Shown: positions 1 through 64,000 of the stretch, piece by piece
Layout of the letters: each line of letters begins with the position of its first letter
Numbering within the stretch: the first letter of the stretch is position 1
Assembly: GCF_900116385.1 (NCBI RefSeq)
Contig: NZ_FPCI01000001.1
Location: 930,001-994,000 of the forward strand
DNA: 64,000 nt
Direction: 5' to 3'
DNA from: Pseudoxanthomonas sp. YR558
GTDB lineage: Bacteria; Pseudomonadota; Gammaproteobacteria; Xanthomonadales; Xanthomonadaceae
The notes under the pieces: generated by a model
Database searches by the model: none
Seen by the model: the letters and a program-made list of their open reading frames with translations, nothing else
Told to the model about the DNA's origin: nothing
Position numbers and translations under genes: made by a program

Positions 1-525
1 GATGGCAGCCCGATCGAGATCGCGGCGGTGATCGTGTGGCAGGTGGTGGACTCCGCCGAGGCCGTCTTCAACGTGGACGACTACGAGAGCTTCGTGCACA
101 TCCAGTCCGAAGCCGCGCTGCGTGCGATGGCGTCCAGCTATCCCTACGACCAGCACGAGGAAGGCCAGATCGCGTTGCGCAGCCATCCGCAAGAGATCTC
201 GCAGCACCTGCAGGACCAGATCGCCGAACGCCTGGGCAAGGCCGGCGTGGACGTGATCGAAGCGCGCATCAGCCACCTCGCCTACGCACCGGAAATCGCC
301 CAGGCCATGCTGCAGCGGCAACAGGCCAACGCGGTGATCGCGGCCCGCACGCGGATCGTCGCCGGCGCGGTGGGCATGGTGGAGATGGCGCTCGCCGAGC
401 TGCAAAAGAACGATGTGGTGAAGCTGGACGAAGAGCGCAAGGCGCAGATGGTCAGCAACCTGCTGGTGGTGCTGTGCGGCGAGCGCGGCACGCAGCCGAT
501 CGTCAACACCGGCTCGATCTACTGA
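1..525 (+). CDS. SPFH/band 7 domain protein, C-terminal part
   Basis: The reading frame is open from base 1, so the start lies outside the window; stop TGA at 523-525. The visible 174 residues contain the end of an SPFH (band 7/prohibitin) domain, with the typical helical region around '[20 protein letters not shown]' and a Q/A-rich stretch, and end in '[12 protein letters not shown]'. Members of this family form oligomeric membrane-associated assemblies; the exact role of this branch is not known. The small downstream genes to 1187 follow closely and are probably co-transcribed. Family assignment is firm; function is not. Confidence 0.85.
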
Positions 526-538
526 CCGGCCGCTCCGC

Positions 539-814
539 ATGCACGCGCTCGCACCGCTCATCGTCGCGCTCTCCGGCCTGCCTGCGCTCTTCATCGGCGC
601 GTGGGTAAGCCGGGCACGCGACCCGCGTTCGCGCGGCATGGCCCTGCACTGGGTGCTGATCGGCCTGGCCATCCAGGCCGGCGCCGTCGGCTTGTACTGG
701 GCGGGTGACGACGACCGCCTGGCCACGGGCGCCGTCATCGCGATGGTGGTGGTGGTCAATGCACTGATCGTCTCGATGGTGCTGCAGCTCCGCCGCAACG
801 GGACGCCCCGGTGA
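539..814 (+). CDS. small membrane protein, unknown function
   Basis: This 91-residue protein has three hydrophobic segments (about residues 4-21, 36-54 and 63-83), short basic loops and a basic C-terminus, so it is probably an inner-membrane protein. Its stop overlaps the GTG start of the next gene by 4 bases, which suggests translational coupling in one operon with the SPFH gene. No family was recognised. No strong ribosome-binding site is visible before the ATG at 539. Confidence 0.7.
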   Translation: MHALAPLIVALSGLPALFIGAWVSRARDPRSRGMALHWVLIGLAIQAGAVGLYWAGDDDRLATGAVIAMVVVVNALIVSMVLQLRRNGTPR

Positions 815-1011
815 GCGAGAAGCAGGACAAGAAGGCCTACCCGCTGCGCATCAGCGCCGACGTGCTGACCGCCGCGCAACGCTGGGCCGACGACGAACTG
901 CGTTCGCTGAATGCCCAGATCGAATACGTGCTGCGCGACGCGTTGCGCAAGGCGGGCCGGCTCCCGAAGGCCGGCTCCAATCCGGAAGACAGCAAGAAGG
1001 AATCGCCATGA
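811..1011 (+). CDS. Arc-type ribbon-helix-helix protein
   Basis: The 66-residue product has the Arc/MetJ-type ribbon-helix-helix pattern: a short strand 'AYPLRISADVLTAAQRWA' followed by helix 'SLNAQIEYVLRDALRKAG', then a polar tail. Such proteins dimerise and bind DNA through the paired strands, so it is probably a small transcriptional regulator. It uses a GTG start inside the previous stop region, and its own stop overlaps the next ATG (ATGA). The target is unknown; autoregulation of this small operon is plausible but not shown. Confidence 0.8.
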   Translation: MSEKQDKKAYPLRISADVLTAAQRWADDELRSLNAQIEYVLRDALRKAGRLPKAGSNPEDSKKESP

Positions 1012-1187
1012 ACCACCGTTGGAGCCACAAGGTCGTCGAAGTCCCGTACAAGATGTTTGCGGGCAAGCTCACCGACCGCATCCAGCAGGAGATGGACAAG
1101 ATGAGCGCGCAGGGCTGGGAGCTGGTCAGCACCCTCTTCATCGAGCACGAAGTCTCGGTGCGTCTGTTCTTCAAGAAGCTCGCCTGA
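1008..1187 (+). CDS. DUF4177 family protein
   Basis: A 59-residue protein starting at the ATG that overlaps the preceding stop. The pattern 'KVVEVPYKMF' followed by 'QQEMDKMSAQGWELVST' and a final strand 'VRLFFKKLA' is the DUF4177 fold, a small alpha/beta domain of unknown function in which the GWEL motif is the family hallmark. It closes the run SPFH - membrane protein - Arc - DUF4177, which seems to be one transcription unit. Confidence 0.75.
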   Translation: MNHRWSHKVVEVPYKMFAGKLTDRIQQEMDKMSAQGWELVSTLFIEHEVSVRLFFKKLA

Positions 1188-1212
1188 CGTCCCACCCGCA
1201 CGGAGTCGCCGC

Positions 1213-1755
1213 ATGCAGCACCCGCAGGACTTTCCCGTCGCCCCGCTGTCTGGCCATACCGGTTGGTGGCTGTGGCTGCCGATGCTGCTCGCGAGTGTCG
1301 CATGCATCGCCGCGCTGACGATGGAATCGAAAACGCCGCCGCTCGCGGCCTGGCTGACGGTGCCCTTCGTCCTGCTGGTGGGCGTGGTGCTGGCATTCGC
1401 GCTGCGGCGACGCGCGATCGTGCTGGACAACCGCCAGTTGCAGGTGAAGGCGACGTTCTACACGAAGAAGCTCGCCGTCGAAGCCATCGACCTGGACAAG
1501 GCCCGTGTACTGAGCCTGGAAGAACATACCGAGCTCACGCCGATGCTGAAGACGAACGGTTTCAGCCTGCCCGGTTTCAAGGCGGGACACTTCCGCCTGC
1601 GCAACCTGGGCAAGGCGTTCTGCCTGGTGACCGATCGCACCCGTGTACTGACACTGCCGCTGCGCGATGGCGGCCTGGTGCTGCTGAGTCCGGAACGTCC
1701 CGCCGACCTCCTCGCCCGGCTACGCGAACTGGCAACGCCCGCGCCGCGTCGCTAA
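1213..1755 (+). CDS. membrane-anchored PH-domain protein
   Basis: The 180-residue product begins with a short soluble leader, has two transmembrane segments (about residues 18-36 and 45-64) and then a beta-rich domain that resembles the bacterial PH domain (pattern 'RRRAIVLDNRQLQVKATFY' and 'FRLRNLGKAFCLVTDRTRV'). Such proteins are membrane anchored with a cytoplasmic PH-like domain; the ligand is unknown. GGAG lies 8 bases before the ATG at 1213. The domain call is from pattern, not a search. Confidence 0.65.
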   Translation: MQHPQDFPVAPLSGHTGWWLWLPMLLASVACIAALTMESKTPPLAAWLTVPFVLLVGVVLAFALRRRAIVLDNRQLQVKATFYTKKLAVEAIDLDKARVLSLEEHTELTPMLKTNGFSLPGFKAGHFRLRNLGKAFCLVTDRTRVLTLPLRDGGLVLLSPERPADLLARLRELATPAPRR

Positions 1756-1764
1756 GCTGCGGGC

Positions 1765-2595
1765 ATGCGCCGCCTGCCCTCCCAGCCACTGACGTCTACC
1801 CTGCTCAACACGTCGCAGATCGAACTGTGGCCAGCGGACCTGTTGCGCGTGCGCAGCAATGCGGACGCCCGCATCCTGGCGCTCGCGCACGCGGTATTGC
1901 GTCGCAAGCACGACGGTCGCTATCTCGCCGCAGTGTCCGTACGTGGCGTGCATCCACTTGTGCCGGGCCTGCCCCGCGAACCCGGCCTGGATGAAGCGTG
2001 GGATGCACTGGAAAATTTCGAGAGCGCAACGCGCGGCTTCGACGCAGATGCCCAGGGCCTGCTGCCCCTGCATGCGTTGCAGGAACGCCTGCATGCACTG
2101 GGCCTGGATGAGGATGCGTACGCCGACCGTACCGGCCTGGCACTCGTGGCCGAGCCGGCGGCCCTCGCGTTCGCCGGCCGGGACCGCTATCGCCGGCCGC
2201 TCTGGCTCACGCGCGGAGCCGCACGCGCATGGCAGGCGCTACGCGCTGCCGCGGCACGCGACGGCATCGTGCTGGAGGCCATTTCCGGCTATCGCAGCCA
2301 CGATTACCAACTCGGCATCTTCGAGCGCAAACGCGCCCGTGGACAGACTGTCGACGAGATCCTGACCGTCAACGCCGCACCCGGCTACAGCGAACACCAC
2401 AGCGGCCGCGCGCTCGACATCGGCGCGCCGGATGAACCGCCGGCCGAGGCGTCGTTCGAAGGCACGCCCGCCTTCGCCTGGCTTACCGGGCGCGCCACCG
2501 ACTTCGGCTTCGTCATGAGCTACCCGCGCGACAACCCCCACGGCATCGTGTACGAGCCGTGGCATTGGTACTTCGTGGGATCCAACGCCGCTTGA
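1765..2595 (+). CDS. M15 family zinc D,D-carboxypeptidase (VanY-like)
   Basis: The C-terminal half holds the M15 metallopeptidase signature: 'SGYRSHDYQLGIF', the zinc motif 'SEHHSGRALDIG' (SxHxxGxAxD) and 'YEPWHWYFVG' (ExWH, catalytic Glu and third zinc ligand). These enzymes cut the terminal D-Ala from peptidoglycan stem peptides. The N-terminal 130 residues are a separate, unrecognised domain. No export signal is evident, which is unusual for an enzyme expected in the periplasm; the start may be misassigned or the substrate may be cytoplasmic muropeptides. The gene lies 9 bases after the PH-domain gene. Confidence 0.85.
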   Translation: MRRLPSQPLTSTLLNTSQIELWPADLLRVRSNADARILALAHAVLRRKHDGRYLAAVSVRGVHPLVPGLPREPGLDEAWDALENFESATRGFDADAQGLLPLHALQERLHALGLDEDAYADRTGLALVAEPAALAFAGRDRYRRPLWLTRGAARAWQALRAAAARDGIVLEAISGYRSHDYQLGIFERKRARGQTVDEILTVNAAPGYSEHHSGRALDIGAPDEPPAEASFEGTPAFAWLTGRATDFGFVMSYPRDNPHGIVYEPWHWYFVGSNAA

Positions 2596-2709
2596 CGAAG
2601 CGTGGCGCAATGGACACGCTCCGCACGGGGACCCTCGACATCGCTTCGTCGCCGGCCACGCCGGCGCGGGCCTGCGTGATATGCCCCTCCCATGGCCTGG
2701 AAGGAATAC

Positions 2710-3216
2710 ATGACCGCATCCAATCCCTACGAGAGTCCAGCGGCCGTCATCGCCGAGACGCGCCTGCCGTTGGAGCGTGACGTCCCGGAGGAAATTTCGC
2801 GCCCCATCAAACATGGATGGGTGGCGGCCTGTGTCTCTTGCGTCATGACACTGATCGCCACCCTGATCGCGCTCTCGGGTGATTCGGCCGGAAACCCCGA
2901 TGCGGCCTGGAACTTGGTCGACGTCGCCCTGATCGCCGGCCTCGCCTTCGGCATCTACAAGCGCAGCCGGACGGCTGCCACGATCATGCTCGCGTACTTC
3001 GTGCTATCGAAGGTGCTGATCATGATGAACACCGGAATGCCGTCCGGCGTGGTACTGGGTCTGCTGTTTGCGATCTTCTACTTCCGCGCGATGACGGCGA
3101 CATTCCGCTACCACCGCTTCCTTCGCGAGTGGAAGCGCAATCCCCCGGCACCGAAACGTTCCCTCAGCGAGGACCCTCTGTTCGCCCCGAAGGCCACGGA
3201 TACCGGCGGCGGCTGA
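2710..3216 (+). CDS. membrane protein, unknown function
   Basis: A 168-residue protein with a polar N-terminus containing 'SNPYESP', four hydrophobic segments (about residues 40-60, 70-85, 92-110 and 115-130) and a basic, Pro-rich C-terminus. The 'NPYxSP' N-terminus is common in short bacterial membrane proteins of unknown function. The start at 2710 was chosen over an in-frame ATG at 2692 because GGAAGGAA lies directly upstream. It converges with the glycosylase gene, leaving 6 bases between stops. Confidence 0.65.
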   Translation: MTASNPYESPAAVIAETRLPLERDVPEEISRPIKHGWVAACVSCVMTLIATLIALSGDSAGNPDAAWNLVDVALIAGLAFGIYKRSRTAATIMLAYFVLSKVLIMMNTGMPSGVVLGLLFAIFYFRAMTATFRYHRFLREWKRNPPAPKRSLSEDPLFAPKATDTGGG

Positions 3217-3222
3217 GACCGC

Positions 3223-3897
3223 TCAATCCTGCGAACGCTTCGTCGCCGTCTTCGCCTCTGTGCCGAAATCGGCGATCCGCCACAAGTACTGGGCCGCATA
3301 CGTGCGGTAAGGACCCCACTTCTCGCCACGCGCCAGCAGTTCCTTCGGCGTGGGCATCGCGTCCTGCTTGTCGACGAACTGCGCGCCCTTGCGCACGCCG
3401 AGATCGTCGATCGGCAGCACGTCGGGGCGGCCCAGGCGGAACATCAGCATCATCTCCACCGTCCAGCGGCCGATGCCGCGGATCGGCACCAGCGCGGCGA
3501 CGATCTCGTCTTCGCTCATCACCGACATCTGCCGCAGGTTGGGGATTTCGCCACGTTGTTCGCGTGCCGCCAGGTCGCGCAGCGCGAGTGTCTTGTTGCC
3601 GGAAACGCCACAGGCGCGCAGCGCGACGTCGTCGATGCGACCGAGCGTGTCGAAGTGCAGACGCGTACTGCCGATGGCGGTCTCGACGCGACCGACGATC
3701 GTGCCGGCAGCCTTGCCGCTGAGTTGCTGGTAGAGGATGGCGCGCGCCAGCGCGTCCACGGGATCGAACGGCTTACGCCACGTCGGCTGCGGCTCGATAT
3801 AGCCGATCCGCTTCATCCAGGTGCCCAGCTTGCGATCGCGTCGCGCCAGGTGGTCCCAGGCCTGCTCGGTATCGAAGCCGCGCGCGTGTCGGGGCAT
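3223..3897 (-). CDS. DNA-3-methyladenine glycosylase (HhH-GPD, AlkA type)
   Basis: The 224-residue protein belongs to the helix-hairpin-helix GPD superfamily of DNA glycosylases. The hairpin is 'LVPIRGIGRWTVEMMLMF', followed after about 15 residues by 'LPIDDLGVRKG', where the second Asp is the expected catalytic residue. It lacks the iron-sulfur Cys cluster of Nth/MutY and the N-terminal domain of E. coli AlkA, so it is the short AlkA-like form. It would remove alkylated bases such as 3-methyladenine in base-excision repair. DUF423 follows 4 bases upstream on the same strand. Confidence 0.88.
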   Translation of the reverse strand: MPRHARGFDTEQAWDHLARRDRKLGTWMKRIGYIEPQPTWRKPFDPVDALARAILYQQLSGKAAGTIVGRVETAIGSTRLHFDTLGRIDDVALRACGVSGNKTLALRDLAAREQRGEIPNLRQMSVMSEDEIVAALVPIRGIGRWTVEMMLMFRLGRPDVLPIDDLGVRKGAQFVDKQDAMPTPKELLARGEKWGPYRTYAAQYLWRIADFGTEAKTATKRSQD

Positions 3898-3901
3898 GGC
3901 G

Positions 3902-4270
3902 TCAGCGGCGCACCGCGTCCACCGCCCACAACACCCATCCCAGCATCAGCGTGATGCCGCCGGCGGGCGCGAGCCGCGTGGAGAGACCGCCCAGCGCGCC
4001 GCCCACCAGACTGCCCGAGAAAAGCAGTGTGCCCAGCAACAACAGGCCGAGGGCCAGCTTGCCCATGCGGCGGGTGGTGCTGGGGGACAACGCCGCGAGC
4101 GCAAGTCCATGCCCGAAGGCGAACAGGGCAGCCGTCTGCACGTGCGACTGCGCTTCCGCCGTCGCGATGCCATGCGACGCATACGCGGACAAGCCCACGG
4201 CGATCGCGGCGAGCAAGCCGCCACTCAGTGCGAGGAACGAAGGTTTGCGTTGGCGTCGATCGTAGTTCAT
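3902..4270 (-). CDS. DUF423 family membrane protein
   Basis: Starting at the ATG at 4270 the product has 122 residues with four transmembrane segments and the family-typical 'GLSAYASHG' near residue 25 and 'GHGLALAALS' in the second helix. DUF423 proteins are small inner-membrane proteins (YgdD type) without an established function. The frame stays open upstream to 4507, but that part reads through a terminator and has no family similarity, so the shorter form is given. It is probably co-transcribed with the downstream glycosylase gene. Confidence 0.8.
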   Translation of the reverse strand: MNYDRRQRKPSFLALSGGLLAAIAVGLSAYASHGIATAEAQSHVQTAALFAFGHGLALAALSPSTTRRMGKLALGLLLLGTLLFSGSLVGGALGGLSTRLAPAGGITLMLGWVLWAVDAVRR

Positions 4271-4350
4271 CGGCTCGGGGGTCCCGGCATCGGGCGGGCA
4301 TCCTGCCCCGTGGAGGAAGGGCCGCGGCGAAACGCCGCCCCCACAAACGC

Positions 4351-4375
4351 AACGCGCCGCATGAAGCGGCGCGTT
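4351..4375 (-). terminator. hairpin after the SRPBCC gene
   Basis: A perfect 10-bp stem (AACGCGCCGC / GCGGCGCGTT) with a 5-base loop lies 40 bases beyond the stop of the SRPBCC gene on the minus strand. The U-tract is weak (TGCGTTTGTGG), so termination by this hairpin is likely but not certain. Confidence 0.6.
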
Positions 4376-4415
4376 GGCATGGAGCTGACCATCAGGGACA
4401 GCGGTCCAGGATGGC

Positions 4416-5585
4416 TTAGTGCTTGACGGCCCAGTAGATGTCGAACTTGCCGCCGGCTTCGAACGAACCATCCACGCCGGACTTCCACGACTCGTACGGA
4501 CGGTCAACGACTTCGTGGCCCGCGGTCACCGCCCAGGCGCGCAGTGCATTGCGCTGGTTATCGAGCTCTGCCATGTAGCCGGTGTAGCTGGCGAAGGCAG
4601 ACTTGCGCGCGTCCAGGTGCACGTAGGTCACCGGCGCACCCGACGGGATCGTGACCTTCAGTTCGCCCGTGGAAGCGACCGGAGCGGCTGGCGGCGGGGT
4701 CACCGGAGGTTCACCGGCGGCCGCAGGTGCCGCCTCGGGCTTCGGCGCGGCGCTGCCCTTGCGGACCGGCTGCGCGACGTCAAAAGCGTACTTCTCGGTG
4801 CCGAAATCGGTGGTGATGATGCGCAGCGGACCGTTGGCGACCAGGCCGTTGGCCTCCATCACGCGCTTGATCCACTCCTGGTTGGACTTGATCGAGGCCT
4901 TGATGGCGTCGTTGGTGCGGTCGATGTTGCCGGCGTTAACGACCAACAGGTCTTCGGCCGGCACGTCGACGATCTTGAGATCGGTCAACGGACTGCCTTC
5001 GGTGCGGTAGTCGAAGTTGGGCACGGTGGCCAGCATGTTGGTCAGCTTGGACAGACCAGCCTTCACGCTGTCGCCCACGTGGCGGCTGACGTACATGCCC
5101 GCATAACGGCCGATCAGGTTCCAGCCGTACTTCACTTCGTACTGCTGGGTGATCTTAACGTTGCGGTTGTTCTTGCCCGACGGCTCCAGCGAGAAGATGC
5201 TGCGCTTGTCGGTGCCCATGCGCTTGTCGGTGATCGCGTAGACGATCTTGCCGGGGCCGCCGGACGGCGCAGGGCGCTCGCTCTCGACGATTTCCCAGCT
5301 GCCCTGGCCCCAGGCGGCATTGGCGGAATTGAAGTCGACCTTGGCGCCAACGCCAGCGTCATTCTCGCCACCGGAATAGCTCAGCTCGTTGGCGGCGCTC
5401 GGGATCAGCGGATTCCAGTCCTTCAGTCGGCGCACGTTGTTCAGCGTATCGAACACGATGGTCATGCGACGGTTGGTTTCAACGCTTTCCTGCAGCTCGC
5501 GCGAGGACGGCAGAACCAGGCCAATCACCAGGAACAGCGCCAGAACCAGCGCCAACGCAATCACGAACTCGATCAAACGGGTCAT
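4416..5585 (-). CDS. membrane-anchored SRPBCC + GyrI-like effector-binding protein
   Basis: The 389-residue protein starts with one transmembrane helix (residues 5-25), followed by an SRPBCC (polyketide cyclase/START-like) domain at about 35-185 and, after a linker, a GyrI-like/AraC effector-binding domain (about 200-389) ending in 'FDIYWAVKH'. A Pro/Ala-rich insert (about 275-305, 'EAAPAAAGEPPVTPPPAAP') splits the second domain. Both are ligand-binding folds with hydrophobic cavities. The ligand is unknown and no catalytic residues can be named. The gene stands alone between two terminators or gaps. Confidence 0.75.
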   Translation of the reverse strand: MTRLIEFVIALALVLALFLVIGLVLPSSRELQESVETNRRMTIVFDTLNNVRRLKDWNPLIPSAANELSYSGGENDAGVGAKVDFNSANAAWGQGSWEIVESERPAPSGGPGKIVYAITDKRMGTDKRSIFSLEPSGKNNRNVKITQQYEVKYGWNLIGRYAGMYVSRHVGDSVKAGLSKLTNMLATVPNFDYRTEGSPLTDLKIVDVPAEDLLVVNAGNIDRTNDAIKASIKSNQEWIKRVMEANGLVANGPLRIITTDFGTEKYAFDVAQPVRKGSAAPKPEAAPAAAGEPPVTPPPAAPVASTGELKVTIPSGAPVTYVHLDARKSAFASYTGYMAELDNQRNALRAWAVTAGHEVVDRPYESWKSGVDGSFEAGGKFDIYWAVKH

Positions 5586-5762
5586 TCAGGAAGTCTCCGG
5601 GGGCCGGTGCCACGGCCGTGAAAAAAATGCACCGCGCATCCTAGCAGGGTTGCCGGGCTTCGGGCAGCCCACCTGACACCGGTTGGCGCCCCTATTCCGG
5701 GGCGTATGGAGCCCGTGTTCGAGCTCCTTACAGGGGGCTGCCGATGGGAACCCGGGCCGCCG

Positions 5763-6404
5763 TCACACCAACTGCAATTCGAAGGCCTTCAGCACGGCCC
5801 GGGTGCGGTCGCGCACGCCCAACTTGGACAGGATGTTGGACACATGGTTCTTGATCGTACCCTCGGCCACGCCCAGCGAATTGGCGATCTCCTTGTTGGA
5901 GAAGCCGCTGGCCATCAGCCGCAGGATCTCGGTCTCGCGATCCGTCAGCGGATCCGGACGATCCAGGCTCACGAATTCGTTGCGCATGTGTTCCAGGCCG
6001 GACAGCAGGCGCTGAGTGACCGCGGGCTGGACCAGGGAGCCACCATCGGCCACCGTGCGGATCGCGCCGACCAGTTGCTCCAGGGAGACGTCCTTCAGCA
6101 GATAGCCCTTGGCGCCCGCCTTCAGACCAGCGAGCACGAGCTGGTCGTCGTCGAACGTGGTCAGGATGATGGTCGGCGGTAGTTGGCCAGCCCTGGCCAG
6201 CGCTTGCAGGGCTTCCAGGCCCGACATCACCGGCATGCGCATGTCCATCAGGACCACATCAGGCTTGACTTGCGGGACCACGTCCACGGCCTGGCGGCCG
6301 TCCGCCGCCTCGGCTATCACCTCGATACCGTCGTCAAGCGCCAGCAGGGAGCGGATACCCTGGCGCACCAGGGTTTGATCGTCGACCAGGCAGACACGGA
6401 TCAC
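5763..6404 (-). CDS. NarL/FixJ-type response regulator
   Basis: A 213-residue two-domain regulator. The receiver domain (1-120) has acidic Asp8-Asp9, phospho-acceptor Asp54 in 'VVLMDMRMP', Thr at about 82 and Lys in 'LLKDV'. The LuxR-type helix-turn-helix spans about 148-205 ('LTDRETEILRLMASGFSNKE', 'VAEGTIKNHVSNILSKLGV'). Its start overlaps the stop of the kinase gene by 4 bases, so the two are translated together and form one two-component system. Regulated genes cannot be told from the sequence. Confidence 0.92.
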   Translation of the reverse strand: MIRVCLVDDQTLVRQGIRSLLALDDGIEVIAEAADGRQAVDVVPQVKPDVVLMDMRMPVMSGLEALQALARAGQLPPTIILTTFDDDQLVLAGLKAGAKGYLLKDVSLEQLVGAIRTVADGGSLVQPAVTQRLLSGLEHMRNEFVSLDRPDPLTDRETEILRLMASGFSNKEIANSLGVAEGTIKNHVSNILSKLGVRDRTRAVLKAFELQLV

Positions 6405-7726
6405 GGGGTTCCTCCGGAGCTGAGCTCGGGTATGGGTTCGGGTGGGGAAACGGGAAGAGGCGCAAGCGCCGGCGGGGTTTCGCTGACAGGCAAGGCGATG
6501 TGCAGGCAGAAGCCCTGGCCCGGTTGCGTCTGGATGCGCAGCTCGCCGCCGTACTGGGCCAGGCGCTCACGCATGCCAGTCAGGCCGTTGCCAGCCACCA
6601 CATGCGGGCTGCCGGCACCATCGTCGCGTGCGTCGATCAGGATCCTGGCACCGTCCCTGCGGCAATGCAGCCACAGGTTGCGGGCGCCGGCATGGCGGAC
6701 CGCGTTGGTGATGATTTCCTGGGTGCATCGCAGCAATACATGGGCGCGATGCGGGTCCTCGAGGGTCAATGGCTCCTCGATGTCCATGTGGATGGCCAGC
6801 GAGGGCACTTTCTCGGCCAGCGGCACCAGCGCGGCGCCAAGGTCGATCGCCCCACTGTCGCGCAACTGGCTGACGGCTTCGCGCACGTCCGTCAGCAGCA
6901 GGCGGGCCAAGGTGTGGGCCTGGCGGACGTGCTCCTGGGCGCGCCCCTCGGTCATGTGGCCAGCGACTTCCAGGTTCAGGCTGAGCGCCGTCAGGTGGTG
7001 TCCCAGCAGGTCATGCAGTTCGCGGGAGATACGCGTGCGCTCGTTGACCCGGGCGCTCTCGGCCAGCAGGACGCGGGTGGCCCGCAGCTCCGCGTTGAGG
7101 CGGCGCTGCTCTTCGCGGGCCTGGGCCTGCTGGCGCGCCACATAGGTGGTGATGAGCACGAAGGCGGCGAAGCCCACGTAGAACATCGACTGGAACAAGG
7201 CTTCCCAGAAGTTGAAGTCGTCGCGTGCCATGAACGACGGCACCAGCAGCACGTGCGCCGCCAGCAGCCAGGCCACGGCGAAGCGCAGCTCCAGCAGCCA
7301 GGGCAGCACGCCCGCCATGATCAGCAGCAGCACAGCGCCCAACCCGGTCTGGGTGTAGAAACCCACGCCGATGGACGTTGCCGTCAACACCATGGCCAGC
7401 GGCACGTTCCAGGCCACCGGCAGGCTGTCCCGGCGTCCATCCAGGGCGCGCGTCGCCAGCCAGTACACCGCGCCGAACGCGAAATAGCTCAACGCGGTCA
7501 ACGGCAGGTTCACGCCCTGCCCATCCGTACCGCTGGACGGCGGCAGCACCCACACATTCAGGATGATGGGTATTCCCACCAGGGCCCATGTGTAGAGCCC
7601 GGCGGCGCGCAGCAGGCGGGTATGGCTGAGTCGTCCCAACATCCGGGCATAGTAGGCGGAATCCCCGGCGACCATGTCCCAACTAAAGTCATGCTGCCGC
7701 GGCAGGGACGCACCAGACGGGTTCAT
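6401..7726 (-). CDS. DesK/NarX-type sensor histidine kinase
   Basis: About 441 residues with six predicted membrane helices in the first 200 residues, no obvious extracytoplasmic domain, a short coiled coil and then a HisKA_3 dimerisation domain with the phospho-His in 'ISRELHDLLGHHLTALSLNL', followed by a HATPase_c domain (N-box 'TQEIITNAVRHAG', G-boxes 'ARDDGAGS' and 'GNGLTGMRERL'). This resembles DesK, which senses the state of the membrane. The start is taken at the ATG at 7726; a GTG at 7741 is an alternative. Partner of the adjoining regulator. Confidence 0.9.
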   Translation of the reverse strand: MNPSGASLPRQHDFSWDMVAGDSAYYARMLGRLSHTRLLRAAGLYTWALVGIPIILNVWVLPPSSGTDGQGVNLPLTALSYFAFGAVYWLATRALDGRRDSLPVAWNVPLAMVLTATSIGVGFYTQTGLGAVLLLIMAGVLPWLLELRFAVAWLLAAHVLLVPSFMARDDFNFWEALFQSMFYVGFAAFVLITTYVARQQAQAREEQRRLNAELRATRVLLAESARVNERTRISRELHDLLGHHLTALSLNLEVAGHMTEGRAQEHVRQAHTLARLLLTDVREAVSQLRDSGAIDLGAALVPLAEKVPSLAIHMDIEEPLTLEDPHRAHVLLRCTQEIITNAVRHAGARNLWLHCRRDGARILIDARDDGAGSPHVVAGNGLTGMRERLAQYGGELRIQTQPGQGFCLHIALPVSETPPALAPLPVSPPEPIPELSSGGTP

Positions 7727-7823
7727 GCCCCGCTCACCCACTGCCTCGCCGGGTTCGGCGCCACCATGCGATAATCCAGGCTTGGCCGTGTGCCACCCTG
7801 CAAGACCCGTACGGAGTCAGGTA

Positions 7824-8420
7824 ATGTCGATCGTCATCCGCGACGTGCGCGAGCACGAGCTGGATTCCGTCCTAGCCCTCAACAACAATGCCGGACTGGC
7901 GATCCTCCCGCTGGATTCAGCCAAGGTCCGCCGCTTCTACGAGACGGCCGAATACTTCCGCGTCGCCGAGCGCGACGGCAACCTCGCCGGTTTCCTGGTC
8001 GGCTTCGGCTCGGCCGCCGGACACGACAGCAGCAACTTCGCCTGGTTCGGCGAGCGCTATCCGCAGTTCTTCTACATCGACCGCATCGTGGTGGCGAGTC
8101 GCCGCCGTGGCGGCGGCGTGGGCCGCGCCTTCTATGCCGATGTCCAGAGCTTCGCCGAACTGCGCTACCCGCAGCTGGCGTGCGAAGTCTTCCTCGACCA
8201 TGGCGCCGATCCGGCCCTGCTCTTCCACGGCAGTTTCGGCTTCCGCGAAGTCGGTCAGCACGTGATGGCCGAGGCGAACGTCCGCGCCAGCATGCTGATG
8301 AAGGAACTGTGCAGTTATCCGTGGGTGCGCGACACCTACGGCGACGCGCTGCCCGATACACCCTGGACCCGTACCCGCCTCGTGGCGGCAGCCGGCGCGC
8401 AGCGCCCGACGGGAACATGA
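7824..8420 (+). CDS. GNAT family N-acetyltransferase
   Basis: A 198-residue protein with the GNAT acetyl-CoA motif 'VASRRRGGGVGRAFYADVQ' (about residues 90-108) preceded by strand 'FFYIDRIVV' and followed by 'EVFLDHGADPALLFHGSFGF', as expected for motif B. It would move the acetyl group of acetyl-CoA to an amine; the substrate is unknown. CGGAG lies 8 bases before the ATG. Its stop overlaps the minC start (ATGA), so it is translationally coupled to the division operon, which hints that it is expressed with Min proteins. Confidence 0.85.
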   Translation: MSIVIRDVREHELDSVLALNNNAGLAILPLDSAKVRRFYETAEYFRVAERDGNLAGFLVGFGSAAGHDSSNFAWFGERYPQFFYIDRIVVASRRRGGGVGRAFYADVQSFAELRYPQLACEVFLDHGADPALLFHGSFGFREVGQHVMAEANVRASMLMKELCSYPWVRDTYGDALPDTPWTRTRLVAAAGAQRPTGT

Positions 8421-9196
8421 GCGTGACCCGGACCCACATGGATTACGAACAGGCCGGCGAACTGAAGATCGGCCAGGTCGGCATCGCCAACCTCCGCATC
8501 CGCACCCTCGACGTCGACCAACTGGTTCGCGAAATGCGTGAGCGCGTCGATCGTGCACCGAAGCTGTTCGGCCGTGCAGCCGTCATCGTCGATTTCGGCG
8601 GCTTGGCTCGCATGCCCGACGTGGCGACGGCGCAGTCGCTGATCGACGGCCTGCGCGCTGCGGGCGTTCTCCCGGTGGCGCTGGCGTACGGCTCCCGCGA
8701 CACCGAGGTGCTGGCCGAGCAACTGGGCCTACCCTTGCTCGCCAAGTTCCGCGCGCAGTACGAATCCTCTGCCCCCGCCGCGCCCGCCCCTGCACCCGCG
8801 GCCCGCCCCGCCGCCGTCGAGCCTGCGCCGGCGAAACCGGCGCCCGCCGCCAAGGCGGCCGACAACAAGCCGGGACTGGTCCAGAAGACCCCCGTGCGCT
8901 CCGGCCAGCAGTTGTACGCCGAGAATCGCGATCTGACCGTGCTCAGCACCGTCGGTGCAGGCGCCGAAGTCATCTCCGACGGCTCCATCCACATCTATGG
9001 CGCGCTGCGTGGCCGCGCGCTCGCCGGTGCGCGCGGCAATGCCGATGCCCGCATCTTCTGCCGTGAATTCCACGCCGAACTGGTCGCCGTCGCGGGCCAT
9101 TACAAGGTGATGGAGGAAGTGCCCAAGGAACTGCGCGGCAAGGCCGTGCAGATCTGGCTGGACCAGGACCAACTCAAGATCGTCGCGCAGGACTGA
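8417..9196 (+). CDS. minC: septum site-determining protein MinC
   Basis: The 259-residue product has the MinC N-terminal domain (about 10-110, 'QAGELKIGQVGIANLRIR'), a long Ala/Pro linker (about 118-155) and the C-terminal beta-helix domain ('GAEVISDGSIHIYGALRGRA', 'ANARIF'-like 'GNADARIFCREFHAELVAVA'). MinC inhibits FtsZ polymerisation; MinD recruits it to the membrane at the cell poles so that division occurs at mid-cell. It is followed by minD and minE in the standard order. The start overlaps the acetyltransferase stop. Confidence 0.95.
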   Translation: MSVTRTHMDYEQAGELKIGQVGIANLRIRTLDVDQLVREMRERVDRAPKLFGRAAVIVDFGGLARMPDVATAQSLIDGLRAAGVLPVALAYGSRDTEVLAEQLGLPLLAKFRAQYESSAPAAPAPAPAARPAAVEPAPAKPAPAAKAADNKPGLVQKTPVRSGQQLYAENRDLTVLSTVGAGAEVISDGSIHIYGALRGRALAGARGNADARIFCREFHAELVAVAGHYKVMEEVPKELRGKAVQIWLDQDQLKIVAQD

Positions 9197-9239
9197 GCGC
9201 GCCACCACCCGAACATAAGAACGACCAAGGAGAACACCG

Positions 9240-10049
9240 TTGGCTGAAATCATCGTAGTCACGTCCGGCAAGGGCGGCGTCGGCAAGACCACCACCAGCG
9301 CCAGCATCGCCTGCGGGCTGGCCCGCCGCGGCAAGAAGGTCGCGGTCATCGACTTCGACGTCGGCCTGCGCAACCTTGACCTCATCATGGGCTGCGAGCG
9401 CCGCGTGGTGTACGACTTCGTCAACGTCACCCAGGGCGAGGCCACGCTGAAGCAGGCCCTCATCAAGGACAAGCGCTTCGAGACGCTGTACGTGCTCGCC
9501 GCGTCGCAGACGCGCGACAAGGACGCGCTGACGAAGGAGGGCGTGGAGAAGGTGCTGAAGGACCTGTCCGACGACGGCTTCGAATTCGTCGTGTGCGACT
9601 CGCCCGCCGGCATCGAGAAAGGCGCGTTCCTGGCGATGTATTTCGCCGACCAGGCGATCGTGGTGGTCAATCCGGAAGTGTCCTCGGTGCGCGACTCCGA
9701 CCGCATCCTCGGCCTGCTGGATTCCAAGACCCGTCGCGCCGAGAACGGCGAGCCGCTGAAGGCCAACCTGCTGCTGACCCGCTACAACCCCGCGCGCGTC
9801 GAAGGCGGCGAGATGCTCAGCATCAAGGACGTGGAGGACGTGCTGGGCCTGAAGACCCTCGGCGTGATTCCCGAGTCCGGCGACGTGCTGAATGCGTCCA
9901 ACAAGGGCGAACCGGTCATCCTCGATCTGGAGTCGCCGGCCGGCCAGGCCTACGACGACACCGTCGCCCGTCTGCTGGGCGAAGACCGCCCGTTGCGCTT
10001 CACCACCCTGGAGAAGAAGGGCTTCTTCAGCAAGTTGTTCGGAGGCTGA
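9240..10049 (+). CDS. minD: septum site-determining ATPase MinD
   Basis: A 269-residue ParA/MinD ATPase with the deviant Walker A motif 'GKGGVGKTT' (signature Lys11 and Lys16), '[12 protein letters not shown]' switch I, '[10 protein letters not shown]' (switch II/Walker B) and a C-terminal amphipathic membrane-targeting helix ('[13 protein letters not shown]'). It dimerises with ATP on the membrane, recruits MinC and is released by MinE. The start is TTG, decided by AAGGAG at 9227-9232 eight bases upstream and by the family N-terminus [10 protein letters not shown]. Spacing from minC is 43 bases. Confidence 0.97.
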
Positions 10050-10051
10050 TC

Positions 10052-10306
10052 ATGGGCCTATTCGATTTCCTGAAGGCGAAGAAGAACACCGCCGAGACCG
10101 CCAAGAACCGCCTGCAGATCATCATCGCGCAGGAACGCAGTTCGCGTGGCGCCCCCGACTACCTGCCGCTGCTGCGCCGCGAGTTGCTGGAAGTGATCAA
10201 GAAGTACGTCAACGTCGACGTCGATGCGGTCAAGGTCGACCTGATCAAGGACGGCGACCACGACGTGCTCGACATCTCCGTGGCGCTGCCGGAAGGCAAC
10301 AACTGA
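10052..10306 (+). CDS. minE: cell division topological specificity factor MinE
   Basis: An 84-residue protein of the usual MinE length. The N-terminal '[11 protein letters not shown]' is the membrane-binding segment, '[17 protein letters not shown]' is the MinD-interaction helix and the rest is the topological specificity domain. MinE stimulates the MinD ATPase and drives pole-to-pole oscillation. GGAGG precedes the ATG, which comes 2 bases after the minD stop. A terminator follows at once, closing the operon. Confidence 0.96.
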
Positions 10307-10314
10307 AGCCGTAA

Positions 10315-10341
10315 CGGGCGGAGCCCCGCTCCGCCCGCGTT
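10315..10341 (+). terminator. terminator of the minCDE operon
   Basis: A 10-bp perfect stem (CGGGCGGAGC / GCTCCGCCCG) with a 3-base loop begins 9 bases after the minE stop and is followed by CGTTT. The U-tract is short, so it is given as a probable intrinsic terminator. Confidence 0.65.
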
Positions 10342-10345
10342 TCCG

Positions 10346-10831
10346 ATGAACGCGACGCTGACCGATATCGAGAGCTCCGTGATGCGGGTGGGCAGCGTGT
10401 CCTTCGACGATGCTGCCTCGTTGCTGGCCCGCCATGGGCTGACACTGCACCGCGTGGAGGATGGCTTGCCGATTCCCGGCAGTTTCTGGGGCGAACCGGA
10501 AGCCGGCGTCATCGCCCACAACGTCTACGTGCGCAACGACACGCCCGTGCACTCCATGCTGCACGAAGCCTGCCATCTGATCGTGCTCCCGCCCGAGCGG
10601 CGCGCCCGGGTGCACACCGACGCCACCGACTCGGTGATCGAAGAAGACGCCACCTGCTGCCTGCAGATCATCCTCGCTGACGCCCTGCCCGGCGTGGGGC
10701 GCGCGCGCCTGATGGCCGACATGGATGCTTGGGGGTATACCTACCGCTTGGGGTCGACACAGGCGTGGTTCGAGCAGGATGCGGATGACGCCCGCACTTT
10801 CCTGCAAGAACGCGGGCTGCCCTTTCGCTGA
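10346..10831 (+). CDS. small zincin-like protein, unknown function
   Basis: The 161-residue protein has an HExxH-type motif, 'HSMLHEACHLIVLPPERR' (HEACH at about residues 73-77), with acidic residues downstream ('IEEDATCCLQIILAD') that could supply a third ligand. This suggests a minimal metallopeptidase-like (zincin) fold. There is no signal peptide or membrane helix, so it should be cytoplasmic. No named family was recognised. It begins 4 bases after the minE terminator and has no clear ribosome-binding site. The last 20 codons recur in decayed form at 10900-10963. Confidence 0.6.
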   Translation: MNATLTDIESSVMRVGSVSFDDAASLLARHGLTLHRVEDGLPIPGSFWGEPEAGVIAHNVYVRNDTPVHSMLHEACHLIVLPPERRARVHTDATDSVIEEDATCCLQIILADALPGVGRARLMADMDAWGYTYRLGSTQAWFEQDADDARTFLQERGLPFR

Positions 10832-10899
10832 TCTGGCGGCGACACCCGGGCGCGCTGCGGCGCGTGCTCTGCCGCGGCGCCCATCGTTCCACCGGACGC

Positions 10900-10963
10900 G
10901 GTTCGAGCACGACACCGACGAGCCCGCGCGTTCCTGAAGGATCGGGGCCTGCCGCTCCGCTGA
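10900..10963 (+). pseudogene. decayed copy of the 3' end of the zincin-like gene
   Basis: These 64 bases match the last 65 bases of the preceding gene (10767-10831) at about 70 %. The intact gene ends ...FEQDADDARTFLQERGLPFR-stop. The copy reads FEHDTDE, loses one base, then reads FLKDRGLPLR-stop in the shifted frame. Only the C-terminal 20 or so codons are recognisable; sequence further upstream does not align. It looks like the remnant of a tandem paralogue or a partial duplication. Confidence 0.6.
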
Positions 10964-11064
10964 AGGCGCCGTCCCAACAGGCGGCGCAACGTCGCACTTG
11001 CCGCCCCTCCCCCGTCTCACTACCCTTCGGGTTCCCGTGCCAGCCGCACACTGAAGGACGTCCC

Positions 11065-13041
11065 GTGAAGCACCGCCACCTTTTGCTCGCCCTCGCCATC
11101 GGCGCCGGCGTTGCCACGCTCGCTGCCTGCAAGAAGGACGAACCGGCCACCGACAGCGCCGCCGTGCCCGCCGCGCCGAAGGGCGAGACCGCCGACGAGT
11201 TCGTCGCGCGCGTCAACGACGAATTCAAGAAGATGTATCCGGAGCTGACCGCCGCGCAGTGGTTGTCAAGCACGTACATCAACGACGACAGCCAGCTGCT
11301 GGCCGCCAAGGGCAACGAGCGCTACCTGACCCAGCTCAACAGCTGGATCGACCAGGCGAAGAAGTTCGAGGGCCAGAAGATGTCGCCCGAGTCCGCGCGC
11401 GCCATCCAGTTGCTCAAATTGGCCACCGCGATGCCCGCGCCGAAGGATCCGGCCAAGCTGGCCGAGCTGACCCAGATCGCCACCAAGATGGAAGGCACTT
11501 ACGGCGCCGGCAGCTACTGCACCGGCGAAGGCGATGCGAAGAAGTGCCGCCAGCTGGGCGAACTTGAGGACGTCCTGCGCAGCAGCCGCGACTACGACGC
11601 GCAGTTGGACGCGTGGCAGGGCTGGCACACGATCGCCCAGCCGATGCGCAAGGACTACACGCGTTTCGTCGAGCTGGTCAACGAAGGCTCCAAGGAAATG
11701 GGCTTCGCCGATGCCGGCGAGATGTGGCGCAGCGGCTACGACATGACGCCGGCCGAGATCGCCGCGGAAACCGACCGCCTGTGGGGCCAGGTCAAGCCGC
11801 TGTACGAACAGCTGCACTGCTATACCCGCACCAAGTTGCAGGCCACCTATGGCGTGGAGAAGGGCCAGGTTAACGGCCTGCTGCCCGCGCACTTGATGGG
11901 CAACATGTGGCAGCAGGACTGGGGCAACCTGTGGGACATGCTGGAGCCGTACAAGGGCGCCGGCAGCCTCGACATCACCGGCGCGCTGGAGAAGCAGTAC
12001 CAGGCCGACTACCAGGCGGCGCTGGCCAAGGCCGGCCCGGGCGTGGGCACCGACAAACTGTTCCAGGCCGAGCGCGAGGCGCAGCTGCAGGTCGCCAAGC
12101 AGATGACCGAGCGTGCTCAGGACTTCTACACCAGCCTGGGCATGCCCAAGCTGCCTGAGAGCTACTGGACCAAGACCCAGTTCATCAAGCCGATGGATCG
12201 CGACGTGGTCTGCCACGCGAGCGCTTGGGATATGAACATGACCGGCGACGTGCGCACCAAGATGTGCATCAAGCCGAACGAGGAAGACTTCACCACCATC
12301 TACCACGAGCTCGGCCACGTGTATTACTACCTGGCCTACAACAAGCTGCCGCCGCTGTTCCAGACCGGCGCGCACGACGGCTTCCACGAGGCCATCGGTG
12401 ACACGATGGTGCTGGCGATGACGCCGGACTACCTCAAGTCCATCGGCATGGTCGGCGACCAGCAGCAGACCAACGAAGCGCTGATCAATGCGCAGATGCG
12501 CATGGCGCTGGCCAAGGTATCGTTCATGCCGTTCGGCCTGATGATCGACCGTTGGCGCTGGGGCGTGTTCGACGGCAGCATCAAGCCGGCCGACTACAAC
12601 AAGGCCTGGTGGGACTTGAAGGCGAAGTACCAGGGCGTGGCACCGGCCACGGCGCGTAGCGAAGACTTCTTCGATCCGGGCGCGAAGTACCACGTGCCGG
12701 GCAACACGCCATACACGCGCTACTTCCTCTCGCACGTACTGCAGTTCCAGTTCTACAAGGGCCTGTGCGACGCGGCCGGCTATAAGGGCCCGCTGTACAA
12801 CTGCAGCTTCTACGGCAACAAGGCGGCGGGCCAGAAGTTCTGGGCGATGCTCGAGAAGGGCGCCAGCCAGCCGTGGCAGGGCACGCTGAAGGAACTCACC
12901 GGTACCGACAAGATGGACGCCGGCGCGGTGCTGGAATACTTCGCCCCGTTGCAGGAGTGGCTGAAGCAGCAGAATGAAGGCCAGACCTGTGGTTGGCCGG
13001 CGACGGCGCCTGCCGCCGCGGCCGCGCCCGCAAAGCCCTGA
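11065..13041 (+). CDS. M2 family (ACE-like) dipeptidyl carboxypeptidase lipoprotein
   Basis: A 658-residue zinc peptidase of the angiotensin-converting-enzyme family. The zinc site is 'HELGH' at 414-418 with the third ligand Glu442 in 'DGFHEAIGDTM', 24 residues later as in ACE. The N-terminus is a lipoprotein signal with lipobox 'LAAC' (Cys22), so the mature enzyme should be membrane anchored and periplasmic or outer-membrane. It would release dipeptides from peptide C-termini, probably for nutrition. A GTG start at 11065 is chosen, with GAAGGA upstream and the signal peptide beginning there. The tail is Ala/Pro-rich. Confidence 0.93.
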   Translation: MKHRHLLLALAIGAGVATLAACKKDEPATDSAAVPAAPKGETADEFVARVNDEFKKMYPELTAAQWLSSTYINDDSQLLAAKGNERYLTQLNSWIDQAKKFEGQKMSPESARAIQLLKLATAMPAPKDPAKLAELTQIATKMEGTYGAGSYCTGEGDAKKCRQLGELEDVLRSSRDYDAQLDAWQGWHTIAQPMRKDYTRFVELVNEGSKEMGFADAGEMWRSGYDMTPAEIAAETDRLWGQVKPLYEQLHCYTRTKLQATYGVEKGQVNGLLPAHLMGNMWQQDWGNLWDMLEPYKGAGSLDITGALEKQYQADYQAALAKAGPGVGTDKLFQAEREAQLQVAKQMTERAQDFYTSLGMPKLPESYWTKTQFIKPMDRDVVCHASAWDMNMTGDVRTKMCIKPNEEDFTTIYHELGHVYYYLAYNKLPPLFQTGAHDGFHEAIGDTMVLAMTPDYLKSIGMVGDQQQTNEALINAQMRMALAKVSFMPFGLMIDRWRWGVFDGSIKPADYNKAWWDLKAKYQGVAPATARSEDFFDPGAKYHVPGNTPYTRYFLSHVLQFQFYKGLCDAAGYKGPLYNCSFYGNKAAGQKFWAMLEKGASQPWQGTLKELTGTDKMDAGAVLEYFAPLQEWLKQQNEGQTCGWPATAPAAAAAPAKP

Positions 13042-13052
13042 GCCCCACCCGT

Positions 13053-13079
13053 GGGCGGACCGTCATCGGTCCGCCCCTT
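13053..13079 (+). terminator. hairpin after the M2 peptidase gene
   Basis: A 10-bp perfect stem (GGGCGGACCG / CGGTCCGCCC) with loop TCAT lies 11 bases after the stop, followed by CTTCCTG. The weak T-run makes it a probable rather than certain terminator. Confidence 0.6.
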
Positions 13080-13115
13080 CCTGCCCCACGCTCCGACACG
13101 GAGGTCTTAAGAACG

Positions 13116-14678
13116 ATGCGATCGAACACCTTGCGATGCCTGGCCAGCGCGATGCTGGTCTTTCTGCCCCTCGCCGCCAGCGCTGCGGTGACACAGGTGA
13201 CCGGCGAAGTGAGCCGCACGCCCTCACAAGCGGCGCCGACCTGGAAGCTCGCCCAATTCCCGGCCCGCAACGTCATTCGGCAGGGCTACCGGGAACTGGC
13301 CATCGAGCGCTTGGTGGAGCTGGAGCGGAACAATACCAGCCAGCGCATCAAGGCCACCCAGATCGGCGTAGGCCGCGCGTTGGCGACCGAAGGCATCGAG
13401 CGCATGACGCCTGCGCTGCGCTGGGTGCCCCTCGCGTCGGGCGGCGCGGTCGCACGGTTGCAGATCGGCTCGCCTGATGCGCTTGGCCTGCGCATTGGCC
13501 TGCAAGTGAAGGGACTTCACCCGCATGTGGAACTGCGCTTTGCCGGCGTCGATGAGCCGGGTCGGGTCGTGGCGAGCGTCACCGCTGCCGAGGCGCAATC
13601 GCTGGCTGACGATCAGGGGCTGTACTGGACGCCGGCCACGGACGGCGATGCCCAGATCATCGAGATTTATCGACCTGCCCACGTCAAACTGCTCCAGGCG
13701 AGACTGCAAGCGCCGCAGGTTTCGCACCTCCTCACCAATAGCCGAAATGATTTCAAGATCGTGAAAGCATTGGGCGACTCCGGCGCCTGCAACATCAACG
13801 CCGTCTGCCGCGTCGACCAGTTGGGTCCCGCCTACGTGCAGGCGAAGAACGCCGTGGCGCATATGGTGTTCTCTACTGGCGGCAAGAGCTACGTCTGTAC
13901 CGGCACGCTGATCAACGACACCACCCCGTCGACGCAGGTTCCCTACTTCTACTCGGCCGCGCACTGCATTGGCGATCAGACCGTCGCGAACACGCTCAAC
14001 ACGTACTGGGGCTACGAAAACACGGGCTGCAACGTCACCAACGGTGTCCGGACGAATCCGCTGACAGGCGGTGCCGATTTGCTCTTCGTGGACACCGCCA
14101 GCGATGCACTGCTGCTACGCCTGCGGAACCCTGCGCCCGCCAGCGCCACGTTTGCTGGCTGGGATGCCAGCCCGGTGGCCCTGAACGCCGACGTTGTCGC
14201 CATCCACCATCCGGCTGGCGATGCGAAGAAGGTTTCTTTCGGCAAGTCGGTGGCGGGGAGTCCCTACCCCGAGCGTTTCGCGGCGGGCTGGCTGGAAGGA
14301 ACCACGGAGGGCGGTAGCAGCGGCTCGGGACTCTTCACCCGCTATGCCGACAACTCCTATCGCCTGCGTGGCGGCCTGTACGGGGGCTGGGCGACGTGTG
14401 CGAACTCCGGCAACCTCAATAATGCGGAGAACCGCGACTTCTATTCGCGACTCGACCTGATCTTCCCACAGATCAAGCAATGGATCGCCGCCGATCCCGT
14501 GCTTGAGCGCAGCTCGCAACCGCTCGTGCGCAACGCGGGCGCGACGGCCGGCGTTCCCGCGCAAGGCCAGGGTGCGCGTGCCGCCGGCACGACGGACGCT
14601 CCGGTATCCCCCGCGCCTTCGACGAGCGCCGAGCGTGTGCGCAAGGCACCGCTGCGCACGAACCAGCGCGAACGCTGA
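13116..14678 (+). CDS. secreted trypsin-like serine endopeptidase (lysyl-endopeptidase type)
   Basis: A 520-residue preproprotein. A Sec signal peptide ends at about residue 23 ('LPLAASAA'). A propeptide-like region (about 24-220) precedes a chymotrypsin-fold protease domain with the triad His283 ('YSAAHCIG'), Asp330 ('DTASDALLLRL') and Ser402 ('EGGSSGSG'). Several Cys residues could form disulphides. This arrangement resembles Achromobacter protease I and the Lysobacter lysyl endopeptidases. The C-terminal 50 residues are low-complexity, rich in Ala, Pro and Arg, perhaps a secretion tail or removed pro-segment. GGAGG lies 11 bases before the ATG, a long spacing. The lysine specificity is inference. 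Confidence 0.87.
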   Translation: MRSNTLRCLASAMLVFLPLAASAAVTQVTGEVSRTPSQAAPTWKLAQFPARNVIRQGYRELAIERLVELERNNTSQRIKATQIGVGRALATEGIERMTPALRWVPLASGGAVARLQIGSPDALGLRIGLQVKGLHPHVELRFAGVDEPGRVVASVTAAEAQSLADDQGLYWTPATDGDAQIIEIYRPAHVKLLQARLQAPQVSHLLTNSRNDFKIVKALGDSGACNINAVCRVDQLGPAYVQAKNAVAHMVFSTGGKSYVCTGTLINDTTPSTQVPYFYSAAHCIGDQTVANTLNTYWGYENTGCNVTNGVRTNPLTGGADLLFVDTASDALLLRLRNPAPASATFAGWDASPVALNADVVAIHHPAGDAKKVSFGKSVAGSPYPERFAAGWLEGTTEGGSSGSGLFTRYADNSYRLRGGLYGGWATCANSGNLNNAENRDFYSRLDLIFPQIKQWIAADPVLERSSQPLVRNAGATAGVPAQGQGARAAGTTDAPVSPAPSTSAERVRKAPLRTNQRER

Positions 14679-14702
14679 TCCCCGCGCAGGGCTCGCTCTC
14701 GA

Positions 14703-14733
14703 AAAGGCCGGCGCGATGCCGGCCTTTCCTTTT
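14703..14733 (+). terminator. intrinsic terminator of the serine protease gene
   Basis: A 10-bp stem (AAAGGCCGGC / GCCGGCCTTT) with a 5-base loop is followed by CCTTTT, 24 bases after the stop codon. Confidence 0.8.
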
Positions 14734-14805
14734 GGCCACACGCGCACTTCATCGAAGACACACGTCGGCGGCGGACGTTGGCCATCACACCGAACGACAT
14801 CTCGC

Positions 14806-15354
14806 ATGCCCACGATCCTGACCCACGCGCTGCTCCCCCTCGCCGCCGGCATCGCGCTGGGGCGCAACCGCGTCCCGCCCCGATTGGTCGCCGCCGGCAT
14901 GGCCGCCGCGATGTTGCCCGACGCCGATGTCGCCCTGTTCGCGCTCGGCATCGACTACGCGCATGCCCTCGGCCATCGTGGCGCCAGCCATTCGCTGGTC
15001 TTCGCACTGGCGTGCGGACTGCTGGCCACGTGCCTCGCGCGAACGTTGAAAACACCGCCTATCACCGCGTTGTTTTTCGTCGCGCTGTCTGCCGCCTCTC
15101 ACCCGCTGCTGGACATGCTGACCGATGGCGGCTTGGGCGTGGCGCTGTACTGGCCGTGGTCCGACGCACGCCACTTCGCGCCGTGGCGGGTGATCGAGGT
15201 TTCACCGTTCGCGAACCGCTTCTTCAGCGCGCGCGGCCTGGCCGTGCTGCGCTCGGAGTTCTGTTGGGTATGGCTGCCGACGCTTGCGCTTGCCGGCCTC
15301 GTCTTCTGGGCACGTGCCGCAGGACGAAGCACGCGACCGCGCGGCGTCAGTTGA
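14806..15354 (+). CDS. YdjM/DUF457-type membrane metal-dependent hydrolase
   Basis: The 182-residue protein has four to five hydrophobic segments and the conserved pattern of the DUF457 (YdjM, LexA-regulated inner-membrane) family: 'THALLPLAAG' at the N-terminus, 'PDADV', 'HRGASHSLVFAL' and 'SHPLLDMLTDGG', whose His and Asp residues are proposed to bind metal. Some members influence biofilm or membrane properties; no reaction is established. The start at 14806 is where family similarity begins. Its 3' end overlaps the convergent gene by 8 bases. Confidence 0.85.
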   Translation: MPTILTHALLPLAAGIALGRNRVPPRLVAAGMAAAMLPDADVALFALGIDYAHALGHRGASHSLVFALACGLLATCLARTLKTPPITALFFVALSAASHPLLDMLTDGGLGVALYWPWSDARHFAPWRVIEVSPFANRFFSARGLAVLRSEFCWVWLPTLALAGLVFWARAAGRSTRPRGVS

Positions 15355-15757
15355 TGTCCGGCGCCGGTTCTTGCTTGTTGGCCTTCATCTGCTCGGCCAT
15401 CTGCTGTTCGAACTGCTCCAGCGTCAGGCCCTGAGCCGCCGCCTCGATCACCGCCGTATCGCGCAGTTCGTCGGAATACACCAGGCGCACCGCATTGCCT
15501 TGCGCTTCGTGCAGCGCCGCGGCCTGTTTGATCATCGCCAGCACTTCGGCCGCGCTGTCGGAACTGCCGGCGATGCGGCCGTCCATGCCCAGCACCCACA
15601 CCCCCGCCTGGCGCACGATGCCGGCCAACAGGTCGCCCTGCGGATTGCGCAGCTCGGCATGCGGCTCGATCGCCGGCGCGTTGGCGCGCGCCACGTTGCG
15701 CTCCTTGGTCGCCTTGCGCTTCTTCGCTTCGCGTCGGGCCTTGGACTGGATGGACAT
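15347..15757 (-). CDS. conserved small protein, unknown function
   Basis: A 136-residue soluble protein. The first 35 residues are strongly basic ('KARREAKKRKATKERNVARA'), followed by a PAS-like or roadblock-like mixed alpha/beta stretch ('VRQAGVWVLGMDGRIAGSS') and an acidic, Gln-rich helix at the C-terminus. No family was recognised. It overlaps the convergent YdjM-like gene by 8 bases and lies 18 bases downstream of the efflux-pump gene, so it is probably transcribed separately or as a pair with it. Confidence 0.6.
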   Translation of the reverse strand: MSIQSKARREAKKRKATKERNVARANAPAIEPHAELRNPQGDLLAGIVRQAGVWVLGMDGRIAGSSDSAAEVLAMIKQAAALHEAQGNAVRLVYSDELRDTAVIEAAAQGLTLEQFEQQMAEQMKANKQEPAPDIN

Positions 15758-15775
15758 GGGAAATCTCGCTGCAGG

Positions 15776-17029
15776 TCAGAGTTGATCGGTGGGCTCGAGC
15801 GCGGCCGGCGCGCGTGGGCAGGCGGGCTGGCGGCGGCTGGCGTGCGCTTCCCATTGCCACATCAGCCAGCCCACCAACACGAAGCCGGCCATGCCGAGCG
15901 CCAGGTGCAGGCCATGATGGCTCAACAGCGGCGAGAGCACGCCGGCGATGATGGCGTTCACCATCAGGTTGCTGAAGGCCTGCAACGACGACGCTGCGCC
16001 GCGCTGGCGCGGATACATGTCGAGGATGGCCAGGGTCAGGATCGGGAACACCAGCGCCACGCCCAACGCCGCCAGCATCATGGGCAGCACGGCCCAGGGC
16101 ACCCGGATATCCGCCCCGGCCCAGGCGTTGTAGCCCACGTTCGCCACCATCGCCAACGCCATGCAGGCGTAGCCGATCCGCACCAGGCGCGCGCCTTCCA
16201 CGCGGCCGGCCGCACGCCCGGAGAGGAATGCGCCCAACACCATGCCGCCGATGGTCGGCAGGAACAGCCAGGCGAACTGCTGCTCGTTGAGGTGCAGCAG
16301 GTCCATCACGAACGCAGGTGCGGACGCGATGTACAGGAACAGGCCGCCGAAGCTCAGCGAACCGGCCAGCGCCAGGCGCAGGAAGCGCCGGTTGCGCACG
16401 ATGCCGACGTAGTCGCGCAGCAGGCGGCGCGGCGACACCTTCAGGCGCACCTCGGCCGGATGCGTCTCCGGCAGCCATACGGCCACCGCGACCAGCAGCA
16501 GCAGCGAGAACGCCGCCAGGAACCAGAAGATCATCGGCCATGCACTCCAGCCGAGGATCCAGCCGCCCACGATCGGCGCGATGGCCGGCGCGATGCCGAA
16601 GATCATCGAGACCTGGCTCATCAGCCGTTGCGCATCGTCGCCCTGGCGCGCGTCACGGATCACCGCGCGGCCGACGATGAAACCCACGCCTGCCGACAGG
16701 CCCTGCAGCGCGCGGAACAGCAACAGCGTGCCCATGTCGGTGGCCAACGCGCAGCCCACCGAGGCGAGCAGGAACACGAACAGGCCGCCCTGGATCACCC
16801 GCTTGCGCCCGAACGCGTCCGACAGCGGCCCGTGCACCAGGCTCATCAGCGCATACGTCAGCAGGTAGGCGCTGATCGTCTGCTGCATCGCCACCTTGTC
16901 CGCGCCCAGCTGCGCGCCCATCGCCGGGAAGGCCGGGAAGATGGTGTCGATCGAGAACGGGCCGAACATCGCCAGCCCGCCCAGCAGCAGGGCCAGGCGG
17001 CGGTTGGAGATGGCGTGGGGGGCACTCAT
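15776..17029 (-). CDS. Bcr/CflA family drug efflux MFS transporter
   Basis: A 417-residue major facilitator with 12 predicted membrane helices. The MFS motif A loop 'GPLSDAFGRKRVIQGG' is between helices 2 and 3, and 'RALQGLSAGVGFIVGRAVIRD' (motif C/D of the 12-TM drug:H+ antiporter group) matches Bcr/CflA proteins, which export bicyclomycin, chloramphenicol and similar drugs by proton exchange. The start at 17029 gives the family N-terminus; the frame is open to 17092 but that extension is Pro/Gly-rich. Divergent from gcvP; substrate unknown. Confidence 0.88.
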   Translation of the reverse strand: MSAPHAISNRRLALLLGGLAMFGPFSIDTIFPAFPAMGAQLGADKVAMQQTISAYLLTYALMSLVHGPLSDAFGRKRVIQGGLFVFLLASVGCALATDMGTLLLFRALQGLSAGVGFIVGRAVIRDARQGDDAQRLMSQVSMIFGIAPAIAPIVGGWILGWSAWPMIFWFLAAFSLLLLVAVAVWLPETHPAEVRLKVSPRRLLRDYVGIVRNRRFLRLALAGSLSFGGLFLYIASAPAFVMDLLHLNEQQFAWLFLPTIGGMVLGAFLSGRAAGRVEGARLVRIGYACMALAMVANVGYNAWAGADIRVPWAVLPMMLAALGVALVFPILTLAILDMYPRQRGAASSLQAFSNLMVNAIIAGVLSPLLSHHGLHLALGMAGFVLVGWLMWQWEAHASRRQPACPRAPAALEPTDQL

Positions 17030-17128
17030 TGCGGGGAACGCTCCGGACGGGCGCGGCGGTCCACCATGAACAGGCCGCGCCGGGCGGCACATGGTACGCC
17101 GAAACCGCCGGCGGCCCCGTCGCCGGGC

Positions 17129-17134
17129 TATAAT
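17129..17134 (+). promoter_or_regulatory. -10 box of the gcvP leader promoter
   Basis: A perfect TATAAT lies 16 bases before the first riboswitch aptamer, so transcription probably starts around 17141. No good -35 box is present at 17 bp. Confidence 0.55.
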
Positions 17135-17149
17135 CGGCCGGCACTACCC

Positions 17150-17395
17150 GGTGGGAGAAGCCTGTCGCACGCGACCGGCTGCCGAAGGCGCAAACGCCCG
17201 TAATCGCTCAGGCCCGATACCACCACTGCAACAGACACTCTGGAGAGACCGGCCGCCTTGCGGCAGCGCCGGCGCCGAAGGGGCACGAAGCACGCGACCT
17301 CGTCCGCCGCGCTTCCAAACTCTCAGGCAAAAGGACAGAGGGGCATCCCACGTGCGGTTTCCGCGCGCCGGTCCTCATTGCCCTTCCCGGATGCC
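17150..17395 (+). promoter_or_regulatory. tandem glycine riboswitch of gcvP
   Basis: Two glycine aptamers stand in series. Aptamer 1 (17150-17224) has P1 GGTGG/CCACC, the core GCCGAAGGCGCAA and CGCTCAGGC. Aptamer 2 (17236-17342) has P1 CTCTG (17238-17242)/CAGAG (17336-17340), GGAGAGACC, GCGCCGAAGGGGCA and CTCTCAGGCAAAAGGACAGA. These are the conserved elements of the gcvT-type glycine riboswitch, which normally turns on glycine cleavage genes when glycine is abundant. Downstream, GGCATCC (17342-17348) can pair with GGATGCC (17389-17395), just before the gcvP ATG at 17400; this stem could hide the start region and act as the expression platform. The aptamers are certain, the platform is inferred. 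Confidence 0.93.
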
Positions 17396-17399
17396 TGCC

Positions 17400-20294
17400 A
17401 TGTCGAATACCCCCTCCCTGCGCGAGCTCGAGCACCACGGCGCGTTCCTCGAACGCCACATCGGCCCCAACGACGCCGAGATCGCGCACATGCTCGGTGT
17501 CGTCGGCCATGCTTCGCTCGACGCGATGACCGATGCCATCGTGCCGGCCAACATCAAGTCCGCGCAGCCGCTGGCCCTGCCCGCGCCGATCAACGAAGAA
17601 GAAGCGCTGGCCAAGATCCGCGCCGTCGCCGACCGCAACCAGGTCTTCCGCAGCTTCATCGGCCAGGGTTACTACGGCACCCACACGCCGAAGGTCATCC
17701 TGCGCAACATCCTCGAGAACCCGGCCTGGTACACGGCCTACACGCCCTACCAGGCGGAGATCTCGCAGGGCCGCATGGAAGCGCTGATCAACTTCCAGAC
17801 CATGGTCGCCGACCTGACCGGCATGGAGATCGCCAACGCCTCGCTGCTCGACGAAGGCACCGCCGCCGCCGAGGCGATGACGCTGGCCAAGCGCTCGGCC
17901 AAGTCGAAGTCGAACACCTTCCTGGTCGCCGGCGACACCCACCCGCAGACGCTGGAAGTGCTGGCCACCCGCGCCGAACCGCTGGGCATCACCGTCGACG
18001 TCGTGCGCTCCACCGACGCCTTCCACGAGAAGCTCGCCGCCGGCGACTACTTCGGGGTGCTCGTGCAGTACCCGGCCTCCAGCGGCTGGGTCGAGGAATG
18101 GACGAAGGACGCCGAGACCATCCACGCGCACAACGCGCTGTTCGTCGTCGCCACCGACCTGCTCGCGCTGACCCTGCTGAAGTCGCCGGGCGAGATGGGC
18201 GCGGACATCGTGGTCGGCAACTCGCAGCGCTTCGGCGTGCCGTTCGGCTTCGGTGGCCCGCATGCGGGCTTCATGGCCTGCCGCGACGCCTACAAGCGCA
18301 GCATGCCGGGCCGCCTGATCGGCGTGTCGGTCGATGCCGAAGGCAAGGCCGCCTACCGCCTCACGCTGCAGACGCGCGAACAGCACATCCGCCGCGAGAA
18401 GGCCACCTCCAACATCTGTACCGCGCAGGTGCTGCTGGCCGTGATGGCCAGCATGTACGCCGTCTACCACGGTCCCGAGGGCCTGAAGCGCATCGCCGGC
18501 CGCGTCGCCCGCCTCACCGCCATCCTCGCCGAAGGCCTGCGCACGCTGGGTTACCCGGCGGTGCACGCCAGCGCGTTCGACACGTTGTGCATCGAACCCG
18601 GCGACGCCCGCGATGGACTCCTCGCCCGCGCCCGCGCCGCCCGCATCAACCTGCGCGTGCGCGGCAACGGTTCGCTGTGCATCTCGCTGGACGAAACCAC
18701 CACGCGCGCCGAGGTCGAAGCGCTGTGGGGCGTGTTCGCCGGCGAAGGCGCCACGCTGCCGTCGATCGATGCGCTCGACGCTTCCGCACCGTCGCTGATC
18801 CCGGACGCCCTGCGCCGCACCAGCGCGTTCCTGACCCACCCGGTGTTCAACACGCACCACAGCGAGCACGAACTGCTGCGCTACATGCGTGCGCTGTCGG
18901 ACAAGGACCTGGCGCTGGACCGCACCATGATCCCGCTGGGCAGCTGCACCATGAAGCTCAACGCCACCGCCGAGATGATCCCGGTGACGTGGCCTGAGTT
19001 CGGCAACCTCCATCCGTTCGCGCCGGCCGAGCAGTCGCAGGGCTACACGCAGCTGATCGACGAGCTGGAAGCGATGCTGGTCGAGTGCACCGGCTACGAC
19101 GCCGTCAGCCTGCAGCCGAACTCCGGCGCGCAGGGCGAGTACGCCGGCCTGCTCGCCATCCGCGCCTACCACCGCGCGCGTGGCGACGCCCATCGCGACA
19201 TCTGCCTGATCCCCGAATCCGCACACGGCACCAACCCGGCCAGCGCGCAGATGTGCGGCATGACCGTGGTGGTCACCAAGTGCGATGCCAACGGCAACGT
19301 CGACGTGGAGGACATCCGCCGCGCCGCCGAGAAGTACAGCGACCGCCTGGCCGCGATCATGATCACCTACCCGTCCACGCACGGCGTGTTCGAGGAAGAC
19401 GTGGTCGCCATCTGCGACATCGTCCATCAGCACGGCGGCCAGGTGTACACCGACGGCGCCAACATGAATGCCCTCGTCGGCGTGGCCAAGCCCGGCAAGT
19501 GGGGCTCGGACGTTTCGCATCTCAACCTGCACAAGACGTTCTGCATTCCGCACGGCGGCGGTGGCCCCGGTGTGGGTCCCTGCGCGGTGAAGGCGCACCT
19601 CGCGCCGTACCTGCCGAAGAAGCTCGGCGGCGAAGGCGACGTCGGCATGGTCAGCGCGGCCAGCTTCGGCAGCGCCAGCATCCTGCCGATCAGCTGGATG
19701 TACGTCACCCTGATGGGCGCCTCCGGCCTGCGCAAGGCCACCCAGGTGGCGCTGCTCAACGCCAACTACATCGCCAAGCGCCTGGAAGCGCACTACGAGA
19801 CGCTCTACACCGGCCGCAACGGGCTGGTCGCGCACGAGTGCATCCTCGACCTGCGCCCGATCAAGGACGCCACCGGCATCAGCGCCGAGGACGTCGCCAA
19901 GCGCCTGATCGACTTCGGCTTCCACGCGCCCACGCTGAGCTTCCCGGTCGCCGGCACGCTGATGGTCGAGCCGACCGAAAGCGAATCGCAGCACGAGCTG
20001 GACCGCTTCATCGACGCGATGATCGAGATCCGCGAGGAGATCCGCGCGGTCGAGGATGGCCGCCTGGACCGCGAGGACAACCCGCTGAAGAACGCGCCGC
20101 ACACCGCCACGATGGTGATGGCCAGCGAGTGGACCCACGCCTATCCGCGCGAACTGGCCGCGTTCCCGCTGGCCACGCTGAAGCTGCAGAAGTACTGGCC
20201 GCCGGTGGGACGCGTGGACAACGTCTACGGCGACAAGAACGTCATGTGCGCCTGCATCCCGGTGGATGCGTACAAGGAAGACGTCGAAGCCTGA
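17400..20294 (+). CDS. gcvP: glycine dehydrogenase (decarboxylating), P-protein
   Basis: The 964-residue single-chain P-protein of the glycine cleavage system has the usual length for proteobacterial GcvP. It uses pyridoxal phosphate to decarboxylate glycine and load the aminomethyl group onto the lipoyl arm of GcvH. The PLP lysine is Lys712 in '[17 protein letters not shown]'. The N-terminal half ('[19 protein letters not shown]', '[17 protein letters not shown]') is the catalytically silent homologous domain. The ATG at 17400 is chosen by family N-terminus ('[17 protein letters not shown]'); an in-frame ATG exists at 17391. Controlled by the tandem riboswitch; gcvT and gcvH are not in the window. 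Confidence 0.97.
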
Positions 20295-20317
20295 GTGCGA
20301 CGCCGAGCGTGACCAAG

Positions 20318-20344
20318 AAGCCCCGCCGATGCGGGGCTTTTTTT
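20318..20344 (+). terminator. intrinsic terminator of gcvP
   Basis: A 9-bp stem (AAGCCCCGC / GCGGGGCTT) with loop CGAT runs into seven T residues. It overlaps the end of the convergent SDR gene. Confidence 0.9.
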
Positions 20345-21087
20345 CAGCGCAACGCGGCCAAGGCGACCGCATCCGCCCCTGCGGGAAAGTGCAGCTGCCC
20401 GGTCGCGTCGTGGACCGCATTCCAGACCGCCTGCGCGACATCGGCTTCCAGGGTGAAGGCACCGGCATCGGCGAACCCGGCGAACACGTCCTGCGCATAG
20501 CGCGCGTACGCCTCCGGCACCAAGCCGCGCATGCGCTCTTCGCCATTGGCCGCGAACCGCGTGGTCGGTGCATATCCCGGTTCGACCAGGCGCACCGCCA
20601 CGTCGAAGGCACCCAGTTCGTGCGCGAGCGAGGCGGTGAACCCTTCGATCGCCGTCTTGCTGGCGGTGTACGCCGCCACCAGCGGCATCGGCGCCAGCGT
20701 CGCGCTGGAGGTGACGTTGACGACAGTACCGGCGCGGCGCGCGCGGAACTGCGGGATCACCGCCTGCGTCATCGCCATCGTGCCGAACGTGTTGGTCTCG
20801 AAGATCTCGCGCACCGTCGCCATCGGCGTGGCTTCGAACGCGCCGAACAGGCCGAGCCCCGCGTTGTTCACCAGCACGTCCAACGGACCGGCGGCGTCGA
20901 GCGCGGTGGCGATGCTGTCGGCCCGGGTGACATCGAGCGGCAGCACGCGCAGGCGCTCGTCGACGGGTAGCAAATCGGCGCGCGGCGTGCGCATCGTGGC
21001 GATGACGCGCCAGCCCTGGGCGTGGAAGTGGCGGGCAGTCTCCAGGCCGTAGCCGGAGGAACAACCGGTGATGAGGATGGTCTTCAT
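20344..21087 (-). CDS. short-chain dehydrogenase/reductase
   Basis: A 247-residue classical SDR. The cofactor motif is 'ILITGCSSGYGLETARHF' (TGxxxGxG) at the N-terminus, then 'VLVNNAGLG' (NNAG), the catalytic Ser in 'NVTSSATLAPM' and YxxxK in 'AAYTASKTAIEGF'. The position of the acidic residue after strand 2 is unclear, so NAD versus NADP is not decided. It is divergent from an AraC-type regulator across 95 bases, and such pairs commonly regulate each other. The substrate is unknown. The start at 21087 was chosen because the Rossmann fold begins there. Confidence 0.9.
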   Translation of the reverse strand: MKTILITGCSSGYGLETARHFHAQGWRVIATMRTPRADLLPVDERLRVLPLDVTRADSIATALDAAGPLDVLVNNAGLGLFGAFEATPMATVREIFETNTFGTMAMTQAVIPQFRARRAGTVVNVTSSATLAPMPLVAAYTASKTAIEGFTASLAHELGAFDVAVRLVEPGYAPTTRFAANGEERMRGLVPEAYARYAQDVFAGFADAGAFTLEADVAQAVWNAVHDATGQLHFPAGADAVALAALR

Positions 21088-21182
21088 AGTGGGGTCCGGG
21101 TGGTTGAACAGGCCGCCACGATAGGCGAGCATAACCGGACTCTCCATTGCATTCTGTCCACAATTCTTCTCGAATCGTCCGG

Positions 21183-22118
21183 ATGTCAGACCCCCTCTCC
21201 GACATTGTCCGCCTGCTCCGGCCCCATGCCGCCTTCTCCAAGGGGATCAGCGCCGCCGGCCGCTGGGCCGTTCGCTACGCCTCCTTCGGCGAGCCTAGCT
21301 TCTGCATCGTCCAGGAAGGTCGGTGCATGCTGGCGGTCGACGGCGAAGAGACGATCACCCTGGAAGCTGGCGATTTCGTCCTGTTGCCGGCCACGCCGGG
21401 CTTCCTGCTTTCGGACGGTGTGACCCAGCTGCCCACCCACATCGATCCCGTCCGCGAGCCGCTGCCCGATCGCGACGTCCGCCATGGCCACCAGGACGGC
21501 CCGCCCGAGGTGCGGCTTTTGGGGGGTTGGTTTCGCTTCGAGCGCCAGGAGCCCGCGTTGCTCGCTTCGCTGCTGCCCACGCTGGTGCATGTGCGCGGCG
21601 TGCCGCGTCTGTCGAACCTCGTGACCCTGTTGAGCGATGAAGCGGACCACGACTGGCCGGGTCGCGCCGTGGTGCTGTCGCGGCTGGTGGATCTGCTGCT
21701 GGTCGAGTCGCTGCGCGCCACGCCGGGCGCATCCGCCCCACCCGGATTGCTGCGCGGCCTGGCCGACGCGCGCCTGGCACCCTCGCTGCGCGACCTGCAT
21801 GCACGCCCGGCGCATGCGTGGACCGTCGACCAGCTGGCCGAACGCGCCGCACTCGCGCGCTCGGCCTATTTCGAACGTTTCACTCGCGCGTTGGGCGTGG
21901 CCCCGATGGCTTACCTGCTTGCGTGGCGCATGGCGCTCGCGCGCGAGTTGCTGCGCGAGAGCCATGCCAGCGTGGCCGAAGCCGCCGAACAGGTGGGCTA
22001 CAGATCGGTGAGTACCTTCAGCATGGCCTTCCATCGCCACACGGGCATGCCGCCCCGCCGCTACGCCCGCCAGTACGAACCCACGCCCCGCGACGCGCGG
22101 CTATCATCGCCGCCATGA
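21183..22118 (+). CDS. AraC family transcriptional regulator (cupin_6 type)
   Basis: A 311-residue regulator. The N-terminal half is a cupin-like sensor domain ('GRWAVRYASFGEPSFCIVQEGRC' split by 'VDGEETITLEAGDFVLLPAT'). The C-terminal 100 residues hold two helix-turn-helix motifs ('TVDQLAERAALARSAYFERF' and 'SVAEAAEQVGYRSVSTFSMA') ending in 'GMPPRRYAR'. This is the form found in AraC proteins that control neighbouring dehydrogenase genes. The gene is divergent from the SDR and overlaps the antiporter start (ATGA), so it may control both. ATG at 21183 used; an upstream ATG at 21147 is possible. Confidence 0.9.
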   Translation: MSDPLSDIVRLLRPHAAFSKGISAAGRWAVRYASFGEPSFCIVQEGRCMLAVDGEETITLEAGDFVLLPATPGFLLSDGVTQLPTHIDPVREPLPDRDVRHGHQDGPPEVRLLGGWFRFERQEPALLASLLPTLVHVRGVPRLSNLVTLLSDEADHDWPGRAVVLSRLVDLLLVESLRATPGASAPPGLLRGLADARLAPSLRDLHARPAHAWTVDQLAERAALARSAYFERFTRALGVAPMAYLLAWRMALARELLRESHASVAEAAEQVGYRSVSTFSMAFHRHTGMPPRRYARQYEPTPRDARLSSPP

Positions 22119-23359
22119 CCGACCTCACTGCGCTCGTCCTCGATGCCCTGATCTTCATCGGCCTGGCCTGGACGGCCTGGCGCGTGCTGGGACGGTCGAT
22201 CCCGATCGCCGTCATCCCGATCATCATCGGCCTGCTGCTGGCGGCCACCGGCGTGCTGCCAGCCAGTTGGGGCGTGCCGTCGAAGCTCGGCGACCAGATC
22301 GGCTTCATCGGCGTGCTGCTGCTCGCCTTCACCGCCGGCCTGGAGACCCGCCAGTCCGCGCACCTGCCCAGCGCGCCGAATGCGGCGCCCCTTCCGCGCC
22401 CGCAGGCGTTGCGTTTCATCGCCAGCGCCGGCATGGCGCTGCTGCTGCCGTTCGTCGCCGGCACGCTGGCGGCGCATTACTACTTCACCGGCCTGCCGGG
22501 TTGGGATGCGCCGAAGGGTGGCGCATGGATGGGCTCGCTCGCGATCGGCCTGTGCATCGCGGTCAGCGCACTGCCCGTGCTGATCGGCATCATCCGCGAG
22601 CTCGGCCCGCTGCACCGCCCGCTCACCCAGATCGCCCTGCGCATCGCCGTGATCGACGACGCCGTGCTGTGGACCGGCCTCGCCCTGCTGTTGCTCGCGG
22701 CCGAAGGCGGCTCGCTGCTCGCCAGCGCGTCGCCGGTCACCGCACTCGCGATCGGCGTGCTCGTGGTGCTCGCCTTCGCAGGCCGGCTGGCGCAGCGCGC
22801 GTCGTCGGTACCGCCGGCGTGGGCCGTGTGGACCGCGCTGCCGCTGTTCCTCGTCGCCGGCGCATGGGCCAGTGCGCAGCTCGGCCTGCATGCGTTGCTC
22901 GGTGCGTACTTCGGCGGCGCGATGGTGCCTTCCGCGTGGTCGCGCCGCGTGCCGGTCGAACGGCTGGGCCAGTTCGCCCTGATCGGCATCGCCCCGCTGT
23001 TCTTCGGCCACAGCGGTTTGAAGATCGATGGCAGCGTGCTGGGCTGGGCCTCGCTGCAGGCCTCGCTCGCGCTGCTGGTGGTAGCGGTGGCCGCCAAGCT
23101 GGTCGCGGTGATCGCGTGCCCGCCGTCTTCCACGCTGTCGCGCCGCGACGCGCTCGCGGTGGGCGCGCTATTGCAATGCAAGGGCCTGATGGAAATCGTT
23201 GCGGCCACCATCCTGCGCGACAAGGGCCTGCTGTCCGAACATGCCTTCGCCGCATTGGTCACGCTGGCCGTGTTGTCGACGCTGCTGACCGGTCCGTTCT
23301 TCCGTGCGCTGGTGAAGCGCCGCGCCACCGCCGATGCGCAGGGCCGGCAACCGGTGTGA
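22115..23359 (+). CDS. cation:proton antiporter (CPA2-like)
   Basis: A 414-residue integral membrane protein with about 12 helices and the Na+/H+ exchanger fold. The key acidic pair lies in 'RIAVIDDAVLWTGLALLL' (Asp-Asp in helix 5 as in CPA2/NhaA-type antiporters), and 'ALLGAYFGGAMVPSA' and 'LQCKGLMEIVAATILRDKGL' match the Kef/NhaP group. No regulatory TrkA-N domain follows. It should exchange protons for Na+ or K+. Its start overlaps the AraC gene stop, so it is in the same operon. Confidence 0.85.
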   Translation: MTDLTALVLDALIFIGLAWTAWRVLGRSIPIAVIPIIIGLLLAATGVLPASWGVPSKLGDQIGFIGVLLLAFTAGLETRQSAHLPSAPNAAPLPRPQALRFIASAGMALLLPFVAGTLAAHYYFTGLPGWDAPKGGAWMGSLAIGLCIAVSALPVLIGIIRELGPLHRPLTQIALRIAVIDDAVLWTGLALLLLAAEGGSLLASASPVTALAIGVLVVLAFAGRLAQRASSVPPAWAVWTALPLFLVAGAWASAQLGLHALLGAYFGGAMVPSAWSRRVPVERLGQFALIGIAPLFFGHSGLKIDGSVLGWASLQASLALLVVAVAAKLVAVIACPPSSTLSRRDALAVGALLQCKGLMEIVAATILRDKGLLSEHAFAALVTLAVLSTLLTGPFFRALVKRRATADAQGRQPV

Positions 23360-23381
23360 TCGCGGTTGCGCGTCGCGATCA
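23357..23381. terminator. hairpin between convergent antiporter and LysR genes
   Basis: TGATCGCG / CGCGATCA (8 bp) with a 9-base loop spans both stop codons. It has no T-run on either side, so it is only a possible bidirectional terminator. Confidence 0.4.
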
Positions 23382-24281
23382 TGCATCCAGATAAGGCCGC
23401 GTCGTCTCCGTCAGCCACGCCATGAAGGCTTGCACGCGCTGCGGCAGGTGGCGGCGGTGCGCGTACAGCAGCGTCACCGGCATCGGCTCAGCGACGTACT
23501 GCGGCAGCACCTCCACCAGCAGCCCCTGCTCCACCAGCGTACGCAGGCCCGCGACCGGCGCCTGGATCAGGCCCAGGCCGGCGATGCACGCCGCTTCGTA
23601 GGCATCGGAACTGTTGACCGTCAGCGCGCCTTCCATCGGCACGCTGGCGTAGCGCGCTCCATCCCAGTATTCCCAGCCGTCGGGCTTGCCGCCGAACTGG
23701 CTGGCGTAGTGGATGAGCCGATGCGCATGCAGATCGTCCGGCGACTGCGGCACGCCATGGCGTTGCAGGTACGCCGGGCTGGCGCAGGTCACCACGCGCA
23801 ACTGGCCCAGCGGCCGCGCGATCAGGCTGGTATCGGCCAGCGTGCCCACGCGCAGCACGCAGTCGAAGCCTTCGCGCACCACGTCGACGCGGCGGTCGGT
23901 GCAGCTCAGCTCCAGCGCGAGCTGCGGATGCTCGTGCAGGAACGCCGGCAGGTGCGGCAGCACGAAGTGCCGTGCGAAGCGCGCCGGCATGTCCACCCGC
24001 AACCTGCCGCGCAGCGCCTGCGGCGAGCGCGCGAACAGGTGCTGCACCTCGTCCATGTCGGCCAGCAGGTCCTGGCAGCGCTCGTAGAAGGCCTGCCCGT
24101 CCTGGGTGAGCTGCACGCGCCGCGTGGTCCGGTGCAGCAGCTGCGTGCCCAGCCAGGCTTCCAACTGCTGCACGGCGGTGGAGACGCTGGCCTTGGGCAG
24201 ACCCAGGCTGTCGGCCGCACGGGTGAAGCTGGCCATCTCGGCGACCCGGACGAAGGCCTGCATGGCATCGAGGCGGTTCAT
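23379..24281 (-). CDS. LysR family transcriptional regulator
   Basis: A 300-residue LysR regulator with the N-terminal winged helix ('MASFTRAADSLGLPKASVST', 'LEAWLGTQLLHRTTRRVQLT') and a C-terminal periplasmic-binding-like effector domain. It is divergent from the SDR gene at 24409 with a 127-base spacer holding a perfect 15-base palindrome, the usual arrangement for a LysR protein that represses itself and activates its neighbour. The effector is unknown. Confidence 0.93.
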   Translation of the reverse strand: MNRLDAMQAFVRVAEMASFTRAADSLGLPKASVSTAVQQLEAWLGTQLLHRTTRRVQLTQDGQAFYERCQDLLADMDEVQHLFARSPQALRGRLRVDMPARFARHFVLPHLPAFLHEHPQLALELSCTDRRVDVVREGFDCVLRVGTLADTSLIARPLGQLRVVTCASPAYLQRHGVPQSPDDLHAHRLIHYASQFGGKPDGWEYWDGARYASVPMEGALTVNSSDAYEAACIAGLGLIQAPVAGLRTLVEQGLLVEVLPQYVAEPMPVTLLYAHRRHLPQRVQAFMAWLTETTRPYLDA

Positions 24282-24298
24282 GGCGGCTCCGGCGATTG

Positions 24299-24313
24299 TT
24301 CGTCTTTGACGAA
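24299..24313. promoter_or_regulatory. LysR-type operator palindrome
   Basis: TTCGTC-TTT-GACGAA is a perfect 6+3+6 inverted repeat and fits the LysR T-N11-A rule. It lies 17 bases before the LysR gene start and 95 bases before the SDR gene, so binding here could control both. Confidence 0.65.
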
Positions 24314-24408
24314 CGGTCCAATCAGTCTAAGCCGATTTATCCGCTCAATCCTGTCCAATACAGTGCCTCCACGGTGAATCCACCGCCTTCCCCGACTGGA
24401 GACCTGCC

Positions 24409-25173
24409 ATGACCCCGACCACCTCCCCCCTCACCCTCATCACCGGCGGCAGCCGCGGCCTGGGCCGCAACATGGCGCTGGCCGTCGCCCGCCAGGGCCA
24501 CGACGTACTGATCACCTACCGCAGCCAGCAGACGGAAGCCGAAGCCGTCGTCGCCGAGATCGAAGCTCTCGGCCAACGCGCCGCCGCGCTGCCGCTGGAC
24601 GTCGGCCAGAGCGACACCTTCGATGCCTTCGCCGATGCCGTGCGTGCCCGCCTCACTGCTTGGGGCCGTGAACGTGTCGACCACCTGGTCAACAACGCCG
24701 GCATGGGCGTGCACGCGGGCTTCGCCGAGACCACGCGGGCGCAATTCGATGCGCTGGTCGACGTGCACTTCAAGGGACCGTTCTTCCTCACCCAGGCGCT
24801 GCTGCCGCTGCTCGCCGATGGCGGGCGCATCATCAACATCTCGTCCGGCCTGGCGCGCTTCGCCCTGCCCGGCTACGCGGCGTATGCGGCAATGAAGGGT
24901 GCGATGGAAGTGCTGACGCGCTACCAGGCCAAGGAACTCGGTGCGCGCGGCATCGCGGTGAACATCGTCGCCCCCGGTGCGATCGAAACCGACTTCGGCG
25001 GCGGCGCCGTGCGCGACAACGCACAGCTCAATGCCTTTGTCGCCTCGCAGACGGCGCTGGGCCGCGTGGGTGTGCCCGACGATATCGGCGGCGTGGTCGC
25101 TTCGCTGCTGTCGCCGGCCAACCGCTGGGTCAACGCGCAGCGCATCGAAGCCTCGGGCGGCATGTTCCTGTAA
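24409..25173 (+). CDS. short-chain dehydrogenase/reductase (FabG-like)
   Basis: A 254-residue classical SDR with 'LITGGSRGLGRNMALAV' (TGxxxGxG; Arg after Ser suggests NADPH), 'HLVNNAGMGVHAG', catalytic Ser in 'INISSGLARF', YxxxK in 'PGYAAYAAMKGAMEV' and 'VAPGAIETDFGGG' followed by 'GVPDDIGGVVASLLSP'. It is closest in appearance to 3-ketoacyl-reductase-like oxidoreductases of broad function. GGAGA lies 7 bases before the ATG. The divergent LysR gene is the likely regulator. Confidence 0.9.
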   Translation: MTPTTSPLTLITGGSRGLGRNMALAVARQGHDVLITYRSQQTEAEAVVAEIEALGQRAAALPLDVGQSDTFDAFADAVRARLTAWGRERVDHLVNNAGMGVHAGFAETTRAQFDALVDVHFKGPFFLTQALLPLLADGGRIINISSGLARFALPGYAAYAAMKGAMEVLTRYQAKELGARGIAVNIVAPGAIETDFGGGAVRDNAQLNAFVASQTALGRVGVPDDIGGVVASLLSPANRWVNAQRIEASGGMFL

Positions 25174-25186
25174 ACGCGCGGCAACG

Positions 25187-25213
25187 CCTTCTCCCCGCCA
25201 CGCGGGGAGAAGG
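25187..25213. terminator. bidirectional hairpin between convergent SDR and VOC genes
   Basis: A perfect 12-bp stem (CCTTCTCCCCGC / GCGGGGAGAAGG) with a 3-base loop lies between the two stops. The same CTCCCCGC...GCGGGGAG core is common as an intergenic repeat in xanthomonads, so it may also be a REP-like element. Confidence 0.6.
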
Positions 25214-25225
25214 TATTAGTCAGCG

Positions 25226-25654
25226 CTAGAACTCCACCTTCACCGACGGCGCACTGCGCTTGGCTTCGCCGTGGAAGACCGCTTCGATGTTGTTGCCATC
25301 CGGGTCCAGCACGAACGCGCCGTAGTAGCCCGGGTGGTACGCGCGCAGGCCCGGCGCACCGTTGTCCTTGCCGCCGTGCGCAAGCGCGGCCTCGTAGAAG
25401 CGGTCCACCATCGCGCGATCCTGCGCCTGGAACGCGATGTGGTGGCGGCCGGTGAGCTTGCCGTCCGCGGCTTCGCTGTCGGCGGTGGAGACGAACAATT
25501 CGTCGGCCCAGAAGTAATTGCCGGCCTCGCCGCCCAGCGGAATGCCGAGCACGTCGAACACCGCCGTGTAGAACGTGCGGCTGGACTCCAGGTCGCGCAC
25601 GACCAGCTGGATGTGGTCGATCAGGCGACCGCGGTGCAGTTCATTGGTTTCCAT
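25226..25654 (-). CDS. VOC family (glyoxalase/bleomycin-resistance fold) protein
   Basis: A 142-residue single-chain VOC protein with two beta-alpha-beta-beta-beta repeats: 'LIDHIQLVVRDLESSRTFY' at the start and 'GYYGAFVLDPDGNNIEAVF' at the end. Potential metal ligands are His near residue 13, His in 'GRHHIAFQA' and Glu in 'NNIEAV', so it may be an enzyme rather than a binding protein. The start at 25654 has GGAGG nine bases upstream. The substrate cannot be deduced. Confidence 0.87.
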   Translation of the reverse strand: METNELHRGRLIDHIQLVVRDLESSRTFYTAVFDVLGIPLGGEAGNYFWADELFVSTADSEAADGKLTGRHHIAFQAQDRAMVDRFYEAALAHGGKDNGAPGLRAYHPGYYGAFVLDPDGNNIEAVFHGEAKRSAPSVKVEF

Positions 25655-25787
25655 GGCAGGACCTCCGGTGGTGGTCGCGGCAGTATCCGCGGGCATTGTG
25701 GACAAGGAGTGTCCGCGAGGCGCCGTTAACGCGGCCTCGACAGCGCGTGAGGGAGGCTGCCATTCCGCCAGCCATCGCGAGCGCGCC

Positions 25788-26246
25788 ATGCCCGAGTCCA
25801 TCTACGACGCCCTTCACGAAAGCCATGAAGCCCAACGCGCGCTATGCCGCCGGGTGCTCCGCTCCAAGCCGGGCACGCGCGAGCGGCTGGACCTGTTCAC
25901 CGCGCTGCGCATCGAACTGGCCGCACACGCCGCCGCCGAGGAACGCTTCCTCTACGTGCCCATCCTGATGGACGACCGCGGCCTGAATTCCTCGCGCCAC
26001 GCCCTGCACGAACACCACGAGATCGACGAGCTCGTCGAAGACATCCAGGCCCTCGACCCGCGTCAGGCCGCCTGGCTGAAGAAAGCGCGCAAACTGTCCG
26101 AGAAGGTGCACCACCACCTGCGCGAGGAAGAGAAGAAGTTCTTCCAGGTCTCCGGCCGCATCCTCAGCGTCACGAAGAAAGCGCAGCTGGCGCGCCAGTA
26201 CCGCCGCGACTACGCGCGCATGCGCAAGGAACTGGAAGCGGAGTAG
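25788..26246 (+). CDS. hemerythrin-like HHE domain protein
   Basis: A 152-residue all-helical protein. The metal ligands of a hemerythrin four-helix bundle are visible as His in 'ALHESHEAQR', His and Glu in 'ELAAHAAAEERFLY', His residues in 'RHALHEHHEIDELV' and the HxxxE pattern 'VHHHLREEEKKFF'. Such proteins hold a di-iron centre for binding oxygen, NO or peroxide, or store iron. The basic C-terminal 25 residues are an addition. It is divergent from the VOC gene. Confidence 0.9.
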   Translation: MPESIYDALHESHEAQRALCRRVLRSKPGTRERLDLFTALRIELAAHAAAEERFLYVPILMDDRGLNSSRHALHEHHEIDELVEDIQALDPRQAAWLKKARKLSEKVHHHLREEEKKFFQVSGRILSVTKKAQLARQYRRDYARMRKELEAE

Positions 26247-26351
26247 GCGCTACGCGTTCTTTACGCCTCGGTCGCCGAAACGCATGGCGACGTTACGGGG
26301 TGCGGGCCTAACGTAGTCTCACCGCACGCGCCGTGCGCCACGACCCGCTCC

Positions 26352-26789
26352 ATGTCCATCCTGATCCTGCGTGGCCCGCATGCCGCGCATCCCAATACGC
26401 CCCCCCTCGATCCTTCGTTGCGAAGGCGCGCCCATGCCGCCGGGCAGGCGCTGCACTGCCGCGCCTTCGCGAGCGTCCGCGACCTCCTCGCGGGCCTGCG
26501 CCGTGCGCGCGCCGAACGCGCCGACCTGCTATTGCTCGATGTCGGCGATCTCGCATTGCCGGACGCATCGCATACGCACGCCCTGCGCGATGCGCTCGAT
26601 GCGCTGCCCACGCCCTACATCGAACTGCACGACGATGCCGCGCATGCACTGGAACCGCGCGTGCAGCCGCAGCACGCACCGCTGGTCACCGTGATCCTGC
26701 GCGACGACCTGCCGCGCGCCTACGTGATGGCGCTGGACATCGCCCTGCGCCGACTTCGCCCTGCGGCGGCGGAGCCCTTCCATGCCTGA
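26352..26789 (+). CDS. degenerate type II dehydroquinase-like protein, copy 1
   Basis: A 145-residue protein whose layout follows type II 3-dehydroquinate dehydratase (AroQ): 'MSILILRGPHAAHPN' in place of ILVLNGPNLNLLG, 'ADLLLLDVGDLALPDASHT' in place of the INPGAYTHTS strand-loop, 'ALDALPTPYIELHDD' in place of IPVVEVHLSN, and a last helix 'AYVMALDIALRRL'. The catalytic Asn12, Arg/Tyr loop, Asn75 and Arg112 equivalents are missing, so activity is unlikely. Similarity was judged by eye. It forms a tandem pair with the next gene. No strong ribosome-binding site is seen. Confidence 0.55.
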   Translation: MSILILRGPHAAHPNTPPLDPSLRRRAHAAGQALHCRAFASVRDLLAGLRRARAERADLLLLDVGDLALPDASHTHALRDALDALPTPYIELHDDAAHALEPRVQPQHAPLVTVILRDDLPRAYVMALDIALRRLRPAAAEPFHA

Positions 26790-26802
26790 GCCGGAGCCCC
26801 TC

Positions 26803-27243
26803 ATGTCCATCCTCGTCATCCGTGGTCCCGAACGCCACGACGCCCTCGTGTCGCCACCGCCGCCGTTGCCGCCGTCGGTGCTCGGTGCGCTGGTGCAACG
26901 CGCCGGCTGCGCTGGACAGACACTCGTCGTGCGCAGCTGCGGCTCCACCACCGAAGTGCTTACCGCCCTGCGCCTGGCCAACGCGTGGGGCGTGCGCGCC
27001 ACCCTGCTCGATCCGGGCGCGCTCACCGATCATCCGCTGCTGCAACGTGCGGTGCAGGGCCTCGCCCATCCGTACGTGGAAGTGCACGACACGCTCGACG
27101 AAGGCGCCCTGCCCCCTGCCACCGGCCGTCGCCTTGCGGTGGTCGATGGCTACGGCGCGCGCAGTTACGCGCTGGCGCTGGAGATCGCGCTCGAGCAACT
27201 GGGCTGCGCGGAATGCGAGTGCGATGTGCATGTCGGCACGTGA
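26803..27243 (+). CDS. degenerate type II dehydroquinase-like protein, copy 2
   Basis: A 146-residue paralogue of the preceding product, closer to AroQ: 'MSILVIRGPERHDALV', 'GVRATLLDPGALTDHPLLQR' (compare INPGAYTHTSVALRDA), 'LAHPYVEVHDT' (compare VEVHLSN; the catalytic His is kept) and 'VVDGYGARSYALALEIAL' (compare GFGAQGYELALEAL). The substrate-binding Asn, the lid Arg/Tyr and the two terminal Arg residues are replaced, so it should not be a dehydroquinase. It may be a structural or regulatory protein using the dodecamer fold. GGAG 7 bases before the ATG at 26803 decides this start over an ATG at 26782. Confidence 0.6.
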   Translation: MSILVIRGPERHDALVSPPPPLPPSVLGALVQRAGCAGQTLVVRSCGSTTEVLTALRLANAWGVRATLLDPGALTDHPLLQRAVQGLAHPYVEVHDTLDEGALPPATGRRLAVVDGYGARSYALALEIALEQLGCAECECDVHVGT

Positions 27244-27439
27244 CGTGGACGATCGCGCATCGCCGCCGCGCTACTTCGCGGACTACGAGGTCTACGACGT
27301 CGGGCAGTGCATTGCGTGGGGACAGGCAACGCTGGCGAGCACGCCAGATCATGCCGTCGACGCGTTACGCAGATGCGCCGCGGAACAACAGGCCGTCGAC
27401 GCGGGCGCCATCCGCCTGCGGACTATTTGTCGCCTGTGA
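27230..27439 (+). CDS. small protein, unknown function
   Basis: A 69-residue ORF whose ATG lies inside the 3' end of the previous gene (14-base overlap). The product is acidic and looks protein-like ('PPRYFADYEVYDVGQCIAWG', then an Ala-rich helix with 'VDALRRCAAEQQAVDAG'). Overlap with the upstream gene and plausible composition suggest a real, translationally coupled gene, but no family was recognised. Confidence 0.45.
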   Translation: MSARDVDDRASPPRYFADYEVYDVGQCIAWGQATLASTPDHAVDALRRCAAEQQAVDAGAIRLRTICRL

Positions 27440-27596
27440 ACGATCGCACGTCGGTACACCGGCGCAGCGCCAACCTGAAGGTGAGGCAACGGGTACGGCG
27501 GGCCGGACGCTCGGTCAGGTCGCAGGGACGACGGGCCAGGTACGCACGCGGACAAGCGCGAAGAATGCGCACTCCCCCGAGACCCCTGGATTCCGT

Positions 27597-28442
27597 ATGT
27601 CCGCTGTCGCCCTCGCCCGCAAAACCGATCTGCGCATAGCCCCTGATTTCGACGCCCTGAAGGCACGCCAGCAGGCCACATGGGCCAGCGGCGACTTCGC
27701 CGTCGTGGGCACCACGCTGCAGATCGTCGGCGAATCACTGGCCGAAGCGGTCGACGTCCGCGCCGGTGAGCGCGTGCTCGATGTCGCCGCCGGCAACGGC
27801 AATGCCACTCTCGCCGCGGCCCGCCGCTTCGCGCGTGTCACCTCGACCGACTACGTGCCTGCCTTGCTCGACAAGGGCGCCGCACGTGCACGGGCGGAAG
27901 GGCTCGAGGTGCAGTTCGAGGTTGCCGATGCCGAGGCCCTGCCCCATGCCGATGCGAGCTTCGACGTCGTGCTGTCCACCTTCGGCGCCATGTTCGCGCC
28001 CGACCACGCGCGCGCCGCCGGCGAAATGGCACGGGTGACGCGGCCGGGTGGACGGATCGGCCTGGCGAACTGGACGCCGCACGGCTTCATCGGCGAGTTG
28101 TTCCAGGCGATCGGGCGCCAGCTTCCCCTGCCCCCGGGCGTCGCCTCGCCCGCGCTATGGGGCACGGAAGCGCACGTCACGCGGTTGTTCGGCGGCCATG
28201 CGCGCGAGATCAACTGCGCGCGCCGCGTGTTCAATTTCCGCTACGCATCGGTGGCGCATTTCGTGCATGTGTTCCGCACGTACTACGGGCCCACGCACAA
28301 AGCCTTCGCGGCACTGGACGCACGCGGCCAGCGCGAGCTCGAGGACGCGATGGTCGAATTGCTGCGGCGTTGGAACATCGGCGGCCACCGCTCTCTCGTG
28401 GTGCCCTCGGAATACCTGGAATTCGTGATCGCGCGCGCCTGA
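27597..28442 (+). CDS. class I SAM-dependent methyltransferase
   Basis: A 281-residue methyltransferase with motif I 'VLDVAAGNGNATLAAARRF' for S-adenosylmethionine binding, an acidic residue at the end of strand 2 ('VTSTDYVPALLDKG'), motif II 'VADAEALPHADASFDVVLS' and motif III 'RVTRPGGRIGLANWTP'. It is the UbiE/Methyltransf_11 type; the C-terminal part with 'FRTYYGPTHKAFAAL' should form the substrate cap. The substrate is unknown. The start at 27597 is chosen because no family sequence lies upstream; there is no clear Shine-Dalgarno sequence. Confidence 0.85.
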   Translation: MSAVALARKTDLRIAPDFDALKARQQATWASGDFAVVGTTLQIVGESLAEAVDVRAGERVLDVAAGNGNATLAAARRFARVTSTDYVPALLDKGAARARAEGLEVQFEVADAEALPHADASFDVVLSTFGAMFAPDHARAAGEMARVTRPGGRIGLANWTPHGFIGELFQAIGRQLPLPPGVASPALWGTEAHVTRLFGGHAREINCARRVFNFRYASVAHFVHVFRTYYGPTHKAFAALDARGQRELEDAMVELLRRWNIGGHRSLVVPSEYLEFVIARA

Positions 28443-28460
28443 TGGGCGCCGCCATGCGGT

Positions 28461-28736
28461 TCAAGCGGCACGAGACAGCGCATGTTCACGCGCGCGTGTG
28501 ACCCCGCACGCAGTTTCGCGCCGTGTGCACGGCTGCGTTGACGCCGTCTTTGCGAATGCCGCGCGACACTGCACGTGTGGTCGGTGCCGCTCAGCGGCCA
28601 ACCGGATCCAGGTGAACAGCCACGGCGACCACAAGGACACCGTTGTGCGAAGCCCTAGCTTCGTCCAGCTCGGCTGCATGTGCGTCCCCGTCGATAGGAT
28701 CGCTGGCGCGGTGTCCTCTTCTTTCAGAATGCGCAT
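28461..28736 (-). CDS. possible small protein at the end of a three-gene set
   Basis: A 91-residue ORF preceded by AGGAAGGG about 10 bases before its ATG and beginning 43 bases after the stop of the upstream small gene. It has one hydrophobic stretch ('TVSLWSPWLFTWIRLAAE') and a basic, Cys-containing tail. No family was recognised and codon use is not convincing. It is the only candidate gene in 28443-28779, which otherwise holds nothing I can identify apart from an 8-bp inverted repeat (ATCGCGCG/CGCGCGAT). Confidence 0.25.
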   Translation of the reverse strand: MRILKEEDTAPAILSTGTHMQPSWTKLGLRTTVSLWSPWLFTWIRLAAERHRPHVQCRAAFAKTASTQPCTRRETACGVTRAREHALSRAA

Positions 28737-28779
28737 CGCGCGTTTCCCTTCCTGGGGAGGCGCGCGATGGCAGCCAGTG

Positions 28780-28998
28780 TCATCCGGCGCGCATATCGTC
28801 TGCCGGTATCGCTTCGTACCAGGCCGTGTCCTGCAGCGCGAGCAGCGCCTCGGGCGCCGTCGCCGCGCCCATCGCCATCATGGCCATGGCCAATAGACCC
28901 GCCGTCGACAACGGTGCGATCCCAGGCACGCTGCCTTCGCAGCTGCGACGCGTACGCATCGCGCGACGGCGGCCCGCATCGGGCGACACCCGTTTCAT
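28780..28998 (-). CDS. small membrane protein, unknown function
   Basis: A 72-residue product with a strongly basic N-terminus, one hydrophobic helix ('APLSTAGLLAMAMMAMGAA') and a short acidic C-terminal tail ('TAWYEAIPADDMRAG'). Its ATG overlaps the stop of the upstream gene (ATGA), which argues for a real, coupled gene. Orientation would be N-in with the tail in the periplasm. No family was recognised. Confidence 0.45.
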   Translation of the reverse strand: MKRVSPDAGRRRAMRTRRSCEGSVPGIAPLSTAGLLAMAMMAMGAATAPEALLALQDTAWYEAIPADDMRAG

Positions 28999-29312
28999 AC
29001 GTTCGGCGGCAGCGGCAGGCGGACGCGGGGCTGCGGCTCGGGCAACGAAGCCAGCGACTGCAGCTGGCAGAAGGTGGCGTCGTAGGCGGCCACTTCTTCC
29101 TGGTACTGGCAGAGCGCGCGGAACGGATTGCGCGCGGACAGCGCCTGCGCGGTGGCGCGCAATTGCTGACCGTCGGGATGGGTCTGCACCAGGGCCGCCA
29201 CCCATACGGTGAGGGCTTCCAGTTGGCCGGTGGTGCGGGCATCGCTGGTTTCCAGGCGATCCAGCAGATTGTGCAGGTGGGTTTGCGAGTACAGCAGCAT
29301 GGGGCGTGGCAT
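28995..29312 (-). CDS. small helical protein, unknown function
   Basis: A 105-residue, mostly helical protein ('QTHLHNLLDRLETSDARTTG', 'LEALTVWVAALVQTHPDGQQ', 'YQEEVAAYDATFCQLQSLAS') with a Pro-rich end. No signal peptide is present and no family was recognised. The start at 29312 is uncertain; the next ATG is at 29300 and neither has a strong ribosome-binding site. It is coupled to the downstream membrane protein gene by a 4-base overlap. Confidence 0.5.
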   Translation of the reverse strand: MPRPMLLYSQTHLHNLLDRLETSDARTTGQLEALTVWVAALVQTHPDGQQLRATAQALSARNPFRALCQYQEEVAAYDATFCQLQSLASLPEPQPRVRLPLPPNV

Positions 29313-29465
29313 CCGGTGCGTGATCACCGCGGCCTGGCCCCTGTTCCAGCGCGTTGGTTTTCCCCTGTCACGGGTCGCGCCACGCCATCCGGCCACCGTT
29401 CGGCGGCCGGAGTCAGGTGCGGTTGGGGAAATCGTGACTTCCGGCCTAGGCCGTGCGGCTGCGCG

Positions 29466-29957
29466 TCATCCGCGCAGGTTTACCTCGGCCACCTTGTCTT
29501 CGTAATCCTGCTTGGGATCCACGCCGAACAGCAGCTTCATGCCGGCCCACAGGCTCTGCTCGTTGAGCCAGATCTCTGCGTGCTCGGCATCGAAGCGCAG
29601 CAGCGCGAGCTTGGGATCGTCCTTGCCCTCTTCGTACCAGGCGGCGACGAAGGGATTCCACAACCGCTCGATCACGTCGCGGTCGTCATCGCGCACCAGT
29701 GCGCCCTGCAGGCTGGCGAACAGGTCGTGGCCCATCGAGGCGAACGTGGCGATGGCACGTTGCGGCGTGGTCGCACGCTGCGCCAGCAGGTTGTCGGTGG
29801 CGGTGAAGATCCACAGCGGGCCGCGGCCTTCGTGTTCGAGCAGCGCGGTCATCGGGCGTGTGTGGCCATCCTCCGCACCGTCCAGGCCCAGCATCAGCGT
29901 GCGGTCGGACTTCAGCGCCTTCCACAACTTCTTTTCGAGTTCTTCGGGGGTATGCAT
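29466..29957 (-). CDS. pyridoxamine 5'-phosphate oxidase-fold general stress protein
   Basis: A 163-residue split-barrel flavin-binding protein of the general stress protein 26 group. The order of strands is typical: 'LEKKLWKALKSDRTLMLGL', 'GPLWIFTATDNLLAQRAT', 'ATFASMGHDLFASLQGALVR', 'NPFVAAWYEEGKDDPKLALL', then 'AEIWLNEQSLWAGMKLLFG'. These proteins bind FMN or a similar cofactor and are linked to stress survival; an oxidase activity on pyridoxamine phosphate is not expected. It stands alone. Confidence 0.87.
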   Translation of the reverse strand: MHTPEELEKKLWKALKSDRTLMLGLDGAEDGHTRPMTALLEHEGRGPLWIFTATDNLLAQRATTPQRAIATFASMGHDLFASLQGALVRDDDRDVIERLWNPFVAAWYEEGKDDPKLALLRFDAEHAEIWLNEQSLWAGMKLLFGVDPKQDYEDKVAEVNLRG

Positions 29958-30168
29958 GGCGGCGTCCTCGTCGATGGATAAGCAGAACGTAGGCGCGCGG
30001 GTGTGGGGCCAATGTCAACGCGAGAGGGACATCGTCAGGCCGTGGTCATGTTTGTCGCGCGCGCGTCACAGGCAGTGCACTGGCAGGTGAATGCGCGTGT
30101 GCGGCTTTCACTTGGGGTTCGCAACAGCGCGCGCAGGCTGGCCCCGCGATACCCACCAGGAGAAGCGC

Positions 30169-30534
30169 ATGAAGACCTCCCGCCTCGTGCTGTCGCTCGG
30201 CCTGCTGTCGGTGATGTCGGCCGCGGCCGCGCAGAACAGCTACTACGGCCCGGAAGACGAGGGCCGCCGCTTCAGCGACGGCAGCAAAGTGGAATGCCGC
30301 AACGTGGAAGTGCAGAAGAACACCCGCGACCCGAACCGCGTGGCCGGCACCGCCATCGGCGCGGTGATCGGCGGCCTGCTGGGCAACCAGGTGGGCAGCG
30401 GCAACGGCAAGAAGGTCGCCACCGTGGGCGGCGCCGTCGCCGGCGGCGCGATCGGTCGCAAGGTCCAGGGCAACAGTCAGGAAACCAAGGGCGACCGCAT
30501 CGTCGAACGCCGTTGCGAGCGCGTGTACCGCTGA
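30169..30534 (+). CDS. glycine zipper 2TM domain outer-membrane/periplasmic protein
   Basis: A 121-residue exported protein. A Sec signal peptide ends in 'SAAAAQ' at about residue 21; no lipobox Cys follows. The centre is a glycine zipper ('AGTAIGAVIGGLLGNQVGSG', 'ATVGGAVAGGAIGRK') of the Rickettsia 17-kDa/SlyB type, thought to insert in or bind the outer membrane. Two Cys residues flank the zipper. AGGAGAAG directly before the ATG at 30169 decides the start. Confidence 0.85.
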   Translation: MKTSRLVLSLGLLSVMSAAAAQNSYYGPEDEGRRFSDGSKVECRNVEVQKNTRDPNRVAGTAIGAVIGGLLGNQVGSGNGKKVATVGGAVAGGAIGRKVQGNSQETKGDRIVERRCERVYR

Positions 30535-30564
30535 CGCACCTGCTCCCCGGGACAGGTGCCCCCG

Positions 30565-30604
30565 GGCGCCTGCGGTGACGAGGCCGCAGGCGCCTTTCTT
30601 TTTG
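30565..30604 (+). terminator. intrinsic terminator of the glycine-zipper gene
   Basis: An 11-bp perfect stem (GGCGCCTGCGG / CCGCAGGCGCC) with an 8-base loop is followed by TTTCTTTTTG. Confidence 0.88.
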
Positions 30605-30652
30605 TCCGGATCGCGCGCCACGGCGCGGGTTGCGGGCGCGGGACCGCGAGCG

Positions 30653-30668
30653 TATAACGCACGTTATA
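30653..30668. promoter_or_regulatory. palindromic operator of the AbrB-Doc pair
   Basis: TATAACG-CA-CGTTATA is a perfect 7+2+7 inverted repeat 20 bases before the antitoxin ATG. Each arm contains a -10-like TATAAC/GTTATA, so antitoxin binding here would cover the promoter, as in autoregulated toxin-antitoxin operons. Confidence 0.7.
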
Positions 30669-30687
30669 ACACTCGGAACCCCGCGCC

Positions 30688-30909
30688 ATGAAGCTCAAGA
30701 TCACCACCATCGGCAACTCCGCCGGCGTCATCCTGCCCAAGGAACTGCTCGCCCGCCTGCGCCTGGAAAAAGGCGACGAGCTGCATGCGCTGGAGACGCC
30801 CGACGGCATCCGCCTGACCGTGTACGACCCCACCCTCGCCGAGCAGATGGAGGTGGCGGAACAGGTGATGCGTGATCGCCGCACGTTGCTCAACAAGCTG
30901 GCGCAGTAA
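30688..30909 (+). CDS. AbrB/MazE family antitoxin
   Basis: A 73-residue swapped-hairpin AbrB protein: 'KLKITTIGNSAGVILPKELL' is the DNA-binding loop pattern seen in MazE and PrlF-type antitoxins, followed by 'ARLRLEKGDELHALET' and a helical C-terminus ('EVAEQVMRDRRTLLNKLAQ') that would bind and neutralise the toxin. The Doc gene follows after 9 bases. The usual partner of Doc is Phd; here it is an AbrB-type protein. Confidence 0.88.
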   Translation: MKLKITTIGNSAGVILPKELLARLRLEKGDELHALETPDGIRLTVYDPTLAEQMEVAEQVMRDRRTLLNKLAQ

Positions 30910-30918
30910 GGAGCTCCG

Positions 30919-31347
30919 ATGATCACTTGGATCAGCAGGACGCTGGCCCTGGCCATCCACGACCGTCAGCTGGCCGAACATGGTGGCGGCACCGGCGTGC
31001 GCGATGAAGGTCTGCTCGACAGCGCACTCGCGCGTCCGCAGCAGCTGTTCGCCTACGGCGATCCTCCGCCCGACCTCGCCGCGCTCGCGGCCAGCCTCGC
31101 GCATGGTTTGGCGCGCAACCATCCCTTCGTCGACGGCAACAAGCGCACGGCCGCCGTCGCCTGCGAAGTCTTCATCGTGCTCAACAGCGGCCGGTTGCAT
31201 GCCACGGACCCGGAGCTCTATCCGCAGTACATCGGCCTCTCCGAAGGCTCACTCAGCGAAGCCGACTTCGCCACCTGGCTGCGTGCGCACCTGGTGGTGA
31301 CACGCAAGGGCAAGCTGCAGGAAAAACGCGCGGCCTATCGCCGTTAG
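30919..31347 (+). CDS. Doc-family toxin (Fic fold)
   Basis: A 142-residue Fic/Doc protein. The motif is 'HPFVDGNKRTAAVAC' (HxFxDGNKR), with Asp instead of Glu in the fourth position; 'GVRDEGLLDSALARPQQLFA' matches the Doc N-terminus. P1 Doc phosphorylates elongation factor EF-Tu and stops translation; this is the known family role and is inferred here. GGAG lies 7 bases before the ATG. The basic tail 'VTRKGKLQEKRAAYRR' is extra. Neutralised presumably by the AbrB-type protein encoded just upstream. Confidence 0.9.
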   Translation: MITWISRTLALAIHDRQLAEHGGGTGVRDEGLLDSALARPQQLFAYGDPPPDLAALAASLAHGLARNHPFVDGNKRTAAVACEVFIVLNSGRLHATDPELYPQYIGLSEGSLSEADFATWLRAHLVVTRKGKLQEKRAAYRR

Positions 31348-31358
31348 CGGGGAACCCC

Positions 31359-33458
31359 TCAGCCCAGCAACCCGTACGCCGCGATCGTGGCGGCGCGCTC
31401 GGGTTGTTCTTCCACCGGGCGCGGCGGGCTGATCAGATAGCCCTGCAGGCGCGTGCAGCCCATGCCGGCGAGCAGTTGCTTCTGCTCCAGCGTTTCGACG
31501 CCTTCGGCGACCACGTCCAGGCCCAGTTGCCGGCCCAGGTGCACGACCGATTGCACGATGGCGGCGTGGCGCGAACCGGGCACGAGCTGGCGCACGAACT
31601 GGCGGTCGATCTTCAACTCGTGCACCGGCAGGTGCGCGAGGTATGAGAGGCTGGAATAACCGGTACCGAAGTCGTCCACCGAAATGCGCGCGCCGGCCTC
31701 GGCGAGTTCTTCCAGCACGCCGGCGGTGCGTTCGGGTTCCACCATCGCCATCGATTCGGTGATCTCCAGCGTCAGCACGCCGGGCGGCAGGCCGTGGCGA
31801 CGCATCGCGTTGCGCACCTGCGCGACCAGCTGCTCGCTGCGCACCTGCGCGGCGGACAGGTTCACCGACACGGTGGGCACGCGCGCGCCAGCGCGTTGCC
31901 AGGCGGCCCACTGGCGGCAGGCTTCGTCCAGCACCCACGCGCCGAGTTCGACGATCAACCCTACCCGCTCGGCCAGGGTGATGAAGCGGTCCGGCATCAC
32001 CAAGCCCAGGCGCGGATGCTGCCAGCGCACCAGCGCTTCCATGCCGGCGAGGCCGTTGTCGAGGGCGCGGATCTGCGGCTGGTAATACAGCACCAGTTGG
32101 CCGCGCTCCAAGGCGCGGCGCAAGTCGTAGGTCATCTGCAGCTGGCCCTGCGCGCCTTCGCTCATCGAGGGCTCGTAGAGGGCCATGCCGTTGCGGCCGG
32201 ATTCCTTGATGCAGTACATCGCCGCATCGGCGTGCGCCATCAGCGCGTCGGGGTCTTTGCCGTCGCCGGGATACAGCGCGATGCCGATGCTGGCGCTGAC
32301 CATCACATCGTCGTGGTCTTCCAGCTTCATCGCTTCGCCCAAGCGCGCGAGCAGGCGTTGGCCCAGCACGGTGGCTTCGTTGGCGCCGCCCACGGCCGCG
32401 GCCATGACGAACTCGTCGCCGCCCAGCCGCGCGACCGTATCGCCGGGCGCGATCATCTGCCGCAACGTGCTGGCCACGCGCACCAGCAGCGCATCGCCCA
32501 CGTGGTGGCCGAAGCTGTCGTTGACGCCCTTGAAACCGTCCAGATCGATGAAGAGCACGGCGAAGCGACTGTCGTCGCGCTGCGCTTGCGCGATCAGCTG
32601 CTGCAGGTAGTCGACCAGTTGCAGGCGGTTGGGCAGGCCGGTGAGCGCGTCGTGCAGGGCCAGGTGGGTGAGCTGCTGGTTGGCCTGTTGCAGCGAGGCC
32701 GACAGCCGCGCGGTGCGTTCGTGCAGCAGGCGGTCCAGCACGCTGGCGCCGATCGCGGTGCCGAGCACCGCCGCGTTGATGACCACCACCAGCCAGGCGA
32801 GCGAATCCGGCGAGAAGCCATCGCGCAGCGCAGCGCCGCACATCGAGCCTTCGGGGAAATGCGCGGCGGCCATGCCGGTGTAGTGCATGCCCACGATGGC
32901 CACGCCCATCACGCCCGCGGCCAGGGCGCGGTGCAGGCGTTCGTGGTGCACGTCGTCGCGCAGGCGGTAGGCGATCGCCAGTGCGCCACCGGCGGCGGCG
33001 ATGGCGATCAGCACGGAGGCGATGAACCAGCCCGGGCGGTAGACGATGTCCGGGTTCATCCGCATGGCGGCCATGCCCACGTAGTGCATGGCGGCAATGC
33101 CCATGCCCATCACCACCGCCCCGCTGAAGAGGCGTGCGCGGCTCACGTGGTCACGGGTGACCAGCCACAGCGCATAGCCGCTGGCGGCGACGGCCAGCAC
33201 CAGCGACAGGAAGGTGATGCCGATGTCGTAGCCCAGGCGGATCGGCAGGCGCAGGGCGAGCATGCCGATGAAGTGCATGGACCACACGCCGATGCCCATC
33301 GCCAGCGCGCCGCCGGCCAGCCACCAGCGCCGGGCCACCGGGTCGCTGGCCCGCACGCGGCCGGTGGTCTTCAGCGCGGCGTACGAGGCCAGGGCGGCCA
33401 CGAAGAACGAGGTGACCACCAACTCCGGCACGTAGGTTGCGACCAGCCCCTTGTCCAT
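31359..33458 (-). CDS. MHYT-GGDEF-EAL cyclic di-GMP signalling protein
   Basis: A 699-residue membrane protein with seven N-terminal helices carrying three MHYT-type repeats ('SMHFIGM', 'AMHYVGM', 'GMHYTGM'), proposed to bind copper and sense O2, CO or NO. They are followed by a GGDEF domain (about 260-420, intact 'LGGDEF') and an EAL domain (about 440-690, intact 'GMEALVRW', 'LEITES', 'DDFGTGYSSL', 'KIDRQFV'). Both catalytic motifs are complete, so it could make or break down cyclic di-GMP. The gene converges with the Doc gene and stands alone. Confidence 0.93.
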   Translation of the reverse strand: MDKGLVATYVPELVVTSFFVAALASYAALKTTGRVRASDPVARRWWLAGGALAMGIGVWSMHFIGMLALRLPIRLGYDIGITFLSLVLAVAASGYALWLVTRDHVSRARLFSGAVVMGMGIAAMHYVGMAAMRMNPDIVYRPGWFIASVLIAIAAAGGALAIAYRLRDDVHHERLHRALAAGVMGVAIVGMHYTGMAAAHFPEGSMCGAALRDGFSPDSLAWLVVVINAAVLGTAIGASVLDRLLHERTARLSASLQQANQQLTHLALHDALTGLPNRLQLVDYLQQLIAQAQRDDSRFAVLFIDLDGFKGVNDSFGHHVGDALLVRVASTLRQMIAPGDTVARLGGDEFVMAAAVGGANEATVLGQRLLARLGEAMKLEDHDDVMVSASIGIALYPGDGKDPDALMAHADAAMYCIKESGRNGMALYEPSMSEGAQGQLQMTYDLRRALERGQLVLYYQPQIRALDNGLAGMEALVRWQHPRLGLVMPDRFITLAERVGLIVELGAWVLDEACRQWAAWQRAGARVPTVSVNLSAAQVRSEQLVAQVRNAMRRHGLPPGVLTLEITESMAMVEPERTAGVLEELAEAGARISVDDFGTGYSSLSYLAHLPVHELKIDRQFVRQLVPGSRHAAIVQSVVHLGRQLGLDVVAEGVETLEQKQLLAGMGCTRLQGYLISPPRPVEEQPERAATIAAYGLLG

Positions 33459-33627
33459 CAGGTCCTGCTTGTTCCTCTTCCTGACGGCCTTAACGGCCGC
33501 CTGCCCCGCAGCATGATGGTGTATGCGTGGTTACAAGCTTTACATGCTCCGGAGTGAGGGCTGTGTCACGGAATGGGAGCGCCCCGCAGGGGCTGGCACG
33601 GGCACAGGGGCCCGAAACGGCGGCGAC

Positions 33628-33666
33628 GGCATGGCGAGGCGGCGATGCCCCGCCTCGCCCCATGCC
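33628..33666 (-). terminator. possible hairpin after the TspO gene
   Basis: GGCATGG-CGAGGCGG and its complement CCGCCTCG-CCCCATGCC form a long stem 8 bases beyond the TspO gene stop. No T-run follows. The rest of 33459-33673 holds only the promoter region of the MHYT gene. Confidence 0.35.
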
Positions 33667-33673
33667 CCGCGCA

Positions 33674-34165
33674 TCACCCTCCCAACGCCGCGCCGTTGGC
33701 CTGCCACACGGCGTAGTTCAGCGCGGCCGCGAAGGTGATCCACAACAGGTAAGGCACCATCAGCGCGCCCGCGATGACCCGGATCTTCCAGAACGCCGTG
33801 AGGGTCCACGCGACGAGGATCCACAGCAGCACGATGTCGGCGAAGGCGAGCGCGCCCTGCTTCCATCCGAAGAACAGCCAGCTCCATAGCGCGTTGACGA
33901 GAAGCTGCAGCACGAAGACGGTCAGCGCGGCCTTGCGACGTGCCCATCCCCCCGTGCGCCAGACGATCCAGGCGGCGAGCGCCATCATCCCGTACAGCAC
34001 GGTCCACACCGGACCGAACAGCCACGCAGGCGGCGCCCAGACGGGCAACGCCAGCGAGGCGTAGAACGTGCTCGCCTCCACGGACGCCAGCGCACCCACG
34101 CCCGCCGCGGCGTAACACGCCACGATCCATCCCACCAAAGCCCATGCCTGTCGGCCACGCGTCAT
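33674..34165 (-). CDS. TspO/MBR family tryptophan-rich sensory protein
   Basis: A 163-residue protein with five membrane helices and the TspO pattern: 'YASLALPVWAPPAWLFGPVW' split by 'TVLYGMMALAAWIVW', 'LLVNALWSWLFFGWKQGALA', 'YLLWITFAAALNYAVWQAN'. TspO proteins bind porphyrins and act in tetrapyrrole or redox-stress control in bacteria. Length and topology are normal. The gene is followed upstream by DUF2878 on the same strand. Confidence 0.92.
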   Translation of the reverse strand: MTRGRQAWALVGWIVACYAAAGVGALASVEASTFYASLALPVWAPPAWLFGPVWTVLYGMMALAAWIVWRTGGWARRKAALTVFVLQLLVNALWSWLFFGWKQGALAFADIVLLWILVAWTLTAFWKIRVIAGALMVPYLLWITFAAALNYAVWQANGAALGG

Positions 34166-34213
34166 ATCGGGTCTCCCTGTGTGTTCAACGTTGCAACGAA
34201 GTGATTGAAGCCG

Positions 34214-34825
34214 TCATCGCGTGTCGGCCGGTGCATCGGCATTGCACTGCCTGTCCGGTGCGACGGCGCTCCACTCCCGCGCCGCCCACAACAGACCCGG
34301 CAGCGCCGTCGCCCACGCCACGGCGAGCCAGGCGATACCCCGCCACGCGGGATCCGCGAATCGCGCCGCGTCCCACCCTTTGCTCGCGGCCAGGTACGCC
34401 AGCGGTCCGCCGATGCCTCCGACCAGCACGCCCAGCCAACGCCGCCGCTGCAGGCTGCGCATCGCCACGTTGAGGGTGACGGCGAGCGAGGCCCACAACG
34501 CCAGAATCCACGCGGGCGGCAAGCCCTCGCCCCCCGGCAGCGGCGCGGCATAGCGGAGCCACCCCTGCGACGCCGCGACGCCATCCACCACGACGCCGCA
34601 CGCCAGCGCCGCGCCCACCAATTTCAGTTCCACGCGCGGCGCCGTCGCGGTGATCACCTGGACGCCGACGAACACCGCGGCCGCGAGCACGCCCGGCCAC
34701 GCATGGCCATGCGACGCGGCGATCACCGCCACGAACCAGACCGCCTGATTGCCCGCCACGTTGATGAGCAGGCGCGGCCATCGCACCGCGCCCGTTGGCC
34801 GGAGGCGTCTTTCTTCCTCGGCCAT
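34214..34825 (-). CDS. DUF2878 family membrane protein
   Basis: A 203-residue membrane protein with about seven helices and the DUF2878 pattern: 'WPRLLINVAGNQAVWFVAV' first helix, 'LPPAWILALWASLAVTLNVA' and 'VGGIGGPLAYLAASKGWDAA'. These proteins have no known reaction and are often near lipid-modification genes, which are absent here. The frame is open to 35008, but family similarity starts at about the ATG at 34825, and the extension has no helix. Confidence 0.75.
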   Translation of the reverse strand: MAEEERRLRPTGAVRWPRLLINVAGNQAVWFVAVIAASHGHAWPGVLAAAVFVGVQVITATAPRVELKLVGAALACGVVVDGVAASQGWLRYAAPLPGGEGLPPAWILALWASLAVTLNVAMRSLQRRRWLGVLVGGIGGPLAYLAASKGWDAARFADPAWRGIAWLAVAWATALPGLLWAAREWSAVAPDRQCNADAPADTR

Positions 34826-35169
34826 GACCGTGCGTCGAGGGTTCAAGGCGTCGGCTCGTGAAAGTACGTCCGCACGCGTGCCATGCCGATCGGCAAGCCG
34901 GTGTGGAATGCATCGACGCGACGCGGGGTCATGATCGTAGGTCCTGTGATTCAAGAGGCATACGCAGAGCGATGCGCATCGGATGCGCGCGTCGCGCCGG
35001 ATGCGCACGACGCCGACGAACGGCCCGCGCGTACAGCCACGTGGAGCGCGCGTGAAGCGTTCTGAAAGTACGCTTACGTCCTGCGTTCTCTTGAATCCAT
35101 CTGCACCGCGTTCGCGTAGAGGACGTGCCTACAGTCGGTAGGCGCAACCCGTTCTGGTGGGAGAGGCAC
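34826..35169. other. 344-base intergenic region
   Basis: The region separates the divergent DUF2878 and outer-membrane protein genes. It holds a 29-codon minus-strand ORF (34843-34932, 'MTPRRVDAFHTGLPIGMARV...') with no recognisable family. GGGAGAGG at 35159-35166 is the ribosome-binding site of the downstream gene. No clear promoter, RNA or repeat was found. Confidence 0.5.
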
Positions 35170-35952
35170 ATGCAGATCAAACTTCTTGGCGCTGCCCTGC
35201 TGATGGCCGCAGGGCCGGCCTTCGCAGCGGGACCCGAGCAGGGAAAATTCTCGATGTCCGTGTTCGGTGGCGCCGACAGGCCGATCAGCGGCGACGTCCA
35301 CACGGGTGCCGTGGCGCCGGTACCGGATCTCGGCCCGTTGAATCCCGACCTCGCCGGCGTCAGCGCGGAGTTGCGGATCCGTTCGCGCAACCACGAGCAG
35401 ATCTACGGCACCGCCAAGTCGTTCGGCCTGGAAGTCGGCTATGGACTGAGCGACCGCAGCGAAGTCTTCCTCCAGGCCAAGGAGACCAGTGCCGATGACG
35501 GTCGCGTGCGCGTCGGTGCCGCCTACGTGCCGGCGCTCGATACCGAGCTCGATGTCTTCGGCCGATTCTCGCGCTACGACGCGTACACCTGGGAGGTCGG
35601 TTACCGGCACTACTTCGGCGACGGTGGCCGGGTCAGGCCGTTCGTCGCGGCGCGCCTGGGTGCGACCGAAACCGATGACATCCGGGCCACCTTCGAGATT
35701 CCCGACGCCGCGATCACCATCCCGAATGCGCCGTTCTACAAGAAGGATTGGGCGCTCAGCGGCGGGCTCGAGACCGGCGTGCATGTCCCCTTCACCGAGC
35801 GCTTCAGCATGCGGTTCACCGCCGGCGTGAACTACATCGACGAGCTGTCCGACGACGACTCCGCGATCGGCGGGCTCGGCCTGGCCGCGATCAACGACAC
35901 CGGCCGCCGCGTCTCCGTGCCGCTCTCCGTCACCGGCCGCTGGGACTTCTGA
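35170..35952 (+). CDS. outer-membrane beta-barrel protein, unknown function
   Basis: A 260-residue exported protein. The signal peptide 'MQIKLLGAALLMAAGPAFA' is followed by amphipathic beta-strands alternating with short turns and ends in 'VSVPLSVTGRWDF', with the C-terminal Phe used for outer-membrane insertion by BamA. No ligand-binding motif was found. The start at 35170 is decided by GGGAGAGG upstream and by the signal peptide. Confidence 0.8.
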   Translation: MQIKLLGAALLMAAGPAFAAGPEQGKFSMSVFGGADRPISGDVHTGAVAPVPDLGPLNPDLAGVSAELRIRSRNHEQIYGTAKSFGLEVGYGLSDRSEVFLQAKETSADDGRVRVGAAYVPALDTELDVFGRFSRYDAYTWEVGYRHYFGDGGRVRPFVAARLGATETDDIRATFEIPDAAITIPNAPFYKKDWALSGGLETGVHVPFTERFSMRFTAGVNYIDELSDDDSAIGGLGLAAINDTGRRVSVPLSVTGRWDF

Positions 35953-35965
35953 GAACGTCCCAAGG

Positions 35966-35993
35966 GAAGGCCCCGCGATGCGGGGCCTTCTTC
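35966..35993 (+). terminator. intrinsic terminator of the outer-membrane protein gene
   Basis: An 11-bp stem (GAAGGCCCCGC / GCGGGGCCTTC) with a 3-base loop is followed by TTCGTT. Confidence 0.8.
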
Positions 35994-36033
35994 GTTGACG
36001 CGTGGGTGGCGGCGTGCGAACGGCGTCAGCGCG

Positions 36034-37185
36034 TCACGCGAAGACGTAGCGCGCCTCGTTGCCGCTGAGGTCCTCCTCGGTGGGCAGCGTCATCACGAAC
36101 GTCGTGCTGCCGTCCTCCACCCGTGCGGCGACGTCGCCGCCATGGGCGCGGGCGATCTCGCGCACGATGAACAAGCCCAGGCCGAGGCTGGAGTGTTCGC
36201 CCTTGTTGGCTGCTTGAGAGCCGCGCCGCAACGGATCGAACAGGGCGTTGAGTTTTTCGCTCGGCAACGGGGCGCCGGCGTTGCTGACCGCCAGGTGCAG
36301 CCGCTCGCCCTCGCCCTTCAACGACACCCGGATCTCCTCGCTCGGCGCACCGTATTTCGCCGCGTTGGTCACCAGGTTGTGCACGGCTTCGCGGATGCGG
36401 GTGTCGTCGAAGTGTCCGCGCGTGCCGCCTTCCAGCTGCAGCGCAATCGTCGCGCCGGGCAGCGTGGAGCGCAGCAGCTCGACCTCCTCGGCCACCGCCG
36501 GCGCCAGGTCGCAATCGGCGCGCTGCAGCGTCATGCCCGCGCCCAGCGCGCTCTTGCTGTAGTCCAGCAATCCATCCACCAGCCGGCCCAGCTGCAGGCC
36601 GCCGTTGAGGATGCGCTCGGCCGGCCGCGCGTGCGGCGTGTCCTTCACGCTGTCCATCAGGAATTCCGCCGTGCCGACCACGGCCGTCAACGGGCCGCGC
36701 AGATCGTGGCCCAGCGCGCCCAGGAACACGCTGCGCCACGACTCCACCGTGCGGGAGAACTCCACCAGCGATTCGGCCACGGCCTGATCGATGGCTTCAT
36801 TGAAGCGGATCATGTCGTCCAGCGCGTCGACGACCAGCGCCTGATCGGCCGCCCACAGGCGCAGCACCGAGGCGCGCAGTGCGCGGTACTCGGCGATCAT
36901 CTGATTGACGCCGAAGCCATCATCGGCGCGGCTGCGTCCGTGGCTGGTGGCCGCCGACTCCGGTCCGACGTGGGCCGGCGCGCGGCCAAGGGATTTGGCG
37001 CGCTGTTGGGCCTCACTCTGCGGCGTGCGCAGGTCGGCGACGATCTCGCGCAGGATGTGCGGAATGTCGTTGCGCAGGCGCTTGATGTTCAAACGCGCGC
37101 CGCCGGGTGCCTGGCTGACGGCGAAATGCACGGCGTCGTCGAGGATCGTCTGCGTGTTGGCTTCGATGAAATCGGCAAGTCGCAT
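36034..37185 (-). CDS. soluble sensor histidine kinase with RsbRD-like N-terminus
   Basis: A 383-residue cytoplasmic kinase without membrane helices. The first 150 residues ('LADFIEANTQTILDDAVHFA') resemble the RsbRD-type N-terminal domain of stress sensors. The HisKA domain has the phospho-His in 'LGALGHDLRGPLTAVVG', and the HATPase_c domain has 'AVHNLVTNAAKYGA' and 'SLGLGLFIVREIARAHGGD'. No receiver gene adjoins it; the orphan receiver at 38042-38410 is a possible partner. GGGAG seven bases before the ATG at 37185 fixes the start. Confidence 0.85.
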   Translation of the reverse strand: MRLADFIEANTQTILDDAVHFAVSQAPGGARLNIKRLRNDIPHILREIVADLRTPQSEAQQRAKSLGRAPAHVGPESAATSHGRSRADDGFGVNQMIAEYRALRASVLRLWAADQALVVDALDDMIRFNEAIDQAVAESLVEFSRTVESWRSVFLGALGHDLRGPLTAVVGTAEFLMDSVKDTPHARPAERILNGGLQLGRLVDGLLDYSKSALGAGMTLQRADCDLAPAVAEEVELLRSTLPGATIALQLEGGTRGHFDDTRIREAVHNLVTNAAKYGAPSEEIRVSLKGEGERLHLAVSNAGAPLPSEKLNALFDPLRRGSQAANKGEHSSLGLGLFIVREIARAHGGDVAARVEDGSTTFVMTLPTEEDLSGNEARYVFA

Positions 37186-37285
37186 AGGCGCTCCCTGGTG
37201 TGGGTACGGTGTCGTGGTCATGGGGTGGATGGCCCTTCCCTGGCGCGCCTTTCCTGGCGTGCCTCTCCTGGTGTGTCGCAGCGGA

Positions 37286-37609
37286 TCAGTCGGCGAGTGC
37301 GCGCGGATCGCGCGGATCGTCGATGTGGGTCTGCGCATCCGGCGGTTGATCCGGTCCGCCGGGGACGTCGTCCGGATCGCCCGGATCGCGCGGCATCGGG
37401 GGCGTGGACGGTTCGTCCGGGCGATACGGATCACTCGGCGTACCCGGCGCGCTGGGCGCGCCGGGAGTCGACGGTGTCCCCGGCTCACTCGGTGTGCCGG
37501 GGACCGAAGGTGTTGGCGTGCCGTGCGCCGCAACTTCGCCTTCGGACGAAGACGATGCGGGTGTCGGCGCGGGCACCACGGGCGTGGCGCCTTGGGTCGT
37601 GGGAACCAT
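37286..37609 (-). CDS. Pro/Gly/Ser-rich low-complexity protein
   Basis: A 107-residue protein almost without hydrophobic residues. Its centre repeats G-T/A-P-S-x-P units ('VPGTPSEPGTPSTPGAPSAP'), then 'DPYRPDEPSTPPMPRDPGDP' and an acidic tail. It would be intrinsically disordered. No signal peptide is evident. GAGGA lies about 6 bases before the ATG. The gene is 100 bases upstream of the kinase gene on the same strand. The periodic composition could also come from simple-sequence expansion, so function is open. Confidence 0.5.
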   Translation of the reverse strand: MVPTTQGATPVVPAPTPASSSSEGEVAAHGTPTPSVPGTPSEPGTPSTPGAPSAPGTPSDPYRPDEPSTPPMPRDPGDPDDVPGGPDQPPDAQTHIDDPRDPRALAD

Positions 37610-37742
37610 GGCGGAGTCCTCGCTTGCGAGGGTCAAGCGTGGCGGCCGCCATGTTCGAAATCCGTGAGGAAGACACGCGAATTTTCAGCGTATTTTCACG
37701 CTCGGGGCCCCAACTCGACCGCGGGCTGAACGCGTCCACGCG

Positions 37743-38009
37743 ATGCGCACGATCTCTTTACCGAATGCGACCCACCATCGCGGCATGCTCTGCCAAGAAC
37801 GCATCGATGCACGTCTCAACGACGCCGAATTCCTGGTGCTCTCCGGTGCCGACATCGGCGATCCGCAGGCCTTCATTCGCGGTCTGTGGCTGCAGGTGTA
37901 CGAGTGCGCGCCGATGCATCTGCGCTCGTCGGTGCTGCGCCGCCTGCATGCGCTATCGCGGCGACTCGGTGTGCAGTACGTGCATGGCGAGCACGACGCT
38001 TCCGCCTGA
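37743..38009 (+). CDS. small protein, unknown function
   Basis: An 88-residue soluble protein ('RIDARLNDAEFLVLSGADIG', 'AFIRGLWLQVYECAPMHLRS', 'VLRRLHALSRRLGVQYVHGE'), mostly helical with a balanced composition. A second ATG at 37785 is possible. No family was recognised. It is divergent from the Pro-rich protein gene and converges with the receiver gene. Confidence 0.5.
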   Translation: MRTISLPNATHHRGMLCQERIDARLNDAEFLVLSGADIGDPQAFIRGLWLQVYECAPMHLRSSVLRRLHALSRRLGVQYVHGEHDASA

Positions 38010-38041
38010 TCGACGCCGCTACGCAGGCCTGACGAATCCCC

Positions 38042-38410
38042 TCACGCCCCCGGGCGCAAACGCGCCAAGGCGGTCTCGAGATCCTGACGGCGGAACGGCT
38101 TGGCCAGCACGGCCGCCTCGGCGAAGCGGTCCGGCAATCCCTGCTGGCCGTAGCCGGTGGTGAAGAGGAACGGCACGCCACGTTCGCGCAGCGCATCGGC
38201 GATGGGGAATGACGGCGTGCCGGCGAGGTTGACATCCACCACGGCCAGGTCGATCTGCGCGTGCTCCAGATCCGCGAGCGCCTGTTCCAGCGAACCCGCG
38301 CTGCCGGCCACGGCATAGCCCAGCGTAGGCAACAGGTCTTCCAGCAGCATCACCAGCATGGATTCGTCTTCCACGATGAAGACGCGCGGCGCGGGGTCGG
38401 AGGTCGTCAT
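38042..38410 (-). CDS. single-domain response regulator
   Basis: A 122-residue receiver domain without an output domain. Acidic residues are in 'VFIVEDESMLVMLLEDLL', the phospho-acceptor Asp is in 'IDLAVVDVNLAGTPSFPIAD', Thr in 'FLFTTGYG' and Lys in 'AVLAKPFRRQDL'. Its start overlaps the stop of the HWE-type kinase gene (ATGA), so they form a two-component pair; the signal must pass on by protein contact or phosphotransfer. This type commonly accompanies HWE kinases in general stress signalling. Confidence 0.92.
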   Translation of the reverse strand: MTTSDPAPRVFIVEDESMLVMLLEDLLPTLGYAVAGSAGSLEQALADLEHAQIDLAVVDVNLAGTPSFPIADALRERGVPFLFTTGYGQQGLPDRFAEAAVLAKPFRRQDLETALARLRPGA

Positions 38411-39798
38411 GCGGCTACGTCCAGGTCGGGCATGGGGGCGGTGATGCGGCAGTGCACGCCAGCCGGTTCGAATTCCAGGGCGACATCGCCGCCCAGGTCG
38501 TGGCGCAGGCCGCGCTCGATCAGGCGCGATCCGTAACCGCGTTGCGCAGGCGGGGCCACGGGCGGGCCATCGTGCTCCTGCCAGTGCAGGACCAGCACGC
38601 GGTGTCCGTCGCGGGCCTCGGACCGCCAGTGGATGCGCACGCGACCGTGCGCGACCGACAAGGCGCCGAATTTCATCGCATTGGTGCACAGCTCGTGCAG
38701 GGCCATCGACAGGGCCAGGGCGCGTTGCGGTTCCAGCTCGATCGGCGGGCCGTCGATGTCGAAGCGGCCGGGGCCGTCCTGCAGGCACGGCGCCACGGCG
38801 GTACGCACGATGTCGTGCAGCGGTGCGTGTTCCCACTCCTGCCGGGTCAGCACGTCGTGGGCCTGGGCCAGGGCGTGCAGGCGCGATTCGAAGCGGCTGA
38901 CCGCCGGCCCCATGCCGTCGTCGCCGCGCAGGGTCTGCAGGGCGATGGACTGCACGATGGCCAGGGTGTTCTTGACGCGGTGGTTGAGTTCGTTGAGCAG
39001 CAGGCGCTGGTGGTCTTCGTGCTGCTTGCGCGCGGTGATGTCGGTGGCGGCGCCGAACCATTCGGTCACCTCGCCGCCGATCGGCTGGATGGGCACGGCC
39101 CGCGAGGCGATCCACGACCACGCGCCTTCTTCGTTGCGGACGCGGTGCTCGACGCTGTAGGTGCTCTGGGCCGCGCGCGCGCGGGCGATGGCATCGGCGA
39201 CCAGCGTGCGGTCATCGGGGTGGACCAGCACGTCCAGCCAGTCCGGCGTCAGTGAGCCATGCCGGCCCAGCAGTTGGTTGCCGCCCACGATGTCCACTTC
39301 GCTCCAGTCGGCGTTGGTGCGGTAGACCAGGTCGGAGGTGGCATCGACCATGGCGGCCAGGCGTTCTTCGCTGCGGCGGCGGGCTTCTTCGTGCTGTTTG
39401 CGGTCGGTGACGTCGCGGGTGGTGCCGGCGACGGCTTCCACTTCGCCATCGGGGCCGATGACGGGCATCAGCAGGTAGTCGTAGATGCGGCGGCCGTTGG
39501 TGCCATTGAATGGGACGTCGCCGCGCACGGGCTGGCGGGTGGCGATGACCTGGTCGATCTCGCGGTCGTGCATGGCGGCGTGCCACGGTTCGTAGCCCAG
39601 TTCCAGGCAGTGTTTGCCGATGGCCTCGTCCCAGGTCTTGCCCCACATGGCCAGCAGCGCGGCATTGGCGTAGATGAAGCGGTGCTGCAGGTCCCACATG
39701 TAGACCAGGTCGGGCGTGGTCTGCAGCAGGGTTTCGTACAGGCGGACGCGCTGCTCTGCCGGGGCCTGCGCGCCGCCTGCGGTCGATGCGCTATCCAT
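38407..39798 (-). CDS. PAS-PAS HWE/HisKA_2 family histidine kinase
   Basis: A 463-residue cytoplasmic kinase with two PAS domains (about 20-140, 'TTPDLVYMWDLQHRFIYANA', and about 145-265), each ending in a PAC-like 'GTTRDVTDRKQHEEARRRSE' / 'GAATDITARKQHEDHQ' segment. The phospho-His lies in 'LLLNELNHRVKNTLAIVQSI', as in HWE/HisKA_2 kinases, and the ATPase domain holds 'LSMALHELCTNAMKFGALS' and 'HWQEHDGPPV'. The signal is unknown; no haem or flavin Cys was noticed. Partner of the adjacent receiver gene. Confidence 0.9.
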   Translation of the reverse strand: MDSASTAGGAQAPAEQRVRLYETLLQTTPDLVYMWDLQHRFIYANAALLAMWGKTWDEAIGKHCLELGYEPWHAAMHDREIDQVIATRQPVRGDVPFNGTNGRRIYDYLLMPVIGPDGEVEAVAGTTRDVTDRKQHEEARRRSEERLAAMVDATSDLVYRTNADWSEVDIVGGNQLLGRHGSLTPDWLDVLVHPDDRTLVADAIARARAAQSTYSVEHRVRNEEGAWSWIASRAVPIQPIGGEVTEWFGAATDITARKQHEDHQRLLLNELNHRVKNTLAIVQSIALQTLRGDDGMGPAVSRFESRLHALAQAHDVLTRQEWEHAPLHDIVRTAVAPCLQDGPGRFDIDGPPIELEPQRALALSMALHELCTNAMKFGALSVAHGRVRIHWRSEARDGHRVLVLHWQEHDGPPVAPPAQRGYGSRLIERGLRHDLGGDVALEFEPAGVHCRITAPMPDLDVAA

Positions 39799-39910
39799 GG
39801 AAGCAGGGGTTTCCGAGGGGGATGAGGCACCTTATCGCCGGGGGGCGTGCGCTACCCGTGAAACTTGGCAGGGGTGGCGCCCCGATGGGTGCTCCGGTTC
39901 AGAAAGCAGG

Positions 39911-39940
39911 CAAAAGAAAGGCCCCGCGGTGCGGGGCCTT
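39911..39940 (-). terminator. intrinsic terminator of the 40.4-kb gene
   Basis: A 10-bp stem (AAGGCCCCGC / GCGGGGCCTT) with a 3-base loop lies 17 bases beyond the stop of the minus-strand gene. Read on the minus strand, the stem ends in CCTTTCTTTTGCC, a good U-tract. Confidence 0.85.
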
Positions 39941-39956
39941 CGGTTGCGTGTGGAAT

Positions 39957-40430
39957 TCAGTTGCCGCCGGTGCCCGCGGGTTCGCGGGTGCTGCGCCGGC
40001 TGAATCGCGCGGCCAGTTCGCGGCGGGCTTCATCCACGCCCTTGTCCTTGCCGGCCACCTTGATGACGCCGTAGACCTCCAGCGAGGCGGCCATCAGGTC
40101 GCTGCCGAGGGCGAGTTCGGTGTCGGACGCGCGTTGCATGAGGTGGGCGAGCCGGGCGGTGCGCGGGCGCAGGGCTTCGAGGGCGCGATGGTCGTGGCGG
40201 AAGGCATCGAAGTCGAAGTCGCGCGGCATCAGGCCGGCGTGCTGTTCGGCCACGGCCAGTGCGCTGGTGCAGAAGGCGCGCGATTTGTTGCCCATCTTCA
40301 CCAGGTCGGAGCGTTCTTCGAGGGTGAGGGCGATCAGCAGGTCGAGGTCGGCTTCGAGGGCGGTCAGGGCGCCATCGATGCGTGCCAGGCGGTCGGCGTC
40401 GAACGTCATGGCGATGCGGTTCTGTGTCAT
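39957..40430 (-). CDS. helical protein, unknown function
   Basis: A 157-residue helical protein ('DADRLARIDGALTALEADLD', 'LIALTLEERSDLVKMGNKSR', 'HRALEALRPRTARLAHLMQR') with a basic tail ('RREL AARFSRR'). No family was recognised. AAAGGA lies about 10 bases before the ATG at 40430. The same frame stays open upstream through the 42-bp repeats to 40844, but that region is repeat sequence and the ribosome-binding site supports the short form. It borders the restriction island. Confidence 0.6.
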   Translation of the reverse strand: MTQNRIAMTFDADRLARIDGALTALEADLDLLIALTLEERSDLVKMGNKSRAFCTSALAVAEQHAGLMPRDFDFDAFRHDHRALEALRPRTARLAHLMQRASDTELALGSDLMAASLEVYGVIKVAGKDKGVDEARRELAARFSRRSTREPAGTGGN

Positions 40431-40562
40431 GTGGTTGCGTCCTTTCAGGTTGTACCGGCCGGATCCGGCCGGCACAGGCAGCCTACTGCCGCCCGCCCGC
40501 ATTGCGACGCCCTGCCCCGCTAATGGAGTAGTTCTCACACTGCGCGCGGCGATTGCCCAAAA

Positions 40563-40820
40563 AGAGGGTCGCGACACCGAAATACATCCAGCGTTGGACC
40601 TAAACGGGGGAACGTTGGATGTAGGTGTGAGAAGAAACACCGAAGAAGGCGGAACGTTCCACCTTAGTGAGAGAAGAAACACCGAAAAACATCCAACGCT
40701 GGATGTTTGTGTGAGATGAAACACTGAAAAAGAGGGAACGTTGGATGTTTGTGTGAGAAGAAAGACCGGAAAACATCCAAGGGTGGATGTTTGTGTGAGG
40801 AGAGGCACTCCAGGTACCGA
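40563..40820. repeat. 42-bp minisatellite at the edge of the restriction island
   Basis: Five consecutive units of exactly 42 bp start at 40611, 40653, 40695, 40737 and 40779, with a damaged half unit before them. The consensus starts AACGTTGGATGTTTGTGTGA and continues GAAGAAACACCGAAAAACATCC. At unit junctions AAACATCCA-ACGC-TGGATGTTT forms a hairpin. Because 42 is a multiple of three the array is open in several frames, giving 14-residue periods ('SVFLLTQTSNVPPF' or 'SSHTNIQRWMFFGV' on the minus strand). The 438-base gap 40431-40868 contains no supported gene; 40431-40560 and 40821-40868 show nothing else. Confidence 0.85.
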
Positions 40821-40868
40821 CCGGTCTCCCGAGCTTATGAGCACTGGTTTGGCGTGGCGCGAGAAAGC

Positions 40869-41942
40869 TCAAAGAACGCCGATCTGCTGGCAGGCATCCA
40901 GAAACGGTTTTCTTAGGAAGTTGCAGTCCGCGTAGGGTCGGTGCTGAGCCTGGTGGGCACGCATTGCCAGGATGTCGGCGGGCTGCTTGTCGTAAGCCTG
41001 GCATTCATCGAGCACCTGCGTCAGCCAGTACTTGCCGTCATTTTCTCCACAGAGTTTGGCTTTGTAACGCTCTTCAATGCCATACACGTCCTTCCAGGTT
41101 TCGATCTCCTGCGCAATCGCAGCGGGGCCGAACTGCAGCGTGATATCTGCCGGGATCAGTTTGGCCACGTCCGAATGCTGCAAATAGATTTGAAGCTCGA
41201 TGCAGTGCGCGGCCCTAAAAGGATAGAAAACGGCACGGCGATGAACTGCTCTTGCGGGATCTTTGGGTGTGTAAGCTGGGTCCTTGCTGGTCTTGTAGCT
41301 GCTGTTACAGTGGTGACAGGCCGGGACAAGGTTGCGGAAGTTGATGGAGTTGAACGGGTACAGCGCCTTGGGCAAGTAATGGTCGTAGGCCTCACGAGGA
41401 ATGTGGTTCGGCCCGAGTAAGTCGTTCACGCCACAAAACGGGCATTTACCTTCCTTATTGGTCCCTACGAAAGTCTTATAGTGGTCGTCAATGTCGCCGA
41501 TCTTTCCGCGTAGTACTGCGAGATCTAGCAGCGACTGTGAATATAAGCCCTTGAAGAACGTGCCAAGCAGGTCGGCAATATCCTTGTGACTAACAGCGAT
41601 GTCGATGTAACGGGCAAGGTGCGTCGCCGGATCATTGGCACACACCTTCTCCAGATCATTATTGCCCTGATACCACTGCTGAAAATGATTGATCTGAACG
41701 GCGGTCAATGCCGAAAAAAGAGCGTAGATTCGCTCCACATGACCGTAGAAGAAATCGGCGCCTTTCGCGTCGGAGTAATAGAAGGCTTCCATTACCTCGC
41801 GCAGTTCCGCGTTGGCGTCGAACAGATTCAGACCGAATGGACCACTTTCCGCTCCCTTGCACCACACTTCATGAAATATGAAGTCGATGAACTCCTGCAT
41901 CCTCTCCATCTTATGAGGCACATAGGTGTACGGAAACAGCAT
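40869..41942 (-). CDS. HNH nuclease, PtuB-like partner of the AAA ATPase
   Basis: A 357-residue protein with an HNH endonuclease fold at 167-215: zinc Cys pair 'CPFCGVND' (167-170), catalytic 'AYDHYLPKALYPFNSINFRN' (His188, Asn201) and second zinc pair 'PACHHCNSSYK' (209-212). N- and C-terminal parts are helical without known domains. It is the last gene of the hsdR-hsdM-hsdS-ATPase-HNH operon, and its ATG overlaps the ATPase stop by one base. In Septu defence PtuB is such an HNH nuclease controlled by the ATPase PtuA. The 'PtuB-like' call rests on gene order and motif, not on a search. Confidence 0.8.
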   Translation of the reverse strand: MLFPYTYVPHKMERMQEFIDFIFHEVWCKGAESGPFGLNLFDANAELREVMEAFYYSDAKGADFFYGHVERIYALFSALTAVQINHFQQWYQGNNDLEKVCANDPATHLARYIDIAVSHKDIADLLGTFFKGLYSQSLLDLAVLRGKIGDIDDHYKTFVGTNKEGKCPFCGVNDLLGPNHIPREAYDHYLPKALYPFNSINFRNLVPACHHCNSSYKTSKDPAYTPKDPARAVHRRAVFYPFRAAHCIELQIYLQHSDVAKLIPADITLQFGPAAIAQEIETWKDVYGIEERYKAKLCGENDGKYWLTQVLDECQAYDKQPADILAMRAHQAQHRPYADCNFLRKPFLDACQQIGVL

Positions 41943-43816
41943 CAGCCCCGCACCTCCCTATCGCCCCGCTGATCAGCATCAAGGATGGCATTGATCAGTA
42001 GCACTTTCTCCACAGAGTCGCCGAGCTGCTGGTGAATCTCCGTGATCAAGGCTTCCTTGTCGTCGATACCCTCTTCAAAACGCGCCCGCAGCATCTCAAG
42101 CAGGGTCTGCGCATGGCCGCCGATGGTTTCGCGCTTACCGAAGGTGCTCATGGTGATCTTGTTGATCGAGGCGCCCAGCGTGTTGTAGTCCGGTTGAATG
42201 ATGCTGACCTTGCCACTGGATTTGTCTTTGGCAAATACAAGCACCTTCTCCGGCTTGCTATCGGAAATCAGGAACGGCGTGTGGGTAGTGATCAGCATCT
42301 CTTGCGCGAAATCACCGTTGCCGGGCAGGCACTGGCGCAAGCGGCTTATGAAGTTGGCACGCCAGTCAGGGTTGAAGTGCGTTTCGGGCTCGTCGAGCAG
42401 GAACAGGCTGTTGGTCTCACGGAATAGCAGGCACAAGCCGATGCTATGCAGCAATTGATGCTCGCCGTCCGACAACTCCTTGAGCATCATCGGCTCGACC
42501 ACGCCCTGCTTGGTGAAGCGCACGAACTTGAAGCGCATGATGCGCTGGTCAGATGCCAAGGTTGGCACCGTCTCGCCGACGTAGTGGCTGGTGGATTTGT
42601 AGAGATCGGCCTTCAGAGCTTCGCTGACGGCATACAGGTTGAGCGTCAACAGCACCTGAAACGCCCGAAAGAGCACCAGGGCATTGCCATCGAAGTTATC
42701 GCGAAATGCCTGCCGGGTTGCCTCATTCACCCGGTAGTCGAGCACCAATGTATCGCTGGCGTCGTCGATATAACTGAGCGTGGCACAACGCTTGAGCGCG
42801 CTCACCACCAATGAAGACTTCTCGTCGCCCTCCAGCAGCTGCAACACGTTCAGACGATAGCGGGCACTTCCTGGTTCATCAGTTTCCGACAGTGCGGGAT
42901 TGCCTTTGATGATCTCGCGGCGAACCCAATCATCAACTGATTGGCTGATCTCAGACTCTGATAGTCCGCGTGTTCGAGCTTCCGCCTGTAGTCGATTTCG
43001 TCGCTCTTGCTTCTGATCTTCATCTGCAAGATCGAAGGCGTCCAGTTGCACTGCGTCGATGGGAACTCGGCGGCGCAGGATGATGCGAAATTCCCGCAAG
43101 GCCTCGATACCCACATCCTCGCGGAAGGGCTGCAGTGTGGCCTCGTTCTGAAACAGCAGGTTGCACAGCAGGATGGCCTGGCTGAATCCACTGTCCAGAT
43201 AGGCCAAGCGTGTCTCCGGGTGGCCAGGATAGCTCAGTTGCCGGCTCAACGCATTCCAGTACTCGTCGAATTGCACGAAACGCATTTTGAAGAACGGCAG
43301 GCTGAGGATCTCGTTCTCACCCGAGGAGTAGCCCAGCACATATTGCGGCAGCAGGAGATCCCGCTCTTCATCTGTCAGACGACTGGAAGCAAAGCTCTCG
43401 GAAGGCAATGCCTTGTGGTTCTCCCAGCGTAGCCAGAGCGACCCTCCTGCCTCTTTGATTACCACAACGTGGGCGAACGTTGGACTGTCGGAGGTTCTGC
43501 GTTCCTTTGGAAGCTTGATCAAGTATTCGAGTTCATAGGCAACAGGCGAATTCTCCTGCACCTCGTCTTGGAGAGCCTCAGGCAGAAAGCTGCGGCGCAC
43601 GCGCAACACTTCCAACTGAAAGAAGATGGCTGCAAGCGCTTCAAGCAGGTTGGATTTTCCGCTGCCGTTGGGGCCGGCGCACACGAAGGGCGCAAAGTCG
43701 TTCGCGCGCTCCAGCTCATCCTGCAAACTCCATCCGGTTCGGAAGTGGTGCTCGAACCCGCAGGGCAGACTTCGAAAGCCTTTGGGGTCGGTGATCTTGA
43801 GACGCAGCAGCTTCAT
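41942..43816 (-). CDS. restriction-system-associated AAA ATPase, PtuA-like
   Basis: A 624-residue SMC/ABC-type ATPase. Walker A is 'GPNGSGKSNLLEAL' (48-61), then comes a long insert, the signature 'ELSDGEHQLLHSIGL' (about 444-458) and Walker B 'LFLLDEPETHFNPDW' (about 467-481), with a switch His in 'ITTHTPFLISD'. This matches the OLD/PtuA group and the ATPases named 'restriction system-associated' that occur in type I operons. It overlaps the hsdS stop by 4 bases and the HNH start by one. It may sense DNA or nucleotide state and license the nuclease; that is inference. Confidence 0.85.
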   Translation of the reverse strand: MKLLRLKITDPKGFRSLPCGFEHHFRTGWSLQDELERANDFAPFVCAGPNGSGKSNLLEALAAIFFQLEVLRVRRSFLPEALQDEVQENSPVAYELEYLIKLPKERRTSDSPTFAHVVVIKEAGGSLWLRWENHKALPSESFASSRLTDEERDLLLPQYVLGYSSGENEILSLPFFKMRFVQFDEYWNALSRQLSYPGHPETRLAYLDSGFSQAILLCNLLFQNEATLQPFREDVGIEALREFRIILRRRVPIDAVQLDAFDLADEDQKQERRNRLQAEARTRGLSESEISQSVDDWVRREIIKGNPALSETDEPGSARYRLNVLQLLEGDEKSSLVVSALKRCATLSYIDDASDTLVLDYRVNEATRQAFRDNFDGNALVLFRAFQVLLTLNLYAVSEALKADLYKSTSHYVGETVPTLASDQRIMRFKFVRFTKQGVVEPMMLKELSDGEHQLLHSIGLCLLFRETNSLFLLDEPETHFNPDWRANFISRLRQCLPGNGDFAQEMLITTHTPFLISDSKPEKVLVFAKDKSSGKVSIIQPDYNTLGASINKITMSTFGKRETIGGHAQTLLEMLRARFEEGIDDKEALITEIHQQLGDSVEKVLLINAILDADQRGDREVRG

Positions 43817-45426
43817 GTCTGAGCAATCCTAAGCTCAATGAGGTTGCCGAAGATCGGATTTCCTTTGTCATCATGGCCAGTGACGTTACGAGTTTGCTCG
43901 AGACGAGAGTCGCGCAGCGCATCAAAAGTCCACGATTTCAGAAAATCGTAGTCGTCTATAGCAAGGTCGTGGTCGGCATCGTCCAGCACAATCAAACGAA
44001 AGTTCATGGCGTCCAACAGCTTCGCTGCATCGAACATCTTCCCCGGCGACAGCATGGCTAGGTAGGCCTCAACCCAGAAGTGCAATGCATCCTTTCGTCC
44101 GGATGCGTTAGATAGCGATATCGTTGTTGGCAACTCGGGAAGTGACAAAGGTCGATTGGCTGCGATTTCTGGCTGCAGCTCGACCTTGGCCTTTAGGTCT
44201 CCCTGATCCATTTGCGAGGTTGGGAAAGGGACTCGCGACAGATCCAGCTCACCCTTGAAGGCCTGCTGGCTCAGAGCGCCATAGAGTGCCTCAAGATCGG
44301 CAAGGCTCTGCTGATAACGCAACTTGAGCTGATTGACGCGTTCGTGAACCTTAGCAAAGCGGTTTTGCAGCTCAATATGTGGGCGTTTTATCTTGGTCTC
44401 TTTGATGAGGCCCAAGTTGAGTCCACTCATGATCGCTCCGCGATTCTTGCTCTCGAACTGATTTAGGACAAAAGGACTGGAATGAATCGAATACGAAAGA
44501 AAAACTGGGTTTGCGATCTCCCGATTCAGCGTAATTGCAGCAAGATGCTTAGTGTTTACAGCGACAGGAATGTCGTCAGGGATTACTGCAGAGCGACCGA
44601 TGGTCCCCATGATCGTGACGATCACGTCACCCGGAAAGACGCGATAACTCTGGAGCTCCTGATATTTCTCATTCGAGATAAAGCGACGCTCGCCCCACGC
44701 AAAATAATTGTTCACGGCATTGTCGATACCCAACACTGCCACGTCCCCGTCCGTAGAGAATTCACTATGCAATAAGTTGGAGCCGAACGGCCCCGTTCGC
44801 ATGGCGCCTTTATGCTTGGCCGCGAGCTCGCGAACTTCCACCAGTGGCCAATTTTCATAGCCAGGGCTCCCAGGTCCGAACATCTCTAGAAAAACGCTCT
44901 TAAGCAGGTCGTCGAGTTGTTGCAGGTGTTGTTTGCGCTGGGCGATCAGCCCTTCCACTTTGCCGAGCAGATGGGCAATGCGGATCTGGTCGTCGAATGG
45001 CGGGAACGGTATCTCAATTTCGGCCAGCGATTTTGAATTGAGTGTTTTGCCCATCACGGCCTGGTTTGAACCGCCATAAGTTGCCGACTGCAATGCGTAG
45101 TAGAGAAACTCTGGGTGCAGCTCTTTTTCATCTTTGATTGCAAAGGCTGCAATCGCTTCGTTTGTGAAGAGATCGCAACCTGCAAATGCCATCTTGCCAA
45201 TGGTTAGCTTGAAACTGAATAGCAAAGTTCCCTTCTTAACGATTTTGCATCTGGCGCCTATTACAGCTCGATCCGTGATTTGCTCCTTCGTCTCAGTGAC
45301 GACTTTCGAATTTAAATCGCGAATTGAAACCCAGCGATGCCCCTTTCCCCAATAGCTCGGCTCGTTTCTCGGCGGTGTTCTGCCAATGGAGATATCCAAA
45401 AGCTTGGACAGCCTTTCCTGCCTCAT
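43813..45426 (-). CDS. hsdS: type I restriction-modification specificity subunit HsdS
   Basis: A 537-residue subunit with two target-recognition domains (about 1-150 and 190-365), each followed by a conserved helix ('LLGKVEGLIAQRKQHLQQLD' at about 155-190 and 'FAKVHERVNQLKLRYQQSLA' at about 360-400). Together they read the two halves of a split DNA site. A C-terminal extension of roughly 130 residues (after 'QQAFKGELDLSRV') is not part of a normal HsdS and may contact the downstream ATPase. Start and stop overlap hsdM and the ATPase gene by 4 bases each. The target sequence cannot be read from the protein. Confidence 0.93.
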   Translation of the reverse strand: MRQERLSKLLDISIGRTPPRNEPSYWGKGHRWVSIRDLNSKVVTETKEQITDRAVIGARCKIVKKGTLLFSFKLTIGKMAFAGCDLFTNEAIAAFAIKDEKELHPEFLYYALQSATYGGSNQAVMGKTLNSKSLAEIEIPFPPFDDQIRIAHLLGKVEGLIAQRKQHLQQLDDLLKSVFLEMFGPGSPGYENWPLVEVRELAAKHKGAMRTGPFGSNLLHSEFSTDGDVAVLGIDNAVNNYFAWGERRFISNEKYQELQSYRVFPGDVIVTIMGTIGRSAVIPDDIPVAVNTKHLAAITLNREIANPVFLSYSIHSSPFVLNQFESKNRGAIMSGLNLGLIKETKIKRPHIELQNRFAKVHERVNQLKLRYQQSLADLEALYGALSQQAFKGELDLSRVPFPTSQMDQGDLKAKVELQPEIAANRPLSLPELPTTISLSNASGRKDALHFWVEAYLAMLSPGKMFDAAKLLDAMNFRLIVLDDADHDLAIDDYDFLKSWTFDALRDSRLEQTRNVTGHDDKGNPIFGNLIELRIAQT

Positions 45427-47108
45427 CCCACCATCCTCTTCAATTCCAGCAACTCGCGCACGATACCGCTTTGCACCTTGGTAAGTTCCGTGTCGTCCAC
45501 CTCACCCACCTCGGCCTGAAGCAGTCGATCAAGGATCACGCCCGGCGCGTCGTAGCTCACTTCTTCGAAGACATCCTGCTTGTAGCGAGAGAGCGAAAGG
45601 TCGTAGTTGTTCTTCTCGTCGGCAATCTCGCTGAGCGGCACCATGAAGCACTGTGCGGTGCGATCGGCATTAGATGCGGCATCGCGGGTGTGATATTGGG
45701 TGACAATGTCTTGGAGGTCGCCCCAGCTGTCCCTTCCATCAGGCGTCTTCTGCTTGTTGCGCTTGTCGTCAAGCGAATAGCCATCGGCGGCCATTTCGTA
45801 GAACCAGACGTGCTCTGTGGCCGGTTTGCTCACCTTATCTTTCGGCCCCCAGACCTTGGTGAACAACAAAATTGCAGTGCTGACCCCGGCGTAGGGTTTG
45901 AAAACGCCGCTGGGTAGGGTGATCACGGCCTTCAGGTCGCAGCGCTCCACCAACATCTGACGCAACGTCTTGAAGGCCCCGCCGGAGCTGAACAACACGC
46001 CCTGTGGCACGATCACGCAAGCGGTTCCGCCCTTCTTCAGCAGGCGGTAGATGTTCTCGACAAACAGCAGCTCGGTCTTGGTGGTAGCCAGTTGCAGGGC
46101 TTCGTTAATGTCGCCCTTGTCGATGCTGCCGGTGAAGGGCGGGTTGGCCAGCACAATGTCGTACTCAGCTTCCTCGGTGTAGCCCTTGCTGAGGGTGTCC
46201 TTGTAATCGATGTTCGGCTCGTCGATGCCGTGCATCATGAGGTTCATCAGCCCAAGGCGCACCATGGTCTGGTCGATGTCATAGCCCCACAGCGAGTTGG
46301 ACAAGATGGCTCGCCGTTTTTCATCGAATGCCGCCGCCACCGAAGTGCGGATAAAGCCATCCTCATCTGGCTTGAGGTCTTTGGTGCCCGCCTTGATTGC
46401 AAGCTGTGTGACGATGTACTGGTACGCACCCAACAGAAACCCGCCCGAGCCGCAGGCAGGGTCAGCGATCTTGTGACCCAACTGCGGCTGCACCAGATCG
46501 ACAATCAGTTTGATGATGTGGCGTGGGGTGCGGAACTGACCATTCTTGCCAGCGGTCGCGATCTCGGACAGCAGGTACTCATATACGTCGCCCTGAATGT
46601 CCTGGAAGGACTGTCCTTTCTCCTCCGAGTCCTTCTCCATCACTTCGAAGATGTCGTCGATGGTCTTCACCGCTTCCACCAGCAGGGCGGGCTTGGGGAT
46701 GATGAAGACCGCGTTCTTCATGTGGTGGGTGAAGTTGGATTCGGCGCCGTTCAGGTCCTTGAGAAACGGGAACACCTTGCCCTGAACGTGCTGCAGCATC
46801 TCTTCGGCCTGCATGCGCTTGAATTCGCTCCAGCGAAGCGTGCGTTTGTCGATGGGGCGCTGTTCCGCCACAGGCCAGTTGCGTTCCTCAGGTGGAATCC
46901 AAGTGCCTTCAAACCTGGATTGATACGGATCGCTCCAGCCATCTCTTGCATCTGCCTGACGCTTCTGATCGAGCTCATCCAGCCGTTTCATGAACAGCAG
47001 GTAGGTGATCTGCTCGATGGCGGTGAGCGGGTTGCTGATGCCGCCGCTCCAGAACTTGTTCCAGAGCTGGTCGATCTTGCTTTTGAGTTCGGGGTTGTTT
47101 TGCAGCAT
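45423..47108 (-). CDS. hsdM: type I restriction-modification methyltransferase HsdM
   Basis: A 561-residue N6-adenine methyltransferase. The N-terminal helical domain ('KIDQLWNKFWSGGISNPLTA') is typical of HsdM. The SAM motif is 'IADPACGSGGFLLGAYQY' at about 215-232 and the catalytic motif 'IVLANPPFTGSIDKGD' (NPPF) at about 317. It methylates the host recognition sites as M2S and, with HsdR, forms the R2M2S complex. It starts 15 bases after hsdR and overlaps hsdS by 4 bases. Confidence 0.96.
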   Translation of the reverse strand: MLQNNPELKSKIDQLWNKFWSGGISNPLTAIEQITYLLFMKRLDELDQKRQADARDGWSDPYQSRFEGTWIPPEERNWPVAEQRPIDKRTLRWSEFKRMQAEEMLQHVQGKVFPFLKDLNGAESNFTHHMKNAVFIIPKPALLVEAVKTIDDIFEVMEKDSEEKGQSFQDIQGDVYEYLLSEIATAGKNGQFRTPRHIIKLIVDLVQPQLGHKIADPACGSGGFLLGAYQYIVTQLAIKAGTKDLKPDEDGFIRTSVAAAFDEKRRAILSNSLWGYDIDQTMVRLGLMNLMMHGIDEPNIDYKDTLSKGYTEEAEYDIVLANPPFTGSIDKGDINEALQLATTKTELLFVENIYRLLKKGGTACVIVPQGVLFSSGGAFKTLRQMLVERCDLKAVITLPSGVFKPYAGVSTAILLFTKVWGPKDKVSKPATEHVWFYEMAADGYSLDDKRNKQKTPDGRDSWGDLQDIVTQYHTRDAASNADRTAQCFMVPLSEIADEKNNYDLSLSRYKQDVFEEVSYDAPGVILDRLLQAEVGEVDDTELTKVQSGIVRELLELKRMVG

Positions 47109-47123
47109 GGTGTGCTCTGATAT

Positions 47124-49922
47124 TTAGGCAGCCAACCGTTCGGTCAGCTGCAGAATCTCGTTGATTTCAAGTGGGCTGAACACGCCACGGATGCCTTGCG
47201 GGTGGATGACCGTGAAGGGGGCGTTGATCAGGTCTTTCTTCTCCACCTTTTCGCGCTCGATGATGAAGCCCTTCAACAGGTCGAGGAACTCCATCTGCCG
47301 GCTGCTGAGCGTCGTGTGGGCGCGAATGAACTGGTCGAAGGCGGCGCTGACCTCGTCCGGGAAGCTCCTGAGCACTTCAATACCCAGGATGTGGCGGATG
47401 AACTGGATGAAGCGCGCCTTGCGGTTCTTGTAAACCTGGCGCAGCAGGTCTTCGGTGATGTGCGGGTGTTCTTTGTGCAGCAGTTCGGCCAGTTCGTTGG
47501 CCTCTTCGCTGCCCACTGTCTCGCCGTTCTTGATCTTCTTCAGCACCGGGTTGTGCGCGGTGAGTTCGACTATCAGGCTTTCCACCATTTCGCGGTAGCG
47601 GGTGATGCTGACCGCCTCGTGCTGCGGGCCGAACTCCACCCATTCCTTCCTGTTCAGTTCATCGGCCAGATCGAGATGCGTTTGTTGCTGGCCAGTGGAT
47701 TGCTCGCGGAACTTCATCAGCGGGCCGAGTTTGGCGATCAGTTCGTCGAAGGCGTCTTCATCTGCCTTGGCCCAGTAGTGGCTGGTTTGCGCGGCGCGGA
47801 TCAGGGCCTCTTCCTGCTTGACAAAGCTGACGGAGAGCGGCAGTTCGCTGATCTGCTCGACGATGCCTTCTTTGAGGGTGTCGGCTTGCTCCTTTTCCTC
47901 GCTCAAAACGGCCAGCGAGTACTCCAGCAGGTCGCGCTCGAAACGCATGGCCTTGAAGTCGGCCTCGGACACGGTGCGGAACAGCGGCTTGATTTCTGCG
48001 CGCAGGAGCTCCAGCCGGTCGTGGCTCAGGTTGATCCAGAAGTTGTCGTCGTCCAGCCGCGTCAGCGCAGCGGCGGCTTCCTTGATCACCACCGACTCTT
48101 TTGGCAGCGCCGCAATCTGCTGGCGGAGCTTGGCGATCTCCCGCTCAGCGATGTCGGCATGGCCGCTGTCCTTGGCTTTATCGATCTTGTCCAGCCGCAG
48201 GCCAACCAGTCGCACCGGCAGCGGCAACTGCGGTTTGAGCTCCTTACCCTTGGGGTTGAGCTTGAAGTATTCGAAGTTGTCCCAGCAATCGAGGATCAGA
48301 AACACTTCCTTCTCGAGGCACCAGGGCTTGGGCTTGCTGGTTTCCAGCAGGCGCGTGCCGCGCCCGACCATCTGCCAGAACTTGGTGTACGAGTAGACCG
48401 GTTTGGCGAATACCAGGTTGACGATCTCTCGTACATCGATGCCGGTATCCAGCATATCCACGCTGATGGCGATACGAGGCATGTCGTTATTGGTGAACTG
48501 ATCGAGCAAGCCGCCTTTGCCGTAGACGCGCGGGTCATCCGACACCAGCACCTTCGCAAGCTCGCCGTGGTACTGCGGGTAGAGCTTGTCGAAGATTTCT
48601 TCCATGCGCCGGGCATGGGCCTTGGTGGCGCAAAAGAAGATGGTCTTGCCCGGCAGCACGCCGTTGGCGTCCTTGATGGCCTCCTCCATGAATTCGCGGA
48701 CGATCAGGGTGTTAGTGCCCTTGTTGATCACCTGCTTTTCAAGCTGGGTGCCCTCGAAGTTGATGTCTTCGACTTCCTTACCTTGGAGGATCAGCTTTTT
48801 CTGATCCTCCAGGGAAATGGTGCGTTTACTGATGCCTTCCATCTGGAACTTGGTCTGAATCTTCATGACCTGGAAGTTGCAGAGGTACGGCGGCACGTTA
48901 TTGACAGCCTCTTCATAGGTGTAGGCAAAGGTGGGAATGCCGTCTTCGCAATGAAAGAGCTGAAAGGTGTTGTGGTCGATGATGTCGGTAGGGGTGGCCG
49001 TCAGGCCCAGCGTGATCGCTTTGAAGTAGTCGAGCACTTCGCCGAAAGTGTTGTAGATGGAGCGATGACTCTCATCGACGACGATGAAATCGAAGAAATG
49101 CGGCGACAGGTGCTGCCCGTCGTCCCGAATGATGTTCAGCATCGTCGGATAGGTGGCGACATACACACGGCGGTCCGTGGCAATCAGCTTTTCACCCACA
49201 TTAGGCCAGCGCGGCTCGTTCGGCATATGCTCCTTGAAGGCGGCCAGTGCCTGCTCGCGTAACGCAATGCGGTCTACGAGAAACAGCACCTTTTCTGCAT
49301 GCCCGGCGCGCATCAAGGCATCGACCATGGCAATGCAGGTGCGCGTCTTGCCTGTGCCGGTGGCCATCACAAGCAGGAAATCACGCTTCTTCTGCTCGAT
49401 GCCTTCAAGCACCGAGCGAATCGCGCGGATCTGGTAGTCGCGTCCGGCAATCGAGGTGTTGATGAATTCCTGTGTCAGCGGCTTGCGGTTACGGCGGATG
49501 TAGGCGAAGCGCTCCAGGTCGTCACGGGAGGGAAAGCCGAGCACTCTGCGTGGCGGGGCGTTCTCCAAGTCCCAGAAATACAGATCATGGCCGTTGGTGT
49601 AGAAGCAGAACGGCAGCTCACCGCCCAGCTGCTTCTGGACGTTGTAGCAGTACTGCTTAGCCTGCTCACGGCCATTGGCGGCATCACGGCTAGTCTTCTT
49701 GGCCTCGATCACTGCCAAGGGTTTTCCATCTTTGCCGAGCAGGACGTAGTCGCTGAACTGATGGCCCTGGTATTCGGTGCGTGGCTCGGCCACACCTTCT
49801 GTTGGCACAGTGAGAATGTCGAATTCTTCGATGACCTGAGTCTGGTCGTTGACGTTCCAGCCTGCTACCGCGAGCTGCTGGTCAATCAAGTCGGCTCGTG
49901 TTTGCGCCTCGGACTTAGACAT
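47124..49922 (-). CDS. hsdR: type I restriction enzyme subunit HsdR (EcoEI-like)
   Basis: A 932-residue motor-nuclease. The N-terminal nuclease domain has 'FSDYVLLGKDGKPLAVIEAK' (PD-(D/E)xK: Asp, then ExK). The SF2 translocase has Walker A 'MATGTGKTRTCIAMVDAL', 'FIVVDESHRSIYNTFG' (DESH), 'LTATPTD' and motif VI 'QMVGRGTRLLETS'. A C-terminal helical domain ('IRHILGIEVLRSFPDEVSAA') binds HsdM/HsdS. It translocates DNA using ATP and cuts far from unmethylated sites. It is the first gene of the operon; no clear promoter was found in the 110 bases upstream. Confidence 0.96.
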   Translation of the reverse strand: MSKSEAQTRADLIDQQLAVAGWNVNDQTQVIEEFDILTVPTEGVAEPRTEYQGHQFSDYVLLGKDGKPLAVIEAKKTSRDAANGREQAKQYCYNVQKQLGGELPFCFYTNGHDLYFWDLENAPPRRVLGFPSRDDLERFAYIRRNRKPLTQEFINTSIAGRDYQIRAIRSVLEGIEQKKRDFLLVMATGTGKTRTCIAMVDALMRAGHAEKVLFLVDRIALREQALAAFKEHMPNEPRWPNVGEKLIATDRRVYVATYPTMLNIIRDDGQHLSPHFFDFIVVDESHRSIYNTFGEVLDYFKAITLGLTATPTDIIDHNTFQLFHCEDGIPTFAYTYEEAVNNVPPYLCNFQVMKIQTKFQMEGISKRTISLEDQKKLILQGKEVEDINFEGTQLEKQVINKGTNTLIVREFMEEAIKDANGVLPGKTIFFCATKAHARRMEEIFDKLYPQYHGELAKVLVSDDPRVYGKGGLLDQFTNNDMPRIAISVDMLDTGIDVREIVNLVFAKPVYSYTKFWQMVGRGTRLLETSKPKPWCLEKEVFLILDCWDNFEYFKLNPKGKELKPQLPLPVRLVGLRLDKIDKAKDSGHADIAEREIAKLRQQIAALPKESVVIKEAAAALTRLDDDNFWINLSHDRLELLRAEIKPLFRTVSEADFKAMRFERDLLEYSLAVLSEEKEQADTLKEGIVEQISELPLSVSFVKQEEALIRAAQTSHYWAKADEDAFDELIAKLGPLMKFREQSTGQQQTHLDLADELNRKEWVEFGPQHEAVSITRYREMVESLIVELTAHNPVLKKIKNGETVGSEEANELAELLHKEHPHITEDLLRQVYKNRKARFIQFIRHILGIEVLRSFPDEVSAAFDQFIRAHTTLSSRQMEFLDLLKGFIIEREKVEKKDLINAPFTVIHPQGIRGVFSPLEINEILQLTERLAA

Positions 49923-50033
49923 GCGGTGCCCCCCCTGTGTTCTCGGTCCGCCGTCTACGCAGCGTGAACTACCGAGATTCTGTCACAGGAGGCAGGTCGG
50001 GGTGGCGCCGACGCTAGGCGCTTTTCCTACTCC

Positions 50034-50336
50034 TCAATCCCTCAACACCAACGTCGGGTTCTCATCGATCGTCCCATCCTCGTTGACCACCACATAGCGA
50101 CCTTCGCGGTTGAACAGCACGGGGATGGGCGTCTTGAAGAGCGGGCGGCGGACGAACTTCAGGTGCCAGCGGAAGTTTTCCATCGTGTGGATGGTGGCCT
50201 GCTGCGCGGGCGTGAGGCCGGCCAGCAGCGTGGCGTCGTCGTGCTTGGGAGCGCCCTTGCGGCGCTCGGGCGTGCGGGGTGCGGCGCCGGGGGCGTCCGG
50301 GGGTGGGGTGTCGCCTGGGCGGTGCGGATCCGACAT
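50034..50336 (-). CDS. small conserved protein, paralogue 1
   Basis: A 100-residue protein with a disordered Pro/Arg-rich N-terminus and a conserved core 'LTPAQQATIHTMENFRWHLK', 'FVRRPLFKTPIPVLFNREGR' and 'VVVNEDGTIDENPTLVLRD'. The same core is in the next gene. No named family was recognised; it seems to be a xanthomonad protein that occurs near purA. The convergent restriction operon ends about 9 kb away, so this gene marks the return of core genome. Confidence 0.65.
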   Translation of the reverse strand: MSDPHRPGDTPPPDAPGAAPRTPERRKGAPKHDDATLLAGLTPAQQATIHTMENFRWHLKFVRRPLFKTPIPVLFNREGRYVVVNEDGTIDENPTLVLRD

Positions 50337-50544
50337 CCGGTGGGGGGCTCCTGATGGCGTGGAACGGGAACGGACCTGCCGCCGTGGCGGCAGGAGTCCA
50401 CCTTGTATCGGCCGACTTCAAGAAAACGTGAGGGTCGCGTTGCCGCGTGGGGAGAGGGTTCAGCCACGGACTGCCGTGGGCGCCCTGCCCGCCTGGCGCG
50501 GGCCGATGACCGCGCACCGGCGTGCGCGGGAAGGACGGGGCGCG

Positions 50545-50859
50545 TCAGGCGCGCAGGACGAGCGTCTGGCTTTCGTCGAGGGTGCCGTCTTCCTGGATGA
50601 CCACGTGGCGCGTGTGGTCGCGGTCGAACAGCACCGGGATGGGCGCCTGGAACAGCGGACGGCGCACGAAGGCCAACTTCCACTGGAAGATCTCCAGCGC
50701 TTCCAGCGTCATGACCTGCGCGGGGGTGAGGCCGGCGCGCAGCGCATCGCCCGACGGCGCGGGCTTGCGGCGCTCGGACGCACGCGGCGCGGCCGCGGCG
50801 GGTGCGACGGACGGCCAGGGGCCGGTGATGACGGCGGATTGGGCAGCATTGCGATACAT
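50545..50859 (-). CDS. small conserved protein, paralogue 2
   Basis: A 104-residue homologue of the preceding product ('GLTPAQVMTLEALEIFQWKL', 'FVRRPLFQAPIPVLFDRDHT', 'VVIQEDGTLDESQTLVLRA'). The two C-terminal 65 residues agree at well over half the positions, so the genes arose by tandem duplication. GGAG is about 10 bases before the ATG at 50859; an ATG at 50874 would add five residues. Function unknown. The 208-base gap to the other paralogue holds a 9-bp GC-rich hairpin (50375-50394) without a U-tract. Confidence 0.65.
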   Translation of the reverse strand: MYRNAAQSAVITGPWPSVAPAAAAPRASERRKPAPSGDALRAGLTPAQVMTLEALEIFQWKLAFVRRPLFQAPIPVLFDRDHTRHVVIQEDGTLDESQTLVLRA

Positions 50860-50970
50860 GGGGGGCAACTCCATCGACTACGGGCGACACCTGATGTTTC
50901 TAACGGCAGGGATCGGCCGCTATTTAGGGTCGTGATGACGTTGCAAGCCGCGTGCCGAAATGAAGCGCGG

Positions 50971-51006
50971 GCAAGAAAAAGCCCCGCAGATGCGGGGCTT
51001 TTCTTC
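50971..51006 (-). terminator. terminator of purA
   Basis: An 11-bp stem (AAAAGCCCCGC / GCGGGGCTTTT) with loop AGAT lies 37 bases beyond the purA stop. On the minus strand the tail reads GCTTTTTCTTGC, and on the plus strand CTTTTCTTC, so it works in both directions. Confidence 0.88.
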
Positions 51007-51038
51007 GCGACGGACCCGGCAGGCGCCGGGCCGGGCGA

Positions 51039-52529
<1,491 letters not shown>

Positions 52530-52552
52530 CTACCCTGCCCGGCGGTGATCGT

Positions 52553-52738
52553 TCAGCGCTTCAGCGCCCACAGGACGGTCAGGCCGAAGATCAGGATGAA
52601 ACCGCCCACGGCGCGGACCTGGCCGTCGGACATCTGCAGCAGCTGGATGACCGCGCGCTTCCAGCCGGCGGGGATGGCGAACAGCACCAGGCCTTCCAGG
52701 ATGGCGACCAGGCACAGGGCGGACCAGAGTTCGGGCAT
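52553..52738 (-). CDS. DUF2065 family small membrane protein
   Basis: A 61-residue protein with two membrane helices ('LWSALCLVAILEGLVLFAIP' and 'AVGGFILIFGLTVLWALKR'), with 'CLVAILEGLVLFA' typical of DUF2065 (YjeT in E. coli), which lies between hflC and purA there as well. Function unknown. Genome position conserved in proteobacteria supports the call. Confidence 0.88.
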   Translation of the reverse strand: MPELWSALCLVAILEGLVLFAIPAGWKRAVIQLLQMSDGQVRAVGGFILIFGLTVLWALKR

Positions 52739-52829
52739 GGCGGGGTTCCTGGCCCGCGCGACGGCGCGGGCGACGAAAAGAAGGGGCCGGAACGGAACCG
52801 GCCGCCCTGGGGCGGCCGGCGGGGTGACC

Positions 52830-53693
52830 TCAGCGGTCGCTCTTCATGTACTGGAGGAACGGGTCGTCCTTGTCCAGCACGATCACGCCCTGCCCATCGG
52901 CGAACGAGGCGCGGTAGGCCTCCAGGCTGCGCTGGAAGGCATAGAACGCCGGGTCGCGGTTGGCGGCCGCGCCGTAGATGCGGGCGGCTTCGGCATCGCC
53001 TTCGCCGCGCAGCTTCTGCGCATCGCGCTCGGCTTCGGCCACGAGCACGATCTGGTCGCGGTCGGCCTGCGCGCGGATCGTGCGCGCCCGCTCTTCGCCC
53101 TCGGCGCGCAGACGGCTGGCTTCCTGCTGGCGTTGCGCGCTCATACGCTCGTAGACGTTCTGCAGCACGTTGTTGTCCGTCGGCAGGTCGACCTGCTTGA
53201 GGCGGATGTCGACGATGCGCATGCCCAGTGCCTTGGCGCCTTCATTGATCGCGGTCAGCTGCTTGGCGATCAGCTCGTTGCGGTCGCCCGAGACGAGTTG
53301 GCGCAGCGTGCGCGCGTTGATCTCGTTGCGCAGCGAGCTGGTGATGATCGGCGACAGGCGCTCGGTGGCCAGCTTGTCGTCGCCACCGGTGGCGCGGTAA
53401 TACGTGCTCACGTCCTGGATGTAGCCGATGGCGATGAAATCGACCAGCACGTCCTTCTGCTCGGAGGTGAAGTAACGCGCGGGCGTCATCTCCAGCACCT
53501 GCAGCTTGGTGTCGAACACGCGCTGCGTTTCCACGAGCGGCAACTTGAAGCGCAGGCCGGGCTTGATGTCGGTGCGCACCACGCGGCCCAGGTTGAAGAC
53601 CATCGCGGTCTCGCCTTCGCGCACGACATAGACCGAGCCCATCAGGCCCAGCAACAGGGCCACGGCGATACCCACCAGCAATGAAATCCTCAT
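52830..53693 (-). CDS. hflC: HflC, FtsH-modulating SPFH protein
   Basis: A 287-residue protein with one N-terminal membrane helix (residues 5-24), the SPFH domain ('YVVREGETAMVFNLGRVVRT', 'IKPGLRFKLPLVETQRVFD') and a long helical region ('RMSAQRQQEASRLRAEGEER'). With HflK it forms a large cage around the FtsH protease in the inner membrane and limits its access to substrates. Its ATG overlaps the hflK stop (ATGA). ftsH is at the right end of the window. Confidence 0.96.
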   Translation of the reverse strand: MRISLLVGIAVALLLGLMGSVYVVREGETAMVFNLGRVVRTDIKPGLRFKLPLVETQRVFDTKLQVLEMTPARYFTSEQKDVLVDFIAIGYIQDVSTYYRATGGDDKLATERLSPIITSSLRNEINARTLRQLVSGDRNELIAKQLTAINEGAKALGMRIVDIRLKQVDLPTDNNVLQNVYERMSAQRQQEASRLRAEGEERARTIRAQADRDQIVLVAEAERDAQKLRGEGDAEAARIYGAAANRDPAFYAFQRSLEAYRASFADGQGVIVLDKDDPFLQYMKSDR

Positions 53694-54829
53694 GGTTGGG
53701 CCTCCTCGCGGCCGGCCGGTCGTGGCGTGCGCACCGGACTGCGGATAGTGGATGGGGTGCTCTCGACCTGCGGCATGATCATGTCGGCCGGCAGCGGCGC
53801 GGCCGGCGCCGTCGCCGTGGGCGAACTGGCGCCCGCCATCGGCACGTAGATCAGCTGGCGGCCATCGCCACCGACGACCTTGCGGTTGTCCGTCAGCACG
53901 CGCTGGACGGTTTCCAGCCACAGGCGCTTGCGGGTGACGTCGGGCGCGTTCTTGTACTCGGCCTGCAGCAGCTCGAAGCGCTGTGCGTCGCCCTGCGCGC
54001 GCGCCACGACCTCGGACTTGTAGCCTTCGGCCACGGTACGCCTGCGGGCGGCTTCACCGCGGGCTTCCGGCACCACCTTGGCCGCATAGGCCTGGGCGCC
54101 GTTGATCAGGCTCTCGCGCACCTGCTGCGCACCGTTGACGGCGTCGAACGCGGGCTGCACTTCTTCCGGTGGACGGGCGTTGAGCATTTCCAGCGTGGTG
54201 ACGATCAGACCCGTCTTGTACGCGCCCAGCGATTCCTGCAGGCGCAGCTTCGCGGCATCGGCCATGGGGCCGCGCTGGTTGATGACGGCATTGAAGTCCG
54301 AACGGCCGACCTGCTCGCGCACGGCACTCTGCGCCGCCTGCTCCAGCACGGCCACCGCTCCACGCGTGCCATACAAGTACAGCTGCGGATCGCTGACGCG
54401 GTACTGGACGTTGAATTCGATGCGGACGATGTTCTCGTCGCGGGTCAGCACCGAGACCGTGTTGTTGAAATTGCTGAACTGGGTCGCGTTGACCTTGGTG
54501 ACGCTTTCGATGGGCCACGGCCACTTGAAGTTGGGCCCGGGCTGCATGGTGCGCGCGTACTGGCCGAAGCGCAGGACCACGCCGCGCTGCTGTTCGCCGA
54601 TCAGCTGGAAGCTGGAGAACAGCACCAGGATGCCGATGCCCAGCAGGACCCAGCGCAGCGGGTTGCCGCCACCGCCGCCCCCGGCGCCGCCGAGCAGGCC
54701 GCGCAGGCGGTCGATCACGTCACCCAGGCCACCGCCCTGGCTCTTGCGTGGCTTCCAGTTGTTGTTCCGGTTGCCGTTGTTGCCGGATCCGCCGCTACCA
54801 GAGCCGCTTCCAGGGGTGTTCCAGGCCAT
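53690..54829 (-). CDS. hflK: HflK, FtsH-modulating SPFH protein
   Basis: A 379-residue partner of HflC. The Gly/Asn/Ser-rich cytoplasmic N-terminus ('NTPGSGSGSGGSGNNGNRNN') is followed by a membrane helix ('LRWVLLGIGILVLFSSF'), an SPFH domain ('GEQQRGVVLRFGQYARTMQP') and a helical C-terminal part; a Pro/Ala-rich tail ends the protein. The ATG at 54829 has GGAG 8 bases upstream; GTG at 54835 is an alternative. Coupled to hflC by a 4-base overlap. Confidence 0.96.
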   Translation of the reverse strand: MAWNTPGSGSGSGGSGNNGNRNNNWKPRKSQGGGLGDVIDRLRGLLGGAGGGGGGNPLRWVLLGIGILVLFSSFQLIGEQQRGVVLRFGQYARTMQPGPNFKWPWPIESVTKVNATQFSNFNNTVSVLTRDENIVRIEFNVQYRVSDPQLYLYGTRGAVAVLEQAAQSAVREQVGRSDFNAVINQRGPMADAAKLRLQESLGAYKTGLIVTTLEMLNARPPEEVQPAFDAVNGAQQVRESLINGAQAYAAKVVPEARGEAARRRTVAEGYKSEVVARAQGDAQRFELLQAEYKNAPDVTRKRLWLETVQRVLTDNRKVVGGDGRQLIYVPMAGASSPTATAPAAPLPADMIMPQVESTPSTIRSPVRTPRPAGREEAQP

Positions 54830-54948
54830 GCCCACTCCATTTGAAAGGTTCGCGCGGGCCGCGGGGCCGGCGCGTTCTCGATTCTACTAGATAGGGGCGC
54901 CCCGACCGGGAGGCAAGGCCGGGAGGTCATGGGGCGAGCACCCTGTCG

Positions 54949-55031
54949 TGGGAGCGACGTAAGTCGCGAAGGGCCTTACCGATCAGGCTTGGTTCCCATG
55001 CACGCCCCGTTCGCGACTTGCGTCGCTCCCA
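54949..55031. repeat. inverted pair of REP-like palindromic elements
   Basis: TGGGAGCGACGTAAGTCGCGAA (54949-54970) and its near-perfect inverse (55010-55031, one mismatch in 22) face each other across 39 bases between hflX and hflK. Each arm itself holds a GCGAC/GTCGC hairpin. Such GGGAGCGACG elements are widely repeated between genes in xanthomonads and act as mRNA-stabilising or terminating structures. Only this pair is in the window. Confidence 0.75.
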
Positions 55032-55052
55032 CAACAACCGAACCCGGCCACC

Positions 55053-56399
55053 CTACTGCCAGTCTTCCGCTTCCGCCGGCGGCAACAGCGCTTCCAGCGG
55101 ATGGCCGCCGGCCTGCGAGGCCAGGCGCTGCGCGTCGGCCAGAGCAAGGTCGACGGTGACGCGCCAGCCGTGTTCGTCGAAATCCTCCGACAGCACGGCG
55201 CCGAGCGCGTGCAGGCGCGAACGCAGGCGGGCCGAGTGCGCAGGCAGGTGCAGTTCGCCGCGCACGCGCTGGAAGCCCAGCCGCTGCGCCAGCGCGCCCT
55301 TGAGCAGGTCGATGCCCTCCCCGTCGCGCGCCGAAATCCACACGCGTTCGCGCGCGCGGCCGATGCCGACGGCGTCGCCGCCTTCTTCGCCGGCGTCCGG
55401 ATCGGGCTGGTCGTGGCGCGGCTCGGCGCCTTCGATGCGGTCGATCTTGTTGAACACCAGCATCTGCGGCAGGTCGCCGGCGCCGATTTCCTGCAGCACT
55501 TCATCGACCTGGGCAATGCGTTCCTCACGGTGCGGATCGGCGGCGTCGACGATGTGCAGCAGCAGGTCGGCTTCGCGCGCCTCGCTCAGGGTGGAACGGA
55601 ACGCAGCCACCAGTTCGTGCGGCAGGTCGCGCACGAAGCCGACGGTGTCGGCGAGCACCACGGCACCGCCGGGCAGATCGATGCGGCGCACAGTGGGGTC
55701 CAGCGTGGCGAACAACTGGTCGGCCGCGTAGGCCTCCGCGCCGGTCAGCACGTTGAACAGGGTGGACTTGCCGGCGTTGGTGTAGCCCACCAGGGCGACG
55801 CGCGGCAGTTCGCTGCGCACGCGGGCGCGACGCATCTGGGTGCGCTGCACTTCCACTTTCTCGAGCCGCTTCTGCAACTGCTCCACGCGCTTCTGCAGCA
55901 GGCGGCGATCGGTTTCCAGCTGGGTTTCGCCGGGGCCTCGCAGGCCGATGGAACCGCCGCGCTGGCGCTCCAGATGGGTCCAGCCGCGGATCAGCCGGGT
56001 GGCCATGTGGCGCAGCTGTGCCAGCTCCACCTGCAGCTTGCCTTCGTGGCTGCGTGCGCGCTGGGCGAAGATGTCCAGGATCAGCCCGGTGCGGTCGAGC
56101 ACGCGGCGCTGCAGGAGTTTTTCCAGGTTGCGTTCCTGGCCCGGCGACAGCGGGAAGTTGACCAGGATCAGGTCGGCGCCGGTCGCATCGGCGGCCGCCT
56201 TCACTTCGTCCAGCTTGCCGCTGCCGATCAGGGTGGACGGATTGGGACGGTCGATGCGCGCGGTGATCAGCGCGGCGATGCTGGCGCCCGCCGAGCGCGC
56301 CAGGTCGCTGAATTCCTCGGTGATGCCGTCGTCCAGACGGCCGCTGGCATACGGCTGGATCAGCAGCGCATGCTCGCCCTTGCGGGATCTTTCAAACAA
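55053..56399 (-). CDS. hflX: ribosome-associated GTPase HflX
   Basis: A 448-residue GTPase. The N-terminal HflX domain has 'DRPNPSTLIGSGKLDEVKAA' and 'RTGLILDIFAQRARSHEGKL' with 'GGSIGLRGPGETQLETDRRL' before the G domain: G1 'GYTNAGKSTLFN', G3 'ADTVGFVRDLP', G4 'VFNKIDRI'. HflX splits stalled ribosomes under heat stress. The start is TTG at 56399, giving (M)FERSRKGEHALL, the family N-terminus; no ATG lies nearby upstream. It follows hfq after 34 bases. Confidence 0.95.
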   Translation of the reverse strand: MFERSRKGEHALLIQPYASGRLDDGITEEFSDLARSAGASIAALITARIDRPNPSTLIGSGKLDEVKAAADATGADLILVNFPLSPGQERNLEKLLQRRVLDRTGLILDIFAQRARSHEGKLQVELAQLRHMATRLIRGWTHLERQRGGSIGLRGPGETQLETDRRLLQKRVEQLQKRLEKVEVQRTQMRRARVRSELPRVALVGYTNAGKSTLFNVLTGAEAYAADQLFATLDPTVRRIDLPGGAVVLADTVGFVRDLPHELVAAFRSTLSEAREADLLLHIVDAADPHREERIAQVDEVLQEIGAGDLPQMLVFNKIDRIEGAEPRHDQPDPDAGEEGGDAVGIGRARERVWISARDGEGIDLLKGALAQRLGFQRVRGELHLPAHSARLRSRLHALGAVLSEDFDEHGWRVTVDLALADAQRLASQAGGHPLEALLPPAEAEDWQ

Positions 56400-56405
56400 T
56401 GGGGT

Positions 56406-56428
56406 CGTGCCTCTTCAAACGAGGCACG
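56406..56428 (-). promoter_or_regulatory. hairpin between hfq and hflX
   Basis: CGTGCCTC / GAGGCACG (8 bp) with a 7-base loop occupies most of the 34 bases between the hfq stop and the hflX TTG. It has no U-tract. It could be a partial terminator, mRNA stabiliser or translation control element of the weak TTG start. Confidence 0.45.
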
Positions 56429-56433
56429 CATTA

Positions 56434-56712
56434 TCACGCGGTTTCGTCGTCGCCGCCTTCCGCGCCGTCTTCACCCTGCTGCACGTAGCCGCCACCGGGG
56501 CCCACGCGCACGTTGCGCGCCGGCACGACCGTGGAGATGGCGTGCTTGTAGACCATCTGACTGACCGTGTTGCGCAGCAGGACCACGAACTGGTCGAAGG
56601 ATTCGATGGTGCCCTGCAGCTTGATGCCGTTGACCAGGTAGACCGACACCGGCACGCGCTCGCGCCGTAGTGCATTCAGGAAAGGATCCTGCAGGGATTG
56701 CCCCTTGGACAT
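56434..56712 (-). CDS. hfq: RNA chaperone Hfq
   Basis: A 92-residue Sm-like protein with Sm1 ('[20 protein letters not shown]', '[18 protein letters not shown]') and Sm2 ('[16 protein letters not shown]'). The C-terminal tail is Gly- and acid-rich ('[15 protein letters not shown]'), as in xanthomonads. The hexamer binds small RNAs on its proximal face and A-rich mRNA distally. The start ATG at 56712 has GGGAG upstream. miaA and hflX flank it as in most gamma-proteobacteria. A TATAAG/TACTAT box about 20-30 bases before the RBS may be a promoter within the 165-base miaA-hfq spacer. Confidence 0.97.
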
Positions 56713-56877
56713 GACGTACTCCCGCCTTGCGTTCTTATAGTAGGTATGGGTGCTGACCCCGGTGCGGCAAACAGCTCCCCTGCCGTCCCGGAGCCCCGAT
56801 GTTACACAACATCGGCCCCGGCAGGCGCCGCCAAGGCAGGCAGCCGGTCCCAGTTCCACCACGCTGCCCCCCGCGAC

Positions 56878-57834
56878 TCATCCGCGCGGGAGGAACAGGT
56901 CCAATGCCTGCGCCAGGCGCGCGCGGTCGGTGGCGGGGTCGAACCAGCGGGCGTCCAGCTCGCCGCGCAGCCAGGTGAGCTGCCGCTTGGCCAGCTGGCG
57001 GGTGGCGGCGATGGCGCGTTCGCGGAAGTCCTGGGCATCGCCCTGCCCGTCCAGGAACTCCCAGGCCTGCCGGTACCCCACGGCACGCACGGCCGGCAGG
57101 TCCAGCGGCGTCGCCACTGCCTGCATGCCGGGCAGCGCGCGCAGCCGGCGCACCTCCTCCAGGAAATCCTGCGCCAACATCAGGTCGAAGCGTTGCGCGA
57201 TCCGCGCATGCAGCACGGCGCGATCGGCCGGCGCCAGCACCAGCTTGAGCACGCGGAACGGCGGGCGTTCGCGCTGCGCCTCGCGCTGCCATTGGCTGAT
57301 GGGTTTGCCGGTCAGCCGGAAGACTTCCAGCGCACGCTGGATGCGCTGTGGATCGGTGGCGTGGATGCGCGCGCCCGCGTCGGGATCGATGCGCGCGAGT
57401 TCGGCATGCAACGCTGGCCAGCCGACCTGCTGCGCTTCGGCGCCGATCCGTTCGCGCAAGGCCGCGTCGGCCGGCGGCATCGCCGCCAGTCCTTCGAGCA
57501 ATGCCTGGAAATAGAGGCCGGTGCCACCGGCCAGCACCGGCAGGCGGCCGCGCGCGGCGATGTCGTCCATCGCCTTGCGCGCGTCGGCAGCGAAGTCGGC
57601 GGCCGAATACGTCTGCCACGGATCGCGCACATCGAGCAGGTGGTGCGGCACGCGCGCCTGCTCGGCTGCGGTGGGCTTGGCCGCGCCGACGTCCAGGCCG
57701 CGATAGACCAGCGCGGAATCGACACTGACGATCTCGCCGTTGAAACGTTCGGCCACGTCCAGCGCGAACGCCGTCTTGCCCGAGGCGGTCGGACCCATGA
57801 TGGCGATGGCGAGGGGGCGGACACCGGACGGCAT
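56878..57834 (-). CDS. miaA: tRNA dimethylallyltransferase
   Basis: A 318-residue enzyme that adds the dimethylallyl group to A37 of tRNAs reading UNN codons. P-loop '[20 protein letters not shown]', '[20 protein letters not shown]' (substrate Asp), '[18 protein letters not shown]' and '[15 protein letters not shown]' are family hallmarks, and the zinc-free C-terminal '[14 protein letters not shown]' contacts the tRNA. Divergent from the heme lipoprotein gene with 233 bases between, which hold the two promoters but no recognisable site. Confidence 0.97.
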
Positions 57835-58067
57835 GCGGGCGAAACATCGTGCGTGAGGGCGCCCAGCTTAACGCGCGACCCCACCATCAAACGCGTTCTG
57901 CGATGCCGGTCATGCTTGGCGAAGCTGGGCCATCGGGCAGGCGTGGCGCTCAGGTACAGTCGGCCCGCGTCCACAGGGGGATGCCGAGGGACGCCGATGC
58001 GCGCGATGCAGATCGTCGCGATGTCGCACACCGTGGACGTTGATGTTTCCCAGCGCGAGCCGACCGG

Positions 58068-60449
58068 ATGCCCGTTCTCCACCTGTTTTCGCAGCGACCA
58101 CTGCTGCCCTTGTTCGCCATGGCTGCGCTGCTCTCCGCGTGCCGTGCGGACGACGCCACCCATGTCGATGCGACGGCCGCGCAGGCAACAGCGACCGCAT
58201 GGCCGACCGCGGCGGCATCGCCCGTGCGGGTCACGGCAGCGGCCGTTCCGACGACCGCGGTGCCGACACCGATCCTGTTCGTCACTCAGGTGCCGACGCA
58301 GGGCGATCCGTTCGCCAGCCGGATGTCGACCTTCGCCAACCATCTGCCCAGCATGGCGGCACTGCCGCGGGGCGGCGACCTGATGATCCGCTATCCCGAC
58401 GGCACGCTACGCAACCTGACGAAGGAAGCGGGCTTCGGCATGGAAGGCCAGCAGGGCGCCACCGCGATCGCGGTGCGCGAACCAGCCGTGCACTGGAGCG
58501 GCACCAAGGCCGTCTTCAGCATGGTGGTCGGCGGGCCACCGCAGCGCTACGTGCATCCCACCGCGAAGTGGCAGCTGTTCGAAATCACCGGCCTCGGCCA
58601 GGGCCAGGCGGCCGTCATCACGAAGGTCGCGAATCAGCCGGCGGACTACAACAACGTCTCGCCGCTCTACGACAGCCAGGACCGCATCCTGTTCACCTCC
58701 GACCGCCCGCGCGGTGGCGAGGCGCACCTGTATCCGCAGCTCGACGAATACGAGAGCACGCCCACCATCACCGGCATCTGGCAACTGGACCCGTCCAACG
58801 GCCAGCTGCGCCTGCTCAACCATGCGCCAAGCGGTGCGTTCTCGCCCAGCATCGATAGTTACGGCCGGGTGGTCTTCATCCGCTGGGACCACCTGCAACG
58901 CGACCAGCAGGCCGACGCCGGCACCTACGGCGCCTACGATCTGGCCAGTGAAGCGTCGGGCGCCGCGAGCATCGGCCTGCAACCGGAAACCTTCCCCGAA
59001 TCGCGCAGCGGCATGGACAGTGCGTACGGCAACGTCAACGGCTTCACCTACAACCTGTTCACACCGTGGCAGATGAACCAGGACGGCACCGAGGAACTGA
59101 CGCTCAACCATATCGGCCGGCAGGAACTGTCGTTCGGTTACCTGCCCAAATCCTTCTCCACCGACAGCGCCCTGTCGGACTATTCCAACACCGCGCTGAT
59201 CGCCAACAAGAAGTACATCCGCATGGATGGCGGCCTGTTCCAGCTGCGCGAAGATCCGACCGTCGCGGGCAGCTACTACGCGATCTACACCCGCGAATTC
59301 GCTACCGGCGGCACCAACCAGATCGTGCGCATCACGGGCGCGCCGCATCTCAATGCGGAGCAGATGGAGCTCGTCGACGCCTCACCGCCCGTCGACGGCA
59401 ACGGCAACCTCGCGGGTGGCCGCTTCCGCAGCCCGTTGCCGATGAGCAGCGGCCACATGGTCGCCAGCTATACCAGCAGCCCGGCGTTCCAGGCCGGCGT
59501 TCCGCTGCGCTTGCATCAGTTGCAGACCGATGCCAGCGGCCTGCTGGTCGCGGGGCCGGCGTTGACCCCGGGCATCACCAAGAACCTGACGTGGTGGGAC
59601 CCGGACAGCCAGCGCAGCTACAACGGTGTGTTGTGGGAGATCGATCCCGTGGAAGTCGTCGCGCGCACGCGTCCGCAGGTGACCACCACGCCGATCGCAT
59701 CGCCGGAGCAGTCGGTGTTCGCCAGCGAGCAGGTCAACGAAGCTGCGTTCCGCGCCTGGCTGAAAGCGAACCAGCTCGCCCTGATCGTCACCCGCAACCA
59801 GACCGCGCGCGATCGCGACGACAAGCAGCAGCCTTACAACCTGCGCGTCCCCGGCGGTGTGCAGACACTGGGCGGCAGTGGACGGATCTACGAGATCTCG
59901 CACTACCAGATCCTGCAGGCCAACATGATCCGCGCCTACAACACTGGCTCGATCTACCAGCGTGGACGCCGCCCGATCGCGCAGCCGATGGCGGTCGCAG
60001 CGAATCCATCCAACGCAGGCGGCCCGGCCGGCAGCGTGCGGATCGCCGCCGATGGCTCGACCGCGGCTTTCGTGCCCGCGAGCCGCGCACTGACGTGGCA
60101 GAGCACCGATCCCGCTGGCGTGCCCGTCGTGCGCGAACGTCTCTGGGTGACGCTGCAGCCCGGCGAAATCCGTACCTGCACGGGTTGCCATGGCGAGAAC
60201 GTGCGCAACCAGGCGGGCGCAGCGCCCTCCACCACGCCTCCCGAAGCCTTGCGACTGCTGTTGCGCCATTGGAAGCAGCAGAACGGTGGCGATCCGATCC
60301 GGGTCAACGGCTCGCAACCGCTGATCCGGACGCCGCCCGCGGCCACCACCCAACCGACGGCCGGCGCGCGCGTAGCGCCCGCGACCGAAGGCGCAGCGCT
60401 GACGGCGGGATGGCTGGAGAACGTGCGACCGCATCGCGCTGACCGCTGA
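58068..60449 (+). CDS. heme-binding lipoprotein with HzsA-like middle domain
   Basis: A 793-residue exported protein. The signal ends in lipobox 'LLSAC' (Cys25), then an Ala/Thr/Pro linker leads into a large beta-rich region with propeller-like repeats ('LYDSQDRILFTSDRPRGGEA', 'GAFSPSIDSYGRVVFIRWDH') that resembles the middle domain of hydrazine synthase alpha subunit (HzsA) and PD40/WD40-type sheets. A single c-type haem site is at 704-708 ('CTGCH'). A Pro/Thr-rich tail follows. The family is found in bacteria that do not do anammox, so hydrazine synthesis is not implied; it may be a cytochrome peroxidase-like or electron-transfer lipoprotein. The partner could be the converging cytochrome c. 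Confidence 0.75.
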   Translation: MPVLHLFSQRPLLPLFAMAALLSACRADDATHVDATAAQATATAWPTAAASPVRVTAAAVPTTAVPTPILFVTQVPTQGDPFASRMSTFANHLPSMAALPRGGDLMIRYPDGTLRNLTKEAGFGMEGQQGATAIAVREPAVHWSGTKAVFSMVVGGPPQRYVHPTAKWQLFEITGLGQGQAAVITKVANQPADYNNVSPLYDSQDRILFTSDRPRGGEAHLYPQLDEYESTPTITGIWQLDPSNGQLRLLNHAPSGAFSPSIDSYGRVVFIRWDHLQRDQQADAGTYGAYDLASEASGAASIGLQPETFPESRSGMDSAYGNVNGFTYNLFTPWQMNQDGTEELTLNHIGRQELSFGYLPKSFSTDSALSDYSNTALIANKKYIRMDGGLFQLREDPTVAGSYYAIYTREFATGGTNQIVRITGAPHLNAEQMELVDASPPVDGNGNLAGGRFRSPLPMSSGHMVASYTSSPAFQAGVPLRLHQLQTDASGLLVAGPALTPGITKNLTWWDPDSQRSYNGVLWEIDPVEVVARTRPQVTTTPIASPEQSVFASEQVNEAAFRAWLKANQLALIVTRNQTARDRDDKQQPYNLRVPGGVQTLGGSGRIYEISHYQILQANMIRAYNTGSIYQRGRRPIAQPMAVAANPSNAGGPAGSVRIAADGSTAAFVPASRALTWQSTDPAGVPVVRERLWVTLQPGEIRTCTGCHGENVRNQAGAAPSTTPPEALRLLLRHWKQQNGGDPIRVNGSQPLIRTPPAATTQPTAGARVAPATEGAALTAGWLENVRPHRADR

Positions 60450-60475
60450 CCGCCAAGTCCAGACGCCGGCGACGC

Positions 60476-61270
60476 TCAGCGCGAGTCGAGGAACAGCTTC
60501 AACGCGGCGATTTCCTCATCGGTCATGACGGGATACCGATAAGCCGCCACGCCACTCATCATCCCGGTCTTCGACTTGCCTCCGGCGGCGATCTCGCCGG
60601 TGCGCATCAGCCGGGTGAACTGTTCGAGCGTGTAGGCCTTGGCGACCACCAATGAGGGCGCCGGATCGCCTTCCCAGCCGTTGAGGTCCCAGGCGTGGCA
60701 TTCGGTGCAGGACGTGTAGGCCAGGTGCCGGCCAAGCGCGAGGGCCTGCGTCGGCGGTGCGGCCGGTGGTTCATGGCCCGGGTCGGGCACCATGTCGACC
60801 AGCCAGGGATGCGTGCCGTCGTTGGTTGTCCTGATGAGCGATTCGGACCACTGCCCGGCAGGAAGGGTGGGGTTGTCCACGGCCGGCAGGCCGCGCAACC
60901 AGGCAGTGATGTCGCGCACCTCGCGGTCGCTGAGGTGCTGGAACATCTTGATCGGCATGCCCCACGGCACATGACCATCGTGTGTGCGGCCTTCGCGCAA
61001 CAGGGCGGTGAGCGCGGCATCGTCGTAGAGCGCGCGGCGCTGGGTGAGGTTGGGTGCGACGATGCGGCCGAGTTCCGGGTTCTCCTGGAATACCTCACCG
61101 GCCCCGTGGGGCCCATGGCAACCGTTGCAGCCGACGCGCGTGGCGACGCGCAGGCCTTCCACGGGATCGCCCGCCGGCGGCGCGGGTGCCGACACCACGG
61201 GCGGTGACGGCGGCGCGCGGCTGCATGCGACCAACGACAGGCACAGCAGGACCAGCGATGCGACGCGCAT
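60476..61270 (-). CDS. dihaem cytochrome c lipoprotein
   Basis: A 264-residue protein with lipobox 'LVAC' (Cys16) and two CxxCH haem sites, 'GCNGCHGP' (48-52) and 'SCTECHAW' (188-192). Each is followed by Met-containing loops that could give the sixth ligand ('GMPIKMFQH', 'KTGMMSGVAAY'). It should be a periplasmic, membrane-anchored electron carrier of the cytochrome c class I type (two fused domains). It converges with the HzsA-like gene, 26 bases between stops, and precedes folP on the minus strand. Confidence 0.88.
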   Translation of the reverse strand: MRVASLVLLCLSLVACSRAPPSPPVVSAPAPPAGDPVEGLRVATRVGCNGCHGPHGAGEVFQENPELGRIVAPNLTQRRALYDDAALTALLREGRTHDGHVPWGMPIKMFQHLSDREVRDITAWLRGLPAVDNPTLPAGQWSESLIRTTNDGTHPWLVDMVPDPGHEPPAAPPTQALALGRHLAYTSCTECHAWDLNGWEGDPAPSLVVAKAYTLEQFTRLMRTGEIAAGGKSKTGMMSGVAAYRYPVMTDEEIAALKLFLDSR

Positions 61271-61327
61271 GGACGACTCCCCTCCCCGACGCTGATGCCA
61301 ACGCGGCGGGCGGCCTGCGCCGGCCAG

Positions 61328-62230
61328 TCAGTCGTCGTCGGGCCAGCGGATGGTCGGCGTGGCCGCGGCCTTGCGGGGCGCGGGCACGGCAGCGACGGCG
61401 TTCCAGATTTTCAGTGCATCGACCGTGGCGGCGACATCGTGCACGCGCACGATCAAGGCGCCACGCTGCGCGGCGATCAGGTGCGCCGCTACGGAACCGG
61501 CGGCACGATCCGCCGGCACGTCGCGGCCGGTCAGTTCGCCGATGCTGCGCTTGCGCGATAGCCCCGCCAGCACCGGCACGCCGAGCTCGACGAAGCGCTC
61601 GAACTGCGCGAGCAGCTGCAGGTTGTGCGCGGTGTCCTTGCCGAACCCGAAGCCCGGATCGATGACGATGCGCTTCTTCGGAATGCCCGCCATCTCGGCG
61701 GCGAAGATGCGCTCGGCCAGGAAGCGATGCACGTCGCCGACCACGTCGTCGTACTGCGGCGCGGCCTGCATCGAACGCGGTTCGCCCTGCATGTGCATCA
61801 GCACCACCGGCACGTCGAGCGCGGCGGCGGCATCGAGTGCGCCGTCGCGGCGCAGGCCGTAGACATCGTTGATCATCCCGGCGCCGGCCTGCACGGCGGC
61901 GCGCATGACCTCGGGCTTGGAGGTGTCGATGCTGATCGGCACGGACACCTGTGCGGCCAGCCGCGCGATCACCGGCACCACGCGGCGCAGTTCTTCTTCG
62001 ACCTCCACCTCGGCGGCGCCGGGGCGCGTGGACTCGCCCCCGATGTCGAGGACGTCCGCCCCCTCCTCCACCAGCTTCACCGCATGCGCGACGGCGGCGT
62101 CGGTCGTGTCATGCGCGCCACCATCGGAGAACGAGTCCGGGGTGACGTTGACGATGCCCATGACCTGCGGACGATCGAGCCTCAGGATGCGGCCGGCGCA
62201 ATCGAGTTGGGGAACGGTGTCGAACATCAT
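61328..62230 (-). CDS. folP: dihydropteroate synthase
   Basis: A 300-residue TIM-barrel enzyme that joins p-aminobenzoate to dihydropterin pyrophosphate in folate synthesis, the target of sulfonamides. Signatures are 'VMGIVNVTPDSFSDGGAHD', 'VLDIGGESTRPGAAEVEVEE', 'DVYGLRRDGALD', 'DPGFGFGKDTAHNLQLL' and 'GLSRKRSIGEL'. The C-terminal tail after 'ALKIWNAVAAV' is extra. Start overlaps the stop of the tiny membrane gene (ATGA). ftsH lies upstream, as in many proteobacteria. Confidence 0.97.
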   Translation of the reverse strand: MMFDTVPQLDCAGRILRLDRPQVMGIVNVTPDSFSDGGAHDTTDAAVAHAVKLVEEGADVLDIGGESTRPGAAEVEVEEELRRVVPVIARLAAQVSVPISIDTSKPEVMRAAVQAGAGMINDVYGLRRDGALDAAAALDVPVVLMHMQGEPRSMQAAPQYDDVVGDVHRFLAERIFAAEMAGIPKKRIVIDPGFGFGKDTAHNLQLLAQFERFVELGVPVLAGLSRKRSIGELTGRDVPADRAAGSVAAHLIAAQRGALIVRVHDVAATVDALKIWNAVAAVPAPRKAAATPTIRWPDDD

Positions 62231-62391
62231 TCGGAATCCTTGGGCGTGCGCGAGGAAGAGGCCGAGAGCGCGGCGCCGATCGCCACGCCAAGGGCGAGCC
62301 AGAGCGCCAGGTTATCGGTCGCGGCGCCGACCGCAGCACCGATCGCGATGCCCAAGCCCAAGCCCCAGCCGTTGCGCTTCTTGTCCTGCAT
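62227..62391 (-). CDS. tiny Gly-rich membrane protein
   Basis: A 54-residue protein with a basic start ('MQDKKRNGWG') and one or two Gly/Ala-rich hydrophobic segments ('LGLGIAIGAAVGAATDNLAL', 'WLALGVAIGAALSASSS'). GGGAGG lies 8 bases before the ATG. The stop overlaps folP (ATGA). Similar short proteins are found between ftsH and folP in xanthomonads. Function unknown. Confidence 0.7.
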   Translation of the reverse strand: MQDKKRNGWGLGLGIAIGAAVGAATDNLALWLALGVAIGAALSASSSRTPKDSE

Positions 62392-62439
62392 GGTGAGCCT
62401 CCCGCATGGCGGCTGCGTCATGCAGCGCATTATCCATAC

Positions 62440-62465
62440 AAAACAAAAGACGGCCGAAGCCGTCT
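62440..62465 (-). terminator. intrinsic terminator of ftsH
   Basis: A 7-bp stem (AGACGGC / GCCGTCT) with tetraloop TTCG (minus-strand reading) is followed by TTTGTTTTG. It lies 29 bases after the ftsH stop and before the folP unit. Confidence 0.9.
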
Positions 62466-62494
62466 CTTGTGACCCACGCGTCCCGCGACGACCC

Positions 62495-64000
<1,506 letters not shown>

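Follow-up and report, generated by a model that had tools for sequence, protein, structure and literature searches.

Why should a type I restriction-modification (RM) operon continue into genes for an ABC ATPase and an HNH nuclease? The question is posed by a locus of Pseudoxanthomonas sp. YR558, situated in a 64,000-nucleotide stretch of DNA (hereafter the window). The original prediction of a type I operon extended by a PtuA/PtuB-like pair was borne out by five consecutive genes on the minus strand: hsdR (47124..49922), encoding a restriction subunit of 932 aa with an EcoEI-type C-terminus; hsdM (45423..47108), encoding an N6-adenine methyltransferase of 561 aa; hsdS (43813..45426), encoding a specificity subunit of 537 aa with an additional C-terminal domain; and the genes for a PtuA-type ABC ATPase (41942..43816, 624 aa) and a PtuB-type HNH nuclease (40869..41942, 357 aa). 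All four junctions had been said to overlap, but only three do: hsdM-hsdS and hsdS-ATPase (ATGA, 4 bp each) and ATPase-HNH (TGATG, 1 bp). The genes hsdR and hsdM are separated by 15 bp.

The five genes lie in an inserted segment (40804..50031, no strand assigned), recognised by an empty site in relatives and by its GC content of 0.559 versus 0.679 across the remaining window, in line with the lower GC that had been noticed before. In the congener G1063, the sequences that correspond to window positions 40803 and 50032 are only 143 bp apart, and the segment is therefore an insertion; G882 also has a site without it, with borders less exact than in G1063. Direct repeats of at least 10 bp were not found at the borders. 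Between positions 40500 and 50300, promoter-like sites (3, against 3.6 with sd 1.8 in shuffles) and terminator-like sites (14, against 9.9 with sd 3.3) were near shuffle level. Together the five genes make up a compact cassette of 9.2 kb.

The R, M and S subunits all score above their Pfam cut-offs. HsdR matches ResIII (1.1e-40), EcoEI_R_C (7.2e-27) and HSDR_N (5.2e-13), HsdM matches N6_Mtase (1.4e-59) and HsdM_N (9.1e-20), and HsdS matches Methylase_S (3e-24) in two stretches. The HsdR motifs SDYVLL, (I/V)EAKK, Walker A and DESH are present in almost all of 59 aligned sequences, the methylase motif NPPF of HsdM is found in 65 of 66 (the remaining one has a gap), and the HsdS spacer regions 141-180 and 381-400 are conserved. 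With R, M, a two-TRD S and intact motifs, the core is thus an EcoEI-like member of the type I RM class to which the hsdR-hsdM-hsdS genes had been assigned before.

The PtuA likeness suggested earlier for the ATPase was confirmed by profile searches. The protein belongs to NCBIfam TIGR04435 (restrict_AAA_1; 802.7 bits, cut-off 300), a hypothetical equivalog that NCBI already names 'restriction system-associated', which the original prediction overlooked; the name is silent on HNH partner, HsdS tail and mechanism. Despite a score of 40.9 bits against NCBIfam retron-PtuA, below the cut-off of 500, it is identified as a PtuA-type ABC ATPase by PADLOC PtuA1 (5.9e-53) and by PDB, where the best chain was 22bu_B ('AAA family ATPase', 1.4e-6) and chains named PtuA followed at 1.7e-5 to 2.6e-4. 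Residues G48, N50, G51, G53, K54, S55, S449-E452, D475, E476 and H512 are kept in at least 97% of 78 sequences, and these include the Lys54 previously singled out. A search of phage records at 1e-10 found no protein related to the ATPase.

The HNH protein is only weakly PtuB-like by sequence (PADLOC PtuB, 3.6e-8). In its structural model, the predicted PtuB likeness gained support from the three best VIA-align matches, all PtuB-sized chains of retron PtuA/PtuB complexes with identities of 10-11%. These chains emerged only with VIA-align: Foldseek alone gave no match against PDB at E 0.001, and the HNH alignment used as a PDB profile query returned nothing meaningful (best E 0.33). As a check on chain names, PDB searches were run with the stand-alone PtuB-like proteins of the genome, and did not return the three matched chains. 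His188, Asn204 and Asn213 are invariant across 47 aligned sequences, and Asn201 is conserved at 90% or above. His188 and Asn201 had been put forward as active-site residues; the former holds, whereas Asn201 is probably not catalytic, because Asn204 is invariant and the H188-N204 spacing is that of PtuB H75/N91, a pair whose mutation is reported to have abolished Septu immunity (PMC13096335).

Is the joining of the pair to the operon more than a local accident? We examined 79 named loci, obtained from the 80 highest-ranking of 90 confirmed matches, and in these the order R-M-S-A-H (A, ATPase; H, HNH) is fixed as far as the contigs extend. Recurrence of the same order across the loci places the association beyond chance. 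With gaps computed from open reading frames taken at the first ATG, GTG or TTG, so that some overlaps are overstated, hsdS and the ATPase gene overlap or lie at most 6 bp apart in 74 of 79 loci and at most 54 bp apart in all of them, and in 76 of 77 no more than 7 bp separate the ATPase and HNH genes. Gaps above 60 bp occur at R-M (23 of 65) and M-S (6 of 74), and an extra gene often occupies them. Judged by gap size, the S-A and A-H junctions of the 79 loci are free of intervening genes, a 256-bp A-H gap in L104 being a possible exception; in L160, outside this set, a RhuM-like gene separates S and A. HsdR was found in 65 of the 79 loci, and the remaining 14 run to a contig end. Over 52 complete sets, including that of the window, the proteins co-diverge (rho 0.893 for M-A, 0.740 for A-H and 0.937 for R-M), and none of 499 permutations was equally high. 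By order and co-divergence, the ATPase and HNH proteins are components of the system and not random neighbours, as had been argued.

What could connect the pair to the RM core? The C-terminal tail of HsdS (43816..44127, minus strand, approximately residues 434-537), overlooked in the original prediction, is encoded adjoining the effector genes and is modelled as three helices and a beta-hairpin, a winged-helix-like arrangement that makes it a candidate effector dock. Profile searches of Pfam and PDB with the tail gave nothing meaningful, and Foldseek alone found no PDB match to its model at E 0.001. A tail profile matched all 36 training loci. Among the specificity genes of pair-bearing systems that had been held out, L056 being included as an hsdS fragment, it reached at least 15 bits in 35 of 53; the count became 33 of 51 without L157, which is locus L035 again, and without L147, almost a copy of L045. 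None of 12 systems without the pair matched, namely G555, the single close relative to have lost the effector, and 11 distant systems; a twelfth distant one, L136, was excluded, its short contig showing hsdM alone. Among 299 genomes, a broader profile, A2, matched the genome of the window itself, the pair-bearing G050 and, weakly (21.4 bits), a 708-aa open reading frame without any other match to the five proteins. We infer that this tail most likely anchors PtuA-PtuB to the M2S core.

Our tentative proposal, to which we give slightly less than an even chance, is that the operon is a composite defence in which an EcoEI-like type I RM system is permanently coupled to a PtuA-PtuB guard effector. 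The proposal draws on the fixed gene order, the co-divergence, the joint occurrence of tail and effector, the effector exchange in G555 described below, and the PtuA family and PtuB-like fold of the pair, all of which were observed, whereas docking, latency, trigger and target are inferred. In the resting cell, M2S would methylate the host and hold PtuA-PtuB latent. Disturbance of M2S, whether by an anti-restriction protein from a phage or plasmid or by a different insult, would release or license the pair; the ATPase would then activate the HNH nuclease, which would cut nucleic acid (tRNA or DNA, as characterised PtuAB do) and abort the infection. By analogy, the logic would be that of PrrC in EcoprrI, reported to be kept silent by its RM enzyme and switched on by T4 Stp (PMC12707154; PMC3506569), with the RM core in the role that RT-msDNA plays in type I-A retrons: PtuAB of retron-Eco7 is described as toxic when expressed alone and as neutralised by RT and msDNA (PMC11555353). 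As to the target, tRNA-Tyr is reported to be depleted by retron-Eco7 PtuAB and cleaved by Septu EcB88 (PMC11555353; PMC13096335), and DNA targeting is reported for stand-alone Septu PtuAB (PMC11555353). The operon suggests that a restriction enzyme may serve as a tripwire for a Septu-type effector too.

The pair might alternatively be recruited without any released toxin, M2S detecting unmethylated sites and the HsdS tail loading PtuA-PtuB as a second or alternative methylation-directed nuclease. This would suit E. coli, where 85 of 96 pair carriers have hsdM without detectable hsdR (annotation was inspected in 3 of the 85), although these near-identical carriers may stem from one acquisition. 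The pair, if working there, therefore cannot depend only on failed HsdR cleavage, and the original suggestion that it may act when restriction fails or on modified phage DNA stays conjectural. A Priestia plasmid arranged M-S-A-H likewise has no adjoining R annotated, and is absent from the best 15 of 39 records matching HsdR. The retained NPPF motif, the intact pair found in loci with a broken M or S, and the DNA targeting by stand-alone Septu point the same way; a second nuclease would, however, duplicate the work of the HsdR found in most loci, and in the two PtuAB systems named above it is tRNA-Tyr that is reported as depleted or cleaved. On balance we regard this alternative as unlikely.

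A Septu system that merely shares mobile islands with a type I RM cassette, functionally uncoupled from it, appears quite improbable to us, given that the ATPase gene closely follows hsdS in every locus, that core and pair co-diverge, that tail and pair co-occur, and that the S-A and A-H junctions are gene-free, L104 possibly excepted, when other junctions take genes. Such independence would nevertheless agree with the two stand-alone Septu-like pairs in the same genome, with reports of DarTG2 or an ATPase pair between hsdS and hsdR elsewhere (PMC12255303), and with the fact that tail and pair are confounded with enzyme clade, G555 excepted. Selfish addiction, with PtuAB as toxin, M-S as antitoxin, a cassette that stabilises itself or its mobile element, and phage defence as a secondary effect, could account for cassettes in ICE-like regions and on plasmids, and for the one E. 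coli record viewed that has the pair without R, M and S, where an IS3 directly precedes an ATPase gene missing its 5' end. It seems similarly improbable to us, as loci with broken M or S retain an intact pair and the cassette-free sites of close relatives indicate that the cassette can be absent.

How does the guard arrangement relate to known systems? As in Septu, an ABC ATPase is directly followed by an HNH nuclease, one whose model is PtuB-like and whose H/N spacing is that noted above, but here the pair stands at the end of a type I RM operon in all 79 loci, and its proteins, of 624 and 357 aa, are remote from the matched retron chains. Type I-A retrons have a reverse transcriptase upstream; here the upstream genes are hsdR, hsdM and hsdS, and neither Pfam nor NCBIfam gave a reverse transcriptase match for any of the five proteins. 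With EcoprrI (type IC RM plus anticodon nuclease) the operon shares a nuclease effector that binds nucleotides and is built into a type I RM operon and, by our proposal, latency via the RM complex; it differs in having a two-gene effector instead of single-chain PrrC, an EcoEI-like R and the additional HsdS domain. PrrC and RloC families were absent from the Pfam and NCBIfam tables of the five proteins and from the best 25 of 117 (ATPase) and best 25 of 50 (HNH) PADLOC matches. PARIS, reported to sense anti-restriction, is also similar, the ATPase being an AAA_21 protein related to AriA (3.2e-17) with a nuclease partner. AriB is a TOPRIM nuclease, whereas the HNH protein is PtuB-like in its model, lacks a Pfam TOPRIM match and is permanently tied to an RM operon. 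MADS, by its model names, likewise unites a methylase, an HsdS-like subunit and an AAA ATPase, but the window system has a full type I R and stays far below the MADS cut-offs (MAD2 120.8 of 720, MAD3 28.6 of 420 and MAD5 37.1 of 400 bits). In the open PMC literature without preprints, we recognised no description of the five-gene system among the matches listed; one may exist nonetheless. Septu effectors have so far been known alone and under retron control, and a fixed type I RM pairing with an extra HsdS domain would be a third control mode. It would also place beside PrrC a second case of RM guarding, one open to testing, and would explain strains that keep hsdM-hsdS and the effector without hsdR. 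In a compact movable cassette, docking, latency and trigger can be tested separately.

A broader reading, which we consider doubtful, is that type I methylase cores are sensor chassis, with the HsdS tail as socket, HsdR dispensable and the effector exchangeable. If so, 'restriction' and 'guard' immunity would be two outputs of one complex, and M-S-PtuA-PtuB without HsdR would be a restriction-less, methylase-guarded immune system. In G555, whose HsdM is 84% identical and whose HsdS tail is not detected by the tail-only profile, PDC-S46 replaces the effector in the same 4-bp-overlap slot. PDC-S46 finds no support as a general type I RM partner: in four plasmid neighbourhoods (of 25 records), with incomplete gene tables, no hsdM or hsdS is annotated nearby, although in one of them a gene about 6 kb off is annotated 'restriction endonuclease'. 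It gave no blastn match in E. coli, and at 1e-60 it was found in one of 229 genomes, namely G555.

The five genes lie on the reverse strand of the window in the order hsdR (47124-49922), hsdM (45423-47108), hsdS (43813-45426), a PtuA-type ABC ATPase gene (41942-43816) and a gene for a PtuB-type HNH protein (40869-41942). The original prediction had four overlapping junctions; three of them stand, namely hsdM-hsdS and hsdS-ATPase (both ATGA) and ATPase-HNH (TGATG), but hsdR and hsdM are 15 bp apart. When GTDB species genomes were searched with the ATPase, 90 matches were confirmed; the best 80, representing 79 distinct loci, were retained. Profile searches of these loci (best 80 of 90) detected hsdS and the ATPase gene in all 79, the HNH gene in 77, hsdM in 74 and hsdR in 65. 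In 16 of the 79 a gene was missing and the contig end was reached on that side; in locus L104 hsdM was not seen, though the 920 bp before hsdS should have shown part of it. As read from record titles, the loci come from about ten phyla, including Pseudomonadota, Bacteroidota, Chlorobiota, Desulfobacterota, Cyanobacteriota, Bacillota, Chloroflexota, Planctomycetota, Verrucomicrobiota, Nitrospirota and others.

The ATPase gene overlaps hsdS or follows within 6 bp in 74 of the 79 loci (best 80 of 90; 12-54 bp in the remaining five), and no more than 7 bp separate the ATPase and HNH genes in 76 of 77 (L104, with 256 bp, being the exception), 62 of them with an exact 1-bp overlap. Gaps above 60 bp occur between hsdR and hsdM (23 of 65) and between hsdM and hsdS (6 of 74); the genes in them are, by their look, what we take to be KilA-N-, DinD-, RhuM-, DUF1016- and Schlafen-AlbA-like. 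The sole gap gene checked, in L126, is SLFN_AlbA_2 by Pfam, and L160, outside the 79 loci, has a RhuM-like gene between hsdS and the ATPase gene. Pairwise distances in 52 complete five-gene sets were correlated (HsdR-HsdM 0.937, HsdM-ATPase 0.893, ATPase-HNH 0.740, HsdS-HNH 0.614), and none of 499 permutations reached any observed value; among the 27 closest sets the HNH protein was tied only loosely (0.14 to 0.32). The ATPase gene of Acidithiobacillus marinus (L080, 7516-11509) consists of two ORFs separated by about 2 kb, which has the look of an insertion.

Sampling by HsdM gave a second view of the association. Among 274 genomes of the class, HsdM was found at 1e-100 in 14: YR558 itself, G555 (84% identity) and 12 whose identity does not exceed 51%. 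The pair was absent from the fetched stretches of all 12 distant systems (one, L136, being hsdM alone on a short contig), and two of them have other ATPases by hsdS. Among 398 genomes of the order, HsdM was found at 1e-180 in six, and the pair in all six, YR558 included (two of these, G302 and G938, also appear among the 79 loci as L034 and L035); a survey of 5426 E. coli genomes detected hsdM in 95 and the pair in 96. By this sampling, the pair mainly accompanies one HsdM clade. A divergent lineage (G199, L140) keeps the five-gene order with an HsdR only 30% identical, and the divergent G050 (L139, 7853-13486) has a rearranged hsdS-ATPase-HNH-hsdM order with the ATPase split over two overlapping frames. 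In the distant type I operons L132 (3965-5665; AAA_15/DUF3696) and L135 (10196-11464; AAA_15/AAA_21) an AAA ATPase immediately follows hsdS or lies in the hsdS-hsdR interval, and YR558 has two stand-alone Septu-like pairs (L142, 3930-6244, and L143, 3530-5528), one with PtuA1 (251 bits) and PtuB1 (110 bits), the other with PtuA1 (526 bits) and then an HNH-like ORF.

The exception is G555 (L126, 1824-5317), in which a closely related hsdR-hsdM-hsdS, with two inserts and an HsdS ending at 429 aa, is followed in the pair's place by a 735-aa ATPase matching PADLOC PDC-S46 (757 bits); here too there is a 4-bp overlap with hsdS. In the four plasmid neighbourhoods of PDC-S46 viewed (of 25 records) no hsdM or hsdS was annotated nearby, so the slot behind hsdS in G555 seems to hold an otherwise independent effector.

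Past residue 400 or so, HsdS had no meaningful Pfam or PDB match. Its extra C-terminal domain was modelled (145 aa, 37 sequences); from about residue 41 onward the model is confident, with three helices and a beta-hairpin. The VIA-align rows for this model, topped by a Wadjet JetABC chain (6.4), with LmrR (6.3), PhnF (6.2) and cullin WHB (5.8), are largely winged-helix proteins. They support a winged-helix-like arrangement and do not indicate a relative. At 15 bits or more, a profile of this tail recognized 36 of 36 training loci. Among held-out specificity genes from pair-containing systems it recognized 35 of 53 (33 of 51 once two near-duplicates are dropped), and from systems lacking the pair none of 12. 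Because eleven of the 12 are distant enzymes as well, G555 alone distinguishes pair from clade; its HsdS still scores 37 bits against the broader profile A2, which takes in the spacer before the tail. The 18 weakly scoring held-out genes are mostly of distant lineages, and as we read the A2 alignment, many rows of such tails appear still to end in L-x-Q-x-F-D; one Gln is shared by all 35 sequences. An A2 search of 299 genomes of the phylum returned YR558, the pair-carrying G050 and one weak match.

HsdR, judged from gene content, appears dispensable in places. The cognate hsdR is present in 10 of the 96 pair-carrying E. coli genomes, and these are also the 10 accessions with the close hsdM. 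In 85 the ATPase-HNH genes are at least 99% identical, equal in number to the 85 with a second hsdM type; blastn found no hsdR in them, and tblastn with HsdR found nothing in one such locus, L148. In the three of the 85 viewed, the annotation has hsdM, hsdS and the pair, with hsdS interrupted by IS3 in one. These near-identical loci may descend from one acquisition. One more E. coli genome has the pair without hsdR, hsdM or hsdS, with IS3 just ahead of an ATPase gene lacking its 5' end, and a Priestia plasmid has hsdM-hsdS-ATPase-HNH without an adjacent hsdR. L148 (19149-20096) is part of an ICE-like region, with an annotated ArdC family gene about 1 kb away. A CBASS operon lies within a few kb of the hsdR-containing version in E. 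coli GN02350 (L147, 2-4596), and likewise of the remnant without hsdR, hsdM and hsdS (L208).

How might the two parts be coupled? According to PMC11555353, retron-Eco7 PtuAB is toxic alone, is neutralized by RT and msDNA, and depletes tRNA-Tyr, and another Septu is cited as targeting DNA; PrrC is described as kept silent by the type I enzyme linked to it, with T4 Stp as its activator (PMC12707154, PMC3506569, PMC2610378). Because of the PtuAB and PrrC precedents, we favour a mechanism in which the M2S core would keep PtuA-PtuB latent through the HsdS tail, and anti-restriction, by disturbing this core, would let the pair go. Alternatively, the tail would load PtuA-PtuB onto unmethylated DNA. 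ORF calls in the 79 loci (best 80 of 90) gave a broken hsdM or hsdS with an intact pair in five (L085 probably at a contig end), the reverse in three and both broken in one, and in E. coli EC-107 an IS3 interrupts hsdS and the pair is intact. Such loci would count against strict lethality of a freed pair, and loading by the tail fits them better, unless they reflect draft errors or silent genes.

Part of this has been anticipated: the NCBI family name of the ATPase shows that the restriction link was already noticed, the general idea that restriction-modification systems are coupled to suicide effectors was put forward in 2012 (PMC3506569), and type I operons with DarTG2 or an ATPase pair inside them have been published (PMC12255303). 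Among the matches listed, the open-access literature held no account of the five-gene system, the PtuB assignment, the HsdS tail, the effector swap or the form without hsdR.

The block had been predicted to be lower in GC than both sides, and this was borne out (55.9% versus 67.9% in the remainder of the window). In the congener G1063, matches to window positions 40803 and 50032 are separated by 143 bp, a portion of which is again similar to the 42-bp repeats adjoining the site, and in G882 about 0.3 kb separates the matches to 39874 and 50032. These sites without the block, with the GC contrast, argue that the five-gene block is a cassette gained here or lost there. No direct repeat bordering the insertion was found. 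Directly outside it is a tandem repeat (40611-40803; 4.6 copies of a 42-bp unit), and similar stretches match elsewhere in YR558 and its congeners. On the other side are two short similar ORFs of 100 and 109 aa (50034-50336 and 50545-50874), apparently a tandem duplication, and the congeners have several separate matches to this two-ORF stretch.
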